This document shows positions 1 through 64,000 of a DNA stretch of 64,000 nucleotides, piece after piece. This stretch comes from Prevotella sp. (lineage in GTDB: Bacteria > Bacteroidota > Bacteroidia > Bacteroidales > Bacteroidaceae). The notes beneath the pieces were generated by a model that searched no databases, was not told where the DNA came from, and worked only from the letters and a program-made list of their open reading frames with translations. Each line of letters begins with the position of its first letter. Position 1 is the first letter of the stretch. Position numbers and translations under genes: made by a program. Location: positions 216,938 through 280,937 of the forward strand of contig JAFUFJ010000009.1 of assembly GCA_017469955.1 (NCBI GenBank), given 5' to 3'.

Positions 1-408
1 GAATGTTGGCCCTGCATAAGCTACTGCCAAGTCGAAAGTACCTTCAATGTCGGACTCGTGTTCCATTAGTGCTTCCATCCAAAAGTAGCTGTTTTTGTTC
101 AATTTGCTATAAATATAGGCAAGTGCAAGTTTTATCAATGTCCAAGTTACTCCTTCTGCGAACAGCTTTCTCCTTAATGTTTCCAGTGGTGGGCGCTGAA
201 GGGCCTGCCAATTGTTGGCTATGCAGTCAATTTGGTGGATGGTCACTTCTTTGGGTAGCATAGCAAAAAAGCCTCCCTGCTTGTGTGCTAAAGCCACATG
301 CACATCATATTGCGTTAGGTCAATTGCTGAAAGCAATCCCAAAAGCGATTTCTCTACTCCACCGACATTCATTGAGTAGAGCAAAAAAAGTATTTTCTTG
401 CGATGCAT
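1..408 (-). CDS. Glycosyltransferase, GT4-like, N-terminal part (runs off window)
   Basis: An open frame starts at ATG 408 and stays open to the window edge, giving 136 codons. The N-terminus has a hydrophobic beta strand followed by N-x-GG-x-E (about residues 14-19, in SMNVGGVEKSLLGLL), the donor-domain glycine motif typical of GT4/GT-B glycosyltransferases. It is the last gene seen in the minus-strand polysaccharide operon. A 150-bp gap with no recognisable content separates it from the decayed GT2 upstream. The sugar specificity and the C-terminal half are not visible. Confidence 0.75.
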   Translation of the reverse strand, partial: MHRKKILFLLYSMNVGGVEKSLLGLLSAIDLTQYDVHVALAHKQGGFFAMLPKEVTIHQIDCIANNWQALQRPPLETLRRKLFAEGVTWTLIKLALAYIYSKLNKNSYFWMEALMEHESDIEGTFDLAVAYAGPTF

Positions 409-558
409 GGCTGTAAGCTATATTATCATCTATGTCCCTCCATCTTCCTTTTTCCCCAGCTCCACAGGAACAAGCGACCGACCGAAAACCTGCACAAAAC
501 AGATATAAATAGTAATTTAGGATCCATTACCTTATATTTACAAAGCAACCCTACAATA

Positions 559-1116
559 TTATAAGGAACATCTACTTGATTCTATTGCGACTCCAATAAG
601 TTGTTCTGCTACACGTTTCGCAATGATAGATTTCAACTCATTTCCACCAAATAGCTGTATAAAGACCAAATCAATATCAAGCGACGAAGCGATGAACTTG
701 ATTTTCTTGTCTGGACTTTTAAAATGACCAGCACTTTCTGGCAAAACCCGATAAACGCCTGTCGTATCTTGAAGAAAATAAATATCGAATTTAGCTGAGA
801 GAAAAAGCCATAGAGGCCAATCTTCCATAGGCCATGATGCTCTTTGAAACTTGGTATTCTTGATACAGATTTTTTCTAAAACATGTGGTAAGCGTTATCA
901 CCCGATTATCGACCAAGAGATGCTTATAATCTGACTGTGTCGACCATCCCTTTCTGAAAGCCCCATCTTCTTGCATGAAGATGTCAGCTTGGGTGTAAAC
1001 CAGCCTACTCAATCTGATGCCTCTAAAATATTTACCTGTTTTTGCAATTTGAGAGCATCTGTCCTATAATCGTCGCCTTCACAGAGTGCAATATACTTTG
1101 CCATCGCATTATCTTT
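559..1116 (-). pseudogene. Decayed GT2 glycosyltransferase remnant
   Basis: Reading from 1116 downward gives AKYIALCEGDDYRTDALKLQ, which matches the DXD-containing core of the intact GT2 at 3382-4428 (YIALCEGDDYWTAAEKLERQ). The frame then stops near 1010. Downstream homologous-looking protein continues in two other frames that overlap at 791-828, so at least two frameshifts are needed to join the pieces. The nucleotide-binding N-terminus (about 100 residues) is absent, because the fragment abuts the stop of the upstream flavoenzyme. Interpreted as a truncated, frameshifted glycosyltransferase; sequencing error could explain one shift but not the missing N-terminus. Confidence 0.7.
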
Positions 1117-1117
1117 G

Positions 1118-2401
1118 TCAATGATATTTGAGAGATTTTATTGCATTGCTGGTTTCCATGGCTGCCTTAATTGCCACATCCATGTTGTAATATTCCCAAT
1201 CAGCAAAACGGCCAGTAGTATAGAAACCGTAAGTTGAAAGAAATTTCTTCAACTCGGTTATCATCTGACGTGTCCGCCCATTTTGAATTGGATAGGTGTA
1301 CGGATTGAAGAGATGGGTAATGTAGCGGGGTGACAATGGCATCTGCCGAAGGTTTTGCCTGATGACATCCTCTGAGATGGCATCAGTAAACTCAATCGTT
1401 CCTGTCATTGTGTGGCTCTCCCCATTGTTGGTCGGAGAGAAATTGCCTGTGCAAATAATGCGGTGAGCCTCGTACTGATTGCTGGGCAAATAAACCCAAC
1501 TATATGGATTTGGGGAAATTTCGCAAAAGACAGTAGTTGTTCCGTGATATTCGAGGACTTCTATCTCTTGCGAGAATCCGCACAACTCCAGATTCTTCAG
1601 CAACGTTGGGAGTTGCTTGATATTTCCGCAAAACACGACATAATCGAACGACTCACATCCGGCACCTGCGCAGACCTGCCACGTTCCATCTGGCATTCTC
1701 TCTATCTCGCATACATCAGCATTACATTTGATAGAGAGGCCATGGGAGAGGCGGTCTATGATAAACTGTGAGCCATTGTTCTTCTCATACCAAAAAGAGC
1801 TATGCACAAATGATTTCTCTTCAACTTGCTTGAAATTGTTGTATATGATTTCCTCAACCGTGGGCATCGGCAATTTGCCTTCTAACCAGGTAATGGGTAC
1901 GTCGTTGAGTCGTCTGCGCCATATCTTTTCATTGTATGGCTTGAAATATATGTCATAGAGTGTCTGTCCGAAACGTTGTACTAAGAATTCCTCAAAATTG
2001 TCAATCCCCGCAATGTTGTTTCCTGCCTTGCTCATCAATACCAAGTCATGCGCTATCTTTCTGACGATTTCGTCTGGCAGCATATATGCGTGGTTTTCTA
2101 TAGGATAGGGAATGATTTGCTGATTGCCCATCCACACCACCGAATTCCGCTCTGCCTTGACAAACTCCGCATCCTTATCGAAGAAGCCCCAAAACCATTG
2201 CAGCACATCCTCATACTTGGAATTGAACACATGGCCTCCACAGGTGTGAAATAAGCCTCCATGCACACGCTGGCATCTCAGCAAACCGCCAGGGACTGAT
2301 TCTTTCTCGAAAACTGTAACAAAGAACTGTTCTCTCAACAAATGGGCTAACGAAAGCCCTGAGATCCCCCCCCCAATTATGGCTATTCTCCGTTTCATCA
2401 T
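1118..2401 (-). CDS. UDP-galactopyranose mutase-like FAD-dependent enzyme
   Basis: 427 residues. The N-terminus IAIIGGGISGLSLAHLL (residues 6-22) is an FAD dinucleotide-binding motif, followed by VFEKESVPGGLLRC and GGHVFNSKY, as in UDP-galactopyranose mutase and related amine-oxidase-fold sugar enzymes. Such enzymes isomerise nucleotide sugars, for example UDP-Galp to UDP-Galf, for cell-surface glycans; the exact substrate is inferred only. The start was placed at ATG 2401 (MMKRR) because it overlaps the stop of the upstream glycosyltransferase; the longer frame from 2458 lies inside that gene. Gly10-12 are encoded by an uninterrupted run of nine G (2366-2374), so any one-base slip would truncate the protein near its start. 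Confidence 0.75.
   Translation of the reverse strand: MMKRRIAIIGGGISGLSLAHLLREQFFVTVFEKESVPGGLLRCQRVHGGLFHTCGGHVFNSKYEDVLQWFWGFFDKDAEFVKAERNSVVWMGNQQIIPYPIENHAYMLPDEIVRKIAHDLVLMSKAGNNIAGIDNFEEFLVQRFGQTLYDIYFKPYNEKIWRRRLNDVPITWLEGKLPMPTVEEIIYNNFKQVEEKSFVHSSFWYEKNNGSQFIIDRLSHGLSIKCNADVCEIERMPDGTWQVCAGAGCESFDYVVFCGNIKQLPTLLKNLELCGFSQEIEVLEYHGTTTVFCEISPNPYSWVYLPSNQYEAHRIICTGNFSPTNNGESHTMTGTIEFTDAISEDVIRQNLRQMPLSPRYITHLFNPYTYPIQNGRTRQMITELKKFLSTYGFYTTGRFADWEYYNMDVAIKAAMETSNAIKSLKYH
2366..2374 (-). repeat. G9 homopolymer in flavoenzyme gene
   Basis: Nine uninterrupted G on the coding strand encode the three Gly of the FAD-binding motif. With eight G the frame stops within about ten codons (CGT TAG). 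With ten it continues off-frame for about fifty codons before a stop. The present length is the functional one. Confidence 0.9.
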
Positions 2402-3366
2402 GATATTTTGTTTAAGATGTCTTTCAACATGGCCACACGGTTTGAGGAATAGTGACATGAAAGGTACTCGCTGTATTTCTCCATGTCTGCGCTCTCGTTG
2501 CGGGCTTTATCTAACTTTAACTCGAAATCGCAATAACTGTCACACGAAGAAGCAATATGTTCCATGTTGTAGTATTTCGTGTCAACATTCTCTGGGTAGC
2601 GTGCTATCACGTGACACCCTGATGCTATTAGCTCCAGCCATCGGGGAGTAACCTGGTTGTATCCATTACGCCACTCATGTTCGCCATCTATGCCCTGGGT
2701 CGCATATAATGCACATCTGGCCTGCTGGGTAAGATGCATATAGTCTTCTCTCGTAATGATATTTCCGACCAACTCTCCCGTTGATGTGTAATATGAAAAA
2801 CTCTTCGTGTCTTTTCTGAGAACATACACAAAATCGGGGTGCTTTTTCGCATATTCCTTAAGGAACCCCATGAGAACAGAATTCTGACGGCCCATCAACA
2901 CTAAATCGAATTTCTTCTCGAAGCGTGTTTCTCCCGTAATCTTATATTTGTCTGATATGGACAGAGGCAAGTGAGCAATAGGCAAGCGGGTGTTGTTTTC
3001 CTTTAAGAACACATACGCTTCCAAACTGGATATAAGCACTTGTTTATGCTTGCTGTATGCCCGCTCAAAGCCAGCAATCTTTTTTTTTGTCAGATTAAAA
3101 TCTATAATGCAGGGTAACACCTTGTGGTTGTTCCAGAAATTATAGTTACCTGCACTTAGATCATAACGAAACAGGTTGCCTTTGCCTAACAATACAATGT
3201 CGTCAAGTATAGGGAGTCTGAACGCGTGTGGATTGACTGATACTTTGGGTTCTTCCCATATAGGAATACCCATCTCCCTTGAGAAAATGTCTTCCCACTC
3301 AAAAACTATCTGCCAAAAGAAACGTTTGTCTATGGCACGACATGAAGAGATTCTTTCAATTTTCAC
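2398..3366 (-). CDS. Glycosyltransferase, GT-B fold (GT1/GT4-like)
   Basis: 322 residues from a GTG start; no in-frame ATG lies upstream. The C-terminal half has FDLVLMGRQNSVL, consistent with the start of the nucleotide-sugar domain, and PRWLELIASGCHVIARYPEN, the conserved Glu plus small-residue segment that contacts the donor in GT-B enzymes. It likely adds one sugar to the lipid-linked repeat unit on the cytoplasmic face. It begins 15 bp after the GT2 stop and its stop overlaps the next start, so it is translated as part of the operon. A run of nine A (3080-3088 on the minus strand) lies in its middle. Acceptor and donor are unknown. Confidence 0.75.
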   Translation of the reverse strand: MKIERISSCRAIDKRFFWQIVFEWEDIFSREMGIPIWEEPKVSVNPHAFRLPILDDIVLLGKGNLFRYDLSAGNYNFWNNHKVLPCIIDFNLTKKKIAGFERAYSKHKQVLISSLEAYVFLKENNTRLPIAHLPLSISDKYKITGETRFEKKFDLVLMGRQNSVLMGFLKEYAKKHPDFVYVLRKDTKSFSYYTSTGELVGNIITREDYMHLTQQARCALYATQGIDGEHEWRNGYNQVTPRWLELIASGCHVIARYPENVDTKYYNMEHIASSCDSYCDFELKLDKARNESADMEKYSEYLSCHYSSNRVAMLKDILNKIS

Positions 3367-3381
3367 AATTATAGAATTTTA

Positions 3382-4428
3382 TCAAAATCTAAGATAACCA
3401 GTATGTATTCTTACACCAAGCTTTGCGAGCAGTATAGATAAAATCAGTTGAGGATATTTAATGAAAAAGAGTTTAACATTATATATACCAAGGTAAGACA
3501 AGCAATCCTTAACAAAAGACATTTTTCTTCTCAATAGTTCCGAGATGGCATAAGGAGCTATAAAATTGTAAACGAATTTTTGAGCGGCCCGTGTTCTCTC
3601 AATCCTACACAAACTGAAAATATTGGAGAAAAAACGATTTTGCAATGGTTGTCTATTTGAGCCAGAGTAAACGCCTCCATCATGGATACGATAACATCCC
3701 ATGTTATCTTTCATTAGGTAACAACAACCTTGAGTAAAGAGTGCAAAGTAAAGCATCATATCAATTTTTACATCATATTCCGTATATTTGGATTTGTTTA
3801 AGGCATCGGCCTTATACATTGTAGTCAAGATTTTTGTAAAGAAATGTTCTCGCAAATAGGAATCCATACTAAGAATGATACCGTCACCCTCAAATTTTAT
3901 GTTCAGTTCATGTGGTCTATAAGAAGACTTGTTTTGTATCCATTCAGTATAGTCATGAACACAAAATGCGACATTTTCATTGTTTTCCAAAACACCTACT
4001 TGTCTTTCCAGCTTCTCCGCTGCCGTCCAATAGTCATCTCCCTCGCATAGGGCAATGTACTTTACATCTATGTCCCATTCCGCCCACAAGTGGGCTTTAT
4101 CCTTGCGCTGCGAATAGTAGTTCTCCTTGAGGAAGATGACGAGGAAATAGCAATTGGGGTTGGTGCGGTGGTGGGCGTAGACGAAATGGGCCTCGTCGGT
4201 GGTCCATTCGCTTCGTCCTTCTTCAACCTCTACCTGGAAATGCTGGTCAAGATATTGACGGATGACATCTTGCTCTCCGTCGGTGCTGGCATCGTCGCAG
4301 ATGATAGCGAGGAAAGGGAAAGTGGTCTGTTGCATACAGAAGCCGTTCATGGCATCGGTGATGTAGGCAGACTGGTTGTAGGTCATGCAATGGATGCTGA
4401 CCAGGAAATCAGGGTGCTGGGGTATCAT
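3382..4428 (-). CDS. Family 2 glycosyltransferase
   Basis: 348 residues. The N-terminal GT-A domain shows VSIHCMTYNQSAYITDAMNG, then CDDASTDGE (nucleotide-binding Asp pair), and CEGDDYWT near residue 135 (the metal-binding DXD plus the Trp usual in this group). C-terminal residues form a less conserved region with basic and hydrophobic stretches that may associate with the membrane. The start ATG overlaps the flippase stop by four bases (ATGA), indicating translational coupling. Its core is the best match in the window to the decayed GT2 at 559-1116, suggesting that the two are paralogues. The sugar transferred is unknown. Confidence 0.85.
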   Translation of the reverse strand: MIPQHPDFLVSIHCMTYNQSAYITDAMNGFCMQQTTFPFLAIICDDASTDGEQDVIRQYLDQHFQVEVEEGRSEWTTDEAHFVYAHHRTNPNCYFLVIFLKENYYSQRKDKAHLWAEWDIDVKYIALCEGDDYWTAAEKLERQVGVLENNENVAFCVHDYTEWIQNKSSYRPHELNIKFEGDGIILSMDSYLREHFFTKILTTMYKADALNKSKYTEYDVKIDMMLYFALFTQGCCYLMKDNMGCYRIHDGGVYSGSNRQPLQNRFFSNIFSLCRIERTRAAQKFVYNFIAPYAISELLRRKMSFVKDCLSYLGIYNVKLFFIKYPQLILSILLAKLGVRIHTGYLRF

Positions 4429-5867
4429 TTCTTAAGAATGTTTTCTTTAAATATACTCAACGAATAAGACATGTCTCTATTATTAAACACATATGACAAT
4501 CCTATATATATAAGTATCCCAAGGATAGTTCCACTTACCAATTGCAACAGATAGGAAGAAAAATGAATGGACAGCAAGAACACAATGCTGCCCATGAAAA
4601 TTGAAGACAGCAGACTGGGCGTCAGATCCTTCATCTGTGTAAGATATCCGACACCTATCAATTTTCCTGTATAAAAAGTGTTCACAATAAGGCATATCAA
4701 AGAACCTGCAATATTTCCTATACACAACCAGAATACGCCGTAACGTATTGCTGTAAAAAGGATTGACAGACCGATAATTTTCTTGATGATTTCCAGTCGC
4801 AAGAACAAGTCTGAACGTCCACGAACCATCAGCAAGTTGAGGTTTAACGCGTGGATAGGATACCACATCATGGAGAAGCATATCACCTGCAACAAAGGAA
4901 TTGCCGGTGCCCATTTTTCAGTAATCAACAACAACACGAAAGGCTTGGCTAAAGCTGCAAGAAGCATCATAATAGGGAAAACCACAAATCCTGACAAACG
5001 GATCATTTTTCTATAAACCGACGCCAAAAGATATTTGTCATCCTGAACCTTTGCCAACACGGGAAATGTCACTTTTGAGAGCATATTTGAAGCCGTGGTC
5101 GAAGGTATTGAAGCGTAGCTTCGAGCCTTGTCATAGTAGCCCAAATCAGATGAAGAGAACTTTTTACCTATTATCAGTGGAGCCAGATTATTATAGGCAG
5201 TATCAAGCAAGCCAGAAAGCATGATTTTCGAGCCATAGGCAAAGAATTCCTTAAATGATTTCCATGAAAAATTTAGTCCAGGAAACCAATGTTGAAATCG
5301 CCAATACATCAAACCGCGGACAAGGAGGCCCAAGAAGTTAGGATATATCAACGACCAAACACCAAATCCCATAAATGCAAGTATTATCGACACGACACCT
5401 ATTACAATCGTTGAGGTGACATGAATAATACTCTTAAGCTTAAAATTAAGTTCTATTGACAATTTCGTACCCTGAACTGCTATGAAAGACTGTAGAAACA
5501 TGTAAACGGCATTCACACAGACAATGTCTCTCAGCAATGGTTGATCGTAGAAGCGAGCTATCCACGTAGAACTGAAAGCCAGCAATATACTAAAGAACAG
5601 AGATAAGGTGACGTTTGTTACATAAACAGTACTGTAATCAATTGGCTCTCTACTATTTTTACGCACTAATGCATTAGTGAATCCAGAGTCAATAAGTGTA
5701 TAAGATATTGCAAAGAATATACCAGTCATCGCTATCAGCCCATAATCTGAAGGCATCAACAAACGGGCAAGGATGACCCCCTGCACAAAGCCAAAAATCT
5801 GCAAAGAAAAGGATTCGGCAAAAGTCCAAAGAAGACCGTTTACCGTTTTTTGACGTATTTCGGACAT
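4425..5867 (-). CDS. Polysaccharide flippase (Wzx-like, MATE/PST superfamily)
   Basis: 480 residues, almost entirely hydrophobic with about 12-14 predicted membrane spans. The N-terminus (TVNGLLWTFAESFSLQIFGF, then LARLLMPSDYGLIAMTGIFF) is typical of the polysaccharide transporter family that flips undecaprenyl-linked repeat units across the inner membrane. ATG 5867 is preferred over TTG 5873; it lies 2 bp after the stop of the upstream gene. Its presence among glycosyltransferases says the operon builds a surface polysaccharide or O-antigen-like glycan by the flippase/polymerase route. A polymerase is not recognised inside this window. Confidence 0.88.
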   Translation of the reverse strand: MSEIRQKTVNGLLWTFAESFSLQIFGFVQGVILARLLMPSDYGLIAMTGIFFAISYTLIDSGFTNALVRKNSREPIDYSTVYVTNVTLSLFFSILLAFSSTWIARFYDQPLLRDIVCVNAVYMFLQSFIAVQGTKLSIELNFKLKSIIHVTSTIVIGVVSIILAFMGFGVWSLIYPNFLGLLVRGLMYWRFQHWFPGLNFSWKSFKEFFAYGSKIMLSGLLDTAYNNLAPLIIGKKFSSSDLGYYDKARSYASIPSTTASNMLSKVTFPVLAKVQDDKYLLASVYRKMIRLSGFVVFPIMMLLAALAKPFVLLLITEKWAPAIPLLQVICFSMMWYPIHALNLNLLMVRGRSDLFLRLEIIKKIIGLSILFTAIRYGVFWLCIGNIAGSLICLIVNTFYTGKLIGVGYLTQMKDLTPSLLSSIFMGSIVFLLSIHFSSYLLQLVSGTILGILIYIGLSYVFNNRDMSYSLSIFKENILKK

Positions 5868-5869
5868 CT

Positions 5870-6799
5870 TCAATATTGCTGTTTGTTTAACAAAGCCTCA
5901 AACTTGAGTCCCTGAAGAGCATTTGCTATCTCTCTTCCCTGCTGGCGACCTACTCGTTGAAAAGCATTTTTCTGTTGCTCCTCAGCAATGGCTTTCACCT
6001 CATCCTGAAATACAGGTGAAGCGACGTTCAGTTCCCCAGATTTAAGTTTAGCCTCTACGCTTTGCTGAGTACCGTTAACAACTTCATCATTAACTTGTTT
6101 TTGGAATTTGGAAAACAAATCAAGCACGGCTTTTCCTGTCTTGTCCGTATGTTTTACAAAATAAATACACTCATCATAGTCTGCTTTCTTCTCATAGATA
6201 GCATGAGCAGAAGCTCCATCATGTTCAGCACATACCTTTACCGCAAACAGTTCAGACCCCAAACTCCAGTCAATATTGCTAGCATCTTTGTCTGCTACTG
6301 GCGTATAGTTTGCATCACGATAATATATATTGAGGATATAAAGAGCACCCATAGCCTGCAAAAGGTTATCAATGGTGCCTTTCTTCAAATTGTTGGCTCT
6401 GTCATGCTTTACTGCTTGATAAGCGATTTGCCATTTTGATGAGCTTGTGCCGCGTTTAAAAGACTTATGCAAAGGTGTCAGTACCCTGTCTTCTTCTTTT
6501 TCAAGATAAAGGAACGGGGAGGTAACGAAAATTTTCTTCTGGTCAATCTTCCATTTGTCGTGAAGAAGACCCAAACAATCTGTATCGAAATATAGATCTT
6601 TGCCGCTCGGTTTCGTGCCGCCATTTGCGTGATAAAGTTCTTTCGACAACGCTTCACATTCTATGGCTGTTCTTACCAGAAGATCGCTAATTTTTGAAGA
6701 ATACACTTTAAGTTGATCATCATCGATGTGTACAACTTCTGCTAATGCAAGAAATTCTTTTTCTATCCGCTTATATGCGTTCCAAAATAATTGCGTCAT
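5870..6799 (-). CDS. Unknown protein, HEPN-like helical fold suspected
   Basis: 309 residues, soluble and mostly helical, with no signal peptide or membrane segment. A segment around residue 130 (SKWQIAYQAVKHDR) followed by a helical stretch rich in Leu and Ala (NLLQAMGALYIL) resembles the core of small HEPN-type proteins, but no textbook R-x4-6-H motif is obvious. The C-terminus is charged and coiled-coil-like. It sits 46 bp after the PIN-like gene and directly before the flippase (2-bp gap to ATG 5867), so it is co-transcribed with both. A role with the PIN-like neighbour in stress or phage response is inference; a structural role in glycan export cannot be excluded. Confidence 0.6.
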   Translation of the reverse strand: MTQLFWNAYKRIEKEFLALAEVVHIDDDQLKVYSSKISDLLVRTAIECEALSKELYHANGGTKPSGKDLYFDTDCLGLLHDKWKIDQKKIFVTSPFLYLEKEEDRVLTPLHKSFKRGTSSSKWQIAYQAVKHDRANNLKKGTIDNLLQAMGALYILNIYYRDANYTPVADKDASNIDWSLGSELFAVKVCAEHDGASAHAIYEKKADYDECIYFVKHTDKTGKAVLDLFSKFQKQVNDEVVNGTQQSVEAKLKSGELNVASPVFQDEVKAIAEEQQKNAFQRVGRQQGREIANALQGLKFEALLNKQQY

Positions 6800-6845
6800 T
6801 ATCCCAAATATCTATTTCCTTAGATCTATAGTTCCTTTTAAAGGT

Positions 6846-8234
6846 TTAGTCATCTTTATCCATAAACTCGCGATACTCTCTGTAGCAGTCTATGCACAAA
6901 CCCATTTCATTCGCATACCCGTGCGCTCCGCATCTAATGCATATGTCATCTTCCTTCGGCTCGTCAAACTCAAGGGTATCGCTAAAATCAAATTCTTTTA
7001 CTATTTCTCCACCTTCGCATTCTATCTCGGAATAGTTTACAATCCTTGCAGGATATTCCCATAGACGGAAGGTTAACGTTATCTCATGTCCATTATCACA
7101 TTCTATATATTCGTGATGAGTATATACCATCTCGTCCCCCATCTCCCGTTCATCGGAGTATTCTCCATCCCAATCCCAGTCGATTTCATCCTTTCTGATT
7201 ACAATAATCCCATCCTTTTCATCTTCATCACTACAGCAGGCCTCGCAGTTTACAACCAATACATCATCCCCATTTTTATAATGTTTGAGCCGTTGTTCAT
7301 ATTCATTCCTTATCAGCACCCTCTTCACCGCCTCCAATTTGGAGAACAAAGGCAGTTCTGAACTATCTTTGTATCTCTGCTCCAGCTCACTAATAAAGCC
7401 TTTCAAGCTGTACATCCATATCAGTTGACCTGTCTCGTCTTGAAACTCCTTCAGCAGTTCATGCCTCGGGACATCAGTCGGCTTATTTCCGTCAAAGTGA
7501 TACCAGTCGTTCTTCAAGTCGTTGCACACGAAGATTATGGGTACATTCTTGTCTTTAGCATATGCTATAATCTCTTTCCAAATCAAGAGGTCGCCATACC
7601 GTTGCAAGCCTTTCTTCTTTTGGTTAAAGGGTGGAGCATCTTCATAGCCTGGTGGAATCAGATTACGATAACGAAACTCTCCCTCCTTAACGATGCTCAT
7701 CTGCTGTTGAAAAGAAAAGGGCGTGCCTTGCATCAAGTTGTCTACTAACTTGTTGACAATATCGTCTGCTATCTCTTGCTGTAATGAAGCTTTCCGCTTT
7801 GCGTACTGTTCTTTGATTTCTTTTCTAATCAGCTGCAATTTTTCTCTAACCACCTTATCAGCGACTTTAATCTTATCAAGCGACGATGGTTCAAGGTATG
7901 GATGATAGGTGTCATTGTCATTATCCTTCAAGAACGCATCCATCTCTGCCTCATAGCGGTTGACATATACGCCTTGCTTGGGTAAACCATAGGGAGCAAA
8001 AGAATTTTCAATCAGTGCCTCCCTATTCTTCTTATACTCGTAAACTACATGAGCGGGAAGCCACAGTCGGCTTTTCACAATGCCAAAAATCTCCAAGAGC
8101 GTTTTCTTTGGTTCCTCGGCCATGCAGTAGAGGTTGCCTAAAGTGGAGGTATCGAACACGATGGTCGCCTTAGACCACAGCGCATTCTTTTCATCCTTGC
8201 TTAGTTTGTAGTATTCAATCTTGTTCATTAACAT
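6846..8234 (-). CDS. PIN-like nuclease domain protein with C-terminal zinc ribbon
   Basis: 462 residues. Residues 23-300 look like a PIN-like domain of the large type (PIN_8/DUF4935): TIVFDTSTLGNLY with the first acidic residue at Asp28, IPPGYEDAPPFNQKKKG, RYGDLLIWKEIIAYAK with a central Asp, and IIFVCNDLKNDWY near the third acidic position. PIN domains are metal-dependent ribonucleases. A middle acidic region carries a CEACC cluster, and the last 30 residues hold two CxxC pairs (CIRCG and CIDCY) that form a probable zinc ribbon. ATG 8234 or 8228 could start it. It is transcribed with the polysaccharide genes, 32 bp after the dehydrogenase, which is an unusual place for such a nuclease. Confidence 0.75.
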   Translation of the reverse strand: MLMNKIEYYKLSKDEKNALWSKATIVFDTSTLGNLYCMAEEPKKTLLEIFGIVKSRLWLPAHVVYEYKKNREALIENSFAPYGLPKQGVYVNRYEAEMDAFLKDNDNDTYHPYLEPSSLDKIKVADKVVREKLQLIRKEIKEQYAKRKASLQQEIADDIVNKLVDNLMQGTPFSFQQQMSIVKEGEFRYRNLIPPGYEDAPPFNQKKKGLQRYGDLLIWKEIIAYAKDKNVPIIFVCNDLKNDWYHFDGNKPTDVPRHELLKEFQDETGQLIWMYSLKGFISELEQRYKDSSELPLFSKLEAVKRVLIRNEYEQRLKHYKNGDDVLVVNCEACCSDEDEKDGIIVIRKDEIDWDWDGEYSDEREMGDEMVYTHHEYIECDNGHEITLTFRLWEYPARIVNYSEIECEGGEIVKEFDFSDTLEFDEPKEDDICIRCGAHGYANEMGLCIDCYREYREFMDKDD

Positions 8235-8266
8235 TTTATTTGAGCGAGCATCTCGATATTCTAATC

Positions 8267-9313
8267 CTATGTGCCACTTTTTATCAGCGAGGCATAATCA
8301 ACGAGATTGTTCTCGGCAAGAGCAACGTCCTTACCTAATCCCCTGCGTTTAGCTTCTTCGTAGATATAGTTAGCAAAATTGATGTCGATGTAAGAAAGTC
8401 CAACGGAATTGAAATATATAAATTCATCATCATTCTCTCGACCTACCTTTGTTCCGGCAATAAGCTCGGAGAGATTGGCGTGGATGTCTTCATCATGCAA
8501 CAGGTCTTCTTTATACATGCGGCAGAGAGTCTGAGAGCGGTGCTTCACAACCTCCCATTCGTCACATACAATCTTGTCCGCTTTCTGGGCAACACCATAT
8601 TCATCTTCCCAACCACCGACATGAATGTAAAGACCACCCTTGGTGATGTCAGTAGCTTTGAGAACAGGGCTTTGGGCGCTGATGGCAGTAACGATGATGT
8701 CCGCTCCGCTTGCACAGAGATGGGAGTTGTTGTCGCAAGTGACAAACTTAACATCAGGAACGATGTCTTTAAACTTATCAATAAAGCCTTGCTCAATCTC
8801 AGTATTGAGAGAACACACTCTGCACTCTTTTATGGAGGGGAACAAGTGCTTCAAAAGAGTAAAGTGCATACGAGCCTCTTCTCCGGCACCAATAATCCCG
8901 ATTTTCTCAACTTTAGAAGGTGCCAGATACTTAGCCGCAGTACATCCGACAGCTGCAGTGCGCATCTTCGTAGAAAGGGTTCCATCAATCACAGCTACAG
9001 GGAAACCTGTCTCCAACTCGGAGATGAGCATGATTCCCGTTACATTCTGGACTCCTTTGGGAGCATTTGAAGGGAACACCGACACCCACTTCATGCCGTA
9101 AATCTTCTCATTAATAAGAGATGCGGGCATACAATTGATGCGATTCTGGGTCGCTTCATCAAATATCTGGGAGATCTTGTCCGGCATGATAATGTCGCCA
9201 TCAAGATACTTGCGAAAGGAATCTTCAATGATTCCACAAATAGCATCTGCATTGCCTTTGAACATCTCAGCAACTTCTTCCTGGCTGATGATCTTAATAG
9301 AAATATTGCTCAT
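8267..9313 (-). CDS. Ornithine cyclodeaminase / mu-crystallin family NAD-dependent enzyme
   Basis: 348 residues. The Rossmann motif KIGIIGAGEEARMHF sits near residue 137, preceded by the family segment GTLSTKMRTAAVGCTAAKYLA and followed by ADIIVTAISAQSPVL. The family includes ornithine cyclodeaminase, alanine dehydrogenase and SbnB-like enzymes that oxidise N-substituted amino acids; substrate cannot be decided by eye. It begins 24 bp after the third ATP-grasp ligase and is probably part of the same biosynthetic step, supplying or modifying an amino acid that the ligases attach. That pathway role is inference from context. Confidence 0.85.
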   Translation of the reverse strand: MSNISIKIISQEEVAEMFKGNADAICGIIEDSFRKYLDGDIIMPDKISQIFDEATQNRINCMPASLINEKIYGMKWVSVFPSNAPKGVQNVTGIMLISELETGFPVAVIDGTLSTKMRTAAVGCTAAKYLAPSKVEKIGIIGAGEEARMHFTLLKHLFPSIKECRVCSLNTEIEQGFIDKFKDIVPDVKFVTCDNNSHLCASGADIIVTAISAQSPVLKATDITKGGLYIHVGGWEDEYGVAQKADKIVCDEWEVVKHRSQTLCRMYKEDLLHDEDIHANLSELIAGTKVGRENDDEFIYFNSVGLSYIDINFANYIYEEAKRRGLGKDVALAENNLVDYASLIKSGT

Positions 9314-9337
9314 AATATCTTGTGTTTTACTTTATTC

Positions 9338-10609
9338 TTAATTACCATACTTTTCATCATTCAGTTCATCTACCTCAAATAGTGTGAACAATAAATTATT
9401 ACCTGCCACATCCTCTACCTTTAGCTGCTCTAGCACCTCATGAATGGAGTACTGTAGTGCTTGCAAGTCATCATAGAGGATATGCAAGTAGCAGAACACC
9501 TGCTGTGCGGAGCCCCATTCCTGAATATCATCACCGGCAAAATGGACAGGGACAAAGGCATAAACATCATCCCTTTGCAGTACATCGTCGATTCCAATCA
9601 CCTTATCAATCCTCCCAGCATGTATGTGAACGGGAAGTATGCAGTATTTCTTGCCTGGTTTAATATCTTTCGGCATAACCGGAAATGACTCACCAAGAGC
9701 TACATGAATCAACTGATCGAGTTGGTCAATACCATAAAAATACTGAACAGGATAGTTGGTCATTGAGCCTCCAAAGCGATATCCCATTTCATTAAAAATA
9801 AACTTATCTGTGCCGTCGTAAAAAGCTTCTATCCAGATAGGCCCATCAGTGAATCCAGCTGATTCAAACATGTTCCGAACCTTGGCGTCAAGGAGTTCCA
9901 AATACTTTTGTATTCCACGGGAGGGGAAAAGTTGAAGTCCCATCACTGATGCACCAGTCGACGGGAATTTGACAGAATACTTATCTGAAATACCAGAAAA
10001 AAGACATTTACCATTAACCATTGTGTAATGAACAATCACGGCATCGTAGGGAATGTAATCTTCAACAAGTACACTGCCTGTGGGAGAAAACTCTTTAGCA
10101 TGGTTATACCCGTTACGGAGCTGCTCAGCATCGTGGCACACGGAAAAGCCACGACTGCCACTACCGTCCACTGGCTTGGTTATCACAGGGAAATCAACTC
10201 CCTGGAGAGAATCATCGGACAAATCATTCAAGTCATACTTTTTGGCGACTGGAACGTCATTGGCCATGCATAATGACTTGAACGACACCTTGCTGTCGCA
10301 ATAGAGCCACGTAGAACGTTTGCAATAGCAAGGTAGATGTAACCGTTCACAAAGGTCGAGCATACGATTGATGTTGAACTCATGAACACCCGTAGTGATG
10401 CCATCAACATGGTTGGTGATGCAAAGCCGCTCCAATTTATCTATGTCGGCAGTACTGACATCCCATGATTCGTCGGCGAAGAGTTTTGCCTGTGATAATT
10501 CTTTAGGCAAGTAGTCGGCAACAATCACATAATGTCCCAAATCCTTGGCACGACGGACTATTTCCACCGAGCCAATAGGCTTGCCTCCCAAAACCAGTAA
10601 TTTCTGCAT
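9338..10609 (-). CDS. ATP-grasp ligase, third of three
   Basis: 423 residues. The N-terminal MQKLLVLGGKPIGSVEIVRRAK is the pre-ATP-grasp nucleotide-like fold. DFPVITKPVDGSGSRGFSV (about residues 140-158) is the ATP-binding loop, and IWIEAFYDGTDKFIFNEMGYRFGGSM carries the metal-binding Glu and a conserved Asn/Arg region. ATP-grasp enzymes activate a carboxylate as an acyl phosphate and join it to an amine. It starts 22 bp after the second ligase and is clearly paralogous to it (KPVDSRGSRG versus KPVDGSGSRG). Substrate unknown; attachment of an amino acid to a sugar or to another amino acid is inferred. Confidence 0.88.
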   Translation of the reverse strand: MQKLLVLGGKPIGSVEIVRRAKDLGHYVIVADYLPKELSQAKLFADESWDVSTADIDKLERLCITNHVDGITTGVHEFNINRMLDLCERLHLPCYCKRSTWLYCDSKVSFKSLCMANDVPVAKKYDLNDLSDDSLQGVDFPVITKPVDGSGSRGFSVCHDAEQLRNGYNHAKEFSPTGSVLVEDYIPYDAVIVHYTMVNGKCLFSGISDKYSVKFPSTGASVMGLQLFPSRGIQKYLELLDAKVRNMFESAGFTDGPIWIEAFYDGTDKFIFNEMGYRFGGSMTNYPVQYFYGIDQLDQLIHVALGESFPVMPKDIKPGKKYCILPVHIHAGRIDKVIGIDDVLQRDDVYAFVPVHFAGDDIQEWGSAQQVFCYLHILYDDLQALQYSIHEVLEQLKVEDVAGNNLLFTLFEVDELNDEKYGN

Positions 10610-10631
10610 ATATTCTTTTTGTTTATCTATT

Positions 10632-11897
10632 TTACGAATATTTGTCTAACAACTGAGCAGGCATGAATGAGTCAATCAGCATCTCCTCCCCTGACCTGCT
10701 GCGAACAGAAACCGCTTGCTGGAACTTACTGATGGCCGCTATAATATCCTTGATACTGCTGCCGAGCAAATCAACTTCAGCAAAACGTTGGCTGACCGTG
10801 GCCGTCCACTGCACCTCTTCACCCTCAACATAGCGTGAGAACAAGGCCTTTACCCTCTCATCCTGCCGATACTTCTCAAGTCCGCTTATCTTATCTATGA
10901 CACTATTTTTCAGTACCGGAAACAGAATGGCCGCTTTATGCCCGTTGAGCAAATAGGCATTTTCTGGGAAAATACCTTCGGAAGGGAAATGTCCCGTCAA
11001 GGCATACTCCACCATCCACTCACAGATGTCGAATCCGAATGTTTCATTCAGCATCCGCTCATATTCCACCCCAGGGAAACGAAGACCCGGGTCGAAGAAG
11101 AAGAACTGGCCATCGCGCACAAAGCCCTGCATGAAGACAGGACCATTGGTGATTCCGGCCTCTGCAATCATCTTCTCTACCTGAGAGTGAGCATTCCGAA
11201 GATACTCTTCGGTATGACGTGAGGGCGATATAGAACAGTTGACAAGTTTCTGCAAGCCCAATGACTCGCTGCCCCTGTAGCTGTCGCAGGTGCGCTCCAA
11301 ATGGGGTTCTCCATTGACCACGAAGTATGTCACCTGAAATTCATCGCAATCGCCCAAGTATTGTTCAATGAGTATCTCTCCATTGGATGACTCGGACTTT
11401 GCAAATGCCATAGCCTCATCGAGAGAGCAATAGTCGTAGCAGACCGACTGTCCACGTGAGCCTCGACTATCCACTGGTTTCACGAACACGGGGAAGCTTA
11501 TTTTCTGCTCACGGACATCATCTTCCGTATAGTCAGGTATCACGTCCACTCCATTCTCCCTACAAAGCTTCTTGAAGGCATTTTTGTTGGTGAAGCGGTA
11601 GAACTGCCCGGGGGTACCAAGACAAGGTTTGTTCAGTCTTGTGCAAAGCTCGGAATAGGGTATCTGACAGGGGTCGATGAAACCGGCAATCACACCGTCA
11701 ACAAGGTTTTCGTTGCAGTACGCTTCCAGACCATCAACATCCCTGACATTGACGTCCCATGCCTCATCGCAGATGGCTTTGCATGGTGAGTTGGCAAGAT
11801 AATCTGTGACTATGGTGTAATGTCCCATTCGCTTTGCTGCTTCTACGAGTTTCAGATGCTGGGCTGCTCCACCCAGTATTAATATTTTCTTTTTCAT
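10632..11897 (-). CDS. ATP-grasp ligase, second of three
   Basis: 421 residues from ATG 11897, which overlaps the preceding stop as ATGA and has GGAGGG about 7 bp upstream. The longer frame from 11912 starts inside the upstream gene. MKKKILILGGAAQHLKLVEAAKRMG is the N-terminal domain, SFPVFVKPVDSRGSRGQSV the ATP-binding loop, and GQFFFFDPGLRFPGVEYERM the position where related enzymes have a metal ligand Glu followed by Arg-Gly-Gly. Here that segment reads FDPGLRFPG, so the usual Glu-x-N pair is altered. This may mean a changed or weak activity. It lies between two intact paralogues. Confidence 0.85.
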   Translation of the reverse strand: MKKKILILGGAAQHLKLVEAAKRMGHYTIVTDYLANSPCKAICDEAWDVNVRDVDGLEAYCNENLVDGVIAGFIDPCQIPYSELCTRLNKPCLGTPGQFYRFTNKNAFKKLCRENGVDVIPDYTEDDVREQKISFPVFVKPVDSRGSRGQSVCYDYCSLDEAMAFAKSESSNGEILIEQYLGDCDEFQVTYFVVNGEPHLERTCDSYRGSESLGLQKLVNCSISPSRHTEEYLRNAHSQVEKMIAEAGITNGPVFMQGFVRDGQFFFFDPGLRFPGVEYERMLNETFGFDICEWMVEYALTGHFPSEGIFPENAYLLNGHKAAILFPVLKNSVIDKISGLEKYRQDERVKALFSRYVEGEEVQWTATVSQRFAEVDLLGSSIKDIIAAISKFQQAVSVRSRSGEEMLIDSFMPAQLLDKYS

Positions 11898-13216
11898 GCT
11901 GCAGCCCTCCATTCTTTGGCGGTGCGCAGCACACTTGTTTCTACTCTATCAGTTAATGTCTCGTCATTTTGTCTGTAACCAATGATTATCAGCCAAGTTT
12001 TACCCCCCCCTAAAATTCTGACATCCACATACTTACGGACATCAGTAAGAACTTTCTCCATTTCTCTTTCTTCTTCAAAACGAAGCACTAGTGTTCCGAT
12101 GGCATTGTTGGCCCCCTCAAAGGAGTCCACATGATCGCCAGCCTTGACCCAGAGGTCTTCTTCCACGACTTCGGCTTTCAGGTCTTTGCTGAGTTCCAGG
12201 CTGTCGAAAACACCAGCTTTATCGGCATGAAGAATAATCTCTGCCCAATGGCAGTTATAAGGTTTCTGCTCGATAGGTTCAAGGATAGGGTCGCCCACCA
12301 TAGCACGGGTAATGGCAGTAATCATATCCACACCCGTAGCATAGCGCAACATCTCGCACAAACGGTTTCCACCACCACGTGGGGTCAATTCCATGATGTA
12401 TGGTTTCCCATTGGGAGCTACTCGAACTTCAATGTTATAGACCACTGTCTTCAGATTAAGCAGCGTTATTAGACGCTGTATCTCAGATGTCAGATACGCT
12501 TCCTGTTCCTTGGTGAATGTGGAAGGCCAACTATACGCTGCCGGAGTATATGGGTTGGTGGCATTGAGGTCGAATCGCTGAGCACAGAAACTGGTGAACA
12601 CAAGTTTTCCATCCACCGACATGCTGTCAGTATCAGAAGAGCAGCCCTGCTTGTCAATAAACTCCTCAACGAGGATATGGCCAGAGATAGAATGTTCCAT
12701 CGCATACTCCAAAGCCGGTTTCAAGTTCTCTTTTCTGTCAACACGGGTCACGCCTTTACTTCCAGCCGCATCCGTGGGCTTTACAATCACAGGCCAAGGA
12801 CACCAATCGGAATCCTCCATTGCAGCCTCAATACTGTCAAAGCCCTTTGCCTGAGGCACATTAAAACCATTCTTGGCGAGAAAAGCACGGAACTTATCTT
12901 TGTTCTGCAAGATCTCCACACTCTCAAATGGGCCAAAGCTGGGCAATCCCATCTTGTTCTGCACATAGCTTGCAGCAACCACACCGGGGTCACAAGCAAA
13001 TGACATGATACCATCGATCTGGAGCCGCTGTGCTTCTTTCAAAACGGCCTCCTTGTCAATGATACTGACGTTGCAATACTCATCGCTCCAAGTATGAGCG
13101 ATGTTGTTGGGCAGGTAGTCTGCCGTTATCACATAGTATCCCTGTTTGTGGGCTGCATCAATCACCGGTTTAAGGTATCGCAAGCCGCCAAGGAGCATCA
13201 GTTTCTTTTGCTTCAT
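11894..13216 (-). CDS. ATP-grasp ligase, first of three, with G8 tract near C-terminus
   Basis: 440 residues. MKQKKLMLLGGLRYLKPVIDAA is the N-terminal domain. PVIVKPTDAAGSKGVTRV is the ATP-binding loop. YNIEVRVAPNGKPYIMELTPRGGGNRL holds the metal-binding Glu, the second Glu and the RGG motif, all intact. It starts 2 bp after the aminotransferase stop. Residues 403-405 are three Gly encoded within a run of eight G (12003-12010). The tail after this run (about 36 residues) looks unlike the rest of the fold. Losing or gaining one G would end the protein within a few residues of the run and remove the stop/start overlap with the next ligase. Confidence 0.88.
   Translation of the reverse strand: MKQKKLMLLGGLRYLKPVIDAAHKQGYYVITADYLPNNIAHTWSDEYCNVSIIDKEAVLKEAQRLQIDGIMSFACDPGVVAASYVQNKMGLPSFGPFESVEILQNKDKFRAFLAKNGFNVPQAKGFDSIEAAMEDSDWCPWPVIVKPTDAAGSKGVTRVDRKENLKPALEYAMEHSISGHILVEEFIDKQGCSSDTDSMSVDGKLVFTSFCAQRFDLNATNPYTPAAYSWPSTFTKEQEAYLTSEIQRLITLLNLKTVVYNIEVRVAPNGKPYIMELTPRGGGNRLCEMLRYATGVDMITAITRAMVGDPILEPIEQKPYNCHWAEIILHADKAGVFDSLELSKDLKAEVVEEDLWVKAGDHVDSFEGANNAIGTLVLRFEEEREMEKVLTDVRKYVDVRILGGGKTWLIIIGYRQNDETLTDRVETSVLRTAKEWRAAA
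12003..12010 (-). repeat. G8 homopolymer in ATP-grasp gene
   Basis: Eight uninterrupted C on the plus strand, read as G on the coding strand, in the context TTTAGGGGGGGGTAA. The same 15 bases occur at the acyltransferase tract (14761-14768). In the present length the ligase frame continues. With nine G the next codon is TAA; with seven the frame meets TGA after a few codons. Confidence 0.9.
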
Positions 13217-13218
13217 TC

Positions 13219-14328
13219 TTATTTTACCACTAATTCAAGTACTCTGTTTATATCTTCCTCACTCAGCTCATGGTGCATCGGCAGGCAGATAACTTCGTTG
13301 GCTATCTTTGTCGCCACAGGCAGGTTCTCAGGTGCTGCACTCGGAAGGCCACGATAGGTGCTGAAGGTACTGATGAGGGGATAGAAATAGCGACGGCCGA
13401 GGACGTTCTTCTCCTTCATTTCAAAGTAGAGCTGGTCGCGCGTCTTGCCATATTCCTCCGCATTGATGAAGATGGGGAAGTACGAGTAGTTATGACGAAC
13501 ACCTGGCATATCGTCAAAGAAACGGATGCCAGGAACGTTTCTAAGAGCCTCACGATACCGCTGTGCCACTTTCTGACGGGCAGCAATGGCGGAATCCACC
13601 TGCTTGAGGTTGAGAAGTCCGTAGGCAGCACGCACCTCATCGACCTTGCTGTTGATGCCTGGGGCCACCACCTCAGTCTCTCCAGCAAATCCGAAGTTCT
13701 TCAGGTAGTCTATGCGCTTCTTTGTGACTTCATCGTGCATCACGAGCGCACCGCCCTCTAAAGTGTTGTACACCTTGGTGGCATGGAAACTCAGCGTGCT
13801 CATGTCGCCAGCATTCAGCACGCTCTCGCCATCCACCTCCACGCCAAAGGCATGGGCGGCATCGTAGATGACCTTCAGGCCGTACTTGTCAGCAATCTCC
13901 TGAATAGCCTTCATATTCACCGGCTTGCCATAGCAATGCACAGGCATGATGGCCGTGGTCTTGGGCGTGATGGCCGCCTCAATCTTGTTGGGGTCTATGC
14001 CGCAAGTGCTTTCCTCAATATCCACGAACACAGGTTTGCAGCCGTTCCACCAGATGCTGTGCGTGGTGGCCACAAAACTATAAGGCGTAGTAATAACTTC
14101 GCCTGTTATTCTTAAAGCCTGCAAAGCCGTGAGCAACGGCAGTGTGCCGTTAGTAAACAGGCTGATGTACGGCACTTTCAGGTACTCTGCCAAAGCCGTC
14201 TCCAACTGCTTATGAAACGAGCCGTTGTTGGTAACCCACTTGCTGTCCCAAATCTCTTGAAGCATCTTGTGGAATTCTTCCAAATCAGGCAAGAGGGGAG
14301 ATGTGACTGTAATTATGTCTTTATTCAT
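13219..14328 (-). CDS. DegT/DnrJ/EryC1/StrS-family aminotransferase
   Basis: 369 residues from ATG 14328, chosen because it lies one base after the stop of the acyltransferase frame and begins the conserved protein; the upstream extension to 14418 has no family features. YISLFTNGTLPLLTALQAL, then IYDAAHAFG (Asp contacting the cofactor), and SFHATKVYNTLEGG with the PLP lysine at about residue 185. Family members transaminate keto-sugars to amino sugars for surface glycans, or act as sugar-modifying PLP enzymes. It is directly upstream of the three ATP-grasp ligases, so an amino sugar is a plausible acceptor for them (inference). Confidence 0.9.
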   Translation of the reverse strand: MNKDIITVTSPLLPDLEEFHKMLQEIWDSKWVTNNGSFHKQLETALAEYLKVPYISLFTNGTLPLLTALQALRITGEVITTPYSFVATTHSIWWNGCKPVFVDIEESTCGIDPNKIEAAITPKTTAIMPVHCYGKPVNMKAIQEIADKYGLKVIYDAAHAFGVEVDGESVLNAGDMSTLSFHATKVYNTLEGGALVMHDEVTKKRIDYLKNFGFAGETEVVAPGINSKVDEVRAAYGLLNLKQVDSAIAARQKVAQRYREALRNVPGIRFFDDMPGVRHNYSYFPIFINAEEYGKTRDQLYFEMKEKNVLGRRYFYPLISTFSTYRGLPSAAPENLPVATKIANEVICLPMHHELSEEDINRVLELVVK

Positions 14329-14329
14329 A

Positions 14330-15383
14330 TCAAAAATGGAGTCTTCTTGAACTTTGAAATGTCCTGTCATACCATTGAAAGAACCATTTTTCAACCGTAT
14401 GTATACGAATTTGATCAATTGTCACACAGACAAGGAATATCATTATCACTGCACCCACTGCATAAAGGGGATAAAAGGCCGTATCATAATGTCCCACACA
14501 ATCTACGACATCCCGCCAAATCCAACGTCTCATCCTGTCACTATTTGCATGAATCAGCAAAACTCCAAATGTTGATGATGCAATTATATTAATCCAACGC
14601 GAATAAGGCATACGGATTCTTCTGAAGTAATTAAATAAAACCGTCGATACAAAAACAGCCAATATCTTATTTGAATCTGAGACAAAGAAATAGTAGTTAT
14701 GCCTATGAAACAACAATAGCACCACGACACTTCCTATTGCAACCAGCAAAGCCAGAATTACCCCCCCCTAAATTACTTATTTGACTCAACCATTTTGGTT
14801 CATAAAGACGGATGTAGGAACCTAACAAATAGAGCACAGAAAACCAAGATACATAGTTCATTTTGACTTCTATCAACCCTGTTGATCCCATGAGCGTATA
14901 TATTGAGAGTGTCAAGAGGAGTAAATTTCTGTGTAGCATTTCCCCCATCCCCCGTATGAGAACATTGAGAAACGGTATCAACAAGAAAAACAGTAAGTAG
15001 CATGAGGTAAAACCATCAGACACAGACCAAATGGGGCATATCATGTGTTTTATCAATTTCAAGGACAAAGTCGAATACCCAAAGAGCAGGAAAACGCAGT
15101 CGATGACAAAGTTATAGAACATCACTTCCAAAAGCAGCTTAAGAAACTTTCTAAGTGTAATTTCGGACTTGCACATGAAATATCCTGTAATCAGCACAAA
15201 ACAGTTAATGCCCGTCTTGCCCCACATCCCGAAAATATAGTAAAACCATGAAGCTTTTGTAAGAGGATGCTCATCCATGTACTGAGTCAAGCCAGAATTT
15301 ACCACATAGTGATGGGCGACTATCATCAGCATTACGAGAATGCGATACAATTCAATGTTGCTATTACGTGCCTTTCGTTCCAT
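14330..15383 (-). pseudogene. Acyltransferase 3-family membrane protein, out of frame at a G8 tract
   Basis: The first frame (ATG 15383 to 14703) begins MERKARNSNIELYRILVMLMIVAHH, the start of OatA/WecH-type acyltransferase 3 proteins with the conserved His pair, and runs through several membrane spans to SQISNLGGG. A second frame (about 14760 to 14330) carries the remaining spans (ILALLVAIGSVVVLLLF) and the C-terminus. They are separated only by eight G at 14761-14768. Removing one G joins them into one protein of about 350 residues, the normal family length. Either a phase-OFF state of a contingency gene or a base error in a homopolymer. It is the first gene of the polysaccharide operon and would acylate the glycan or its precursor. 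Confidence 0.85.
14761..14768 (-). repeat. G8 homopolymer that breaks the acyltransferase frame
   Basis: Eight uninterrupted G on the coding strand. Upstream codons read AGT AAT TTA GGG GGG GGT. With seven G the frame continues GTA ATT CTG GCT TTG into the second half. With eight it runs into a 20-residue off-frame tail, and with nine it meets TAA at once. Confidence 0.9.
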
Positions 15384-16133
15384 TCCACTATTCTCGAGTC
15401 AATCATTCCAACTCAGAAACGTGTAAAACAATGAAGATTAAGAAAAATTCTTTTCTTTTTGTGCCGGTTCGCTTTTCAGTGGTTCTTCGGGGGCTGTTCG
15501 GGGCATTATACAGTCTGGTTTCCCACGCAGACGGAAAGACGTATGGTGGTGAAACGCAGTTGATAATGTTCCGAAAGATGCCTCCGCTTAGGAATATGCT
15601 CACATATTCGCAGACCACAACTTATCGTATGCTGTTTTTGTTATAACCGTGCAAAGATAAGAAATTCTTCGGGAAAACCGCACTTTAGTGACTAAAAAAT
15701 CGACGACCGGTTTCGTTTTTTTGATTTATGCCTGCCCTGTTGCCAGTGGAGGCATTGTCACAAAACTCATCCATAATATTTACAAATGGTTTCAAATTTT
15801 TTCTTTTTCCGCCGATATTTTCCGCTTCTTTGAAAACTTCCGGGAAGAACGACAAGGTGAACGGATTTTCAAGCCACACGTCTACCTTTCTGATTGTCAA
15901 AAGAATACCGATTTCTTATGACTTATATTGATGTTTTTCACTTTAACAAAACTATCCTTTCTAACTAAGAATGACATGGTTTATCCGTATGAACGACACC
16001 TCTTCAGGTGCAGTTTCACGACATTTGTACATGAGAAAGGTCAGCTTTCTCGGCGAGGAGGGTCTGGGACGATGACCATAAGCTGTTGTCTTCTTCGGAT
16101 GAACCCATATCATCCTCTTTGAAAATGGATATT
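15384..16133. other. Gene-poor stretch upstream of polysaccharide operon
   Basis: About 750 bp with no convincing gene. Short frames of 60-77 codons exist on both strands (for example 15685-15900 minus), but none shows a recognisable domain. A TATCTTTG element at 15652-15659 on the minus strand is the best promoter candidate for the operon and would leave a leader of about 265 nt. No inverted-repeat pair that would make an invertible promoter was found by eye, and no UpxY-like antiterminator gene is present. Confidence 0.6.
15652..15659 (-). promoter_or_regulatory. Candidate -7 element of polysaccharide operon promoter
   Basis: TATCTTTG on the minus strand matches the Bacteroidota TAnnTTTG element, but no TTTG is present at the usual 19-20 nt distance upstream. 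It is the only good match between the trp terminator and the first operon gene. Confidence 0.4.
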
Positions 16134-16189
16134 AAAAAGGCTGTCTTGTAAAACATTTTCAAGATAAAAATTTTACAAAACAGCTTTTT
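16134..16189. terminator. Bidirectional terminator after trp operon
   Basis: An inverted repeat AAAAAGGCTGTCTTGTAAAA / TTTTACAAAACAGCTTTTT (one bulge, one mismatch) lies 30 bp past the trpG stop, with T runs on both sides. It separates the trp operon from the polysaccharide region. Confidence 0.8.
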
Positions 16190-16221
16190 ATGTATGCTTG
16201 ACGACCAAGAAACTGTTGCCA

Positions 16222-16785
16222 CTACATGCGAAGCCAATTAGCCAATATCTGCCGTCCGTCGGGCGTAAGCACGCTTTCGGGATGAAACTGTATGCCGTGA
16301 ATGTCATATTCTCTGTGGCGCAGGGCCATGATCTCACCGTCGTCACTCTCAGCCGTCACCTCCAGACAGTCGGGGAAATGCTCGCGCGAGACTACCCATG
16401 AGTGGTAGCGTCCCATCGGTATGCGACGCGGAAGTCCCGAGAAGACAGGGTCATTTCCGAGGTTGGTGCCCTCGGTCTGCACGCCGTGGAAGACGTCGTT
16501 CAGGTTGGTAAGCCGTCCGCCAAACACCTCGCCTATGGCCTGATGGCCCAGACATACGCCGAAGATAGGCCGACGGCCTGCATAGGTTCTGATGACATCG
16601 AGCAGCAGTCCTGCCTCTGAAGGTATGCCAGGACCGGGGCTTAAGACAATCTTTTCAAAGGCACATAACGAGGACAGTTCAAACTGGTCGTTGCGCACAA
16701 CGGTCACCTTTGCTCCGAGCTCTTTTATCAGATGAGCAAGGTTATAGGTGAAAGAGTCGTAGTTGTCGATGATGACGATGTTCAT
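16222..16785 (-). CDS. trpG: Anthranilate synthase component II (glutamine amidotransferase)
   Basis: 187 residues from ATG 16785, which overlaps the trpE stop as ATGA; the longer frame is inside trpE. Class I glutamine amidotransferase: IVIIDNYDSFTYNL at the N-terminus, FGVCLGHQAIGE with the nucleophilic Cys, and GIQFHPES with the catalytic His and Glu. It releases ammonia from glutamine for TrpE to make anthranilate from chorismate. It is the last gene of the operon, followed by the terminator. Confidence 0.95.
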   Translation of the reverse strand: MNIVIIDNYDSFTYNLAHLIKELGAKVTVVRNDQFELSSLCAFEKIVLSPGPGIPSEAGLLLDVIRTYAGRRPIFGVCLGHQAIGEVFGGRLTNLNDVFHGVQTEGTNLGNDPVFSGLPRRIPMGRYHSWVVSREHFPDCLEVTAESDDGEIMALRHREYDIHGIQFHPESVLTPDGRQILANWLRM

Positions 16786-18305
16786 AGTTGCTCTGCCATT
16801 TTGATGGCGCGACGTAGTGCACCGAGTTTGTTGTTTACTTCTTGCAGTTCGTATTCCTCGTTGCTCTTGGCCACGATGCCTCCGCCTGCCTGGAACCACA
16901 GTTCGCCATTACGCGATACAAACGTACGGATGGTGATGGCCTGGTTGAGGTCTCCGTTCAGCCCTATGTAGCCAATACATCCGCCATAGGCTCCCCTGTT
17001 GTGGGGTTCATAGTCGGAGATGAGCTGCATAGCTCTCACTTTCGGGGCTCCCGAGAGTGTTCCGGCGGGGAAAGTATCGATGAATGCTTTTATTTTACAT
17101 CGAACGTTGAGCATTGAACATTGAACTTCATTCTCCTCGGAATGGCCAATGGTCAATGGCAAGCGGTCAATGTCCAACGGTGAATGGTCAATGTCCAACG
17201 TTCCGCTTACGCGCGAAACAAGGTGGATGACATGGCTGTAGAACTGCATGTCCTTGAAGAATTCCACGTGCACGTCATGGCAGTTTCGGGAAAGATCGTT
17301 ACGAGCCAGGTCGACCAACATCACGTGTTCGGCGTTCTCTTTGGGATCATTGCGCAGGTATTCGGCATTCTGGCGGTCCTGTTGGGCGTCCCCCGTGCGC
17401 TTCGTAGTGCCTGCTATCGGGTCGATATAGGCACGGTCGTCCTCTATGCGGCAGTGGGTTTCGGGCGACGACCCGAAGATTCTGAATCCGCCAAAGTCAA
17501 AATAGAAGAGGTAAGGCGACGGATTGATCGACCGCAAGGCACGATAGAGTTTGAAGTCATCACCCTCATATCGCTGCACGAAACGGCGCGAAAGTACGAT
17601 TTGAAACACGTCTCCGCGCAGACAATGGCTGATGCCTCGCCGGATGTTGACTTTATGTTCTTCGTCTGAAATCGGCGAAGCATACTCGCCTATGGGACGG
17701 AAAGCATAGGGCTGCACGTTCGACCGTACGACAGATTTCTCAAGCTCGGCCAGCTGAGAGGCAGCCCGTTCGTCGGCAGAAGCGGTGCCCTCGTCGGCCA
17801 CGAGCGTGACGAAAGTCAGGCGGTTGTTGAAGTGGTCGAAGACGATAATGTCGCGATAGAGAATGTAAAGCATGTCGGGCGCGTCGTTCTTCTCCATGGT
17901 TTCATCCTTTACGGCGATGTTTTCAAAATAGCGAACGGCATTAAACGATGTGTATCCATAGAGCCCGCAATAGCTGCAACCCTCGCCCGCCACACGGAAA
18001 TCTGACAGGAAACTTCCCATCGACGCTGCAATCTCATGCCCGCATCGGGGCTCTCCCGTCGGCAGTTCATGCTCTTCTGTCGTGCCGTCTGGGTAGCTCT
18101 TGCGCACAACATCATGGCCGATGGAATAGGAAGCAATGGGATGAATGCCGATGAACGAGCGCGAGTTGTCCTTGTCATGATAGTCGGAACTCTCCATGAG
18201 GGCACTCTGCGGATAGAGGTCTCTTACCCTCATATACACTCCTACCGGCGTAAAGAGGTCGGCAAGAATGGTCTTTGTGTACGACTTGTAATTAAAAATT
18301 GCCAT
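16782..18305 (-). CDS. trpE: Anthranilate synthase component I, with heptad-repeat insertion
   Basis: 507 residues. Chorismate-binding core signatures are present: RGDVFQIVLSRRF, PSPYLFYFDFGGFRIFGSSPE, DPIAGTTKRTGD, LVDLARNDLSRNC and FPAGTLSGAPKVRAMQLI. Between SRVSGTL and the FPAGTLSGAPK motif the protein has about 34 extra residues (369-402) encoded by tandem 7-bp units; homologues go almost directly from one to the other. The insertion is in frame, so the enzyme may stay active with an enlarged loop. It forms the synthase with TrpG; its start overlaps the end of trpB by 14 bp. Confidence 0.93.
   Translation of the reverse strand: MAIFNYKSYTKTILADLFTPVGVYMRVRDLYPQSALMESSDYHDKDNSRSFIGIHPIASYSIGHDVVRKSYPDGTTEEHELPTGEPRCGHEIAASMGSFLSDFRVAGEGCSYCGLYGYTSFNAVRYFENIAVKDETMEKNDAPDMLYILYRDIIVFDHFNNRLTFVTLVADEGTASADERAASQLAELEKSVVRSNVQPYAFRPIGEYASPISDEEHKVNIRRGISHCLRGDVFQIVLSRRFVQRYEGDDFKLYRALRSINPSPYLFYFDFGGFRIFGSSPETHCRIEDDRAYIDPIAGTTKRTGDAQQDRQNAEYLRNDPKENAEHVMLVDLARNDLSRNCHDVHVEFFKDMQFYSHVIHLVSRVSGTLDIDHSPLDIDRLPLTIGHSEENEVQCSMLNVRCKIKAFIDTFPAGTLSGAPKVRAMQLISDYEPHNRGAYGGCIGYIGLNGDLNQAITIRTFVSRNGELWFQAGGGIVAKSNEEYELQEVNNKLGALRRAIKMAEQL
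17100..17199. repeat. Tandem 7-bp repeats inside trpE
   Basis: Two blocks of degenerate heptads. One has five units of the type TTGAACA (17100-17134). The other has eight units alternating GGTCAAT and GTCCAAC (17144-17199). The insert keeps the trpE frame, but a change of one heptad would break it. Confidence 0.85.
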
Positions 18306-19497
18306 ATTCCTTTGCTGATTCTTTGTTGTTCAAATAGGTCTTGACGTCCTTGTCGCCACGCCCGCTGACCGTCAGCACTACCACATCGTCGGCACTGAAC
18401 GACAGCTTCTTCAGCGCAGCAATGGCATGTGCGCTCTCAATGGCTGGGATAATACCCTCCATTCGCGTAAGCTCATAGCCGGCATAGATGGCCTCATCGT
18501 CGTTGATGGCCAAGATTTTCGTGCGTCCGCTCTGAGCCAGATGGGCATGCATGGGGCCTATTCCGGGATAGTCGAGTCCGGCCGAAATGGTGAATGCCTC
18601 CTTGATCTGCCCGTCAGGCGTCTGCATCACCAGCGTTCTTGAGCCGTGAATGATGCCTTCCGTACCGCAATGCATCGTCGCAGCCGTGTGGTCTGTGTCG
18701 ATGCCATGCCCGCCGGCTTCGGCAAGATAGATTTTCACGCGGTCGTCATCCATGTAGTGATAGATGGTGCCGGCTGCGTTTGATCCTCCGCCTACACAAG
18801 CAATCAGGTAGTCAGGATAGTCCCTTCCCTCCTTCTCTTCCAGCTGCCATCTGATTTCTTCGGAAATGATGCTCTGCATACGTGCCACGATATCGGGATA
18901 GGGATGTGGCCCCATTGTCGAACCTACGATATAAAACGTCTCCTGAGGATGGCAGCACCAGTCACGGATAGCTTCCGAACATGCATCGCTGAGAGTCATG
19001 TTTCCCGTCGTGACTGGATACACTTCTGCCCCCAGCATCTTCATCCTTTCGACGTTGGTATGCTGGCGTTCTACGTCAGTTTTGCCCATGAATATCTCGC
19101 ACTTCATGTCCATCAAGGCACACACTGTTGCCGTAGCCACGCCGTGTTGGCCTGCTCCAGTCTCGGCAATGATGCGGGTCTTGCCCATCTTCTTGGCCAT
19201 AAGAATCTGGCCTATCGTGTTGTTGATCTTATGAGCACCCGTGTGGTTGAGGTCTTCCCGCTTGAGATATAGCCGGCAACCATATCGCTGGCTCATACGA
19301 CGGGCATAATAAAGCGGCGAAGGACGGCCCACATAATCCTTCAACAGCTCACGGTATTCACGCCGAAAGTCCTCGCTTTCGATGATAGGCAGATAGGCTT
19401 CTTGCAGATCAGTCACACACTTATACAGTATTTCGGGTACGTATGCACCGCCGAAACGTCCGAAGAATCCCTGTTGGTCTACTTGGTATTTCGTCAT
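18292..19497 (-). CDS. trpB: Tryptophan synthase beta chain
   Basis: 401 residues from ATG 19497 (MTKYQVDQQG); the frame upstream to 19506 overlaps the trpA stop. FGRFGGAYVPEIL, then HTGAHKINNTIGQI with the PLP lysine, the phosphate-binding GGGSNA, and SGRGDKDVKTYL at the C-terminus. It condenses indole with serine to make tryptophan, using indole channelled from TrpA. It lies between trpA and trpE and overlaps trpE by 14 bp, consistent with translational coupling. Confidence 0.97.
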   Translation of the reverse strand: MTKYQVDQQGFFGRFGGAYVPEILYKCVTDLQEAYLPIIESEDFRREYRELLKDYVGRPSPLYYARRMSQRYGCRLYLKREDLNHTGAHKINNTIGQILMAKKMGKTRIIAETGAGQHGVATATVCALMDMKCEIFMGKTDVERQHTNVERMKMLGAEVYPVTTGNMTLSDACSEAIRDWCCHPQETFYIVGSTMGPHPYPDIVARMQSIISEEIRWQLEEKEGRDYPDYLIACVGGGSNAAGTIYHYMDDDRVKIYLAEAGGHGIDTDHTAATMHCGTEGIIHGSRTLVMQTPDGQIKEAFTISAGLDYPGIGPMHAHLAQSGRTKILAINDDEAIYAGYELTRMEGIIPAIESAHAIAALKKLSFSADDVVVLTVSGRGDKDVKTYLNNKESAKEYGNF

Positions 19498-19502
19498 AAT
19501 CC

Positions 19503-20279
19503 TCAATTCTTTAATGCGTCAAACAACTGGTTCAGCGCCTCGTCGGCATCACCTGTCTGGCGAAGCAGGGTCACAAATTTCGAACCAATGATAGCTCCTG
19601 CAGCATTTTTCTGTGCACTTTCCAGCGTCTGTCGGTTGCTGATTCCGAAACCTATCATACGTGGGTTGTGAAGATGCATGCCATTGATCCGGCGGAAATA
19701 TTCGAGTTTTGCATCACCAAACTGGCTTTGCGCACCCGTAATCGATGCCGACGACACCATATAAATAAAACCGTCTGTGTGCTCATCGATAAATCTGATG
19801 CGCTTTTCCGAGGTCTCTGGAGTGATCATCATGATAACACGCAGGTCATAACGGTCAGCAATCGGCTTGACTTCACTCAAGTAGTCTCTGAAAGGAAGGT
19901 CAGGAATAATGACACCAGAGATGCCCACTTCTGCACACCTGCGGAAGAATCGTTCATATCCATAGTGAAGGACAATGTTCAGATAGCCCATCCATACCAG
20001 AGGAATGGTCACTTCTTCTTTCACTGCTTCCAACTGTTGAAACAGCAAATCGGTGGTCATTCCGTTTTTCAAGGCTACCGTTCCTGCACTTTGAATGACC
20101 GGACCGTCGGCCAAAGGGTCGCTGAAAGGCATGCCGACTTCTACCATATCAATGCCGCGTCGCTGCATGGTCCTGAGCACTTCTGCCGTGCCTTCTATGG
20201 TAGGACAGCCAGCACAGAAGTAGAGAGAGAGCAGCTTTCTCCCCTTGTTCTCTGAGAATAGTCGGTTAATTTTGTTCAT
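19503..20279 (-). CDS. trpA: Tryptophan synthase alpha chain
   Basis: 258 residues. FCAGCPTIEGTAEVLRTMQRRG and DMVEVGMPFSDPLADGPVIQ contain the catalytic Glu of the TIM barrel, GVIIPDLPFRD the catalytic Asp, and VSSASITGAQ and GFGISN the phosphate-binding loops. It cleaves indole-3-glycerol phosphate to indole and glyceraldehyde-3-phosphate. It starts 14 bp inside the end of trpF. Confidence 0.96.
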   Translation of the reverse strand: MNKINRLFSENKGRKLLSLYFCAGCPTIEGTAEVLRTMQRRGIDMVEVGMPFSDPLADGPVIQSAGTVALKNGMTTDLLFQQLEAVKEEVTIPLVWMGYLNIVLHYGYERFFRRCAEVGISGVIIPDLPFRDYLSEVKPIADRYDLRVIMMITPETSEKRIRFIDEHTDGFIYMVSSASITGAQSQFGDAKLEYFRRINGMHLHNPRMIGFGISNRQTLESAQKNAAGAIIGSKFVTLLRQTGDADEALNQLFDALKN

Positions 20280-20982
20280 GTTGCTCGTCTGTTAGTTGTC
20301 GGACGAAGGTATCAAGAAGTCCGATGTCCTTCCTTCCAGGTTCGGTTTCAAATCGCGAATTGAGGTCGATCCCTGCAAAATACGGATGACGGAAGGCCTT
20401 GATGCGTTCCACATCTTCCGGTCCAATGCCCCCGCTTAGCAGGAAAGGCATCGGTCCTTCATAGGCATCAAGGATGCTCCAGTCGAACTGTTTTCCGCTT
20501 CCTCCCTTCGTCATGCATTTCGTATCAAAAAGTAACATATCGACCAATCCTTCGTACATCTGTGCCTTTTGAAGGTCTTCTTCCGAAGATATGCTCAAGG
20601 CTTTCATGATCTTAATCCCTGGATGTATATCGGGATCAAGGGTTCGGCGCAGGTTTTCAATCATTACAGGGCTTTCCTCTCCATGCAGCTGTACATAGTC
20701 AAGATCGTAGTTATAGACACGAGTTACTATGTTCTGGGGCATGTCATCGACAAAGACGCCTACCTTGGCAGGCCTTTTCTCCATGCGCTTATCCCCTTGA
20801 TGATATAGACTTGACGGACTGGAAAGATTGGAATAGTCGGGAATAATGCCAGCCTTCGAACTGATCATCGGCACATAACGCGGGCTGTCGGGGTAGAATA
20901 TAAAACCCAACATGTCAACTCCCAATGCCTCAACTGCACGAATATTATCGGCATCGCGCATGCCGCAAACCTTGATTATCAT
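20266..20982 (-). CDS. trpF: Phosphoribosylanthranilate isomerase
   Basis: 238 residues. IKVCGMRDADNIRAVEALG carries the general base Cys, followed by FIFYPDSPRYV, KVGVFVDD, VQLHGEES, LFDTKCMTKGGSGKQFDW with the general acid Asp, and LLSGGIGPEDV. It is about 25 residues longer than the usual 205-215 because of a hydrophilic insertion (residues 43-68, including LSSPSSLYHQGDKRMEK) before the VGVFVD strand. ATG 20982 overlaps the trpC stop by four bases. Confidence 0.95.
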   Translation of the reverse strand: MIIKVCGMRDADNIRAVEALGVDMLGFIFYPDSPRYVPMISSKAGIIPDYSNLSSPSSLYHQGDKRMEKRPAKVGVFVDDMPQNIVTRVYNYDLDYVQLHGEESPVMIENLRRTLDPDIHPGIKIMKALSISSEEDLQKAQMYEGLVDMLLFDTKCMTKGGSGKQFDWSILDAYEGPMPFLLSGGIGPEDVERIKAFRHPYFAGIDLNSRFETEPGRKDIGLLDTFVRQLTDEQHEQN

Positions 20983-21782
20983 GTCATTTGCGATTTAATA
21001 TCCTGTATAAATGCCCGTAAGGCATGCCCCGGATGCTCCATCTTCATGAGGTATTCACCGATAAGAAAGCCTTGGTATCCCGCACGGCGCAGCTCCTTCA
21101 CCGTAAGAACACTCGATATTCCACTCTCACTGACCTTCACGATGTCTCGAGGAAGTCGATCGGCCATGCGGTAGGAATTGTCGACATCTGTGACGAAAGT
21201 ACCGAGATTGCGGTTATTGATGCCACACATGTCGGGCTCCAATGCTGCATAGTCAAGCTCGCCTTCTCCATGCATCTCGAGCAGAACCTCAAGCCTCAGC
21301 TCATGTGCAGTATGCAACAATGTGCGACATTCGGCCAGAGTCAGGTCGGCAGCGATAAGCAACACGGCCGACGCTCCGCAGAGGCGTGCCTGAAAAAGCT
21401 GGTATTCATCAACGACGAAGTTCTTGTAAAGAACTGGTATTGTCACGCCTGTGCGACGCGCATCCATGACAAATCCGTCGCATCCGCCGAAGTATTTTGC
21501 ATCGGTAAGGATACTGATCGCGCTGGCACCATTCGACTGGTATGCCAGAGGAATCTCCTCGGCCTTGCCGTCTTCCCTGATCCATCCCTTCGACGGAGAG
21601 CGGCGTTTAAATTCGGCTATGATGCCCGTGTCCGAGGCTTTCAGCGCTTCTTTCATCGATGCCACAGGGCTTTCAAGCACAGCCTCCACCTGCTTATAAA
21701 GCATCCGGGGAGGCAATTCGCGCTTGAACTGCTCCACTTCTACACGCTTCCACGCAACTATCTCGTCAAGAACGTCCTTCAT
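20979..21782 (-). CDS. trpC: Indole-3-glycerol-phosphate synthase
   Basis: 267 residues. IIAEFKRRSPSKGWI is the family signature with catalytic Lys, then ASAISILTDAKYFGGC, PVLYKNFVVDEYQLFQAR, INNRNLGTFVTD and VSESGISS. It converts CdRP to indole-3-glycerol phosphate. It starts 4 bp after the trpD stop and overlaps trpF as ATGA, so the three genes form a tightly coupled run. Confidence 0.96.
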   Translation of the reverse strand: MKDVLDEIVAWKRVEVEQFKRELPPRMLYKQVEAVLESPVASMKEALKASDTGIIAEFKRRSPSKGWIREDGKAEEIPLAYQSNGASAISILTDAKYFGGCDGFVMDARRTGVTIPVLYKNFVVDEYQLFQARLCGASAVLLIAADLTLAECRTLLHTAHELRLEVLLEMHGEGELDYAALEPDMCGINNRNLGTFVTDVDNSYRMADRLPRDIVKVSESGISSVLTVKELRRAGYQGFLIGEYLMKMEHPGHALRAFIQDIKSQMT

Positions 21783-21786
21783 CGGC

Positions 21787-22794
21787 TTACGAATTGAATT
21801 CTACAAACTTCTTGAATGTTGCCAGAGCCCTTCCGCTATCGATTGACTCGCGGGCGATTTCTATACATTCTTCTATTGGCTTCTGCCCCCTTTCAAGCAC
21901 TTGAATGCCGAAGGCTGCATTGGCCAGCACAATGTTTTTCTGGGCAGGAAGACAAGTGTTTGCCAGCACAGCATCGAAAATTCTCGCTGCCTCATCTTCC
22001 GTTGCACCGGCAACAAGCTCCTCGGGCTTGGCCAGATCGAAGCCCAAATCGGCCGGCTTGAATATGCGCTCATAGTCATTGGTGGTCACTTTGAAGTCAC
22101 CCGTGAGCGAGATTTCGTCGTAACCATCGATAGAGTTCACGATGGCATAGTCAATGCCTATCTTCTGGTATACATTGCTATATAGGCGCATCTGGTCGAG
22201 ATTTGCCACGCCAAGCAGCTGGCATTGCGGTTGCGAAGGATTGACGATCGGGCCGAGAAGGTTAAAGCATGTGGGGAACTGAAGGGCTTTGCGTATGGGG
22301 CCTACAAACTTCATTGCCTTGGCAAAGAGCTGGGCGTGCAGGTAGACGATACCGCATTCGTTGATGGAACGGTTCAGCTTGTCGATGTCATCCGTGAACC
22401 TCACGCCATGCTGTGCTATCACATTGGAGGCTCCACTGGTAGATGTCGCTGCGAAATTGCCATGCTTGGCCACCTTGTATCCTGCTCCTGCAATGACGAA
22501 GCACGATGTTGTCGAGATGTTGAACGTATTCTTCCTGTCACCGCCTGTTCCCACAACATCGATATACCGGTCGCAGTCAAGGGGCACAGGGACGCCGGTT
22601 TCCAGTATTCCGTCACGAAAACCAAGCAGTTCGTCAACCGTGATTCCACGCATCTGCAAGGCTGTCAACAGGGCAGTAATCTGCTCGTTGGGATATTCAC
22701 TTCTGGTGATTCCCACCAGGATCTGCTTCATTTCTTCCCGAGAAAGCTCTTCGTGGTTGAGCATTCTGTTCAGGATGTCCTTCATTGTTGTCAT
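21787..22794 (-). CDS. trpD: Anthranilate phosphoribosyltransferase
   Basis: 335 residues. VVGTGGDRKNTFNISTTSCFV is the PRPP/Mg site, KHGNFAATSTSGASNV the anthranilate site and FNLLGPIVNPSQP the C-terminal family signature. It adds the phosphoribosyl group to anthranilate. It is the first structural gene of the operon and follows the leader peptide and attenuator hairpin by 35 bp. ATG 22794 or ATG 22785 could start it. Confidence 0.96.
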   Translation of the reverse strand: MTTMKDILNRMLNHEELSREEMKQILVGITRSEYPNEQITALLTALQMRGITVDELLGFRDGILETGVPVPLDCDRYIDVVGTGGDRKNTFNISTTSCFVIAGAGYKVAKHGNFAATSTSGASNVIAQHGVRFTDDIDKLNRSINECGIVYLHAQLFAKAMKFVGPIRKALQFPTCFNLLGPIVNPSQPQCQLLGVANLDQMRLYSNVYQKIGIDYAIVNSIDGYDEISLTGDFKVTTNDYERIFKPADLGFDLAKPEELVAGATEDEAARIFDAVLANTCLPAQKNIVLANAAFGIQVLERGQKPIEECIEIARESIDSGRALATFKKFVEFNS

Positions 22795-22828
22795 GCTATA
22801 TTTCTTTTACTGTTGTTGCTATATCTTA

Positions 22829-22861
22829 AGAGGCCTGTCGTAAGTCTTACGGCAGGCCTCT
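22829..22861 (-). terminator. trp attenuator hairpin
   Basis: AGAGGCCTGCCGTAAG and CTTACGACAGGCCTCT form a nearly perfect 16-bp stem between leader peptide and trpD. Ten bases of its 3' arm (22837-22846) are complementary, with one G-U pair, to 22897-22906 around the leader peptide stop codon. This gives an alternative antiterminator pairing. There is no strong U run after the stem, so termination may need a factor or rely on the stem alone. Confidence 0.7.
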
Positions 22862-22899
22862 CATTGGAATATTGTTTCGTATCCACACGGCATTGCGAC

Positions 22900-22959
22900 T
22901 CACGACTTTTTCAATCTTGAGCAGCGCCACCACCATGCATTTGATACGTTTATTATCAT
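22900..22959 (-). CDS. trpL: trp leader peptide with three consecutive Trp codons
   Basis: A 19-codon frame, MIINVSNAWWWRCSRLKKS, lies 25 nt downstream of a strong promoter and before trpD. TGG TGG TGG occupies 22927-22935. Three adjacent Trp codons in a short frame placed exactly here are characteristic of a transcription attenuator. A ribosome stalled on them leaves the stop-codon region free to pair with the terminator arm; a ribosome reaching the stop covers it. Too short for usual gene callers. Confidence 0.85.
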   Translation of the reverse strand: MIINVSNAWWWRCSRLKKS

Positions 22960-22988
22960 CGTTGTTCCTTTTGTTGACAATTCGAATG

Positions 22989-23019
22989 CAAAAGTAACAA
23001 TTTTCTTTGAAACTGCAAA
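22989..23019 (-). promoter_or_regulatory. trp operon promoter
   Basis: TTTG (23016-23019), 19 nt, TACTTTTG (22989-22996) on the minus strand: a full match to the Bacteroidota housekeeping promoter. The predicted start near 22984 is about 25 nt before the leader peptide ATG. Confidence 0.85.
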
Positions 23020-23195
23020 CTTTTTCGAAAGAAAATTGAACATATTCTTACATCCCGAGGGTTTTCTCTCTTTCACACCTTATTATATATAGAGAAGGGG
23101 GCGTGACTTTTTTTGAAAAATATTTCATCGTCGATGTAATAAATTGCATATCAGATGCGTTATAAGAGTAAACGAACCGATAAATAGTTTGCCTA
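23020..23195. other. Intergenic region upstream of rpe
   Basis: AT-rich, with no gene or clear TAnnTTTG promoter seen. Together with the trp leader and the broken short ORF it makes up the 530 bp between trpD and rpe. Confidence 0.5.
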
Positions 23196-23320
23196 TGGAA
23201 TATTTTACCCCAGAAGATTTAACACCATCAGCCGTTACTTTGAACATCATTCGCCAAGTGGCCTATGCATATAATGCAGCCCGGCAGGGCGGAAAGGTAG
23301 CGATGTGCTACATGAATTAG
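23196..23320 (+). pseudogene. Short conserved-looking ORF with one-base frameshift
   Basis: ATG 23196 reads MEYFTPED and then TAA. Adding one base after GAT would continue LTPSAVTLNIIRQVAYAYNA to a stop at 23320, giving a 41-residue protein that looks like the short hypothetical proteins seen in Prevotella/Bacteroides. The 125-bp length is one base short of 42 codons. It ends 3 bp before the rpe frame. Confidence 0.45.
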
Positions 23321-23323
23321 CCC

Positions 23324-24001
23324 ATGAAAGGAGAAAGACACATGGATGTGATTGTTTCGCCGTCGCTCTTATCGGCCGACTTCTGCAACCTGCAACGCGA
23401 GGTTGAGATGATCAACCGGAGCGCAGCCGACTGGCTTCACATGGACGTCATGGACGGAGTCTTCGTGCCGAACATATCATTTGGCTTTCCTGTCATCGAG
23501 TCTGTAGGGAAGAAGTGCCAGAAACCTCTCGACGTTCACTTGATGATCGTACAGCCGGAGCGTTACATTTCCGAGACAGCACGGTGCGGAGCCATGATGA
23601 TGACCGTGCACCAAGAAGCCTGCACCCATCTGCACCGCACCCTGCAAGAGATACATTCGGCAGGCATGAAGGCGGGGGTTGCGCTCAATCCCGCCACCCC
23701 ACTCTGCACGATTGAGGAAGTGTTGTGCGACGCCGACATGGTGCTGATCATGAGCGTCAACCCCGGTTTTGGGGGACAACGCTTCATCGAGAACAGCCTG
23801 AACAAGGTGAGTCGGCTGCGCGAAATGATTGAGAAGTCGGGCTCGAAGGCGCTCATCGAGGTCGACGGAGGTGTCGGGGCCGACACAGCCCCGCGCCTGA
23901 TCGCAGCGGGAGCCGACGTGTTGGTGTCGGGCAGCTATGTCTTCAAAGCCGCTGATCCCGAAGCCACCATCGCCAGCCTGAAGCGCATTCAGGCCGGATA
24001 G
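23324..24001 (+). CDS. rpe: Ribulose-phosphate 3-epimerase
   Basis: 225 residues from 23324, or 219 from ATG 23342 (MDVIVSPSLLSADF), which fits the family start better. It carries SPSLLSADF, LHMDVMDGVFVPNISFG (metal His and catalytic Asp), DVHLMI, MSVNPGFGGQRF and IEVDGGVG. It interconverts ribulose-5-phosphate and xylulose-5-phosphate in the pentose phosphate pathway. It is a single-gene unit followed by a hairpin terminator shared with convergent fabD. Confidence 0.96.
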   Translation: MKGERHMDVIVSPSLLSADFCNLQREVEMINRSAADWLHMDVMDGVFVPNISFGFPVIESVGKKCQKPLDVHLMIVQPERYISETARCGAMMMTVHQEACTHLHRTLQEIHSAGMKAGVALNPATPLCTIEEVLCDADMVLIMSVNPGFGGQRFIENSLNKVSRLREMIEKSGSKALIEVDGGVGADTAPRLIAAGADVLVSGSYVFKAADPEATIASLKRIQAG

Positions 24002-24019
24002 TCAAACGAAAGCATAGAA

Positions 24020-24078
24020 GAAGGGCATAAAGTGACGCTGCCGTCTGCCGTTGAGAGGCTCGTCGCTTTATGCCCTTC
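24020..24078. terminator. Terminator between rpe and fabD
   Basis: GAAGGGCATAAAG (24020-24032) and CTTTATGCCCTTC (24066-24078) form a perfect 13-bp stem with a 33-nt loop between the two convergent stops. Confidence 0.75.
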
Positions 24079-24104
24079 ATTGTGTCTATAGGCAGCGGCC
24101 GCGG

Positions 24105-24989
24105 CTATTCTATTCCGTGGGCTGCCACGTTTCTGTCAATGCGGCCGATCATTCCCTGCAGGGCTTTGCCGGGGCCGCATTCCGTAAATTCGTCGGCACC
24201 GCCAGCAATCATGTTCTGAACGGTCTCGGTCCAGCGCACCGAACTGGTCAGTTGAGCAATGAGGTTGGCCTTGATCTCAGCTGCATCGGTATGCGGACGT
24301 GCGTCGACATTCTGATATACCGGGCATGAGGGAGCCTTGATCTCTGTGGCTTCGATGGCTGCTGCGAGCTCGTCTTTTGCCGGTTGCATCAATGGAGAGT
24401 GGAAGGCACCGCCCACTTTCAGGGGCAAGGCGCGCTTTGCTCCGGCTTCTTTCAGCTTCTCGCAGGCAGAATTGACACCCTCGACGCTGCCCGAGATGAC
24501 CAGCTGGCCTGGGCAATTGAAGTTGGCTGCCACCACAACATGACCCTGATCGCTCACCTCTTTGCAGATGCTGACGATGGTTTCGTCGGGCAAACCGATG
24601 ACGGCTGCCATCGTGCCCGGAGCCTGTTCGCAGGCTTTCTGCATGGCCATCGCACGGGCATAGACCAGCTTCAGGCCGTCTTCAAACGACAATGCACCGG
24701 CTGCTACCAATGCCGAGAACTCGCCTAACGAATGGCCTGCCACCATCTCGGGCGAGAACTCGTCAAGGCAAAGGGCCGAAATGACGCTATGAAGGAACAC
24801 CGCTGGCTGGGTGACCTTGGTCTCTTTCAGCTCGTCGTCGGTGCCGTTGAACATGATGTCGGTGATGCGATAGCCCAGAATGTCATTGGCCTTGTCAAAC
24901 AATTCCTTGGCCTTGGCATTCTGCTCGTACAGGTCTTTGCCCATACCTACATACTGAGCCCCTTGTCCGGGGAATACAAATGCTTTCAT
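24105..24989 (-). CDS. fabD: Malonyl-CoA:ACP transacylase
   Basis: 294 residues. FPGQGAQYVGMGKDLYE at the N-terminus, MVAGHSLGEFSALVAAGALSFEDGL with the nucleophilic Ser in GHSLG, the malonyl-binding Arg in YARAMAMQ, and GGAFHSPLMQPA with the catalytic His. It loads malonyl groups onto acyl carrier protein for fatty-acid synthesis. It stands alone, with a strong promoter upstream and a convergent neighbour. Confidence 0.96.
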   Translation of the reverse strand: MKAFVFPGQGAQYVGMGKDLYEQNAKAKELFDKANDILGYRITDIMFNGTDDELKETKVTQPAVFLHSVISALCLDEFSPEMVAGHSLGEFSALVAAGALSFEDGLKLVYARAMAMQKACEQAPGTMAAVIGLPDETIVSICKEVSDQGHVVVAANFNCPGQLVISGSVEGVNSACEKLKEAGAKRALPLKVGGAFHSPLMQPAKDELAAAIEATEIKAPSCPVYQNVDARPHTDAAEIKANLIAQLTSSVRWTETVQNMIAGGADEFTECGPGKALQGMIGRIDRNVAAHGIE

Positions 24990-25041
24990 ACTTCCTGTTG
25001 TTTTGATGTTGTTTTCAACACGTTATTCTCGAAATCGGCTG

Positions 25042-25072
25042 CAAAGGTACGGCAAAATTACGGAATATCAAA
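25042..25072 (-). promoter_or_regulatory. fabD promoter
   Basis: TTTG (25069-25072), 19 nt, TACCTTTG (25042-25049) on the minus strand, with a leader of about 48 nt before ATG 24989. Confidence 0.8.
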
Positions 25073-25205
25073 ATTACGGGGACATAAAAAGCCGCGGAAA
25101 GGCATTTGCGGAACGGAGAAAAGGCAGCACGACAAAGCGGAGCCTCTTTGCCGTTCATTATCAACAATTTGCAGCATCGCCAAGAAGAAGTCTCGGAAAC
25201 GATGC

Positions 25206-25315
25206 CGAGAAAGCTATCCTTTCTGCCCGAGAAGTCATAGGATTCTGGGCAAGAAATCTATCCTTTCTCAGCCAGAACCAATAGCTTTCTCAGGCAGAAC
25301 CCTTACCTTTCTCAA
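25206..25315. repeat. 110-bp element of five 22-bp units, copy 1
   Basis: Five consecutive units of exactly 22 bp starting at 25206, 25228, 25250, 25272 and 25294. Each has GAGAA or AGAA near the start, TA in the middle and TTCT near the end, so each is an imperfect palindrome. It lies in the divergent gap between fabD and the GH92 gene. Five further copies occur in this window. Confidence 0.9.
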
Positions 25316-25415
25316 CCATTTCGTTATCAATCACTTGCAAGAACAGAAACGGGAAACGTCAAGAACAAATTGTTAATAATCACAAAACAACGAAGGGTGT
25401 TCGGCGGAAAGTTCT

Positions 25416-25423
25416 TAACTTTG
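25416..25423 (+). promoter_or_regulatory. Candidate -7 element for GH92 gene
   Basis: TAACTTTG, 24 bp before ATG 25448, matches TAnnTTTG. No clear upstream TTTG was found at the usual distance. Confidence 0.5.
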
Positions 25424-25447
25424 CAGAATACTAACAAAACTGAAACG

Positions 25448-27715
25448 ATGAAAACGTCAAGAAAACTCTTTGCAACATGCCTCCTTGCTACCTTCTGGAG
25501 CACCTTTGCCTGTGCACAGGAGAAAGCTCTCACCAGCTACGTGAACCCCTTTCTCGGCACGGCAACGCTGTGGGACGAGGAAGACTTGCAGTATGTGCTC
25601 AACAGAAAGACTCGCACTTGGGGCGGAGAAACGTTCCCCGGAGCGTCACTACCCAATGCAATGGTGCAGTGTTCGCCCGTGACCATGTGGCGCAGCGGGG
25701 CCGGATACCAGTATGAGGACACGGTCATTCAGGCCTTCGCCCACACCAATAAAGGCCATTGGAACTTACTGCACGTGCCCATAATGCCCGTCTGTGGCAA
25801 CCGCTGGAGTGCCGATGATTTCTCATCACCCTATAGCCATGACAGCGAGGAAGCTCATCCTGGCTACTATAAAGTGCACGTCGACCGCTACGCAATCGAC
25901 GTCGAACTGACCACGACCCTTCGCTGTGCCGTGCATCGATACTCCTACAACAGGCGTGGAACAAAGGCCATCGTGCTCGACCTCGGAAAGACCAACAACC
26001 AAGTACGCGACTGGAACATCCGGCAAACTGGCTTCTGCGAGTTCACGGGAAACCAGAATGCTGAGGGCAACATGTACTTCTACGGCATGAGCAGCGCCCC
26101 CATCAAAGACATCAAAATCGTGCCCGGACGGCGCAACACCATAGCTGTCGTCGAGTTTATCGACAGCAACGAGACCAATGCCATTGAGCTCCGGATAGGA
26201 TTTTCGTTTGTCAACGTAGAAAATGCCGTCGACAATTTCAACAAGGAACTGTCGTCCGACAACCAGAAAACCTTCGAACAAGTGAGGAAAGAAGCCGACC
26301 AGACATGGCAGCAACTGCTCGCAAAAATCGAAATAGAAGGGGGCACCGAACGCGAGAAAGGACTGTTCTACTCCTGTCTCTACCGCTCCATGCTGTGGCC
26401 AGTGCTGAGGAGCGATTGCAACGGAGACTACCGGGATGCCCACGGAACCATCATACATCAGACCGAGAACAGCGAGCCGGAAGACCGTAGTTGCATGGAA
26501 GGAATGGACATGATCTATGGAGCTCACCACCCACATGCTTGGAAAACCGGTGGAGTGAACCACTACTACACCGACCCTTCGTTCTGGGATGACCACCGCA
26601 ACAAGCTCGTTCTGCTCGAACTATTACGGCCCGACGTGGCAAGCGACGTCATCTGGTCGTGCATTGACCGAGGCGAGAAAAGAGGCGGATACATGCCCAC
26701 TTTCTTCCACGGCGACCATGCTTCTACCTTCATTTCGGGCGCATGGCTGAGGGGCATCAAGGACTTTCCGCTCGACAGAGCCTACAAACTCTTGCTCAAA
26801 AACGCCACCGTTCCCGGACACGGAGGACGCCCCTATCTGGACGAATACTTGCAACAGGGATGGATTGCTGAGAAAGATACGACCGACGTGCCTTTCTATA
26901 ACGAGTATAAAGCGGCCGTGACGAAAACCATCGAGTATGCCTACGACGACTACGCTACGGCACTTGTCGCACGCGAACTGGGCGACAAGGCCAACGAGAA
27001 ACTGCTGCTCGAACACTCAAAGAACTACAAAAACGTGTTTGACCCATCGACCGGTTTCTACCGCGGACGTATCGCCGACGGGTCATTTATCAAACAGTTC
27101 GACCCCTACTACCCTTACTTTGCCTACCAATACAGGGAAGCCAATGCATGGAACAACCTGTTCTATGCGCCCCACGACCCAAAGGGTGTGCTGGCACTTT
27201 ATCCGTCGAAACGGGCAGTAGAGCAAAAACTCGACTCGCTGTTCACGGAGCCCTGGCGAGGATATGAGGTGGAAAACCTGACAGGATTCATCGGCAACTA
27301 CTGCCACGGAAACCAACCCGGACACTCGATCCCGTATATGTATTACTTCGTCGACCGGCAGGAAAAAGCCCAGGAAGTGATCGACTCCATCATGTCGCAT
27401 TACTATGATATGGGGCAAGAACACTTAGCCTTGGCGGGCATGGACGATGCAGGAGAAATGTCGTCATGGTACGTTTTCAATGCAATAGGACTCTATACCT
27501 ACTCGCCTGCCGACCCGGAATACATCGTGACCGTGCCACTTTTCGACCGAGTCAGGTTCCACTTCTCCAACGGAAAGACACTGACCATCCGCCACGAAGG
27601 TAAGGGACGAAGGATTAAGTCGATTCAATACGACGGAAGAAAGCTGAAAGGCTGGTTTGTCAAAGACGCCTTGCTAAAACAAGGAAAGGCACTGACAATA
27701 CGAACAAACGAATAA
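25448..27715 (+). CDS. GH92 alpha-mannosidase, secreted
   Basis: 755 residues from ATG 25448, which follows the -7 element and opens a signal peptide (KLFATCLLATFWSTFACAQ). Mature protein begins YVNPFLGT and continues GETFPGASLPNAMVQCSP, both GH92 hallmarks. The C-terminal (alpha/alpha)6 barrel has NLTGFIGNYCHGNQPGHSIPYMY and GMDDAGEMSSWYVFNAIG, with the conserved acidic catalytic residues. GH92 enzymes are calcium-dependent inverting exo-mannosidases, usually alpha-1,2 or alpha-1,3/1,4, acting on N-glycan or yeast mannan type substrates in the periplasm or at the surface. The gene stands alone, not in a SusC/SusD locus within this window. Confidence 0.93.
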   Translation: MKTSRKLFATCLLATFWSTFACAQEKALTSYVNPFLGTATLWDEEDLQYVLNRKTRTWGGETFPGASLPNAMVQCSPVTMWRSGAGYQYEDTVIQAFAHTNKGHWNLLHVPIMPVCGNRWSADDFSSPYSHDSEEAHPGYYKVHVDRYAIDVELTTTLRCAVHRYSYNRRGTKAIVLDLGKTNNQVRDWNIRQTGFCEFTGNQNAEGNMYFYGMSSAPIKDIKIVPGRRNTIAVVEFIDSNETNAIELRIGFSFVNVENAVDNFNKELSSDNQKTFEQVRKEADQTWQQLLAKIEIEGGTEREKGLFYSCLYRSMLWPVLRSDCNGDYRDAHGTIIHQTENSEPEDRSCMEGMDMIYGAHHPHAWKTGGVNHYYTDPSFWDDHRNKLVLLELLRPDVASDVIWSCIDRGEKRGGYMPTFFHGDHASTFISGAWLRGIKDFPLDRAYKLLLKNATVPGHGGRPYLDEYLQQGWIAEKDTTDVPFYNEYKAAVTKTIEYAYDDYATALVARELGDKANEKLLLEHSKNYKNVFDPSTGFYRGRIADGSFIKQFDPYYPYFAYQYREANAWNNLFYAPHDPKGVLALYPSKRAVEQKLDSLFTEPWRGYEVENLTGFIGNYCHGNQPGHSIPYMYYFVDRQEKAQEVIDSIMSHYYDMGQEHLALAGMDDAGEMSSWYVFNAIGLYTYSPADPEYIVTVPLFDRVRFHFSNGKTLTIRHEGKGRRIKSIQYDGRKLKGWFVKDALLKQGKALTIRTNE

Positions 27716-27720
27716 AGAAA

Positions 27721-27749
27721 GGGGCGAAGATCAATCTTCGCCCCTTGTT
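27721..27749 (+). terminator. Terminator after GH92 gene
   Basis: GGGGCGAAGA / TCTTCGCCCC (perfect 10-bp stem, 4-nt loop) then TTGTTTT. The convergent PurF-like gene ends inside this hairpin: its TGA stop is in the loop. Confidence 0.85.
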
Positions 27750-29155
27750 TTCATACAGCCCGTACCGTCAAAACAATGGGTACAGACTTTGCACTTCGGA
27801 AGGCCTATCGACTGGATCAGCGTCTCAAGCTTGGCAAAGCGAAGCGACGTGATGCCCAGACGGTGGGCAATCTCGTTAACCATACGCTGATATTCCGGAC
27901 TGCCGGTCTTGACATATTTCTCCAAGTTTCGGGTGTCATCTCCCTCCAGATCCCTGATGATTCTGCGGGTGATCAGTTCGAGATCACTCTTTGAATTGGT
28001 GAAACCGATGAACGGACAACCATAGATAAGCGGCGGACAAGAGATGCGGGCATGCACCTCGCGGGCACCATAATCGAAGAACATATTGATGTTGTCACGC
28101 AGTTGAGTGCCACGGACAATGCTGTCATCACAAAACACTACGCGCTGATCTTTCAATATGGCACGGTTGGGAATGAGCTTCATCTTGGCCACAAGATCGC
28201 GCCTTTTCTGATTGCCAGGGGTGAAAGAACGGGGCCAAGTCGGGGTGTATTTCAGCACGGCACGCTTGTATGGTATGCCATGCCCCTCAGCATATCCAAG
28301 CGCCATGCCTACACCTGAGTCGGGGATTCCACAGACAAGATCGGCATCGATATCGTCTTCCTCACCCATCATGCGACCGTTCTTCTCACGCACATCTTCG
28401 GTATTGATGCCTTCATAGTCGCTGGCAGGGAAGCCATAGTATACCCATAAGAAGGAGCATATTTGCATTTCCTTGGCAGGTTCCTGCAACACCTCAATAC
28501 CGTCAGCCCTCAGTCTGATGATTTCTCCCGGACCTACATCGCGCACAAGGGAATAGCCTAAGTTCGGGAAGGCTGTGCTTTCACTCGAAGCAGCATAACC
28601 CTCCTCCTTCTTGCCTATCACGATTGGCGTGCGCCCAAGATAGTCTCGCGCACATAAGATGCCGTCTTCTGTCAGCACCAACATGGAGCAGGAACCCTTG
28701 ATTTTGCTGTAAACAAGGTTAATCCCGTCGACAAAAGACGTGCCCATATTGATCAATAGCGCAACGAGCTCGGTCTGGTTGATATTGTTGGCCGACATCT
28801 CACTGAAATGCATTCGTTCGGACAATAGCTCTTCGGCAATCTCCCTCAAGTTGTTAATCTTGGCAACCGTAACCACGGCATAGCGTCCAAGATGTGAATT
28901 GACGATAATAGGCTGAGGGTCAGTGTCACTGATAACGCCCAGTCCCTGACATCCTTTAAACTTATCCAACTCATCTTCAAAACGCGAACGAAAATAGTTT
29001 CTTTCCAGGGAATGGATGGAACGATTGAAGCCTAAGTCAGGGTCGTAGGTGACTAATCCTGCACGTCTGGTACCCAAGTGAGAGTTGTAATCGGTTCCAT
29101 AGAACAAATCGTTAACACAATCTTTCTGCTGTATTGTTCCGAAAAAGCCGCCCAT
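27731..29155 (-). CDS. PurF-like amidophosphoribosyltransferase lacking the N-terminal Cys
   Basis: 474 residues. The N-terminal glutaminase-like domain starts MGGFFGTIQQ, whereas PurF requires Cys directly after the initiator Met as nucleophile; here the codon is GGC (Gly). SHLGTRRAGLV and ESTAFPNLGY are otherwise retained. The phosphoribosyltransferase domain has VVFCDDSIVRGTQLRDNI, the PRPP loop. The C-terminus carries CKVCTHCFDGTGC, the Cys cluster found in iron-sulfur PurF proteins. It probably cannot hydrolyse glutamine. It may use free ammonia, act as a regulator, or catalyse another phosphoribosyl transfer. It likely shares a transcript with the MaoC gene 91 bp upstream. Confidence 0.88.
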   Translation of the reverse strand: MGGFFGTIQQKDCVNDLFYGTDYNSHLGTRRAGLVTYDPDLGFNRSIHSLERNYFRSRFEDELDKFKGCQGLGVISDTDPQPIIVNSHLGRYAVVTVAKINNLREIAEELLSERMHFSEMSANNINQTELVALLINMGTSFVDGINLVYSKIKGSCSMLVLTEDGILCARDYLGRTPIVIGKKEEGYAASSESTAFPNLGYSLVRDVGPGEIIRLRADGIEVLQEPAKEMQICSFLWVYYGFPASDYEGINTEDVREKNGRMMGEEDDIDADLVCGIPDSGVGMALGYAEGHGIPYKRAVLKYTPTWPRSFTPGNQKRRDLVAKMKLIPNRAILKDQRVVFCDDSIVRGTQLRDNINMFFDYGAREVHARISCPPLIYGCPFIGFTNSKSDLELITRRIIRDLEGDDTRNLEKYVKTGSPEYQRMVNEIAHRLGITSLRFAKLETLIQSIGLPKCKVCTHCFDGTGCMKTRGED

Positions 29156-29246
29156 AGCTCAATGATTGAATGTAATGCGATTGGTAAATTGATGACTAAT
29201 ATAAAAAAGAATTGGCGGACACGCAGTTCCGCCAATACATATTCCA

Positions 29247-29714
29247 TTAATTGTTAAAGTAATAGAGGAAAGAAGCGATGCCCTCAACTGCTGGCTTACG
29301 CTGGCCTTCTATCTCCATCTTGAAATGAATCTCCGTCTTACAGATGCCACGCAAGTTCTGGATATTGTGCAGTTTGCAGACAGTACGGAGCCTGCTTCCC
29401 GTCAAAACAGGCTGACCAAAGCGCATGTCTGTCATGCCATAATTGACCAACATCTTGATATTGCGCACATCAACGACCTGACTCCACATGTAGGGAAGCA
29501 GCGAAAGCGTAAGATATCCGTGGGCTATCGTACTCTGATAGGGGCTTTCTTTGCGCGCCTTTTCTGCGTCAACGTGTATCCATTGATGGTCATTCGTTGC
29601 ATCAGCAAACTGGTTGATGCGCTTCTGGTCTATCAAAAGCCATTCAGATGTGCCCAGTTCTTTGCCCAAATAAGATGCAAATTCATCGTAAGAATTGATA
29701 ACTAATTTCGCCAT
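29247..29714 (-). CDS. MaoC-like (R)-hydratase, hot-dog fold
   Basis: 155 residues. WLLIDQKRINQFADATNDHQWIHVD has the catalytic Asp and His of (R)-specific enoyl-CoA hydratases, and TIAHGYLTLSLLP is the second family motif. It adds water across an enoyl thioester; the physiological substrate is not evident. The gene is complete at usual length and is followed by the PurF-like gene. A TAATTTTG element at 29925-29932 (minus) could drive it, with a long leader. Confidence 0.88.
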   Translation of the reverse strand: MAKLVINSYDEFASYLGKELGTSEWLLIDQKRINQFADATNDHQWIHVDAEKARKESPYQSTIAHGYLTLSLLPYMWSQVVDVRNIKMLVNYGMTDMRFGQPVLTGSRLRTVCKLHNIQNLRGICKTEIHFKMEIEGQRKPAVEGIASFLYYFNN

Positions 29715-30073
29715 TTAATAAGAGTTTATCCTTGTTGTCCAATGCCTTTAGAAGTATTCTACAAGCCTTTCCCAACCATTATACAATGGCAAGCAGATCT
29801 AATACCGTATCCTGAAGCGGCACAAAGCTCTTGCATAAAGCCTGTCTTATTCATCTTTCTCAACAATGACGTACAACAAACTGGTCGTGTAACATCATCC
29901 TGCTGCGAATTACTTTTAAGACTGCAAAATTACAAACTATTTTCGAAAAAGGAGACTTTTGTATGCACATATTTTTCAAATTCCAATAATATTCGTTAAA
30001 AAACAAGGGGATGTAAACCACCATGTCTCACTTTTTGCTAATTTTGCATATTATATTAAAGGTACACACGTAT
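29715..30073. other. Divergent intergenic region MaoC / M3 peptidase
   Basis: No gene seen in these 359 bp. It holds TAATTTTG on each strand: minus at 29925-29932, toward MaoC, and plus at 30039-30046, toward the peptidase. Both are weak at the upstream box. Confidence 0.5.
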
Positions 30074-32155
30074 ATGAACGATATAGAGTCAGGCAAACAG
30101 AACCATCAGAATCCTTTCTTCCTTTCTTACGGAACACCTCACGAAACGGTTCCTTTCGACCGTATTCAACTCGCAGACTATGAGGAAGCGTTCATGGAAG
30201 GCATAAGAAGAGACAACGAAGAAATCGAGAAAATCATCAACAATCCCGACGAACCTACCTTTGACAACACACTCATTAGGACAGACGACAGCAAGGGAGA
30301 ACACTATTATGATTTGCTTGATCGGGTTTCAAACGTATTTTCGTGCATGTTAAGTGCCGAGTCAAATGACGGTCTTGAAGCACTGGCGCAGAAGATGTCT
30401 CCCATCCTTACCCAGCACGCCAACGACGTAAGTCTCAATCCAAGATTGTTTGAACGGGTCAAATATGTCTATGAACATCACCGGGAACTCACACCTGAAG
30501 AACAGACTTTGCTCAACAACAGCTACGACGGATTTGTGCGTAGTGGTGCATTACTCAATGATGAGGGGAAGGGAAGGCTTAGGAAACTCACTGAAGAAGC
30601 AAGCCTTCTCTCCCTGCAATTCTCGCAGAACCTGCTAAAGGAGAATAAGGCTTATACGCTTCATCTCTCGGACAAAAAGCAGCTGGAAGGGCTGCCTGAT
30701 ACGGCAGTAGAAGCAGCTTCGTTGTGTGCAAAGGAGAACAACAAGGAAGGCTGGGTTTTCACTCTTGACGCACCAAGCTATACTCCGTTCATGACATATA
30801 GCACACAGCGCGACTTAAGAGAGCTGATGTACATGGCACGAAACACCGTATGCTGTCACGAAAATGCCGAGAACAACCTCAGCATCTGTAAGCGACTTAT
30901 CAATATCCGACGGGAAGTTGCCCAGTTGTTAGGCTTCGAAAGCTATGCTGACTATGTGCTAAAGCACCGTATGGCATCAACCACTTCCAATGTATACAAG
31001 CTCCTCAACGACCTTATTGAAGCATACAAGCCGACAGCAGAACAAGAATATGCCGAGCTGAAAAGATGCGCTACCGACCATGAACTGCGCCCTTGGGACA
31101 CGGCTTTCTATTCACATCAGCTGAAAATGCAGAAGTTCAATCTCGATGCAGAGATGCTAAGGCCCTATTTCCAGTTAAGCAATGTGGTCGACGGAGTGTT
31201 TGGTCTTGCCAACCGGCTCTATGGCATCACATTCAAAGAGAATAAGGAAATCCCGGTGTACCATCCCGATGTCAAGGCTTATGAAGTGTTCGACAAGGAC
31301 GGATCTTACCTTGCTGTGTTCTATGCCGACTTCCATCCTCGCAAAGGAAAGCAAGGGGGGGCATGGATGACTGGGTTCCAAGGTCAGTGGATTGACAAGA
31401 AAGGCAACAATGTACGACCGCATGTTAGTGTCGTGATGAACCTTACAAAACCGACAGAAGACAAACCGGCCTTGCTCACTTTGGGCGAAGTCGAGACCTT
31501 CCTTCATGAGTTTGGACATTCACTTCACGGAATGTTCGCCAACACTCGCTTCGAGAGTCTTAGCGGAACTAACGTATGGTGGGACTTCGTAGAACTGCCT
31601 TCTCAGTTCATGGAGAACTACGCCGTAGAGCGAGATTTCTTAAGAACGTTCGCCTTCCACTTCGAGACGGGCGATCCTCTACCCGACGAACTCATCGAGA
31701 GAATCGTCAAGAGCCGCAACTTCATGGCAGCCACGTCATGCCTGCGACAGGTAAGCTTCGGCCTGCTCGACATGGCCTACTACACCATGAAAGAGCCTTT
31801 CGACGAGGATGTACGCACGTTTGAGAAGCAGGCATGGAAGCCCGCTGTCATCGGCGAACAGCTGGAAAACACCTGTATGACCGTACAGTTCTCACACATT
31901 ATGGCCGGCGGATACGCTGCCGGGTACTACAGTTATAAATGGGCAGAGGTGCTTGATGCCGACGCTTTTGCCGTGTTCAAGCGTGAGGGCATCTTCAATT
32001 CTGCCACAGCCCAGCGGTTCCGCAACTGCATTTTATCCAAAGGCGGAACCCTTCACCCTATGACTTTATATAAGAATTTCAAAGGAAGCGAGCCAACAAT
32101 TGACGCATTACTCGAAAGAAATGGAATCAAAAGACAAACAGAAAAAGTTGGATGA
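30074..32155 (+). CDS. M3-family metallopeptidase (peptidyl-dipeptidase type)
   Basis: 693 residues from ATG 30074, preferred over 30023 because a TAATTTTG element lies between them. VETFLHEFGHSLHGMFANTRF is the HExGH zinc motif, with the distal Glu in VELPSQFMENYAVE. RKGKQGGAWMTGFQ and CSHIMAG-like segments near the C-terminus are typical of Dcp/oligopeptidase A enzymes. It degrades short peptides, releasing dipeptides or small fragments, in cytoplasm or periplasm; no signal peptide is seen. The stop overlaps the dCMP deaminase start by 35 bp. Confidence 0.93.
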   Translation: MNDIESGKQNHQNPFFLSYGTPHETVPFDRIQLADYEEAFMEGIRRDNEEIEKIINNPDEPTFDNTLIRTDDSKGEHYYDLLDRVSNVFSCMLSAESNDGLEALAQKMSPILTQHANDVSLNPRLFERVKYVYEHHRELTPEEQTLLNNSYDGFVRSGALLNDEGKGRLRKLTEEASLLSLQFSQNLLKENKAYTLHLSDKKQLEGLPDTAVEAASLCAKENNKEGWVFTLDAPSYTPFMTYSTQRDLRELMYMARNTVCCHENAENNLSICKRLINIRREVAQLLGFESYADYVLKHRMASTTSNVYKLLNDLIEAYKPTAEQEYAELKRCATDHELRPWDTAFYSHQLKMQKFNLDAEMLRPYFQLSNVVDGVFGLANRLYGITFKENKEIPVYHPDVKAYEVFDKDGSYLAVFYADFHPRKGKQGGAWMTGFQGQWIDKKGNNVRPHVSVVMNLTKPTEDKPALLTLGEVETFLHEFGHSLHGMFANTRFESLSGTNVWWDFVELPSQFMENYAVERDFLRTFAFHFETGDPLPDELIERIVKSRNFMAATSCLRQVSFGLLDMAYYTMKEPFDEDVRTFEKQAWKPAVIGEQLENTCMTVQFSHIMAGGYAAGYYSYKWAEVLDADAFAVFKREGIFNSATAQRFRNCILSKGGTLHPMTLYKNFKGSEPTIDALLERNGIKRQTEKVG

Positions 32156-32546
32156 GCGCTATTTGCGCATGGCCCGCATATGGGCTGAAAACTCCTATTG
32201 CGAGCGACGAAAGGTCGGTGCGCTGGTGGTAAAGGACAAGATGATCATCAGCGACGGATACAATGGCACGCCAAGCGGTTTTGAGAACATCTGCGAAGAC
32301 GATGCAGGCGTCACCAAGCCCTATGTGCTTCATGCCGAAGCCAATGCAATAACCAAGCTCGCCCGCTCGTCGAACAACAGCGACGGCTCAACCATCTACA
32401 TCACGGCATCGCCATGCATCGAGTGTGCAAAGCTCATCATTCAGAGCGGCATCAAGCGCGTTGTCTATGGAGAACACTACCGGCTTTCCGACGGTATCGA
32501 CCTGCTCAGGCGGGCAGGCATTGAAGTTGTCTATTTGGAAGCATAG
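32121..32546 (+). CDS. dCMP deaminase-family protein
   Basis: 141 residues from ATG 32121 (MESKDKQKKLDERYLRMARIW), inside the end of the peptidase gene. Zinc-binding motifs HAEANAI (His, catalytic Glu) and SPCIECAK (two Cys) define the cytidine/deoxycytidylate deaminase fold. CERRKVGALVVKDKMIISDGYNGTPSG is the ComEB/dCMP-deaminase signature. It would convert dCMP to dUMP for dTTP synthesis. It is followed after 16 bp by the S41 protease and probably co-transcribed with it. Confidence 0.93.
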   Translation: MESKDKQKKLDERYLRMARIWAENSYCERRKVGALVVKDKMIISDGYNGTPSGFENICEDDAGVTKPYVLHAEANAITKLARSSNNSDGSTIYITASPCIECAKLIIQSGIKRVVYGEHYRLSDGIDLLRRAGIEVVYLEA

Positions 32547-32562
32547 CATTTAAGGGAAGATT

Positions 32563-34326
32563 ATGAACAACAAAAACCGGTATATGCCCCTTTTGATGGC
32601 CATCTGTGTGGTGGTCGGCGTGGTGATCGGCAGTTTCTATGCCAATCATTTCTCGGGCAATCGTCTCAACATCATTAACTCTGGCAGCAATCGTCTCAGC
32701 AATTTGTTGCACATTATCGACGATCAGTATGTTGACAAAGTCGACATAGACTCGTTGGTAGAGAAGGTCATTCCGCAGATACTTTCTGGGCTTGATCCGC
32801 ATTCCGTCTATATCAGTGCGGCCGAGGTAATGGCTGCAAACGACGACCTGAAGGGCTCGTTCTCGGGCATCGGCATCGAGTTTACCATCCGCGAAGACAC
32901 CATCCATGTGCAGAATGTCATTGCCAACGGGCCGTCGGAGCGGGCCGGACTGCTGGCCGGAGACAAGATTGTCAGTGTTGACGACGAACCCTTCACGGGC
33001 AAAGAGGTCACCAATATGGCTGCCATGAGCAAGCTGAAAGGACCGAAAAACACGAAGGTGAAGATCGGCGTCATGCGCTTTGGCCACGAAGAACCCTTAT
33101 ATTACACCATTACAAGGGGCGAGATTCCTATCAAGAGTGTCTCGTCAACTTACATGTTGGATGACACGACTGGCTATGTGCGTATCAAGCAGTTTGGCGA
33201 GACTACCTATCTCGAACTGCTCAACGCCCTGGCCGACTTGTCGGTGCAAGGCTTTGAGAACCTGGTCATCGACCTGCGCGACAACACCGGCGGATACCTG
33301 CAGTCGGCCGTGCAAATCGTCAATGAGTTCCTTCCGAAGAACAAGCTCATCGTCTATACCGAAGGCAGAAAGTCGCCACGACAGGAGTTCCGCAGCGACG
33401 GACACGGGGGCTATCAGACCATTCCGCTTGTCGTTCTCATCAACGAAGTGTCAGCGTCGGCTGCCGAAATCTTTGCAGGAGCCATCCAGGACAACGACCG
33501 AGGCACCGTAATCGGACGCCGAAGCTACGGAAAAGGGCTCGTGCAACAACAGCTTGAATTCAACGACAAGAGCCTCATACGCCTCACCATTGCCCGCTAC
33601 TACACACCCTCGGGACGATGTATTCAGAAGCCCTACACCATGGGAGCCGACGAGGATTACGCGCTTGACCTGTTCACTCGCTATCAGAACGGAGAATACT
33701 TCTCGCAGGACAGCATCAAGCATGAGGGGCCCGAATACCACACTTCCGTCGGGCGAACAGTATTTGGAGGAGGAGGCATCACGCCCGATATCTTCGTGCC
33801 GGAAGACACTTCTGCCCTTACCAGCTACTACAAGCAGGCCGCACAGAGCGGGCTCATTCTGCAGTATGCCTACACCTATACCGACAACAACCGACAGAAG
33901 CTCAACGAATTCCCGACGAGCGACCAGATGGAAAACTATCTGAAACGGCAGAATATCGTCGACAAGTTTGCCACATATGCCGACCAGCACGGCTTGAAGC
34001 GTCGCAACATCATGATACAGAAGTCGCACAAGCTGCTCGAGCAATACCTCGTAAGCCGCATTGTATACAACATGCTCAACGAGGACGCATGGACCCAATA
34101 CATCAACAAGGACGACCCGACTGTCGGCGAAGCCTTAAGGGTGATGAAGGACAAGGAGGCTTTTCCGAAGAAGCCTGAGACCGAAAACGAGGATGAAGAG
34201 GGCGAGAAGAAGCGGGTAGCCGTGGCAAAAGTGCCGGCAAGCTGCATCCCTTCAAGGCATACGGGCACGCTGATGGCCGTCGGCAAGAGCCTGAAAGAGA
34301 GGTTTGCTGCAAAGGAATGCTGCTGA
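32563..34326 (+). CDS. S41-family C-terminal processing peptidase with PDZ domain
   Basis: 587 residues. An N-terminal membrane anchor (LLMAICVVVGVVIGSFYANHF) puts the enzyme in the periplasm. The PDZ domain spans about residues 85-180 (GIGIEFTIREDTIHVQNVIANGPS and following). The catalytic core shows NEVSASAAEIFAGAIQDNDRG with the nucleophilic Ser and GRRSYGKGLVQ with the general-base Lys. The C-terminal tail is charged (ENEDEEGEKKR) and ends CC. Such proteases trim C-termini of periplasmic or membrane proteins. Copy 2 of the 22-bp element follows the gene. Confidence 0.93.
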   Translation: MNNKNRYMPLLMAICVVVGVVIGSFYANHFSGNRLNIINSGSNRLSNLLHIIDDQYVDKVDIDSLVEKVIPQILSGLDPHSVYISAAEVMAANDDLKGSFSGIGIEFTIREDTIHVQNVIANGPSERAGLLAGDKIVSVDDEPFTGKEVTNMAAMSKLKGPKNTKVKIGVMRFGHEEPLYYTITRGEIPIKSVSSTYMLDDTTGYVRIKQFGETTYLELLNALADLSVQGFENLVIDLRDNTGGYLQSAVQIVNEFLPKNKLIVYTEGRKSPRQEFRSDGHGGYQTIPLVVLINEVSASAAEIFAGAIQDNDRGTVIGRRSYGKGLVQQQLEFNDKSLIRLTIARYYTPSGRCIQKPYTMGADEDYALDLFTRYQNGEYFSQDSIKHEGPEYHTSVGRTVFGGGGITPDIFVPEDTSALTSYYKQAAQSGLILQYAYTYTDNNRQKLNEFPTSDQMENYLKRQNIVDKFATYADQHGLKRRNIMIQKSHKLLEQYLVSRIVYNMLNEDAWTQYINKDDPTVGEALRVMKDKEAFPKKPETENEDEEGEKKRVAVAKVPASCIPSRHTGTLMAVGKSLKERFAAKECC

Positions 34327-34389
34327 GACAGGCGCTCTCAGAGGTCGAGAACCGACTGGCTTGCGTCCGGCATCCGAAAGCAGGATGGC

Positions 34390-34499
34390 CGAGAAAGCTA
34401 TCCTTTCAAGGCGAGAAGTCTTAGCTTTCTGGACGAGAAGTCTATCCTTTCTCACCAATAACCCATAGCATTCTGACCCTAAAAGGACAGCTTTCTCAG
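34390..34499. repeat. 110-bp element of five 22-bp units, copy 2
   Basis: Units start at 34390, 34412, 34434, 34456 and 34478, each 22 bp. The array begins CGAGAAAGCTA and ends AGCTTTCTCAG, so its ends are inverted repeats. Located between two co-directional genes (S41 protease and cyclo-ligase). Confidence 0.9.
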
Positions 34500-34574
34500 A
34501 ACGACGGGCAAGGGAAGTACCGAACGCCCCTGCCGCTTCTGAGGGAAACGGACACGACCTTTCAGCACAAACAC

Positions 34575-35108
34575 ATGGAAAAGAAGGAATTAAGGCAATT
34601 CATACGCAACATCAAGCGACAATTCTCTGAGGCCGAACTCAGCGAATTGTCGCTTGATGTCATTAGCAGGCTGTTCCTTCATCCGCGCGTCTCTGCGGCC
34701 GAAACGCTGCTTGCCTACTATTCTTTGCCCGATGAAGTTGACACGCACAAGGCACTTTTCACATGGACAAGCGAGGGGAAAACCGTGCTCTTGCCCCATG
34801 TCGTCGACGGTGAACGGATGGAACTGAGGGCCTATTCGCCGACAGAAGACATGCAGGAGGGAGCCTTTCACATCATGGAACCGACAGGAGCCAGATATAC
34901 TCTCCTCGAGAATATCGACGTAGCAATCATACCGGGAATGGCCTTCGACACGGCAGGCAACAGGCTTGGACGTGGCCGAGGCTACTATGACCGCCTGCTC
35001 GCCCGCCTCTCACCCCATACCTATAAGATCGGCATCTGCTTTCCGTTTCAGAAAGTAGACTCGCTCCCCCACTCCAGTTTCGACGTGCCCGTCGACGAGG
35101 TGATTTAG
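34575..35108 (+). CDS. 5-formyltetrahydrofolate cyclo-ligase
   Basis: 177 residues. RQFIRNIKRQFSEAELSELS at the N-terminus, LLAYYSLPDEVDTHKAL, and the nucleotide-binding RLGRGRGYYDRLLARL with PGMAFD just before it. It converts 5-formyl-THF to 5,10-methenyl-THF using ATP. Its last bases overlap the stop of the convergent GDPD gene. Confidence 0.93.
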   Translation: MEKKELRQFIRNIKRQFSEAELSELSLDVISRLFLHPRVSAAETLLAYYSLPDEVDTHKALFTWTSEGKTVLLPHVVDGERMELRAYSPTEDMQEGAFHIMEPTGARYTLLENIDVAIIPGMAFDTAGNRLGRGRGYYDRLLARLSPHTYKIGICFPFQKVDSLPHSSFDVPVDEVI

Positions 35109-35944
35109 TATTTCACGCGAAGCCAGGGCATCTTCCCGTCAAGAAACTTCTTGACTTCGATGGGGATGTCTGTGCAACAGAAGTCGGCACCCAGCCAAAT
35201 GGCGAGCAGTGTGTCCTCAACTTTGCTGCCCGGCCATAAGTTAACTTTCAGGCCCGCCTTATGAGCCTTGGAAAGAGCAGCACGCGTTGAGCCGTCAAGT
35301 GTCACGGCAAGCCTCTGTACACCCAAAGCCTTCGCAACCTCAATGGTCTGGTCGCAGCAGGGCTGGCCAGAGATAAGTGCCAGCGTTGCGTCAGGATGAT
35401 GCTCGCGAAGATAGCGCAAAGGCCGATAGTCGAACGAGGTCATCGACCAGTCAGCATCAGCAGGAATCTTCTTACGGATGGCCTTATAGGCCTTCTCACA
35501 ATAACCGGCTATCGCGTCGTCGGGATAAAGCTTGGCGTCAGACGTCTTCATCTCAAGCTCGACATACAAGCCTTGCTTGCCGGAAAAGAATGCCAACAGG
35601 TCGTCGAAGAACAGCAACGGATGGCCCTGCAGGGTCTTAACTTCGCGAAGTTCTGCTGCAGTCATCTGCTCTATGACGCCGTCTATGCCGCACATTCGTT
35701 TCAGAGAACTGTCATGAGAGACCACCAGCACGCCGTCCTTCGACTGGTGGATGTCGGTCTCAAAACTGTGAATACCGGCTTTCCAAGCGTTCTCAAAGGC
35801 CGACAAAGTGTTCTCATCTTGCTCAGTACGGCCACCTCTGTGCCCCAGGACAATCGGCTCTGCCACCTGAGACCACACCATTGTTGACACAAAGAGCAAT
35901 GCTGTCAGCACCATTGCTCTTCTCGTTGACGATACGTTTTTCAT
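35105..35944 (-). CDS. Secreted glycerophosphodiester phosphodiesterase
   Basis: 279 residues with a signal peptide (AMVLTALLFVSTMVWSQ). LGHRGGRTEQDENTLSAFENAW has the catalytic His-Arg pair and metal Glu, and FETDIHQSKDGVLVVSHD the remaining Glu/Asp and second His. GDPDs release glycerol-3-phosphate from glycerophosphodiesters of degraded phospholipids in the periplasm. It lies downstream of a 50-residue ORF on the same strand. Confidence 0.93.
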   Translation of the reverse strand: MKNVSSTRRAMVLTALLFVSTMVWSQVAEPIVLGHRGGRTEQDENTLSAFENAWKAGIHSFETDIHQSKDGVLVVSHDSSLKRMCGIDGVIEQMTAAELREVKTLQGHPLLFFDDLLAFFSGKQGLYVELEMKTSDAKLYPDDAIAGYCEKAYKAIRKKIPADADWSMTSFDYRPLRYLREHHPDATLALISGQPCCDQTIEVAKALGVQRLAVTLDGSTRAALSKAHKAGLKVNLWPGSKVEDTLLAIWLGADFCCTDIPIEVKKFLDGKMPWLRVKY

Positions 35945-35962
35945 AACATTCCAGTTAGGTTT

Positions 35963-36115
35963 CTATTCTCGGATATAGTCCTTTGTAAGCATGTCATAGT
36001 AGAGCGCTTCCAGCTCTGACGTTGAAAGACACCCCAGCGAGTGCTCTATCTGGCGGATCATCTCCTCACGACGATAGTCGTCTGAAGGAGTAAAACGGCT
36101 GAAAACCTTTTCCAT
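35963..36115 (-). CDS. Small hypothetical protein, 50 residues
   Basis: ATG 36115 to TAG 35963 encodes 50 residues, charged and helical (EKVFSRFTPSDDYRREEMIR, then SELEALYYDMLTKDYI). It lies between guaA and the GDPD gene on the same strand, 18 bp from GDPD. No domain recognised. The amphipathic composition and lack of other content in the gap favour a real gene; function unknown. Confidence 0.6.
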   Translation of the reverse strand: MEKVFSRFTPSDDYRREEMIRQIEHSLGCLSTSELEALYYDMLTKDYIRE

Positions 36116-36219
36116 TGCTTCCTTTTTTATGACGACAGGGCATCTGCGACACCAATTTCCGCCGGCCTATACCGGCATGTCAGCATCCCAGATGCCCCGT
36201 CCGTCTCATGTTTCTTCAG

Positions 36220-37854
36220 CTATTCCCACTCGATTGTCGAGGGTGGTTTTGACGAAATATCATAACAGACACGGTTGACTCCACGCACCTTGTTGATGAT
36301 CTCATTGGAGACTTTGGCCATAAAATCATAAGGAAGATGGGCCCAGTCAGCCGTCATTGCATCGGTCGACGTCACCGCACGTAAGGCTACAGGGTGCTCA
36401 TAGGTACGTTCGTCACCCATCACTCCTACGCTACGTACCGTAGAAAGCAGCACTGCGCCGGCCTGCCATATCTGGTCATACAGCGAGACTTCTATCTCTC
36501 CATCCGACAGTGAGGCAGGAAAGCCCGCCGCTAATACCCGTCGGGCAGCCTCACCACCGAGACGTTGCTTGTAGGCACGGAGGCCCTTTATGTAGATGTC
36601 ATCTGCCTCTTGAAGGATGCGAACCTTGTCAGGAGTGATGTCGCCAAGTATCCTTACTGCGAGGCCCGGGCCGGGAAATGGATGGCGAGTGATAAGATGT
36701 TCGGGCATGCCCAACTGTCGTCCTACACGACGAACCTCATCTTTAAACAGCCATTTCAGCGGCTCACACAGCTGCAAATGCATCTCTTCAGGCAGGCCAC
36801 CCACATTATGATGGCTCTTGATCACCTTGCCTGTAATGTTAAGTGACTCAATTCTGTCGGGGTAAATCGTGCCCTGTGCGAGCCACTTTGCTCCCTCAAT
36901 CTTGCGGGCTTCGGCATTGAATACCTCTATGAAGTCTCTGCCGATAATCTTGCGTTTCTGCTCCGGATCGGTCACGCCGGCCAGGTCGGCAAAAAAATTC
37001 TCTGAGGCATCCACCCCGATAACGTTGAGTCCAAGGCACTGATAGTCGTGCATCACGTCGCTGAACTCGTTCTTTCGTAGCATGCCATGGTCAACAAATA
37101 TACAAGTAAGGTTGCTGCCGATGGCCCTGTTCAGCAACACTGCTGCCACAGAAGAGTCGACACCTCCCGAGAGCCCGAGTATCACTTTATCGTCACCAAG
37201 CTGTGCCTTCAGCTCGGCAACCGTACTGTCTACGAACGAGGCTGCACTCCAGTCTTGACGAGAACCGCAAATGTCGACCACGAAATTCTTGAGCAACAAC
37301 GCTCCCTGTACAGTGTGGAATACCTCAGGATGGAACTGAACGGCATACACCGAGGCTTCATTTCCCGCCTGAGAAGACGGATCATAATTGCTGTATGCGG
37401 CATATTTCACATCGGCCGTAGAGGCAATTATGTGGAATCCCTCTGGTATTGCAGTGATAGTATCGCCATGACTCATCCACACTTGCGACGAGGGTTCAAA
37501 GCCTTTAAGCAAAGGATTCTCAGCGTCAATGGTCAGTAAATGAGCCCGACCATACTCACGTGTATTGGTCTTCTCCACACGCCCTCCGTTGCTGAAAGAG
37601 ATGAATTGTGCCCCATAGCAGATGCCCAGCACCGGCACCCGGCCTATGAATTGCGACAAGTCTACTTTGAAAGCTTCGGGATCATGGACGGAGAAAGGCG
37701 AGCCACTTAGTATGACTCCAATGACAGAATCGTCACCTACGGGGAACTTGTTGTAAGGAAGTATCTCGCAGAAGGTGTCGAGTTCGCGAACTCTTCGGCC
37801 GATGAGCTGGGTAGTCTGGCTACCGAAATCGAGGATGATAATTTTCTGCTGCAT
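36220..37854 (-). CDS. guaA: GMP synthase (glutamine-hydrolysing)
   Basis: 544 residues. The N-terminal class I amidotransferase domain has [12 protein letters not shown] (Cys nucleophile) and QFHPEVFHT (His, Glu). The ATP-pyrophosphatase domain has [15 protein letters not shown] (P-loop), and the C-terminal dimerisation domain carries [15 protein letters not shown] and the IEWE end. It converts XMP to GMP. The length is slightly above the common 510-525 because of small insertions such as [15 protein letters not shown]. Confidence 0.97.
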
Positions 37855-37925
37855 ATCGTGATGTATGTGTATTAAATGCGTATTGGCATGCTTTCTTGGG
37901 GTGAAGGGGGGTATGCTCTGGCTGA

Positions 37926-38768
37926 CTATGGCAAGGAGTCGCTTCCCAACCAGGCAGCCCGGTGGGTTTGAATGAACGTCTCTGCCTTGGACAAAGAGTC
38001 GAGTTTCCCGACGTCAAGCATCTCCAAGTCGTCCTTCAGGCAGCCATAGACCGGCGACCGATGGCACACTTGCAGGTAGAAATCGATGATGCTGAAGCGG
38101 TCAGGGAAGCGTTCCATGAGGCGGAACAGGCGTGGGGAAAAGGAATGGATGCCGGAAAAGGCATACATATTCAGGTAGGAATAGTAGGCCGTATCGTGCA
38201 AAACAAATCGCGAACCCTCGATGGAGAAGCGCGCCGTCTGCAACCAATCAAACGGCGAACGCACCTCGCCGGTCTCGACATTGACCCATCCCATGAGGCG
38301 CATTGAATTGTTGAATAGCAGATAGCGCTTCGTCTGGCGGCTGCTAACCAGCAGTACTGCGTCTTCGTTGCTTAAGTGTTGACGGGCAAACCAGCCGTAG
38401 TCCACGTTGTCAAGGATATCGACATTGTGTATCAATATGGGCGATTCTGCCTCAAAAAGACCGGCTGCTTTCTTCAGTCCGCCACCCGTTTCAAGCAGAG
38501 TTTCCGACTCGTCGCTGACGAGAACTCTTTCTGAAAACGCCGGTTCTGACTGCAGATAGTCCACGATATGGCCAGCAAAATGGTGGACATTCACGACCAT
38601 TCGGGTGTAGCCCGAGGAGTCTTCTCCGTCAGAAGTATGCATCAGCCGTTGCAGGATCCACCACAACAGCGGGCGTCCTCCCACCTCAACCAAGGCTTTG
38701 GGGATGCTGTCTGTGAGCGGTTTCAGTCGAGTGCCAAGCCCTGCAGCGAATATCATTGCCTGTTTCAT
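37926..38768 (-). CDS. Sugar-1-phosphate nucleotidyltransferase (MurU/HddC-like)
   Basis: 280 residues from ATG 38768. [32 protein letters not shown] is the nucleotide-binding signature (GxGTRxxPxT plus PK). Located next to a kinase with a RapZ domain, the same pairing as AmgK-MurU of peptidoglycan recycling, where MurNAc is phosphorylated and then uridylylated. By analogy it may make UDP-MurNAc or another UDP-sugar; this is inference. A perfect promoter ends only about 7 bp before the ATG, so the mRNA may have almost no leader. Confidence 0.85.
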
Positions 38769-38774
38769 GTCGTA

Positions 38775-38805
38775 CAAAGGTAGTGCATGTCGGTTTAACT
38801 ACAAA
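38775..38805 (-). promoter_or_regulatory. Promoter giving a nearly leaderless mRNA
   Basis: TTTG (38802-38805), 19 nt, TACCTTTG (38775-38782) on the minus strand. Transcription would start around 38770, two bases before ATG 38768. This also argues against the alternative start at 38777, which falls inside the promoter. Confidence 0.8.
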
Positions 38806-38822
38806 ATAAATTAAGAATTATT

Positions 38823-40340
38823 TCATTTTCGCTCCGCAGTCCCGTCACCGACTGAAGGAGGCGCCACGCGGGGGAAATGGCTGACGACTTGCTGCTCCCG
38901 ATGGCAGAGTATCACTTCAATACCGTACTTCTTGTGCAGGTGTTCGGCCAGGTGTTGTGCCGAATAGACGGAGCGATGCTGTCCGCCTGTACATCCAAAC
39001 GCGAACATCAGCGACGTGAAGCCACGCTCGATATATCGTTCGACATGGGTGTCGGCAAGCTGATAGACGCTCTCGAGAAAGGCCAGTATCTCGCCGTCTT
39101 CCTCCAAAAAGCGGATCACGGGGGCATCGAGTCCCGTGAGGTTCTTGTAGGGTTCATAGCGACCGGGGTTATGAGTCGAACGGCAATCGAACACATATCC
39201 TCCCCCGTTGCCTGTCTCGTCTTCGGGTATACCCTTCTTGTAGGAGAAGCTGAAGACTCTGACTGTCAGCGAAGACGGCTTCCTTTCGGCGGCATTTTCA
39301 GCAGGAATGCCGTCCACGAGCGACTGCAACACGCTGCACAGATGGGGATAAGTCTGTGCTACACCGTGCCCAAGCAGCTCGCGAAGGTTGCCGATTGCAG
39401 CGGGAATGCTATTGAGAAAATGGGGTTTACGCTCGAAATATCCGCGGTAGCCATAGGCCCCAAGCACCTGTATTGTACGGAAAAACACGTAGAGACGCAG
39501 GCGCTCTTTAAACTCGTTTGGCGAAGGAACATCGCTCTTTATCTTTGCCAGTTCGTCAAGATAGGCATCCACCAGCTCGTTCCTCAACGAGTCATCATAG
39601 CGAGCCGAAGCCTGCCAAAGGAACGAGGCCAAGTCATAATACAGCGAACCCCGGCGTCCTCCTTGGAAATCAATCAGATATGGACGCACGTCATTCACGC
39701 CATCTGCGCCCTTGTTCACCAGCATTACGTTGCGAGACTGGAAGTCTCTGTAGAGGAAAAAGGCGGCCTCGTCGGTCGTCAAGTCTTGCGCAAGCCGGCG
39801 GAAATCGGCCTCAAGATGCAGCTCATGGAAGTCGACTCCTGAGGGTTTCAGGAAACAATACTTGAAATAGTTGAGGTCGAACATCACGCCCGTCTCGTCG
39901 AAAGACGGCTGAGGATAGCACACCGAGAAGTCGAGACCCACGGCACCTTCGACCTGGACATGGGGAAGAAGACGGATGGCCTGATGAAGCAACTCGCGCT
40001 CATGGGCATCATAAATGCCCCCTTTTTGCCGGCCGTTGCTGAGCGCATCGAAAAGGGATGTCGAGCCAAGGTCGTCCTGCAGATAGCACAATTCGTCGCC
40101 GCTCACGGCCAGAACCCGCGGAACAGGCAGGTGCATGGCCGAGAAATGTCGGGACAAAGCGATAAAGGCGCGGTTCTCATCAACACTGGTTCCCACGACG
40201 CCGACGGCCGTTTCTGAGGCATTACGGCCGGTCAGCCTGTAGTAGACCCGGTTGCTTCCAGCGCCTGCCAGACGCTCGGTCAACACCGGAGTAAGTCCTA
40301 CCCAACTCCTATACAACTCCAACAGTCGTTCCATTGCCAA
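38823..40340 (-). CDS. Sugar/aminoglycoside-type kinase fused to RapZ C-terminal domain
   Basis: 505 residues. Residues 1-330 are an APH/choline-kinase-like phosphotransferase: LAGAGSNRVYYRL, FFLYRDFQSRNVML (catalytic Asp and metal Asn) and YLIDFQGGRRGSLYYDLASFL (metal Asp). Residues about 355-490 match the RapZ C-terminal domain: FDCRSTHNPGRYEPYKNLTG, FLESVYQLADTHVERY and FAFGCTGGQHRSVYSAQ. In enterobacteria this domain binds GlcN6P and regulates amino-sugar synthesis. The fusion next to a MurU-like nucleotidyltransferase suggests a kinase for amino-sugar recycling with a built-in sensor or RNA/protein partner domain. Confidence 0.88.
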   Translation of the reverse strand: MAMERLLELYRSWVGLTPVLTERLAGAGSNRVYYRLTGRNASETAVGVVGTSVDENRAFIALSRHFSAMHLPVPRVLAVSGDELCYLQDDLGSTSLFDALSNGRQKGGIYDAHERELLHQAIRLLPHVQVEGAVGLDFSVCYPQPSFDETGVMFDLNYFKYCFLKPSGVDFHELHLEADFRRLAQDLTTDEAAFFLYRDFQSRNVMLVNKGADGVNDVRPYLIDFQGGRRGSLYYDLASFLWQASARYDDSLRNELVDAYLDELAKIKSDVPSPNEFKERLRLYVFFRTIQVLGAYGYRGYFERKPHFLNSIPAAIGNLRELLGHGVAQTYPHLCSVLQSLVDGIPAENAAERKPSSLTVRVFSFSYKKGIPEDETGNGGGYVFDCRSTHNPGRYEPYKNLTGLDAPVIRFLEEDGEILAFLESVYQLADTHVERYIERGFTSLMFAFGCTGGQHRSVYSAQHLAEHLHKKYGIEVILCHREQQVVSHFPRVAPPSVGDGTAERK

Positions 40341-40399
40341 TCATTCTTGATTCACCATAGCCACGAGCCAACAGCAAAGGCTGCGCGGTTTTCCGCCTA

Positions 40400-40430
40400 C
40401 AAAGTTACGAATTTCCGCTCAATCAGGCAA
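40400..40430 (-). promoter_or_regulatory. Promoter of kinase-RapZ gene
   Basis: TTG (40428-40430), 20 nt, TAACTTTG (40400-40407) on the minus strand, about 60 bp before the start codon. Confidence 0.75.
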
Positions 40431-40505
40431 GGGAATTGCCCTTTAAGACACCCCGAAGGTATAAAATAATGTACGCGTATGCACGCAAAAGCGGCCCATC
40501 ATGGT

Positions 40506-40615
40506 TGAGAAAGCTAAGACTTTAGCCCGAGAAGTCATAGACTTCTTGGTCACAACCCTATCCTTTCTCAGCCAGAACCCATAGACTTCTCGGGCTAAAG
40601 TCTTAGCTTTCTCAG
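40506..40615. repeat. 110-bp element of five 22-bp units, copy 3
   Basis: Units start at 40506, 40528, 40550, 40572 and 40594, each 22 bp. It begins TGAGAAAGCTA and ends TAGCTTTCTCAG. Located in the divergent gap between the kinase-RapZ gene and the HAD gene, upstream of both promoters. Confidence 0.9.
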
Positions 40616-40753
40616 CCGCACCTCACAGACAACGCCGTCAGAACCCATGGCAACAACAACTGCCAACAGGACGGTATCACCATGCATTTTTCACGGAAAA
40701 CAGCCATTTTATTCTTAAAAAATACAAAAATCGGCAACTTTTTTGCATACTTC

Positions 40754-40785
40754 TTTGCATAAAACAACAAGATTTCATATTTTTG
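40754..40785 (+). promoter_or_regulatory. Promoter of short leader transcript upstream of HAD gene
   Basis: TTTG (40754-40757), 20 nt, TATTTTTG (40778-40785). The predicted start is near 40790. Confidence 0.75.
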
Positions 40786-40789
40786 CATC

Positions 40790-40903
40790 TGCAACAGAAG
40801 CAATATTTTGAGAAAAATATATGTTGATTTAATTTATTCAAGAGAAAGAGGTAATTGTTTTTTTCATGTGAAGAGGCTGATCGAGAGATTCGCCTCTTTT
40901 TTT
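40790..40903 (+). ncRNA. Candidate ~114-nt small RNA or terminated leader
   Basis: A strong promoter is followed about 80-110 nt later by an intrinsic terminator (AAGAGGC / GCCTCTT, then T7), with no ORF between. The HAD gene begins about 80 bp past it. The transcript is either an independent small RNA or a regulatory leader whose terminator gates the HAD gene. No riboswitch class recognised. Confidence 0.5.
40871..40903 (+). terminator. Intrinsic terminator upstream of HAD gene
   Basis: AAGAGGC (40871-40877) and GCCTCTT (40892-40898) flank a 14-nt loop, and a run of seven T follows. Confidence 0.85.
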
Positions 40904-40983
40904 GAACTTCGCAGCTGCCTCGTCCAGCGACATGGCGATTCATGACGCGACAGGCCATCAACAATCCTAAAAAGACAAAGAGA

Positions 40984-41703
40984 ATGACAACACTTCGCAT
41001 GACACATACCGGCAGAAGACTGCCTGACGACATCAAGGTCGTGGCCTTCGATGCCGACGATACGTTGTGGGACTGCCAGTCGCACTTCGACAATGTAGAG
41101 AGAGAAATGGCAGAGATGCTCGCGCCTTGGTGCACCATCCAGCAGGCACATGACGAGCTTGTCGCCACAGAGATGCAGAACATCAGCCTCTCAGGATATG
41201 GCTGCAAGGCCTTCATCCTTTCGGTTATCGAGACAGCCGTCAGGGTAAGCCGGGGAGAAATAGCCTCCCTGCAGATCGGCAAACTCATACAGTCAGGCTA
41301 CCGACTGCTGCAGATGCCCGCCACACCGCTCAAGGGCGTCGAGGAGACGCTGCAGGTTTTAGGCCGGCACAGGAAGGTGGTGTTCACCAAAGGCGACCTG
41401 AAAGACCAGCAGCAAAAGCTGGAGCGCTCAGGGCTCGGGCAGTATTTCGAGCACGTGGAAATCACCTCCAACAAGAGCGAACAGGAGTTTCGCCAACTTT
41501 GTCAACGGCTGAGCATAAAGGCAGAAGAACTGGTCATGGTGGGCAACTCTTTCAAAAGCGACATAGCACCGGCCTTGAACATCGGTGCATGGGCCGTACA
41601 TGTGCCCTTCCATGTGAACTGGCAACTGGAAGACAGCCAAGAGTTCGACCACGAGAAACTCATCAAAATCAGTCGTTTTGAAGAACTAAAAGATTTTCTG
41701 TAA
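40984..41703 (+). CDS. HAD-superfamily hydrolase
   Basis: 239 residues from ATG 40984; ATG 40942 or 40999 are alternatives. VVAFDADDTLWDC is HAD motif I with both Asp, VVFTKGD motif II, and MVGNSFKSDIAPALNIG motifs III/IV. A helical cap domain lies between motifs I and II. A small-molecule phosphatase is likely, substrate unknown. It is preceded by the terminated leader and followed by a hairpin at 41777-41802. Confidence 0.88.
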   Translation: MTTLRMTHTGRRLPDDIKVVAFDADDTLWDCQSHFDNVEREMAEMLAPWCTIQQAHDELVATEMQNISLSGYGCKAFILSVIETAVRVSRGEIASLQIGKLIQSGYRLLQMPATPLKGVEETLQVLGRHRKVVFTKGDLKDQQQKLERSGLGQYFEHVEITSNKSEQEFRQLCQRLSIKAEELVMVGNSFKSDIAPALNIGAWAVHVPFHVNWQLEDSQEFDHEKLIKISRFEELKDFL

Positions 41704-41776
41704 CCAATTCTTACAACTATCTGGCAACCAATATAAAGAAGTTCGAATTGTCCTCGTAGAAAGAAAATGAATGTAC

Positions 41777-41802
41777 GATGGCCGACATACATGCCGGCCA
41801 TC
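41777..41802 (+). terminator. Hairpin after HAD gene
   Basis: GATGGCCG (41777-41784) and CGGCCATC (41795-41802), then ACTCTTT. Confidence 0.6.
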
Positions 41803-41921
41803 ACTCTTTACGACAAGCCAGGCAACCCTCACTGCACTTTTCCGACACCATCATCCGTCACCCGTCGTGAACACACAACGGCAACATTTTGCAGGCCAAA
41901 AGCAAAAAAAATGGCTGCAAA

Positions 41922-41953
41922 TTTGCTGTTGCTAACTATTTAGTGTAACTTTG
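41922..41953 (+). promoter_or_regulatory. sppA promoter
   Basis: TTTG (41922-41925), 20 nt, TAACTTTG (41946-41953), 82 bp before ATG 42035. The rest of the 330-bp gap contains no gene. Confidence 0.8.
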
Positions 41954-42034
41954 CAGGGAAATATACCCTTGCCGAAAAGGGAAAAGAACACCGATTTGCA
42001 TTTAACAACAATCACATAAGACAATAGAAGAAGT

Positions 42035-43813
42035 ATGAAAGATTTTATGAAGTATGTACTGGCCACGGTTGTAGGCCTGTTCGTTTTCGGCATCATCATG
42101 GCCGTCTTTGGCCTGATGAGCATAGTGGGAATGGTGGCTTCTGGCGAGGCTACGCAGAGCGCCGGCAAGAATTCTGTGCTGGTTCTCAACCTCAACACCT
42201 CCATCAACGAACAGGGCGACGACAATATGCTTGCATCGTTCATGGGCGGAGGAAGCCCTGCTACCGGCCTCAACGACATCCTTTCTGCCATCAAAAAGGC
42301 AACCGTCAACGACAACATCAAGGGCATATACATCGAGGCGGGGCAGATGAGTGCAGGATTTGCATCGGCACAAGAGATTCGCAATGCACTCAAAGATTTC
42401 AAGGAAAGCGGAAAATGGATCGTCGCCTATGCCGACAATTATACACAGGGAAGCTACTATCTCGCCTCTGTTGCCGATAAGGTTTTCCTCAACCCGAAAG
42501 GCGATTTCGACTGGAGAGGCCTTGCTTCTCAGCCAATGTACATGAAAGACCTGTACGAGAAAGTGGGCATAAAGTTCCAGGTTGTGAAGGTCGGAACCTA
42601 CAAGAGCGCCACGGAAATGTATACGGAGACGAAGATGAGCGAGGCTAATCGCGAACAGGTCACAGCCTATGTCAACGGCCTTTGGCAGAACATCTGCAAC
42701 GCTGTTGCCGAAAGCCGCAACCTGAACGTCGACTCGCTCAACGCCTATGCCGACAAGATGCTCGACTTTGAAGACCCGGAAAAGATAGTGGCCTACGGAC
42801 TGGTAGACAGCCTTATCTATGCCGATCAGGTAAAGGTCGAAGTCAAAAAGATGCTCGAAATCGACAACGACAAGACGATTAGTCAGCTGAGTGTGGCAGA
42901 CATGAAAAACGTGAAAGGCAAGAAAAACAAGGGAGAAAAGATAGCCGTCTACTACGCTTACGGCGACATCGTACAGAACGCCGGCAACAACTTCTACCAG
43001 CAAGGACACCAGATCGTGGGCACAGACATCACTGCCGATCTCGAGAAACTGGCCAACGACGACGAAGTAAAGGCTGTTGTCGTGCGCGTAAACTCACCTG
43101 GAGGCGACGCCTATGCATCCGAACAGATATGGCATGCCATCACAAACATCAAGGAAAAGAAACCCGTCGTCATCAGCATGGGCGACTATGCCGCCTCGGG
43201 AGGATACTACATGAGCTGCCCAGCCAGCTGGATTGTGGCACAGCCCACTACCCTAACAGGAAGTATTGGCATATTCGGCGTGTTCCCAGACTTCAGCGAA
43301 CTCGTAACGAAAAAGCTGGGAGTACACTTTGACGAAGTAAAAACCAACAAGAACAGCGGATTCGGAAACCTCATGGCAAGGCCGTTTAATGCTGAAGAAA
43401 CTGCGAGCCTTCAGACCTATATCAACCGTGGATATGAACTATTCCGCCAACGTGTGGCCGAAGGACGCAATATCCCTGTCGACGAGGTAGAGAAGATAGC
43501 ACAGGGTAGAGTCTGGATAGGACAGGACGCTATCGACATCAAACTGGTCGACCAATTGGGCAGTTTAGACGATGCTATCGCAAAAGCCGCAGAGTTGGCA
43601 GGCCTTGAAGAATACTACACCTCTGCCTATCCTGGGGCAAAAGGAATGCTGGAACAGCTCCTTTCTTCTGCCTCTGGTGCCCGAGGAAACTATCTTGACG
43701 AACAGATGAAGGCCATGTTGGGCGACTTCTATCAGCCCTATGTCATCATGAAGTCAGCAGAAGAACAGCCTGTAATGCAGGCACGTGTACCGTTCTTGAT
43801 TCCAGTAAGATAA
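42035..43813 (+). CDS. sppA: Signal peptide peptidase A, 67-kDa type
   Basis: 592 residues with one N-terminal membrane anchor (VVGLFVFGIIMAVFGLMSIVGMV). There are two S49 repeats. The first holds GTYKSATEMYTETKMSEANR with the catalytic Lys; the second holds VVISMGDYAASGGYYMSCPA with the catalytic Ser and LTGSIGIFG. It cleaves released signal peptides in the inner membrane. It is followed by lpxK after an 87-bp gap that contains a hairpin (43831-43857). Confidence 0.95.
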   Translation: MKDFMKYVLATVVGLFVFGIIMAVFGLMSIVGMVASGEATQSAGKNSVLVLNLNTSINEQGDDNMLASFMGGGSPATGLNDILSAIKKATVNDNIKGIYIEAGQMSAGFASAQEIRNALKDFKESGKWIVAYADNYTQGSYYLASVADKVFLNPKGDFDWRGLASQPMYMKDLYEKVGIKFQVVKVGTYKSATEMYTETKMSEANREQVTAYVNGLWQNICNAVAESRNLNVDSLNAYADKMLDFEDPEKIVAYGLVDSLIYADQVKVEVKKMLEIDNDKTISQLSVADMKNVKGKKNKGEKIAVYYAYGDIVQNAGNNFYQQGHQIVGTDITADLEKLANDDEVKAVVVRVNSPGGDAYASEQIWHAITNIKEKKPVVISMGDYAASGGYYMSCPASWIVAQPTTLTGSIGIFGVFPDFSELVTKKLGVHFDEVKTNKNSGFGNLMARPFNAEETASLQTYINRGYELFRQRVAEGRNIPVDEVEKIAQGRVWIGQDAIDIKLVDQLGSLDDAIAKAAELAGLEEYYTSAYPGAKGMLEQLLSSASGARGNYLDEQMKAMLGDFYQPYVIMKSAEEQPVMQARVPFLIPVR

Positions 43814-43830
43814 GAGAAATCATACAGAAA

Positions 43831-43857
43831 GTGAGAACCTTGTCTAAGGCTTCTCAC
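43831..43857 (+). terminator. Hairpin between sppA and lpxK
   Basis: GTGAGAACCTT and AAGGCTTCTCAC pair with a single bulge. No T run follows, so this may be an mRNA-processing or attenuating structure, not a full terminator. Confidence 0.4.
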
Positions 43858-43900
43858 ACACTTCCGGCACCTTTCACGCCGTCAACAGCAATTTCCATCA

Positions 43901-45079
43901 ATGAGAACCGAAGGCGACCATATCAAAATCAACGAATGGCTTCTGCCATTAAGCTGGCTTTACGGAATAGGAGTAAAGTTCAGAAACTGGCTATTTGACG
44001 TCGGTTTACTCAAAAGTCGTGCCTATGACATTCCCATTATTGCCGTAGGAAACATCACGATCGGCGGTTCGGGAAAGACACCTCACGTCGAATATCTCAT
44101 CAATTTGCTGCACGACAAGATGAAGGTAGCTGTGCTAAGTCGCGGATACAAGCGAAAGAGCAAAGGCTACCAGTTGGCCGACGAGCACACGGAAATGCAG
44201 GAAATAGGCGACGAGCCCTTCCAGATGAAGACAAAGTTCGACGACATATACATTGCTGTCGACAAGAAACGCTGCGAAGGAATCGACCGACTCATCACGG
44301 ATGAAAAGACAAAAGACGTCGACGTGATACTCCTTGACGATGCTTTCCAGCACCGATACGTCAAACCTGGCATCAACATTCTACTGATTGATTACCACCG
44401 ACTCATCATCTATGACAAGCTGTTACCCGCCGGGAGGCTTCGTGAATCTGAGGCAGGAAAAGCGAGGGCTGACATTGTGATTATTACCAAATGTCCCCAC
44501 GATCTCAAGCCCATGGAATACAGAGTACTTACAAAAGCGCTCAATCTTTTCCCATACCAGGGGCTCTATTTCACGACCTTTGAATACAAGGACATGAAGA
44601 GAATCTTCGGAGAAGAGACACGCTCGCTCAAGGAATTAGGCAGCAACGAACACGTGTTGCTTATCACAGGCATCGCATCTCCGCAACAGTTGCAGGAAGA
44701 CTTGGAGGCCTACAGCAAGAACATCACTCCCCTTACATTCGGAGATCACCATGAATTCAAAGACAGAGACATCGAACAAATCAACGAAGAATTCAGCCGG
44801 ATGCCAAGCCCGAAGGTCATCATCACGACCGAGAAAGATGCTGCCCGCCTCCAATCTGCCAAAGGATTAAGCTCCGAAGTGATGGACAACATCTATGCAC
44901 TTCCGGTAGGTGTCAAGTTCATGCTTGGCAAGGAAGAAGACTTTAATAAAAAAATAACAAGCTATGTACGCAAAAATTCAAGAAACAGCATCCTGGTTAA
45001 AAACAAGGATGAACACAAGCCCGAAGACCGCCATCGTACTGGGGACAGGCCTAGGACAATTAGCTTCAGAGATAACTGA
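43901..45079 (+). CDS. lpxK: Tetraacyldisaccharide 4'-kinase, extended C-terminus
   Basis: 392 residues. A hydrophobic N-terminus is followed by IPIIAVGNITIGGSGKTPHVEYL with the P-loop, VLSRGYKRKSKGYQL, and DVILLDDAFQHRYV with the catalytic Asp. It phosphorylates the lipid A precursor at the inner membrane. The frame runs 116 bp into the purine nucleoside phosphorylase gene. Family members typically end near residue 360, where this one has SYVRKNSRN. The last 28 or so residues look like off-frame phosphorylase sequence, so the native stop was probably lost. Confidence 0.93.
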   Translation: MRTEGDHIKINEWLLPLSWLYGIGVKFRNWLFDVGLLKSRAYDIPIIAVGNITIGGSGKTPHVEYLINLLHDKMKVAVLSRGYKRKSKGYQLADEHTEMQEIGDEPFQMKTKFDDIYIAVDKKRCEGIDRLITDEKTKDVDVILLDDAFQHRYVKPGINILLIDYHRLIIYDKLLPAGRLRESEAGKARADIVIITKCPHDLKPMEYRVLTKALNLFPYQGLYFTTFEYKDMKRIFGEETRSLKELGSNEHVLLITGIASPQQLQEDLEAYSKNITPLTFGDHHEFKDRDIEQINEEFSRMPSPKVIITTEKDAARLQSAKGLSSEVMDNIYALPVGVKFMLGKEEDFNKKITSYVRKNSRNSILVKNKDEHKPEDRHRTGDRPRTISFRDN

Positions 45080-45773
45080 CACCTATGAATTTGCCTATGA
45101 AGACATACCCAACTTCCCCGTTTCGACGGTGGAAGGTCATTCCGGAAAGTTGATTTTTGGCCGGCTTGGAGGAAAAGACATCATGGCAATGCAGGGACGT
45201 TTCCACTTCTATGAGGGCTATTCCATGAAAGAAGTGACGTTTCCCGTGCGCGTAATGTATGAATTAGGTATCGAGACTCTCTTCGTATCCAATGCTGCAG
45301 GAGGCATGAGTCCCGACTTTCTTATTGGCGACTTAATGGTAATTACCGACCATATCAACCTCTTCCCCGAGCATCCTCTGCGGGGAAAGAACTTCCCTAC
45401 TGGTCCGCGTTTCCCAGACATGCACGAGACCTACGACCCGAAACTCATCCATTTAGCTGACGAAATTGCCTCCGAAAAGGGCATCCGTCTGATGCACGGA
45501 GTATATGTTGGTGTACAAGGTCCCACGTTTGAAACCCCCGCCGAATACCGTATGTATGCTCGTCTTGGAGGCCATGCCATCGGCATGTCTACCGTCCCTG
45601 AGGTCATCGTTGCCCATCATTGCGGCATCAAGACCTTCGGAGTGAGCATCATTACCGACCTCGGAGGCTTCGACGTTCCAGTGGAAGTAAGTCATGAAGA
45701 GGTGCAACAGGCAGCCAACAAAGCCCAGCCTATCATGACAGAACTGGTGCGCGAAATGATTAAACGGTCATAA
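44964..45773 (+). CDS. Purine nucleoside phosphorylase
   Basis: 269 residues. KTAIVLGTGLGQLASEI (phosphate loop), VEGHSGKLIFG with the catalytic His region, AMQGRFHFYEGY, VSNAAGGMSPDF, and GPTFETPAEYRMYARLGGHAIGMSTVPE with the purine-binding Glu and Met. It is the trimeric inosine/guanosine type. ATG 44964 is kept because KIQETASWL is a normal family N-terminus, although it lies inside lpxK; ATG 45009 is the alternative. Confidence 0.94.
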   Translation: MYAKIQETASWLKTRMNTSPKTAIVLGTGLGQLASEITDTYEFAYEDIPNFPVSTVEGHSGKLIFGRLGGKDIMAMQGRFHFYEGYSMKEVTFPVRVMYELGIETLFVSNAAGGMSPDFLIGDLMVITDHINLFPEHPLRGKNFPTGPRFPDMHETYDPKLIHLADEIASEKGIRLMHGVYVGVQGPTFETPAEYRMYARLGGHAIGMSTVPEVIVAHHCGIKTFGVSIITDLGGFDVPVEVSHEEVQQAANKAQPIMTELVREMIKRS

Positions 45774-45902
45774 TCCATCTACACTTTTGGGCCACTGATT
45801 GAGCATAGCGACTGTGCTTCAAGGGGATAACAGACAGGCGTCAATTCCACCAAGAAGACCGCCATTCCCAACCAGTGGCTCACTTTTCTTACACAACTCA
45901 CA

Positions 45903-46991
45903 ATGGACATTGCAAAACTCGGCGAGTTTGGCCTCATCGACAGGCTCACCAAAGACATCAAACCCGGAAACAAATCGACGAGAATGGGCATCGGCGACGA
46001 CTGCGCCGTGCTGTCTTATCCCGAAACAGAAGTGCTTGTCACCACCGACATGCTGATGGAAGGCATCCACTTCGACCTCACTTATATCGACCTTCAGCAT
46101 CTCGGCTACAAGTCGGCCATGGTCAGTCTCAGCGATATCTTTGCCATGAACGGCACTCCAAGACAGCTGGTCGTGAGCATTGCACTGAGCAAACGTTTCA
46201 GCGTGGAAGACATGGAAGACTTTTATCAAGGCCTGCTCATGTCCTGCAAGAAATGGAATGTCGACATCGTCGGTGGCGATACTACCACATCTCTGACGGG
46301 ATTAGCCATCAGCATCACCTGCATAGGTGAGGCACGAAAGGAAGACATCGTCTACAGAAGTGGAGCCCGAGACACCGACCTTATCTGCGTGAGTGGCGAC
46401 CTTGGGGCAGCCTACATGGGCTTACAGCTGCTCGAACGCGAGAAAGCAGTATATTATCAACAGCTGCAAGAACTGCAAATGAAGAACAGGAAGCATGGAG
46501 AAGGCAGCGAGAACAGCAGCGATCTGCCCGACTTTGCGCCCGACTTTGCTGGCAAGGAATACCTCCTTCAGCGCCAGCTACAGCCGGAAGCTCGCGGAGA
46601 CATCATCGAACAGCTGCGCACGTTGAGCATACATCCGACGGCCATGATGGACATCAGCGACGGACTATCCAGCGAGCTCCTCCACATATGCAGGCAAAGC
46701 AAATGCGGCTGCAGGGTCTATGAAAAGAATATTCCCATTGACTATCAGACGGCTGTCATGGCAGAAGAGTTCAACATGAACCTCACTACTTGTGCTATGA
46801 ACGGAGGAGAAGACTACGAACTGCTCTTTACCGTCCCCATCGGCGACTATGAGAAAGTCAACGATGTTGAAGGCATCCGCATCATCGGACACATCACACG
46901 GCCCGAACTTGGAAGCTATCTTGTCACACGCGACAACCAAGAATTCGAAATCAAGGCACAAGGATGGAACCCGCTTCGGGAGAATACATGA
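45903..46991 (+). CDS. thiL: Thiamine-monophosphate kinase
   Basis: 362 residues. GEFGLIDRLT, RMGIGDDCAVL and VTTDMLMEGIHFDL bind ATP and Mg, followed by GYKSAMVSLSDIFAMNG, VGGDTT, MMDISDGLSSELLHICRQS and MNGGEDYELLFTVP. It makes thiamine diphosphate from thiamine monophosphate. An extra hydrophilic stretch of about 25 residues (NRKHGEGSENSSDLPDFAPD) lies in the middle. Confidence 0.95.
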   Translation: MDIAKLGEFGLIDRLTKDIKPGNKSTRMGIGDDCAVLSYPETEVLVTTDMLMEGIHFDLTYIDLQHLGYKSAMVSLSDIFAMNGTPRQLVVSIALSKRFSVEDMEDFYQGLLMSCKKWNVDIVGGDTTTSLTGLAISITCIGEARKEDIVYRSGARDTDLICVSGDLGAAYMGLQLLEREKAVYYQQLQELQMKNRKHGEGSENSSDLPDFAPDFAGKEYLLQRQLQPEARGDIIEQLRTLSIHPTAMMDISDGLSSELLHICRQSKCGCRVYEKNIPIDYQTAVMAEEFNMNLTTCAMNGGEDYELLFTVPIGDYEKVNDVEGIRIIGHITRPELGSYLVTRDNQEFEIKAQGWNPLRENT

Positions 46992-47023
46992 CCGGCCATC
47001 TCCCACAATAGCGCCAGAGAAGG

Positions 47024-48052
47024 CTATTTGCACGAATTAGCCTTATAGGTCTGCGGTGTTTGACCTGTAAATTTCTGAAAAGCGCGGCGAAAGGTTGAAA
47101 CCGACCCGAAGCCGCTCTTTTCTGCTATATAGTCCATCGTGTATTCGGGATGTTCATTCATTAACGGAATACTGGCACGCTCTACGCGCAGGCGATTGAC
47201 ATAGTTATAGAACGTTTGTCCCTGAACATCGCTCAGCCAATTGCTCATATACGTCCTATTGGTGCCTACAGCCTTAGCCAGAGTCGCCAATGTCAAGTCC
47301 GGGTCCAGAAAGATCTGTTCATCTTCTATTGCCCGCTTCAGCCCCATCTCGTCAACGGGAGACACCTCATAGCAAACAGACTTTGCCATTTCCTTCTCCT
47401 CCATGTCAATGATGACAGGCCGGAAGTTCCAGCTGTAGTATAGTACGGCCAGCCATACTGCAATAGTCAACACATAGTAAATCACATCGGCCGTTGCCGA
47501 GGCATATAGCGATGTAAACAGCCATGTCAGCTGACTGACGATGGCAAAGACAAAAACCGGTCGCAGCCACGAGACATCTATACCGTCAATATTCGAGTAG
47601 TTGTTGCTCACAAAACGTATGTAGCGCTTCACGTGTACCCATGCAACAACGACTACTGTCCAGCCAAAGAACCACAAATAGACCACGTAGGCGTAGATCA
47701 ATCCTTGCCTCGGCCACAAAGCATAAGCCAAGGTGAACGCTGCAAACGGAAGCGCCAGACACAACAGACGCCACCGTGTTGTCCATCCTGGACGAGTAGC
47801 CTCCATTATCAACACGACATATGCGATGGCAGACCACCCGTCAATTAGCATAATCCAGTTCAAAACATCCTCCGTGTACATGCCGGGAAAGGTCATGATC
47901 ACGTCTTTTCCCATCCATAAAGCCCACACTGCCATCACGACACCCAGCACCGTCTGGTAGCGGGTACGCTCTAAACGGAAGTAAAGAATGTGGACTGAGA
48001 AGATCGCAAAAAACGCCGTTGCCACCCCTATCATAAACGCTTGCATGTTCAT
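47024..48052 (-). CDS. AraC-family regulator with N-terminal membrane domain
   Basis: 342 residues from ATG 48052; the frame extends to 48106. Six or seven hydrophobic spans occupy residues 1-220. A helix-turn-helix pair follows in the last 100: LTLATLAKAVGTNRTYMSNWLSD and MDYIAEKSGFGSVSTFRRAFQKFTGQTPQTYK, the AraC signature. The arrangement suggests a membrane-tethered transcription factor that senses something at or in the membrane; the ligand and targets are unknown. It is divergent from the secreted protein gene at 48245 and convergent with thiL. Confidence 0.9.
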   Translation of the reverse strand: MNMQAFMIGVATAFFAIFSVHILYFRLERTRYQTVLGVVMAVWALWMGKDVIMTFPGMYTEDVLNWIMLIDGWSAIAYVVLIMEATRPGWTTRWRLLCLALPFAAFTLAYALWPRQGLIYAYVVYLWFFGWTVVVVAWVHVKRYIRFVSNNYSNIDGIDVSWLRPVFVFAIVSQLTWLFTSLYASATADVIYYVLTIAVWLAVLYYSWNFRPVIIDMEEKEMAKSVCYEVSPVDEMGLKRAIEDEQIFLDPDLTLATLAKAVGTNRTYMSNWLSDVQGQTFYNYVNRLRVERASIPLMNEHPEYTMDYIAEKSGFGSVSTFRRAFQKFTGQTPQTYKANSCK

Positions 48053-48196
48053 AAGCATTGCAAAGGTCGCAAAAATTCTCCAACAAGCGATATTCTCCCG
48101 TCTCAAAATAGCCCTGAATCCGCAAGAACAGACTGATTTTTACGATTTGACGCTCCTTTTTATTCCATTGCCCTGCCACGTGGCTTCCTGCCTGCT

Positions 48197-48204
48197 TAAC
48201 TTTG
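48197..48204 (+). promoter_or_regulatory. Candidate -7 element for secreted protein gene
   Basis: TAACTTTG, 40 bp before ATG 48245. A TTG lies 26 nt upstream, longer than the usual spacing. Confidence 0.45.
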
Positions 48205-48244
48205 CAACCGTCAAATTAATCATCCGACAAACAAAAGATTCATT

Positions 48245-48835
48245 ATGAAGAAACTACAACTTCTTGGCATGTTAGCCATCAGCATGACCCTCATGCCGCA
48301 AGTTTCTCAGGCACAAGGCATCCTGAAGAAACTCAACAAGGGACTGGAGAAAGTCAACAAAACCCTCGGCAACGCCACCAGCAAAGCCGACCTTGCCACA
48401 GGACAGGCTTCGCAGCAAGAAGACGGTGTGTTGGTGTACAACCCGCTATCGAAAGCCATTGACATCGAACTGGTTGGTGCCTATGGCGTCAGTACCAGCG
48501 AAAACTTCGGCATTGTAGAACTGGTGCTGAAGGTGAATGTTAAAATTCCTGAGAGTCACATCTTACTGGGAGGCGATGCAGGGAGCAAGGGAACGATGGC
48601 CTATGACACCGAAGGCAACGTATATAAGATGGTATATCCCAGCGTCGGCCATGACTATGACATCACCGAAGGGCTCACAGTACGCATTGTGATGAAAGGA
48701 AGCGACTCCTTCCAGAAGGTTCCGAAGAGTGTCACTTCATTCCCAGTACTGAAGCTATTCGCGCATTTGAACTGGGACTATCGTGGCGAAATCATGTTCA
48801 AGAACGTTCCCGTTGCATGGGATGTAGAGCACTAA
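48245..48835 (+). CDS. Secreted hypothetical protein
   Basis: 196 residues with a signal peptide ending near QVSQAQG (LLGMLAISMTLMPQVSQAQ). A short amphipathic helical segment (GILKKLNKGLEKVNKTLGNA) follows, then a beta-rich domain (LVYNPLSKAIDIELVGAYG, VELVLKVNVKIPESHILLGG). No family recognised; likely periplasmic. It is divergent from the membrane AraC regulator, a possible target of it. Confidence 0.7.
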   Translation: MKKLQLLGMLAISMTLMPQVSQAQGILKKLNKGLEKVNKTLGNATSKADLATGQASQQEDGVLVYNPLSKAIDIELVGAYGVSTSENFGIVELVLKVNVKIPESHILLGGDAGSKGTMAYDTEGNVYKMVYPSVGHDYDITEGLTVRIVMKGSDSFQKVPKSVTSFPVLKLFAHLNWDYRGEIMFKNVPVAWDVEH

Positions 48836-48959
48836 GCGCCTACAGACACCGGCCGTCATCAAGGCGTCAGGGACATTTGCAAAAATGACGGCTGACACTC
48901 ACGAAACAGAGGGAAAACATATTTTTTAGACAAAAGAACAAAAATAATTGGTCAAAAAA

Positions 48960-48990
48960 TTGGCCGATTATTTTTTTTGTTGTAACTTTG
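48960..48990 (+). promoter_or_regulatory. Promoter of tRNA-Phe
   Basis: TTG (48960-48962), 20 nt, TAACTTTG (48983-48990), about 40 bp before the tRNA. Confidence 0.75.
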
Positions 48991-49031
48991 CACCCGCAAT
49001 CAAGAGGATTGCAATCAAGAAACATAATGAT

Positions 49032-49104
49032 GGTGCCTTAGCTCAGTTGGTAGAGCATCGGACTGAAAATCCGTGTGTCCCCGGTTCGATTCCTGGAGGT
49101 ACCA
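49032..49104 (+). tRNA. tRNA-Phe (GAA)
   Basis: Cloverleaf read by eye. Acceptor GGTGCCT pairs with AGGTACC, the D arm is GCTCAGTTGGTAGAGC, the anticodon loop is CTGAAAA with anticodon GAA, and the T arm contains GGTTCGATTCC. 73 nt to the discriminator A; CCA is not fully encoded. Confidence 0.95.
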
Positions 49105-49236
49105 CCTCCTCCTTTCATTCTGAGCAGTTCTCTCCTGCGAGAGGCTGCTCTTTTTTCATTCCCATTCCTACTCTTTTCAGAAGCTATTAAGAGCCAACTC
49201 CTTAGGCTTCGCGACGCGAGCCGTGAGCCTTCCGGC

Positions 49237-49346
49237 CGAGAAAGCATAGCTTTCAGGGCGAGAAGTCTATGGATTCTGGGTGAGAAAGGATAGAGTTATT
49301 GACGAGAAAGCTATGACTTCCCGACCTGAATCCATAGCTTTCTCAA
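49237..49346. repeat. 110-bp element of five 22-bp units, copy 4
   Basis: Units start at 49237, 49259, 49281, 49303 and 49325, each 22 bp. The order of unit types appears reversed relative to copies 1-3, consistent with an inverted insertion. It is downstream of tRNA-Phe and upstream of the DUF362 gene promoter. Confidence 0.9.
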
Positions 49347-49496
49347 GACGAAGCGTCAGAGACGCCGGAGAGAAGCCTGGCAATCGACGGCGGGAATATA
49401 CTGCGAAAAAGGCTGCAAAACGGCCCACGGCAGTCTTGCTTTGCGATGCATTGGGGTCTTTTTCACCATATTAGATATTAAAAAATGTAACATCTC

Positions 49497-49526
49497 TTGG
49501 AATCAACCATTTTTTTTGTACTTTTG
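49497..49526 (+). promoter_or_regulatory. Promoter of DUF362-tat operon
   Basis: TTG (49497-49499), 19 nt, TACTTTTG (49519-49526), 24 bp before ATG 49550. Confidence 0.75.
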
Positions 49527-49549
49527 CAATAATAAAAACATAACCCGCT

Positions 49550-50545
49550 ATGAACACATTCAAAACCGCATTGGCACTGGCCATTGCCACACTGGCCTTG
49601 GCTGCGTGCAGCAAAAAGGAAAGCGGCAAAATCGACGAGGCTGGCCCATCCACCGTATACATGACACGGGACATCTCGCCGGAAGGGCTGGTCAAGGCCT
49701 TCAAAGCGCTGGGCGTAGAGCCGCAAGGAGCCGTAGCCGTGAAGATTTCGACAGGCGAAGCCGGCAACACCAACTACCTGAAACCCGAGCTCATCAAAGA
49801 CCTCGTGGAGATGACCGGCGGAACCATCGTCGAATGCAACACCGCCTATGCCGGCAAGCGCATGACCTTTGAGGAGCACCGACAGGTCATTCGCGACCAT
49901 GGATTCGAACCCTTGTTCAAGGTAGACCTCATGGACGAAGAGGGCGAAATGCAGATTCCCGTGAGAGACACCACCCACATCAAGTACGACATCGTGGGCA
50001 CTCACCTCGCAAACTACGACTTTATGATCAATCTTGCCCACTTCAAGGGCCACCCAATGGGCGGACTTGGAGGCGTGTTGAAGAACGCAAGCATCGGAGT
50101 AGCATCGGCCAATGGCAAGGCGAATATTCACACAGCTGGCTATCAACAAGTGGTAGAAGGCCTGTGGGAACATGTCGAAAATCAAGACGGATTCCTTGAG
50201 TCAATGGCTGCAGCGGCACAGGGTGTGCACGACTATTTCAAGCAGGAAGGCAAGAATGTGGTCTACATCTGCGTGATGAACAACATGAGCGTCGACTGCG
50301 ACTGCGTGGCAACACCCGAAGATCCCAAGCTGGCCGACATCGGAATCCTGGCCTCGCTCGACCCAGTTGCGCTCGATCAAGCCTGTGTTGACCTCGTATT
50401 CGGCCATGAGAACGACCGTGAAGGCGACGACGCAAAGCCACTTCAGGAGCGCATCAACCGCCAGCATGGCACACACACCATCGACTATGCCGAGCAGATC
50501 GGACTGGGCTCGAAGGAATATGAACTGGTAGACATCGACGAATAA
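49550..50545 (+). CDS. DUF362-domain lipoprotein
   Basis: 331 residues. The signal peptide ends in a lipobox (LALAACSKK, Cys lipidated), so it is a membrane-anchored periplasmic protein. The body has the DUF362 features VAVKISTGEAGNTNYLKPELI, GTHLANYDFMINLAHFKGHPMGGLGGVLKNASIG, and a CVATPEDPKLADIGILASLDPVALDQA end. DUF362 proteins often sit near iron-sulfur or redox proteins; the biochemical role is unknown. First gene of an operon with tatA, tatC, a polyferredoxin and a Tat-exported reductase. Confidence 0.88.
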   Translation: MNTFKTALALAIATLALAACSKKESGKIDEAGPSTVYMTRDISPEGLVKAFKALGVEPQGAVAVKISTGEAGNTNYLKPELIKDLVEMTGGTIVECNTAYAGKRMTFEEHRQVIRDHGFEPLFKVDLMDEEGEMQIPVRDTTHIKYDIVGTHLANYDFMINLAHFKGHPMGGLGGVLKNASIGVASANGKANIHTAGYQQVVEGLWEHVENQDGFLESMAAAAQGVHDYFKQEGKNVVYICVMNNMSVDCDCVATPEDPKLADIGILASLDPVALDQACVDLVFGHENDREGDDAKPLQERINRQHGTHTIDYAEQIGLGSKEYELVDIDE

Positions 50546-50567
50546 CATATCATCAAACAATACACAT

Positions 50568-50750
50568 ATGATCGGAACACAAGAAATCATCATCATAGCG
50601 CTGGTCATCCTGCTGCTATTCGGAGGTAAGAAGATTCCCGAACTCATGAAAGGACTGGGAAAAGGCGTAAAGAGTTTCAAAGACGGCGTGAACGGAATCG
50701 AACAAGACATCAATCCCGACATGCCGAAAAACGAAAAGAAGGCAGAATAA
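50568..50750 (+). CDS. tatA: Sec-independent translocase protein TatA/E
   Basis: 60 residues. One N-terminal membrane helix (EIIIIALVILLLFGGKKIPELM) with the F-G-x-K-K-x-P-E hinge, then an amphipathic helix and a charged tail. It forms the Tat pore with TatC, directly downstream. No tatB is seen, as is common in Bacteroidota. Confidence 0.93.
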   Translation: MIGTQEIIIIALVILLLFGGKKIPELMKGLGKGVKSFKDGVNGIEQDINPDMPKNEKKAE

Positions 50751-51536
50751 ATGGCCGAGGAACAAGACCTGGAACTCACCTTTTGGGAACACCTTGACGT
50801 GCTACGCGACAGCCTCATCCGCATTATTGGAGTGACTGTCGCGTGCGGTATTGTGGCGTTTTGTTTCAAGGAGACGCTCTTCGACATCGTACTTGCACCC
50901 AAAAACAGCGACTTCATCACCTATCGTCTGATGGGCGTAGACGCCTTTGACGTGCATCTTATGAACATCGGCCTGACCGAACAGTTCATGATTCACATGA
51001 AGACCGCCCTGGTGTTCGGCCTGCTATGCGCCTCACCCTATGTGCTCTATGTGCTCTATAAGTTCATAGCACCAGCCCTCTACCAGAAAGAAAAACGCTA
51101 TGCCGGACGCGTCGTAGGCAGCGCTTACGTGATGTTCATCGTGGGAGTAGTGGTCAACTACTTCCTCATCTTCCCGCTCACCGTGCGCTTCCTCGGCACC
51201 TATCAAGTAAGTTCGGAAGTAGAAAACATGCTCACTCTGCAGAGCTACATGGACACCATGCTCATGATGAGCCTCGTTTTCGGCATTGTTTTCGAAATTC
51301 CCGTCATCAGCTGGCTGCTGGCCGTCTTCGGATTGCTTAAGGCAAAATGGATGAGTCAGTTCCGCAAACACGCCGTCGTGGCCATCCTCATCATCGCCGC
51401 AGTCATCACTCCTACGGCAGATGTATTCACACTCACTCTCGTCTCCATCCCCATCTGGCTGCTCTATGAGGCCAGTATCCTCATCGTAAAGGCAACCGAA
51501 CGCAACGTAGATGATGAGGACGACGACGACGAATGA
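50751..51536 (+). CDS. tatC: Sec-independent translocase protein TatC
   Basis: 261 residues with six membrane spans. It starts immediately after the tatA stop. LTFWEHLDVLRDSLIRII is the TatC N-terminal signature (E-H-L-x-E/D-L-R), GLLCASPYVLYVLYKFIAPALY and FEIPVISWLLAVFGLL are later conserved segments, and PTADVFTLTLVSIPIWLLYE closes it. Receptor for twin-arginine signal peptides. The acidic tail DDEDDDDE is unusual but plausible. Confidence 0.96.
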   Translation: MAEEQDLELTFWEHLDVLRDSLIRIIGVTVACGIVAFCFKETLFDIVLAPKNSDFITYRLMGVDAFDVHLMNIGLTEQFMIHMKTALVFGLLCASPYVLYVLYKFIAPALYQKEKRYAGRVVGSAYVMFIVGVVVNYFLIFPLTVRFLGTYQVSSEVENMLTLQSYMDTMLMMSLVFGIVFEIPVISWLLAVFGLLKAKWMSQFRKHAVVAILIIAAVITPTADVFTLTLVSIPIWLLYEASILIVKATERNVDDEDDDDE

Positions 51537-51557
51537 CACCTATCAAGCAAAAACATC

Positions 51558-53045
51558 ATGCTTAGAAAGACAAGAACCGCCCTGGGTGCCCTCTTCTTCG
51601 TGGGCATCACACTCCTATTTCTCGACTTCACAGGCACCTTGTACCATTGGCTTGGCTGGATGGCCAAAGTGCAATTTCTTCCAGCAGCAATGGCATTGAA
51701 CGTCGTCGTGGTGATACTGCTTATAGTCCTCACTCTCATTTTCGGGCGCATCTACTGCTCAGTCATCTGCCCATTAGGCATCATGCAGGACATCATTGCA
51801 CGCATCGGACGCACAGGAAAGCGCCTTCCCTACAAATATTCAAAGGCGAAAAACTGGCTGCGCTACACCGTCTTGGGCCTTTTCATCATGGCATTCATAG
51901 CAGGCATCGGCTCCATTGTGGCCCTGCTTGCACCCTATTCATCCTATGGACGCATCGCCTCCAACCTGATCCAGCCCGTATATCTCTGGGGCAACAACCT
52001 GCTTGCAGCCATTGCAGAACACTATGACAGCTACGCATTCTACAGCGTCGACGTATGGATCAGAAGCCTTCCTACGTTCGTCATCGCCGTAGTCACCTTA
52101 TTAATAATAGGCATGCTCGCCTGGAATAACGGCCGAACCTATTGCAACACCATCTGTCCCGTAGGAACAATCCTTGGGTTCCTGTCCCGCTTCTCACTGC
52201 TGAAAGTCTATATTGACACCGACAAATGCCGCAACTGCTCAAAGTGTTCGCGCCACTGCAAGGCTGCATGCATCGACTTCAAGGCACACAAGATTGACTA
52301 TTCGCGCTGTGTAGCCTGCGGCAACTGTCTGGGAACATGCGAATGGGGAGCCCTCAAATACGGTAGGATTCCCTGCATTCAGCATCAGAAAGAGAATCCC
52401 CATACGCCAGAACCCATCGACAAGAGCAAAAGAAACTTCCTGCTCGCTGCCACCACGGCTGCCACAGCTTCCGCATTTTCACAAGCCACCAAGAAGGTAG
52501 ACGGCGGACTAGCCGAGATAGAAGACAAGCTTATACCCGAACGAGTCACCCCCATCACCCCTCCAGGTTCACTAAGTGCCAAGAACATGGCTCAGCATTG
52601 TACAGGGTGTCAGCTATGCGTTGCGGAGTGCCCGAACGAGGTTTTACGACCCTCAACAAGCATGTTTAAGCTCATGCAACCTATGCTAAGCTATGAAAGA
52701 GGCTACTGCAGACCGGAATGTACTCGTTGCTCTGAAGTCTGTCCTGCTGGTGCAATTCGGCCAATTACACGAGAAGAGAAGACAGCAATCCAAGTCGGTC
52801 ATGCCGTCTGGATTCGAGAAAACTGCCTGGCAATAGACGGCATTGAGTGTGGCAACTGTGAGCGTCATTGTCCTGCAGGAGCCATAGAGATGGTACCTAT
52901 TGAACTGGAAGACGAGGAGGAAGTATTCGTTCCTGCCGTTGATGAGTCACGTTGCATCGGTTGCGGAGCATGCGAAAATCTGTGTCCTGCACGGCCATTC
53001 TCAGCCATTTATGTTGAAGGTCACGAAGTACATAGGGAGGTATAG
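51558..53045 (+). CDS. Membrane polyferredoxin (NapH-like plus NapG-like fusion)
   Basis: 495 residues. The N-terminal half has four to five membrane spans with CSVICPLGIMQDII and CNTICPVGTIL (NapH/CcoG motifs), then CRNCSKCSRHC and CVACGNCLGTC. Midway is a twin-arginine-like segment (SKRNFLLAATTAATASAFS) with Lys-Arg in place of Arg-Arg. The C-terminal half adds CTGCQLCVAEC, CTRCSEVC, CGNCERHC and CIGCGACENLC. About six iron-sulfur clusters are likely. It would carry electrons across the membrane to a periplasmic partner, perhaps the Tat-exported reductase downstream. Confidence 0.88.
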   Translation: MLRKTRTALGALFFVGITLLFLDFTGTLYHWLGWMAKVQFLPAAMALNVVVVILLIVLTLIFGRIYCSVICPLGIMQDIIARIGRTGKRLPYKYSKAKNWLRYTVLGLFIMAFIAGIGSIVALLAPYSSYGRIASNLIQPVYLWGNNLLAAIAEHYDSYAFYSVDVWIRSLPTFVIAVVTLLIIGMLAWNNGRTYCNTICPVGTILGFLSRFSLLKVYIDTDKCRNCSKCSRHCKAACIDFKAHKIDYSRCVACGNCLGTCEWGALKYGRIPCIQHQKENPHTPEPIDKSKRNFLLAATTAATASAFSQATKKVDGGLAEIEDKLIPERVTPITPPGSLSAKNMAQHCTGCQLCVAECPNEVLRPSTSMFKLMQPMLSYERGYCRPECTRCSEVCPAGAIRPITREEKTAIQVGHAVWIRENCLAIDGIECGNCERHCPAGAIEMVPIELEDEEEVFVPAVDESRCIGCGACENLCPARPFSAIYVEGHEVHREV

Positions 53046-53125
53046 CGCCACGAATGCCAACCCTTCCCGGCAATTAACGAATGACCAAAGAACTAAAAGT
53101 GCCACCATCAACCACAGAAACAGTC

Positions 53126-54586
53126 ATGAAACAAAATAAAATTTCACGCCGCAATTTCCTAAAACTCTTCGGAGTCGGCACCGCAGCTGCAACAACTTCG
53201 GCCATTACGGGTTGCGATAATAAGAGAACAACGAAAGCGATCATCGAGCCACCTGCCGACAAAATGACCTACAGAACCAACCCAAGCACTGGAGATCGCA
53301 TATCACTCTTAGGCTATGGCATGATGAGACTGCCCATAACAGGTGGCCAAGGTGCAGCCAGAGAGAATCCAGATGCCGACCTTGATCAAGACCTGATAAA
53401 TCAACAAGTCGACTATGCATTGGCACATGGAGTGAACTATTTCGACACGAGTCCTGCCTATTGTCAGGGACGTTCGGAACATGCCACGGGCATAGCCCTT
53501 AGCCGTCATCCCCGCAACCAGTACTATATTGCCACAAAACTCTCGAACTTTGCTCCTGAGAGTTGGCCTAAAAAAGAGTCGCAGGCCATGTTTGAAAACT
53601 CTTTGAAAGAGCTGCAAGTAGACTATGTCGACTATCTGTTAATGCACGGTTGCGGCATGTCTTCTCAAGACTTAGACGGCATTGAAACCTTTAATGCCAG
53701 GTATATCGAGAACGGAATCCTTGACTGGTTGGTCGAACAGAAGGAGAAAAATCGTATTAGGAACCTTGGATTCTCCTATCATGGAGACGTCGAAGTCTTC
53801 GACATGCTCATGCAATGGCATGATGAAGGGCGCTACCACTGGGACTTCTGCCAGATAGAACTCAACTATCTTGACTGGGAATATGCCGACGAGATCAACT
53901 CCCGCAACACCGACGCCGTTTACCTTTATGGGGAACTATCGAAACGAAACATCCCCGCAGTCATCATGGAACCTCTCCTTGGAGGACGCCTGGCCAATGT
54001 GCCAACCATGATCGTCAATAAGATGAAACAGCGCAAACCTGAGGATAGTATAGCGACATGGGCGTTCCGCTTTGCCGGCACTCCCGAGGGTGTTCTCACG
54101 GTGTTGAGCGGCATGACCTACATGGAACACCTCCGCGAGAACATCCGGACCTACTCGCCATTGGTGCCTATCACGGAAGAAGAGAATACGTTTCTCATGC
54201 AGATTGCCGATGACATCTACAATCTTAACACAATTCCCTGCAACGAGTGCAACTACTGTATGCCATGCCCATACGGCATTGACATACCGGGTATCTTCTC
54301 TTTCTACAACAGATGCATCAAGGAAGGGTATGTGAACGAGAACCATCTTTCGGAAGATTACAAAAAGGCTCGAAGGGCTTTCCTCATCGGTTACGACCGT
54401 AATGTGCCACGTCTCCGTCAGGCAGACCACTGCATTGGCTGCGGTCATTGTCTGCCGGAATGTCCGCAACGCATTCTCATTCCGTCAGAAATGCAGAAGA
54501 TCAGCAAGTATGTCGAGACGCTCAAACGGGGTCCTGCCTCAGAGATGCAGGCGGGAACGGACGGAAAAGAGGATGAGGAACAGTAG
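53126..54586 (+). CDS. Tat-exported aldo/keto reductase with ferredoxin domain
   Basis: 486 residues from ATG 53126 (MKQNKISRRNFLKLFGVGTA), which opens with a twin-arginine signal, SRRNFLKLFG, and a hydrophobic stretch ending near ITGC. The AKR barrel follows (LGYGMMRLPI, YFDTSPAYCQGRSEHATG with Asp/Tyr, YIATKLSNF, VDYLLMHGCG). The C-terminus has two cluster motifs, CNECNYCMPCPYGIDIPG and CIGCGHCLPECPQR. The gene lies in an operon with the Tat genes, so it is a probable Tat substrate; substrate chemistry unknown. The frame from 53081 starts too early. Confidence 0.92.
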   Translation: MKQNKISRRNFLKLFGVGTAAATTSAITGCDNKRTTKAIIEPPADKMTYRTNPSTGDRISLLGYGMMRLPITGGQGAARENPDADLDQDLINQQVDYALAHGVNYFDTSPAYCQGRSEHATGIALSRHPRNQYYIATKLSNFAPESWPKKESQAMFENSLKELQVDYVDYLLMHGCGMSSQDLDGIETFNARYIENGILDWLVEQKEKNRIRNLGFSYHGDVEVFDMLMQWHDEGRYHWDFCQIELNYLDWEYADEINSRNTDAVYLYGELSKRNIPAVIMEPLLGGRLANVPTMIVNKMKQRKPEDSIATWAFRFAGTPEGVLTVLSGMTYMEHLRENIRTYSPLVPITEEENTFLMQIADDIYNLNTIPCNECNYCMPCPYGIDIPGIFSFYNRCIKEGYVNENHLSEDYKKARRAFLIGYDRNVPRLRQADHCIGCGHCLPECPQRILIPSEMQKISKYVETLKRGPASEMQAGTDGKEDEEQ

Positions 54587-54606
54587 CATTTGCATGCTAT
54601 AACACG

Positions 54607-54650
54607 AAAGAGAGGCTGGCAATGAACATGATTCTTGCCAGCCTCTCTTT
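54607..54650. terminator. Bidirectional terminator between reductase and Lrp genes
   Basis: AAAGAGAGGCTGGCAA (54607-54622) and TTGCCAGCCTCTCTTT (54635-54650), a perfect 16-bp stem with T-rich flanks, between convergent genes. Confidence 0.9.
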
Positions 54651-54694
54651 TGTTTTTCCGACTATAGAGCTATGCTCCAATATGGTGTTTACGC

Positions 54695-55186
54695 CTATTC
54701 TTCGGCATCGAACAGTTCATCCGGTGCATCAACGATGGGCAATTGCCGGTTGATAATGGCGTTGAACGACACGATTGTCTCGCTTCTTGACAGTCCTAAC
54801 GGCTGCAATTTGTCGTGTATAATGTTCAGAAGATGGTGGTTGTTCAGGGCATACACCTTGATAAACATGTCAAATCCTCCTGTGGTATAATGGCATTCCA
54901 CCACTTCTGGTATCAGCTTCAGCTTCTCGACAACTTCGTCAAACTTCTCGGGATCCTTCAGATAGAGCCCTACATAGGCACAGGTTTCATATCCGATGCG
55001 TTCGGGATCAATGAGGAACTGCGAGCCTTTCAGCACGCCAAGGTTGGTCAATTTCTGTATACGCTGATGGATTGCTGCCCCGCTGACATTGCATTCGCGG
55101 GCTACTTCAAGGAATGGAATACGGGCGTCTTTTGAGATAAGGCGCAGTATTTTTTTGTCTAACTGATCTAATTGATGGTGTCCCAT
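54695..55186 (-). CDS. Lrp/AsnC-family transcription regulator
   Basis: 163 residues. The N-terminal helix-turn-helix is LDQLDKKILRLISKDARIPFLEVARECNVSGAAIHQRIQKLTNLGVLKG, followed by a RAM ligand-binding domain (YVGLYLKDPEKFDEVVEKLKLIPEVVECHYTTGGFDMFIKV). Family members sense amino acids. Its promoter contains a perfect palindrome suited to autoregulation. Confidence 0.95.
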   Translation of the reverse strand: MGHHQLDQLDKKILRLISKDARIPFLEVARECNVSGAAIHQRIQKLTNLGVLKGSQFLIDPERIGYETCAYVGLYLKDPEKFDEVVEKLKLIPEVVECHYTTGGFDMFIKVYALNNHHLLNIIHDKLQPLGLSRSETIVSFNAIINRQLPIVDAPDELFDAEE

Positions 55187-55212
55187 GATGAATGATATTT
55201 TTATTTCACGTG

Positions 55213-55243
55213 CAAAGGTAGTTGAATTTATTCAATTTTGCAA
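55213..55243 (-). promoter_or_regulatory. Lrp gene promoter with palindromic operator
   Basis: TTG (55241-55243), 20 nt, TACCTTTG (55213-55220) on the minus strand. The spacer contains TTGAATTTATTCAA (55222-55235), a perfect palindrome with a 2-bp centre, placed to block the promoter if the regulator binds it. Confidence 0.75.
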
Positions 55244-55289
55244 CAAAAACAATACAAAAAGTTTCACTCTGTAAGTTTCTTTAGCAATT

Positions 55290-55724
55290 CTATTCTCTTT
55301 TTTCCGAGGCCGAATAGTAGATGCGCTGTAGCCTGCTTTCGCGCAGGGCTTGCTTCACTTCTTGTATGACATGCATAGGCACGTTGCGGTCAGCCTTCAG
55401 TATGACGACCGTCGACTCGGCTTCTTCGTCCGTCATTTCACCGGCCTTATGCATCAGTTTTGCCTTCAGCTCGTCAAGCTCCAGCTGTTCTTCACCCAGT
55501 TGCAGCTGCTCATGTCCGTCGGCCCATCCCATGAAAAGATAGAGGCTTGAGTGCCGAGGTTGCTGCGAGAGGGCTTCTCCCTGTGGTTCTTCCACGATTA
55601 CTTGCGGGGATACATTGCGCATATGAGTGGCAATCATGAAGAAGAAAAGGATGGTAAAGATCAGGTCTGGCAGCGATGCCATGTTGAGTTGCGGTACTTC
55701 GCGCTGCCTGCGGACGATGTTCAT
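55290..55724 (-). CDS. ExbD/TolR-family biopolymer transport protein
   Basis: 144 residues. One N-terminal membrane helix with the conserved Asp (PQLNMASLPDLIFTILFFFMIATHM) and a periplasmic domain (ESTVVILKADRNVPMHVIQEVKQAL). Works with ExbB to harness proton-motive force for TonB-dependent uptake. The second of two ExbD paralogues, overlapping the first by four bases. Confidence 0.93.
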   Translation of the reverse strand: MNIVRRQREVPQLNMASLPDLIFTILFFFMIATHMRNVSPQVIVEEPQGEALSQQPRHSSLYLFMGWADGHEQLQLGEEQLELDELKAKLMHKAGEMTDEEAESTVVILKADRNVPMHVIQEVKQALRESRLQRIYYSASEKRE

Positions 55725-56248
55725 GAGCCACCTCCTTCCCTGCTTTCATACACCTCGGCAATGCGTTGGGGCAGTGCTCTGACGGCCGATGCCTGCTGTT
55801 CCTGCGAACAGTCGGCAAGGTTGCGGCCGTATTGGCTGACGGTCCACTGGCTTCTTGCGTCCCGATAAGCCAGCATTAGCTGGTTCTGCAGTTGGAAATA
55901 GCTGTCATATGTGGCCTCTGGATGGGCTTCCAACGAGATGACATGCCTGTCTCCTTTCTCGCTGATGAAGGCCGAAGCCAGCGTGCGCAGGCTGTCAATG
56001 CCGACGGTATCGTCGTTGGCTATGAGCTGGTTGTGTGCCGTCAGCTGCAGTGTCAGGAGGTCTTTCCGCTCTACGTCCACCTGCGTCAACGTCTCCTTAT
56101 TGTCGGGAGGAGGCAGTTGTCTCAGCATTCCCTTGGTGTTGTCCATCGAGGTTGTCATCAGGAAGAACACGAGAAGCATGAACGAAATATCGGCGGTCGA
56201 GGTCGTATTCAGTTCGGGCATTTGGTGTTTTCGGCGACGTATCTTCAT
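55721..56248 (-). CDS. ExbD/TolR-family biopolymer transport protein
   Basis: 175 residues. QMPELNTTSTADISFMLLVFFLMTTSM contains the membrane helix and proton-path Asp. The periplasmic region (ISLEAHPEATYDSYFQLQNQL) is longer than in the second copy. Downstream of the ExbB gene and a small membrane protein. Confidence 0.93.
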   Translation of the reverse strand: MKIRRRKHQMPELNTTSTADISFMLLVFFLMTTSMDNTKGMLRQLPPPDNKETLTQVDVERKDLLTLQLTAHNQLIANDDTVGIDSLRTLASAFISEKGDRHVISLEAHPEATYDSYFQLQNQLMLAYRDARSQWTVSQYGRNLADCSQEQQASAVRALPQRIAEVYESREGGGS

Positions 56249-56279
56249 GACTTTCAGGGCGGTTGACGGTTGCGTCTGA

Positions 56280-56777
56280 TTATTTCTCGCGGGTAAACAG
56301 ATAGTTGCATGCCACAGCGACGGCGCCTGTCAGCAGCAGCACAAGCGAGGAGGTGACAAACATGTCGGCCGTGCGAAGCCACAAGGTGTTGCCGTAGAAC
56401 CGGCCGTTCACCATGATTGCCGACGGAGAGCCTAAGAGGAACGTGGCTGAAAGCAGCACGGCCAGCGCCACAAAGACGCCTATTGCCAGCCACATAGCCG
56501 GCACTCCATTGTGCCGTTGAGACCTTTTTCCGCCGTTGAGCGAGGCCACTCCTACCGACAGAAGGGTCAGAAGCAGGGCTGCAGCGGTCAGCGTCACGGC
56601 ATATCCGATGAGCACATCGGTCATAGCCGGGGCGTTGAAGTCGGGGTCAAGGCTCCACGGTGTGTTGTACTTGACGAGGAAAAACGCTGAAAACACCATG
56701 GCCGTCACCGCGATCATGGTCACGAAGACTGCGCCTGCAATGCGTTCTTCCGAGCGTCGTCTGCTGCTCTTTTCCAT
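56280..56777 (-). CDS. Membrane protein between ExbB and ExbD genes
   Basis: 165 residues with four hydrophobic spans (VFVTMIAVTAMVFSAFFLV, DVLIGYAVTLTAAALLLTLL, AIGVFVALAVLLSATFLLG, VTSSLVLLLTGAVAVACNYLF). It starts 3 bp after the ExbB stop. No domain name recognised; position in the operon suggests an accessory subunit of the ExbBD motor (inference). Confidence 0.75.
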   Translation of the reverse strand: MEKSSRRRSEERIAGAVFVTMIAVTAMVFSAFFLVKYNTPWSLDPDFNAPAMTDVLIGYAVTLTAAALLLTLLSVGVASLNGGKRSQRHNGVPAMWLAIGVFVALAVLLSATFLLGSPSAIMVNGRFYGNTLWLRTADMFVTSSLVLLLTGAVAVACNYLFTREK

Positions 56778-56780
56778 ATC

Positions 56781-57569
56781 CTACTCTGCGTTTTTCTTTG
56801 TTTTCGCAATCTGGTCGAGCAGTGAAATCGACGACTCCTGCATCTCGTCCACCAAGCGATCAATGCGCGAGAGGATGTAGTTGTAGAAGAGTTGCAGGAT
56901 GAGTGCGACGATGATGCCAAAGATTGTCGTGATAAGAGCCACCTTCATGCCCGCAGCAACGATCGAGGGACCTATGTCGTGAGCCTGCTGTATCTGGTCG
57001 AAAGCCATCACCATGCCGATCACCGTACCCAAGAATCCCAGCGACGGAGCCATGGCAATGAACAGCTTGATCCAAGAACATCCGCGCTCAAGCCGTGCTG
57101 CCTCAACCGAAGCATAGGCACCCAGCGAGCGCTCAATCTCGTCCATCGGCTCGTCGATATGCTCCAAGGCATGCCGGCAAACGGCTGCCACGGGACCGCG
57201 AGTGCCCTCACATTGCACCTTGGCCGACGCCACGTCTCCACACGAAAGCTTCGTCCTGAGGTCGGCCATGAAACGGCTTGTGTTGACCGTCGACAAGGTA
57301 AGAAAGACAATACGCTCAATACAGAGCGACAGGCCCAGCACCAACGCCAGTGCGACAAGCGACATAAAAGCGGCATTTCCCTCGATGAACTTGGTCTTCA
57401 ACACTTGGCGCAGACCCGTGTCAACGGCAGGCAACGCCATCTCTTCGGCATGCGAAGCCACGGCAAGTGAGTCGCCTTGCGCCCACGAAGCTATGCCGAA
57501 GAAAAGGAACAAAAACAGCAAAGCCCAGCGCCAGCGGCCGACTTCTCTATAGATATTCTTCATATTCAA
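56781..57569 (-). CDS. ExbB/TolQ/MotA-family proton channel protein
   Basis: 262 residues. A signal or anchor segment is followed by a helix (SLVALALVLGLSLCIERIVF), then the family core KLFIAMAPSLGFLGTVIGMVMAFDQIQ and VAAGMKVALITTIFGIIVALILQLFYNYI with the conserved Pro and Thr. First gene of the ExbB-x-ExbD-ExbD operon. TAATTTTG at 57590-57597 (minus) is the likely -7 element. Confidence 0.94.
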   Translation of the reverse strand: MNMKNIYREVGRWRWALLFLFLFFGIASWAQGDSLAVASHAEEMALPAVDTGLRQVLKTKFIEGNAAFMSLVALALVLGLSLCIERIVFLTLSTVNTSRFMADLRTKLSCGDVASAKVQCEGTRGPVAAVCRHALEHIDEPMDEIERSLGAYASVEAARLERGCSWIKLFIAMAPSLGFLGTVIGMVMAFDQIQQAHDIGPSIVAAGMKVALITTIFGIIVALILQLFYNYILSRIDRLVDEMQESSISLLDQIAKTKKNAE

Positions 57570-57790
57570 GCTGATTCACGATACGGTTGCAAAATTACAC
57601 CAAAAATCCGAATAACATGCTACATCGCTGAATAATTTACGTTTTCTTAGAACAAATCTGGGCATCAGCCTGCTCCTGCGGGCTCAGACCGAAGGAAAAA
57701 GCCCCGCCGGCAACGGTTTCAAGACGCCATTCCTCACCTCTCACAGCCCCATCCCTGCCCCTTCATCCCCGCCATCCGGAGCCATCACAA

Positions 57791-57900
57791 CGAGAAAGCT
57801 AAGGGTTTAGCCCCAGAAGTCTTAGCTTTCTGGGCGAGAAAGGATAGGGTTATCGGCATGAAAGCTATGACTTCTCAACCTGAAACCTATGCTTTCTCAA
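57791..57900. repeat. 110-bp element of five 22-bp units, copy 5
   Basis: Units start at 57791, 57813, 57835, 57857 and 57879, each 22 bp. Begins CGAGAAAGCTAAG and ends ATGCTTTCTCAA. Divergent gap between the ExbB gene and the rhamnosidase, close to tRNA-Ser. Confidence 0.9.
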
Positions 57901-57963
57901 GACGACGGCTTACGCTTACAGTCGTAAAGGGCAAAAAAATATGCAGCCAAAGGGCTGCATCCG

Positions 57964-57982
57964 TGCGGAGAGACGGGGATTC
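57964..57982 (+). repeat. Duplicate of tRNA-Ser 3' end
   Basis: Nineteen bases identical to 58030-58048 (the 3' end of tRNA-Ser and its flank), lying 66 bp downstream of it on the tRNA strand. Possible relic of an attachment-site duplication or of a second, lost tRNA. Confidence 0.7.
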
Positions 57983-58031
57983 TGGCCGGCTGAGTCTTTC
58001 GACTCCAAGGGCTTTGAACCCCGCTATCCTG

Positions 58032-58119
58032 CGGAGAGACGGGGATTCGAACCCCGGATACGCTTTTGACGTATACACGCTTTCCAGGCGTGCCTCTTCA
58101 GCCACTCGAGCATCTCTCC
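58032..58119 (-). tRNA. tRNA-Ser (GGA)
   Basis: Class II tRNA read on the minus strand. Acceptor GGAGAGA pairs with TCTCTCC, the anticodon loop CTGGAAA gives GGA, a long variable arm follows, and the T arm is GGGGTTCGAATCCCC. 88 nt to the discriminator G. Confidence 0.95.
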
Positions 58120-58372
58120 TTGAAAATTGCGAGTGCAAAATTATTGTTTTTCCACGAAACAAAGGCCAACCAAGCAACCTTTTTTGTTTCTTTCAATATT
58201 GTTTAACATCTGTAAAGACTGCTTTGCTTTCGTTAACGGTCGCAAGGATTCTGACAAACCGATACATCTCCAAACAGGAAGCAACAACCGCAACCGGCAG
58301 AAAAAAGAAGGAAAAGTCAACCGAGAGGCGCATTTTTACAAACAAAAACACCTACAATCAACAAATAATCGC

Positions 58373-58380
58373 TAACTTTG
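58373..58380 (+). promoter_or_regulatory. Candidate -7 element of rhamnosidase gene
   Basis: TAACTTTG, 53 bp before ATG 58434. No clear TTTG is seen at the usual distance. Confidence 0.5.
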
Positions 58381-58433
58381 CAACATCAACCGAACCTATT
58401 TCAAGAATACTAATCATAAAAAACTAAACCCAT

Positions 58434-61400
58434 ATGAGCATCTCGAAAAGACTCCTGTCTGCGCTCGTAGCTGCGCTTGCGTGCACAGTCTCGGCCACAG
58501 CACTCGAAGTAAATAACCTGCGTGTGCAAGCATTGCGCAACCCAAGTGCCGTCGATCAAGACGAGCCCCAGTTCACTTGGCAACTGCAATCGGCCCAGCG
58601 CAACGTCGTGCAGACGGCCTATCAGCTCGTCATCACCACCGATCTCGCCGGATCAGACATCGTATTCGATTCGGGATGGGTGGAGAGCGAGCAGTCGGTA
58701 AACGTACCGGCAAAGGGAGCATCGCTGCAACCCTCGACACGCTACTATTGGCATGTCAGCGTACGCGACAACAAAGACAACGAAGCCACCTCATCAGAGA
58801 CGGCATGGTTTGACACAGGACTGATGACGAGCGGATGGAGTGGCGCACAATGGATCAAGGCAAGCAACCTCATGCCCGGACAGGATGCCGACGAGATCAC
58901 CGACTATAGCGTGGAAGGAAAAATAAGGATTGAGCACACAGCTGCCGGACTTTGCTTCGCCATGCAAAACGAAAGCAACTTCTACTTCTGGCAACTCAAC
59001 ACCGAAGGAAGCTACCCTCGTCTGCGACCACACATATGGAACAACGGCTCACCGGCATGCCTTGACAACGTCGACCTGCGCGGAAAAGCAGAACTAAACA
59101 ATACAGACGAGTTCGCTTTGCGCATCGACGTGACCAACGCCTCTCACGCGCGCACGTATATAAATAATGTATTAGTCGACGAGCGCGACGGCAATTTCAA
59201 GTATGGAAGAATAGGAATGAGAGAGGATCATGGCGAGACTGATGGGCAGCCAGAGATAGGTGTATACGACGACATCATCGTGAAAAAGGCCGACGGAACT
59301 GTGCTCTTCTACGAAGACTTCTCGAAAGGAAACAGCTTCACAGCAGGCACTCTCACCAACGAAAAGCTGCGCATCACGGGCTCAACCACAAACCATGTGC
59401 TCGCCTGGCAGAAGCTTTCCGAAGACAACTACATCCACTACTCCATCGACTACGACTTCTACCTCGTCAAGGCCAGTGCGGCTCTTGTCTTTGCTGCCAC
59501 ATCTTCAAACACCTACCACATGTGGCAAATCAACTGCAACGACAACGCAAATCCGTCAGTAAGACACCATACCTACATCAATGGGACACTGAATTGGAAC
59601 GACTCTCAGTTCACACAATTCACAAAAAACGATATCCTTGGCCACAAGAGACATGTCAGAATTGATGTTGAAAACGGAACCATCAGCACCTATGTTGACG
59701 ACATTTTAGTAGACGTTTTCACCGACAACACCGGCACAGCCGTCAAGGGAGACATCGGAATGAGGGTCGACAACAACACTGGAGAGGAAGCCTACTTCGA
59801 CAATATCGTTGTCACAGAGTACGATACCGACGGCAATAGCCACGTAACACTCAGCGAAGATTTCGAAGGTTTGTCGTCAGACTACTTCCTGAATGCCGAC
59901 ATCGAAGAGTTTGAAGGCAGCCGGATGTGCCACGTAAAGTCGCCGTCTTCAGAAAAGAAGATCATGCAGACAAGCACTAACGGCGTACCTGTATTCCGCA
60001 AATCCTTCACTCTTGACAAGCAGATTGCTTCAGCAAAGCTCTACACTTCTGCACTGGGTGTCTACGACCTTTTTGTCAATGGTCAGCGTGCAGGACACCT
60101 AAACCCGGACGGAACCACCACCTATGAAGAGTTGAAACCCGGCTGGAGCGACTATCGTCGGCGCGTGTTCTACTCCACTCACGACGTGACTTCTCTCTTG
60201 CAAACAGGACAGAACGCCATCTCTTCTATCGTCACTTCGGGCTGGTATTCTGGCGGTATTGCCCACAATATGTATGGCAACGACGAGAACCTCTCGTTCA
60301 TTGCCAAGCTGATTGTTACCTATACAGACGGTACACAAGAGGTGATTGTCACCGACAAGTCTTGGCTTTCTTCCCGTAAGCAGGGGCTGCGATACAGCGA
60401 CATCTATAACGGAGAGATCTATGATGCACGCATGGAAAGTGCTTGGACGGAAGCCAACTACGACACAAGCGGATGGAACACCGTGGACATCAACGGCTAT
60501 AGCGGACAGGTTGAAGCCTTCAAGGGCCCGTATGTGGAGAAACTTCCCGACGTTCAAAGCGTGAGAACTGCCACTGTTTACGAAGGTTCAACCCCCGAAG
60601 GCAACGACTATGGCATGGTTAATGTCATAGCAACGCAGGAAGGAGATGGGGCTGTTCTGCTGAAGAAAGGACAGACTGTCGTCTTTGACTTCGGACAGAA
60701 CATCGTGGGATGGACGCGCTTTGCCGTCAAGGGAGCTGCCGGAACCCGCATGCATTTGCAATACTCTGAGATGCTGAATGATAACGGTCAACGCAGTAGA
60801 GGCAATGACGGACCGGGAGGATCGCTCTACCTTTTAAACCTTCGTTCGGCACGTGCAGAGGTCTATTACACGCTGAATGGCAACGAGAAGGGTGAGACTT
60901 GGCACCCGTCTACGACGTTCTATGGCTTCCGCTATTGTGCCGTTACTGCTACCAGCGACATAACGATTGAGAGCATCATAGCCGAGCCCGTAAGCTCATC
61001 TACCGAAGATATCGGCAGCATCGAGACCAGTCATCCGATGGTAAACCAGCTCGTTTCCAACATTCTTTGGGGGCAAAGAGGCAACCTGATCTCTATCCCT
61101 ACCGACTGTCCACAGCGCGATGAGCGACAGGGATGGACGGCCGATACGCAGGTATATTCGCGCACTGGCATGTATAATACCAACCTTGAGACGTTCTACA
61201 GGAAATGGATGACTGACATGAGAGACGGCCAGCGTGCCGACGGAGCCTTCCCCGACACGGCACCAATCGGCTATGCTGGCTACGGGAGCAGTGCCTGGAG
61301 CGATGCTGGAATACTTGTGCCGTGGTTCACATACCTTATCTATGGAAACGTAGATGTGCTGAAAGAAAACATTGAAGCGATGGAGAAATACATGCAGTGG

Positions 61401-62555
61401 ATGGCCCAGCAAATGGGTGACGGATACCAGTATAACGGCGCACTGACCACCTATGGCGACTGGCTCTCATACGCTTCTACCGATTCGCGCTATATCAGCG
61501 TGGCCTATTATGCCTATGACGCCCAGATCATGGCATCGGCATACAGGGTTTTGAGCTCGCGACAGAACGACTACTACGACCGCAGAGCCACCCAGTATGA
61601 CCAGCTTTATGAGAGCATCAAGGCAGAGTTTCGCAGCCGATATGTCACGCCTACCATCCGGCAAACCTCACAGACGGCCTACTTGCTGGCCCTGGAATAC
61701 AACCTTTTGGCTGACGAAGATGAGGTACAAAACTTCACAACCCGCCTCTCAAGAGCCGTCCTTACTAATCGATATAGGTTGTCAACGGGCTTCGTAGGGA
61801 CCGCTATTATCAACACGACTCTTTCACGATTCGGCCTCACAGACCTCGCCTATGACCTGCTCTTACAGCGCAATAATCCCTCATGGCTCTACCCGATTGA
61901 CCAGGGAGCTACTACCATGTGGGAGCGTTGGAACAGCTATACGAAGGAGAGCGGATTCGGAGATCCGGGAATGAACTCTTTCAATCACTATGCATATGGA
62001 GCGGTCGGTGAATGGATGTATCGCTACATGACAGGCATTGAATACGACCCTGAGAAGCCGGGATTCAAGCACATCGTGCTGCAGCCTCAGCCCGATCGCC
62101 GCAAGACAATGCCAAGCGGACAGGAAAGAATCGCATCGGCCAAGGGCAGCCACCATAGCTATTATGGGAATATTTCATCGGGATGGACGACCGTCGACGA
62201 TGAGCATTTCAGCTATGAATGCACGATACCGGCCAACACGACTGCTACCCTTCGCATGCCTGTATACAGCGAGTGGAGCGTCGTGATGGAAAGCGGTATC
62301 GCCGCCGAAGAGGCCGAAGGTGTGGAATATGCAGGGTATGAGAAGGGATGCAAGATCTATCATCTCGGGTCGGGAACCTACCGATTCACCACCAACGGAA
62401 GCACGGCTGTGAACCTGATACGAAACGAGAACGCTCCTGAGAGAACGCCGACGTTCGACCTCTCTGGGCGACTTCTGAGCACAGAAAAGGCGAGCGGACG
62501 CAAGCTTTCGCGAGGAATCTATATCGCCGACGGCAAAAAGTTTGTCGTGAAATAG
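58434..62555 (+). CDS. GH78 alpha-L-rhamnosidase with two inserted lectin-like domains and sorting tail
   Basis: 1373 residues with a signal peptide (LLSALVAALACTVSATA). First comes an Ig-like domain (ALEVNNLRVQALRNPSAVD onward), then two tandem LamG/concanavalin-like modules at about residues 140-290 and 295-465, each ending in a YDDIIV/FDNIVV strand. The GH78 core follows: KLYTSALGVYDLFVNGQRAG, PGWSDYRRRVFYSTHDVT, the (alpha/alpha)6 barrel with PTDCPQRDERQGWTADTQVY carrying the catalytic acid region, and AYGAVGEWMYRYMTG. The end, PTFDLSGRLLSTEKASGRKL then GIYIADGKKFVVK, resembles type IX secretion sorting tails. It removes alpha-L-rhamnose from glycans outside the cell. Confidence 0.92.
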   Translation: MSISKRLLSALVAALACTVSATALEVNNLRVQALRNPSAVDQDEPQFTWQLQSAQRNVVQTAYQLVITTDLAGSDIVFDSGWVESEQSVNVPAKGASLQPSTRYYWHVSVRDNKDNEATSSETAWFDTGLMTSGWSGAQWIKASNLMPGQDADEITDYSVEGKIRIEHTAAGLCFAMQNESNFYFWQLNTEGSYPRLRPHIWNNGSPACLDNVDLRGKAELNNTDEFALRIDVTNASHARTYINNVLVDERDGNFKYGRIGMREDHGETDGQPEIGVYDDIIVKKADGTVLFYEDFSKGNSFTAGTLTNEKLRITGSTTNHVLAWQKLSEDNYIHYSIDYDFYLVKASAALVFAATSSNTYHMWQINCNDNANPSVRHHTYINGTLNWNDSQFTQFTKNDILGHKRHVRIDVENGTISTYVDDILVDVFTDNTGTAVKGDIGMRVDNNTGEEAYFDNIVVTEYDTDGNSHVTLSEDFEGLSSDYFLNADIEEFEGSRMCHVKSPSSEKKIMQTSTNGVPVFRKSFTLDKQIASAKLYTSALGVYDLFVNGQRAGHLNPDGTTTYEELKPGWSDYRRRVFYSTHDVTSLLQTGQNAISSIVTSGWYSGGIAHNMYGNDENLSFIAKLIVTYTDGTQEVIVTDKSWLSSRKQGLRYSDIYNGEIYDARMESAWTEANYDTSGWNTVDINGYSGQVEAFKGPYVEKLPDVQSVRTATVYEGSTPEGNDYGMVNVIATQEGDGAVLLKKGQTVVFDFGQNIVGWTRFAVKGAAGTRMHLQYSEMLNDNGQRSRGNDGPGGSLYLLNLRSARAEVYYTLNGNEKGETWHPSTTFYGFRYCAVTATSDITIESIIAEPVSSSTEDIGSIETSHPMVNQLVSNILWGQRGNLISIPTDCPQRDERQGWTADTQVYSRTGMYNTNLETFYRKWMTDMRDGQRADGAFPDTAPIGYAGYGSSAWSDAGILVPWFTYLIYGNVDVLKENIEAMEKYMQWMAQQMGDGYQYNGALTTYGDWLSYASTDSRYISVAYYAYDAQIMASAYRVLSSRQNDYYDRRATQYDQLYESIKAEFRSRYVTPTIRQTSQTAYLLALEYNLLADEDEVQNFTTRLSRAVLTNRYRLSTGFVGTAIINTTLSRFGLTDLAYDLLLQRNNPSWLYPIDQGATTMWERWNSYTKESGFGDPGMNSFNHYAYGAVGEWMYRYMTGIEYDPEKPGFKHIVLQPQPDRRKTMPSGQERIASAKGSHHSYYGNISSGWTTVDDEHFSYECTIPANTTATLRMPVYSEWSVVMESGIAAEEAEGVEYAGYEKGCKIYHLGSGTYRFTTNGSTAVNLIRNENAPERTPTFDLSGRLLSTEKASGRKLSRGIYIADGKKFVVK

Positions 62556-62621
62556 CACTGGCGACCGCCAAAAAGCCTGAGAAGCCGGAACTGAAGACAC
62601 AGAATCGACACCACACACCAG

Positions 62622-62693
62622 AAGCCATACTGCAAGGAAAAAGCAGACACGCCCAGCGGCAGCTGCACAGAAATCCGGCAGTATGGCTTTTCT
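62622..62693 (+). terminator. Terminator of rhamnosidase gene
   Basis: AAGCCATACTGC (62622-62633) and GCAGTATGGCTT (62678-62689) form a 12-bp stem with a long loop, then TTTC. The remaining gap to trmO holds repeat copy 6 and no gene. Confidence 0.75.
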
Positions 62694-62787
62694 TGTGCCA
62701 TGCCTTCAGCACCCATGCAACTCACCGGCAAGGGCATTCGGAACCTGAAATGTGGATATTCGGATTCTACACAGAATGAACAAACGC

Positions 62788-62897
62788 TGAGAAAGCTATC
62801 CTTTCACCCCGAGAAGTCATAGCTCTATTGCCAAGAAAGCTATGAGTTATTCACGAGAATCCTATGACTTCTCGCTCTGAAAGGATAGCTTTCTCGG
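62788..62897. repeat. 110-bp element of five 22-bp units, copy 6
   Basis: Units start at 62788, 62810, 62832, 62854 and 62876, each 22 bp. Begins TGAGAAAGCTATCC and ends ATAGCTTTCTCGG. Unit order resembles the inverted copies 4 and 5. Convergent gap between the rhamnosidase and trmO. Confidence 0.9.
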
Positions 62898-63030
62898 CCT
62901 CCAAGGCCAACCATGCATGTAAGTATTCATACAAAATTGCCCGAAAAAGAGCTGCGAGCGCCTGAGAACAAGGCGTCCAACACTTCCTACATCAATACAG
63001 AAGAGTCGGACGACATCCGCAAAAACAGAT

Positions 63031-63711
63031 TCAAACGACAGGCTCTGCGCCCATGACGCGACACACTCCTTCTGCAACGCTGAACTTTATATCATAGTCG
63101 CCAAAGGGCATTCCATAAATCTTTGCAGGATCATCATGGTAATGGGGACGCGGATCAAGCTCGAGTGACTTGCGCAATGAAGCCAGCTCGGACGGAGAAA
63201 AACAACTGGCAACCGTGTCTGGAATCTCAACCTTGAGACGCCTTAGCGGGGCAGAATCGACAAAACCGCAGCGCACATCCCCGTGGCTATCCGTATAGCT
63301 CACATAGGGTTTGATATCGTAAATCGGAGTACCGTCCATCAGATCGGCTCCCGACACATGGAGCACAGGACCGCGACTGCTCTCCCACTCCACAGACTTG
63401 AGCCTCACCGACGAGAGGCCTAACGGGTTAGGACGAAAAGGCGAACGGGTGGCAAAGACACCCATCCGGGTGTTACCCCCCAGCAATGGCGGGCGCACCA
63501 CCAGCGAATGAGCCGCATGAGGATTGGCCGAGAACGACCAGATGAGCCACAGATAGTCAAAACCATCTATGCCTCTCAGGGCATCAACACTGCGAAATGA
63601 CGGCTCAAACACAATCTCGCCAGGAAGTTCTTCTACAAGTCCGCTCTGTTTCGGAACACCGAACTTCGACTTGAATGGCGAGCGGAAAAAGGCTATTGGC
63701 TTCAGTTCCAT
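63031..63711 (-). CDS. trmO: tRNA (N6-threonylcarbamoyladenosine37-N6)-methyltransferase
   Basis: 226 residues from ATG 63711 (MELKPIAFFRSPFKSKFGVPKQSG), chosen because the frame to 63738 begins inside a hairpin. GIDGFDYLWLIWSFSAN, GGNTRMGVFATRSPFRPNPLGLSSVRL, DLMDGTPIYDIKPYVSYTDS and PHYHDDPAKIYGMPFGDYDIKF are TrmO/YaeB signatures. It methylates t6A37 using SAM in tRNA-Thr. It lies downstream of the small peptide gene, behind its terminator. Confidence 0.94.
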   Translation of the reverse strand: MELKPIAFFRSPFKSKFGVPKQSGLVEELPGEIVFEPSFRSVDALRGIDGFDYLWLIWSFSANPHAAHSLVVRPPLLGGNTRMGVFATRSPFRPNPLGLSSVRLKSVEWESSRGPVLHVSGADLMDGTPIYDIKPYVSYTDSHGDVRCGFVDSAPLRRLKVEIPDTVASCFSPSELASLRKSLELDPRPHYHDDPAKIYGMPFGDYDIKFSVAEGVCRVMGAEPVV

Positions 63712-63731
63712 CTGGAAAAACGCAAAAAACA

Positions 63732-63778
63732 AAGGCATGTGCCTTGCGATGACGCATCATCACACAGACACATGCCTT
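63732..63778 (-). terminator. Terminator of small peptide gene
   Basis: AAGGCATGTG (63732-63741) and CACATGCCTT (63769-63778), a perfect 10-bp stem, lie just past the stop of the peptide gene on the minus strand. Confidence 0.75.
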
Positions 63779-63801
63779 CTGTCAATTCATATAATCTCCT
63801 A

Positions 63802-63978
63802 TTAATCCCAAACGGTATAGGGTTTGGCAAGTCCTTCGTTGCCGGCATCACCGTCACCGCCGTCCGTCAGATCGTCGATGTTGTTAGTGCCGTCACTGAT
63901 TGATACCGTGAGAAGCAGCTGCTCTTCGTTGACGCTAAGCGTCTTCAGAGCGGGAATGATATATGCTTTCTTTTCCAT
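63802..63978 (-). CDS. Small acidic peptide, 58 residues
   Basis: ATG 63978 to TAA 63802. The N-terminus (MEKKAYIIPALKTLSVNEEQ) has the basic plus hydrophobic start common to short Prevotella proteins, and the middle is rich in Asp and Gly (DDLTDGGDGDAGNEG). The chain ends TVWD. No transmembrane segment and no cysteine. Function unknown; a secreted or modified peptide is conceivable. Its own terminator follows. The upstream promoter is outside the window. Confidence 0.7.
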   Translation of the reverse strand: MEKKAYIIPALKTLSVNEEQLLLTVSISDGTNNIDDLTDGGDGDAGNEGLAKPYTVWD

Positions 63979-64000
63979 AATTTACATTTTTATTATAAGC

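Follow-up and report, generated by a model that had tools for sequence, protein, structure and literature searches.

A candidate poly-G contingency locus in an acyltransferase gene of a Prevotella surface-glycan cluster

The acyltransferase gene that comes first, in reading direction, in a minus-strand surface-glycan cluster of Prevotella sp. is divided between two reading frames by a run of eight G, and this run is interpreted here, with a probability of roughly 80%, as a poly-G contingency locus that renders the gene phase-variable. The copy in the assembly appears to be in the out-of-frame (OFF) state, as supported by comparison with its relatives. On balance we also lean towards the wider proposal that a multi-gene poly-G phasome diversifies one glycan cluster in Prevotella-type Bacteroidales, with G or C runs gained independently on many decorating enzymes; acyltransferases and some ATP-grasp ligases would then carry the runs, often with a stop triplet next to them, and a population of decoration combinations would, on the same balance, be the outcome. 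The window referred to below is the whole stretch of DNA that was analysed (64,000 nt), and positions are given in it unless a contig (C15) or a locus (L) is named.

The split acyltransferase gene and its cluster

Open reading frames were compared with the acyltransferase-3 family PF01757 by Pfam profile search (coordinates in table 1). The 5′ piece matched at 43.2 bits, above the cut-off of 31, and the 3′ piece at 19.3 bits (E 6e-4), under the cut-off, so that the two pieces jointly cover the listed stretches of the 326 profile positions and only the 5′ piece passes. These frames and matches bore out the sequence-only reading, by which eight G part two frames of one acyltransferase-3 protein. 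The 5′ piece departs from the family frame at the tract, and the TAA next to the run sits in a third frame, unlike either piece. When the 5′ and 3′ pieces were searched separately, the same close relatives were returned, with genes of about 350–360 codons, in agreement with the family length of about 350 residues proposed earlier; no other stop lies within the approximately 350 codons of the window gene. Acyl transfer to a surface sugar is the predicted activity, from the setting in a glycan cluster.

Table 1. Positions of the cluster, its tract-bearing genes and the tracts in the window.
Feature	Position	Strand	Basis or remark
Surface-glycan cluster, part inside window	1118-15383	minus	Pfam/ORF
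FAD/NAD-binding flavoprotein, 446 aa	1118-2458	minus	PF13450, PF01266, PF01593; holds G9
G9 tract	2366-2374	minus	in frame in flavoprotein
ATP-grasp ligase, 440 aa in window copy	11894-13216	minus	Pfam
G8 tract, 3′ end of ATP-grasp gene	12003-12010	minus	TAA directly after, in other frame
DegT/DnrJ/EryC1 sugar aminotransferase	13219-14328	minus	likely ATG 14326-14328
Acyl_transf_3 gene, 3′ piece, 139 aa, different frame	14330-14749	minus	ORF; PF01757 positions 225-324
Acyl_transf_3 gene, 5′ piece, 226 aa	14703-15383	minus	ORF; PF01757 positions 2-209
G8 tract, proposed slippage switch	14761-14768	minus (C8 on plus)	TAA directly 3′

The cluster encodes a flavoprotein, two glycosyltransferases, a Wzx-like flippase, one ORF without a family, a PIN-domain protein, an OCD (ornithine-cyclodeaminase-like) protein, three ATP-grasp proteins, the DegT aminotransferase and the acyltransferase. 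Glycan genes, with more glycosyltransferases and a GNAT acetyltransferase among them, also occupy the contig ahead of the window, as far as C15:199000 or beyond. The stop codon of the acyltransferase 3′ piece occupies 14330-14332 and the likely ATG of the DegT gene lies one base past it, so the two genes may be translationally coupled. Ahead of the window, the cluster contains another Acyl_transf_3 gene (L020:16157-17247, corresponding to C15 ~215156-216246), which an in-frame TAG and a frameshift interrupt and which has no G tract; it reads as ordinary decay beside the putative switch.

Two proteins encoded at 5870-8234, inside the glycan cluster, carried a PIN_8 domain in one case and no family in the other (309 aa), and PADLOC gave no match for either. 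Rfam at the gathering threshold returned two tRNAs only for the whole window, and a plasmid-record search with 13200-15600 gave 0 matches. A scan of 15300-16300 for an invertible promoter upstream of the acyltransferase gave weak inverted repeats only, four inverted pairs that include one of 18 nt (78%) enclosing 122 nt and a 24-nt hairpin with 7 nt between its arms. Promoter and terminator scans were uninformative.

Tracts in relatives of the acyltransferase

Twenty-seven genes made up the set of relatives. They were collected by similarity of protein or DNA, irrespective of tracts, and each is at least 40% identical to the 5′ piece over the part that aligns. Duplicates were left out (L055, equal to L029; L139 and L109, equal to L026; L103, equal to L031; L158, equal to L060; L162, equal to L058; L081, equal to L157), as were L034 (39% identity) and all others under 40%. 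L051 and L052 are nearly identical and were both counted, giving about 26 separate genes among the 27. L163 aligns over about 70 residues only, and the tree was built without L061 and L163.

Runs of 8–11 G or C were present in 10 of the 27 relatives, in five regions of the gene. Near the N-terminus, L031 carries a G11 in frame and L061 a G8 that is in frame there, L057 carries a G11 out of frame, and L164 carries a C10 that was called out of frame because the family frame offers no start codon. L159 has a C11 in frame at about codon 40, L157 a G8 in frame at about codon 271 and L165 a C8 in frame at about codon 307. The site of the window tract, at about codon 205, is shared by four species, two of them out of frame (the window copy with G8 and L026 with G9) and two in frame (L160 with G9 and L161 with G8). 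At the tract, the window copy, L026, L057 and L164 are therefore out of frame and the other seven tract-bearing relatives in frame, and a nearly full match to the PF01757 profile was obtained for L160, L161, L157, L159, L165 and L164. Slipped-strand phase variation with an OFF copy in the window, as proposed from the window alone, is supported by these differences in run length, phase and site.

The four bearers of the codon-205 tract form no clade in a tree that has many weak forks; L161 pairs with the tract-less L028 (100/99) and L160 with the tract-less L167 (93/80). At this site several tract-less relatives have a Trp-Gly pair, which is a plausible seed for tract expansion. The relatives without a tract (17/27) consist of 16 open genes and one remnant, L163. 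At L163:1545-2300 an acyltransferase remnant of about 91 codons runs into the frame of a different, hexapeptide-like acyltransferase (identified as such by eye), as in a rearranged gene.

Out-of-frame copies numbered 4 of 11 among genes with a tract and 0 of 17 among those without (p 0.016, or about 0.04, calculated by hand, when L057 is removed). A second lesion was seen in two of the 10 tract-bearing relatives, as an in-frame stop in L057 and a break after the tract in L061, which indicates that some tract-bearing copies are decaying, and such copies may be more prone to decay; among the tract-less relatives none is broken save the truncated L163. Among more distant relatives, L069 (from a Clostridia MAG) has a G9 out of frame, L045 a G8 in frame, and L097 is out of frame.

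The acyltransferase relative L057, with its N-terminal G11 and second lesion, comes from a Faecalibacterium prausnitzii record of 20 kb and 44% GC, in which a second run, G10, lies nearby and a short tandem repeat just past the gene (L057:9504 and L057:9988). Either horizontal transfer or contamination may lie behind this record.

Control families and reading-frame statistics

No tract was found in 27 relatives of the adjacent DegT family (29.3 kb), as against 10 of 27 acyltransferases (Fisher p 7e-4), or in the first 402 residues of 15 relatives of the ATP-grasp family. Agreement of frames across a run was examined in the set of loci collected, with 60 open codons required on each side. The frames disagreed across 13 of 27 runs of eight or more G, 0 of 10 G7, 1 of 21 G6, 21 of 180 G5 and 91 of 1043 G4 (p 3e-7; G4–6 pooled, 113/1244).

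The bases that follow the runs were counted in pattern-unbiased loci. A count of TA after the run over all loci (65/78) was discarded, many loci having been picked by a pattern that contains those bases, and the recount, from which 61 pattern-chosen loci were dropped, gave 19 of 35. In the same pattern-unbiased loci a stop triplet stood directly after 15 of 35 runs of G8 or longer, as against 152 of 2391 runs of 4–6. Such a stop would ensure truncation in one frame, and this may be its purpose.

Other long tracts of the genome

The genome consists of 22 contigs with 2.26 Mb and is 75.6% complete. Eight separate runs of at least eight G were counted genome-wide, five of them within 32 kb (C15:199568-231705) and in the coding sense of genes; among 200,000 random placements, 5 put as many runs into some interval of this length, so that the genome-wide clustering exceeds chance. 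The sequence-only reading had noticed one run, which is there, but it stands among at least five in the cluster. Two of the five lie outside the window, at C15:199568 and C15:210655. The first of the five is in a GNAT gene, toward its 3′ end, and the second is a G8 that splits a glycosyltransferase into 233 and 202 aa, for which four close relatives have open frames of 411–438 aa and no such tract. The C-terminal piece of this glycosyltransferase (L020:11037-11645) has an apparent internal duplication, with two LSVGRF stretches.

The G9 in the flavoprotein gene is taken by us to encode the GGG of a Rossmann nucleotide-binding motif. For the ATP-grasp gene with the G8 at its 3′ end, the comparison comprised nine rows and eight distinct relatives (L080 and L139 being the same locus), all of which stop at 401–402 aa, exactly where the G8 lies; the tail of the window copy terminates next to where the following ATP-grasp gene starts. 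Judged by these lengths, the tract would select between a family-length protein and one with a tail, and may change coupling or the C-terminus. Of the three runs outside these 32 kb, a C8 lies in the sense strand of one ORF, which is presumably MreB-like, a G8 is in frame in the gene of an Fn3_assoc/CHB_HEX protein of 1018 aa, and the last falls in an ORF of 136 aa with no assigned family.

Tracts across the genus and the order

Of 100 genomes sampled from the genus, 89 had runs of G8 followed by TA, and GGGGGGGGTA was counted 329 times in the 100 and its reverse 142 times. Across the order, 119 genomes, taken one per genus, held GGGGGGGGGTAA 69 times and its reverse 25 times, with GGGGGGGGGTAA present in 40 of the 119; the exact GGGGGGGGGTAA pattern had 0 occurrences in the window's own genome. 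Thirty tract loci were drawn from 30 genomes, of which 12 were Pfam-scanned and three named by overlap with known loci. At least six of the 30 were in Acyl_transf_3 genes (L091, L097, L101, L103, L109 and, with a score under the Pfam cut-off, L119) and two in TonB-receptor genes (L090 and L096).

In one genome (G006), a single cluster holds eight runs of G8 or longer in 40 kb, five out of frame, two in frame and one at a 3′ end. The tracts are in genes for three hexapeptide acyltransferases, a GNAT protein (just below cut-off), an MBOAT protein, an Acyl_transf_3 protein and two ATP-grasp proteins. For comparison, 20 tract-less ORFs chosen by us between L120:7047 and L121:19485 gave 0 acyltransferase matches and included five sugar transferases and five ATP-grasp proteins (one below cut-off). 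Among the genes examined in this cluster, tracts were thus carried by 6/6 acyltransferases, 2/7 ATP-grasp genes and 0/5 sugar transferases, and the contrast of 6/8 with 0/20 gave p 7e-5 with classes that were set after the data had been seen. Elsewhere in G006, runs were located in two GT2 genes, a TonB receptor, a DNA methylase and several large ORFs without a family, and one run had a kinase on one side and a BspA-type repeat frame on the other.

Proposed mechanism and alternative explanations

Replication slippage at the G8 would add or drop a G, and the change in length would move the acyltransferase between in-frame and out-of-frame states. In frame, a full membrane acyltransferase would be made and the surface glycan acylated; out of frame, a truncated protein would leave the glycan unacylated. 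At least five tracts in one glycan cluster, if they act independently, would yield cells with differing combinations of decorations. We infer that the length changes within a population and does so reversibly, that an out-of-frame copy lacks enzyme function, and that the substrate is the glycan. Eight G is short for fast slippage. As in phase-variable loci, the tracts are over-long and clustered, affect the frame and are associated with surface genes, and copies in different phase exist, between species. Taken together, the recurrent tracts, the occurrence of both phases at one site and the tract-free neighbour family favour phase variation over decay or assembly error.

Ordinary loss of the gene, of which a single homopolymer frameshift would be the mark, is unlikely. 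Decay does take place in this setting, as seen in the second acyltransferase of the cluster, broken without a tract, in the truncated L163 and in the second lesions of L057 and L061, but the reading frame of the window copy is otherwise open throughout, and its relatives repeatedly carry runs of eight or more, some of them at this site in full-length, in-frame genes, whereas the adjacent gene family has none in 27. Transcriptional or ribosomal slippage at the run, by which a fraction of full-length enzyme would always be made from unchanged DNA, is very unlikely. Long G runs are able to promote transcriptional slippage and a stop triplet directly after the run fits recoding too; a recoding site should, however, keep its frame offset, whereas the runs vary in length (8–11), base (G or C), position and phase, and in-frame copies exist at the same site. 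Slippage of this kind could coexist with slippage of the DNA.

A sequencing or assembly error at the homopolymer, with the true genome in frame, is very improbable, although homopolymers are the commonest error site in some long-read methods. Other assemblies have out-of-frame tracts too, L026 at the site of the window tract and L057, L164 and L069 at different sites, and the presence, recurrence and clustering of tracts are independent of their exact length; an error in one genome would not account for the tracts of the relatives. Neutral homopolymers arising from mutation bias, without function, are scarcely credible given the clustering of the G8+ runs, their concentration in acyltransferases (6 of 6, against 0 of 5 sugar transferases) among the examined G006 cluster genes, their absence from the 27 DegT relatives and their stop-adjacent context, even though G7 runs are not significantly over-represented in the window alone (8 overlapping matches, against 3.67 ± 2.45 in shuffles).

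Relation to known systems

Campylobacter and Neisseria provide well-known examples of homopolymer contingency loci (PMC6321876, PhasomeIt; PMC8355987; PMC5084427). The tracts described here resemble them, in the parts of these papers drawn upon, as homopolymer runs that are many per genome and lie on largely surface-related phase-variable genes, and differ in belonging to commensal Bacteroidota, in lying on glycan acyltransferases and in being candidates, known from out-of-frame copies. Phase-variable acyltransferase-3 genes have been described as Haemophilus influenzae oafA and Salmonella oafB (PMC9558356), which share with the present gene the AT3 superfamily and surface-sugar acylation and are switched ON and OFF. 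In the portion of that paper used here, oafA is tied to tetranucleotide repeats and oafB is epigenetic, whereas in the present case a G or C run lies within the coding sequence, at sites that vary by species.

In Bacteroides fragilis, a frameshift in a C run of the acetyltransferase of polysaccharide locus PSI/9 was reported, and slippage was suggested by the authors as a possible mechanism (PMC3090145, as excerpted); there, the run is only four C long and a single difference between strains is concerned, whereas runs of 8–11 recur here across species and genes. Within the literature search, much of it confined to sections of papers, the PSI/9 frameshift was the sole mention of homopolymer slippage found for Bacteroidales. 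Genes with homopolymers in Helicobacter canadensis switch their C-terminal sequence (PMC2823697, relevant section); the ATP-grasp tract is likened to these in that the homopolymer would give a different C-terminus rather than an OFF state, but it belongs to another phylum, and its effect is derived from the lengths of relatives.

Surface polysaccharides of Bacteroides vary randomly through inversion of capsule promoters (PMC11868660 and PMC12118408, in the passages cited). There, promoters of whole loci are inverted, whereas here single decorating enzymes would be switched by frame. The same part of PMC12118408 describes gut Bacteroidales as carrying several alternative capsule loci and names Prevotella as the exception. 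Inversion is described for the Akkermansia capsule in the section of PMC13343947 consulted. PMC2831843, on homopolymeric tracts in prokaryotes, is without mention of Bacteroid-, Prevotella or Porphyromonas. No paper on poly-G switching in Prevotella was found in a search that covered subscription literature sparsely and is accordingly weak evidence of absence. The mechanism is known, and that search found no account of it acting repeatedly on glycan acyltransferases of Prevotella-type Bacteroidales.

The lineage is a commensal one of gut and rumen with many poly-G tracts in surface genes, and the mechanism is not generally associated with such commensals. If phase variation is confirmed, it would provide Prevotella with a simple route to surface variation, for example against phages, and a functional counterpart to the promoter inversion of Bacteroides. 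An acyltransferase gene with a broken frame should not, in genomes of this kind, be labelled a pseudogene by default.

Additional loci in the genus

In G006, the DNA methylase ORF (L129:60-2714, N6_N4_Mtase) contains a G9 in frame and is a candidate for control of a phase-variable regulon. An ABC-3C-type three-gene system (AAA, MComp1 and CTD1) is located inside the poly-G glycan cluster of the same genome (L120:11230-15410). In another genome (G075), a G16 run at L135:2559 is followed by TAAAATGGA, with no long frames on either side, and is possibly a promoter or start-region tract.
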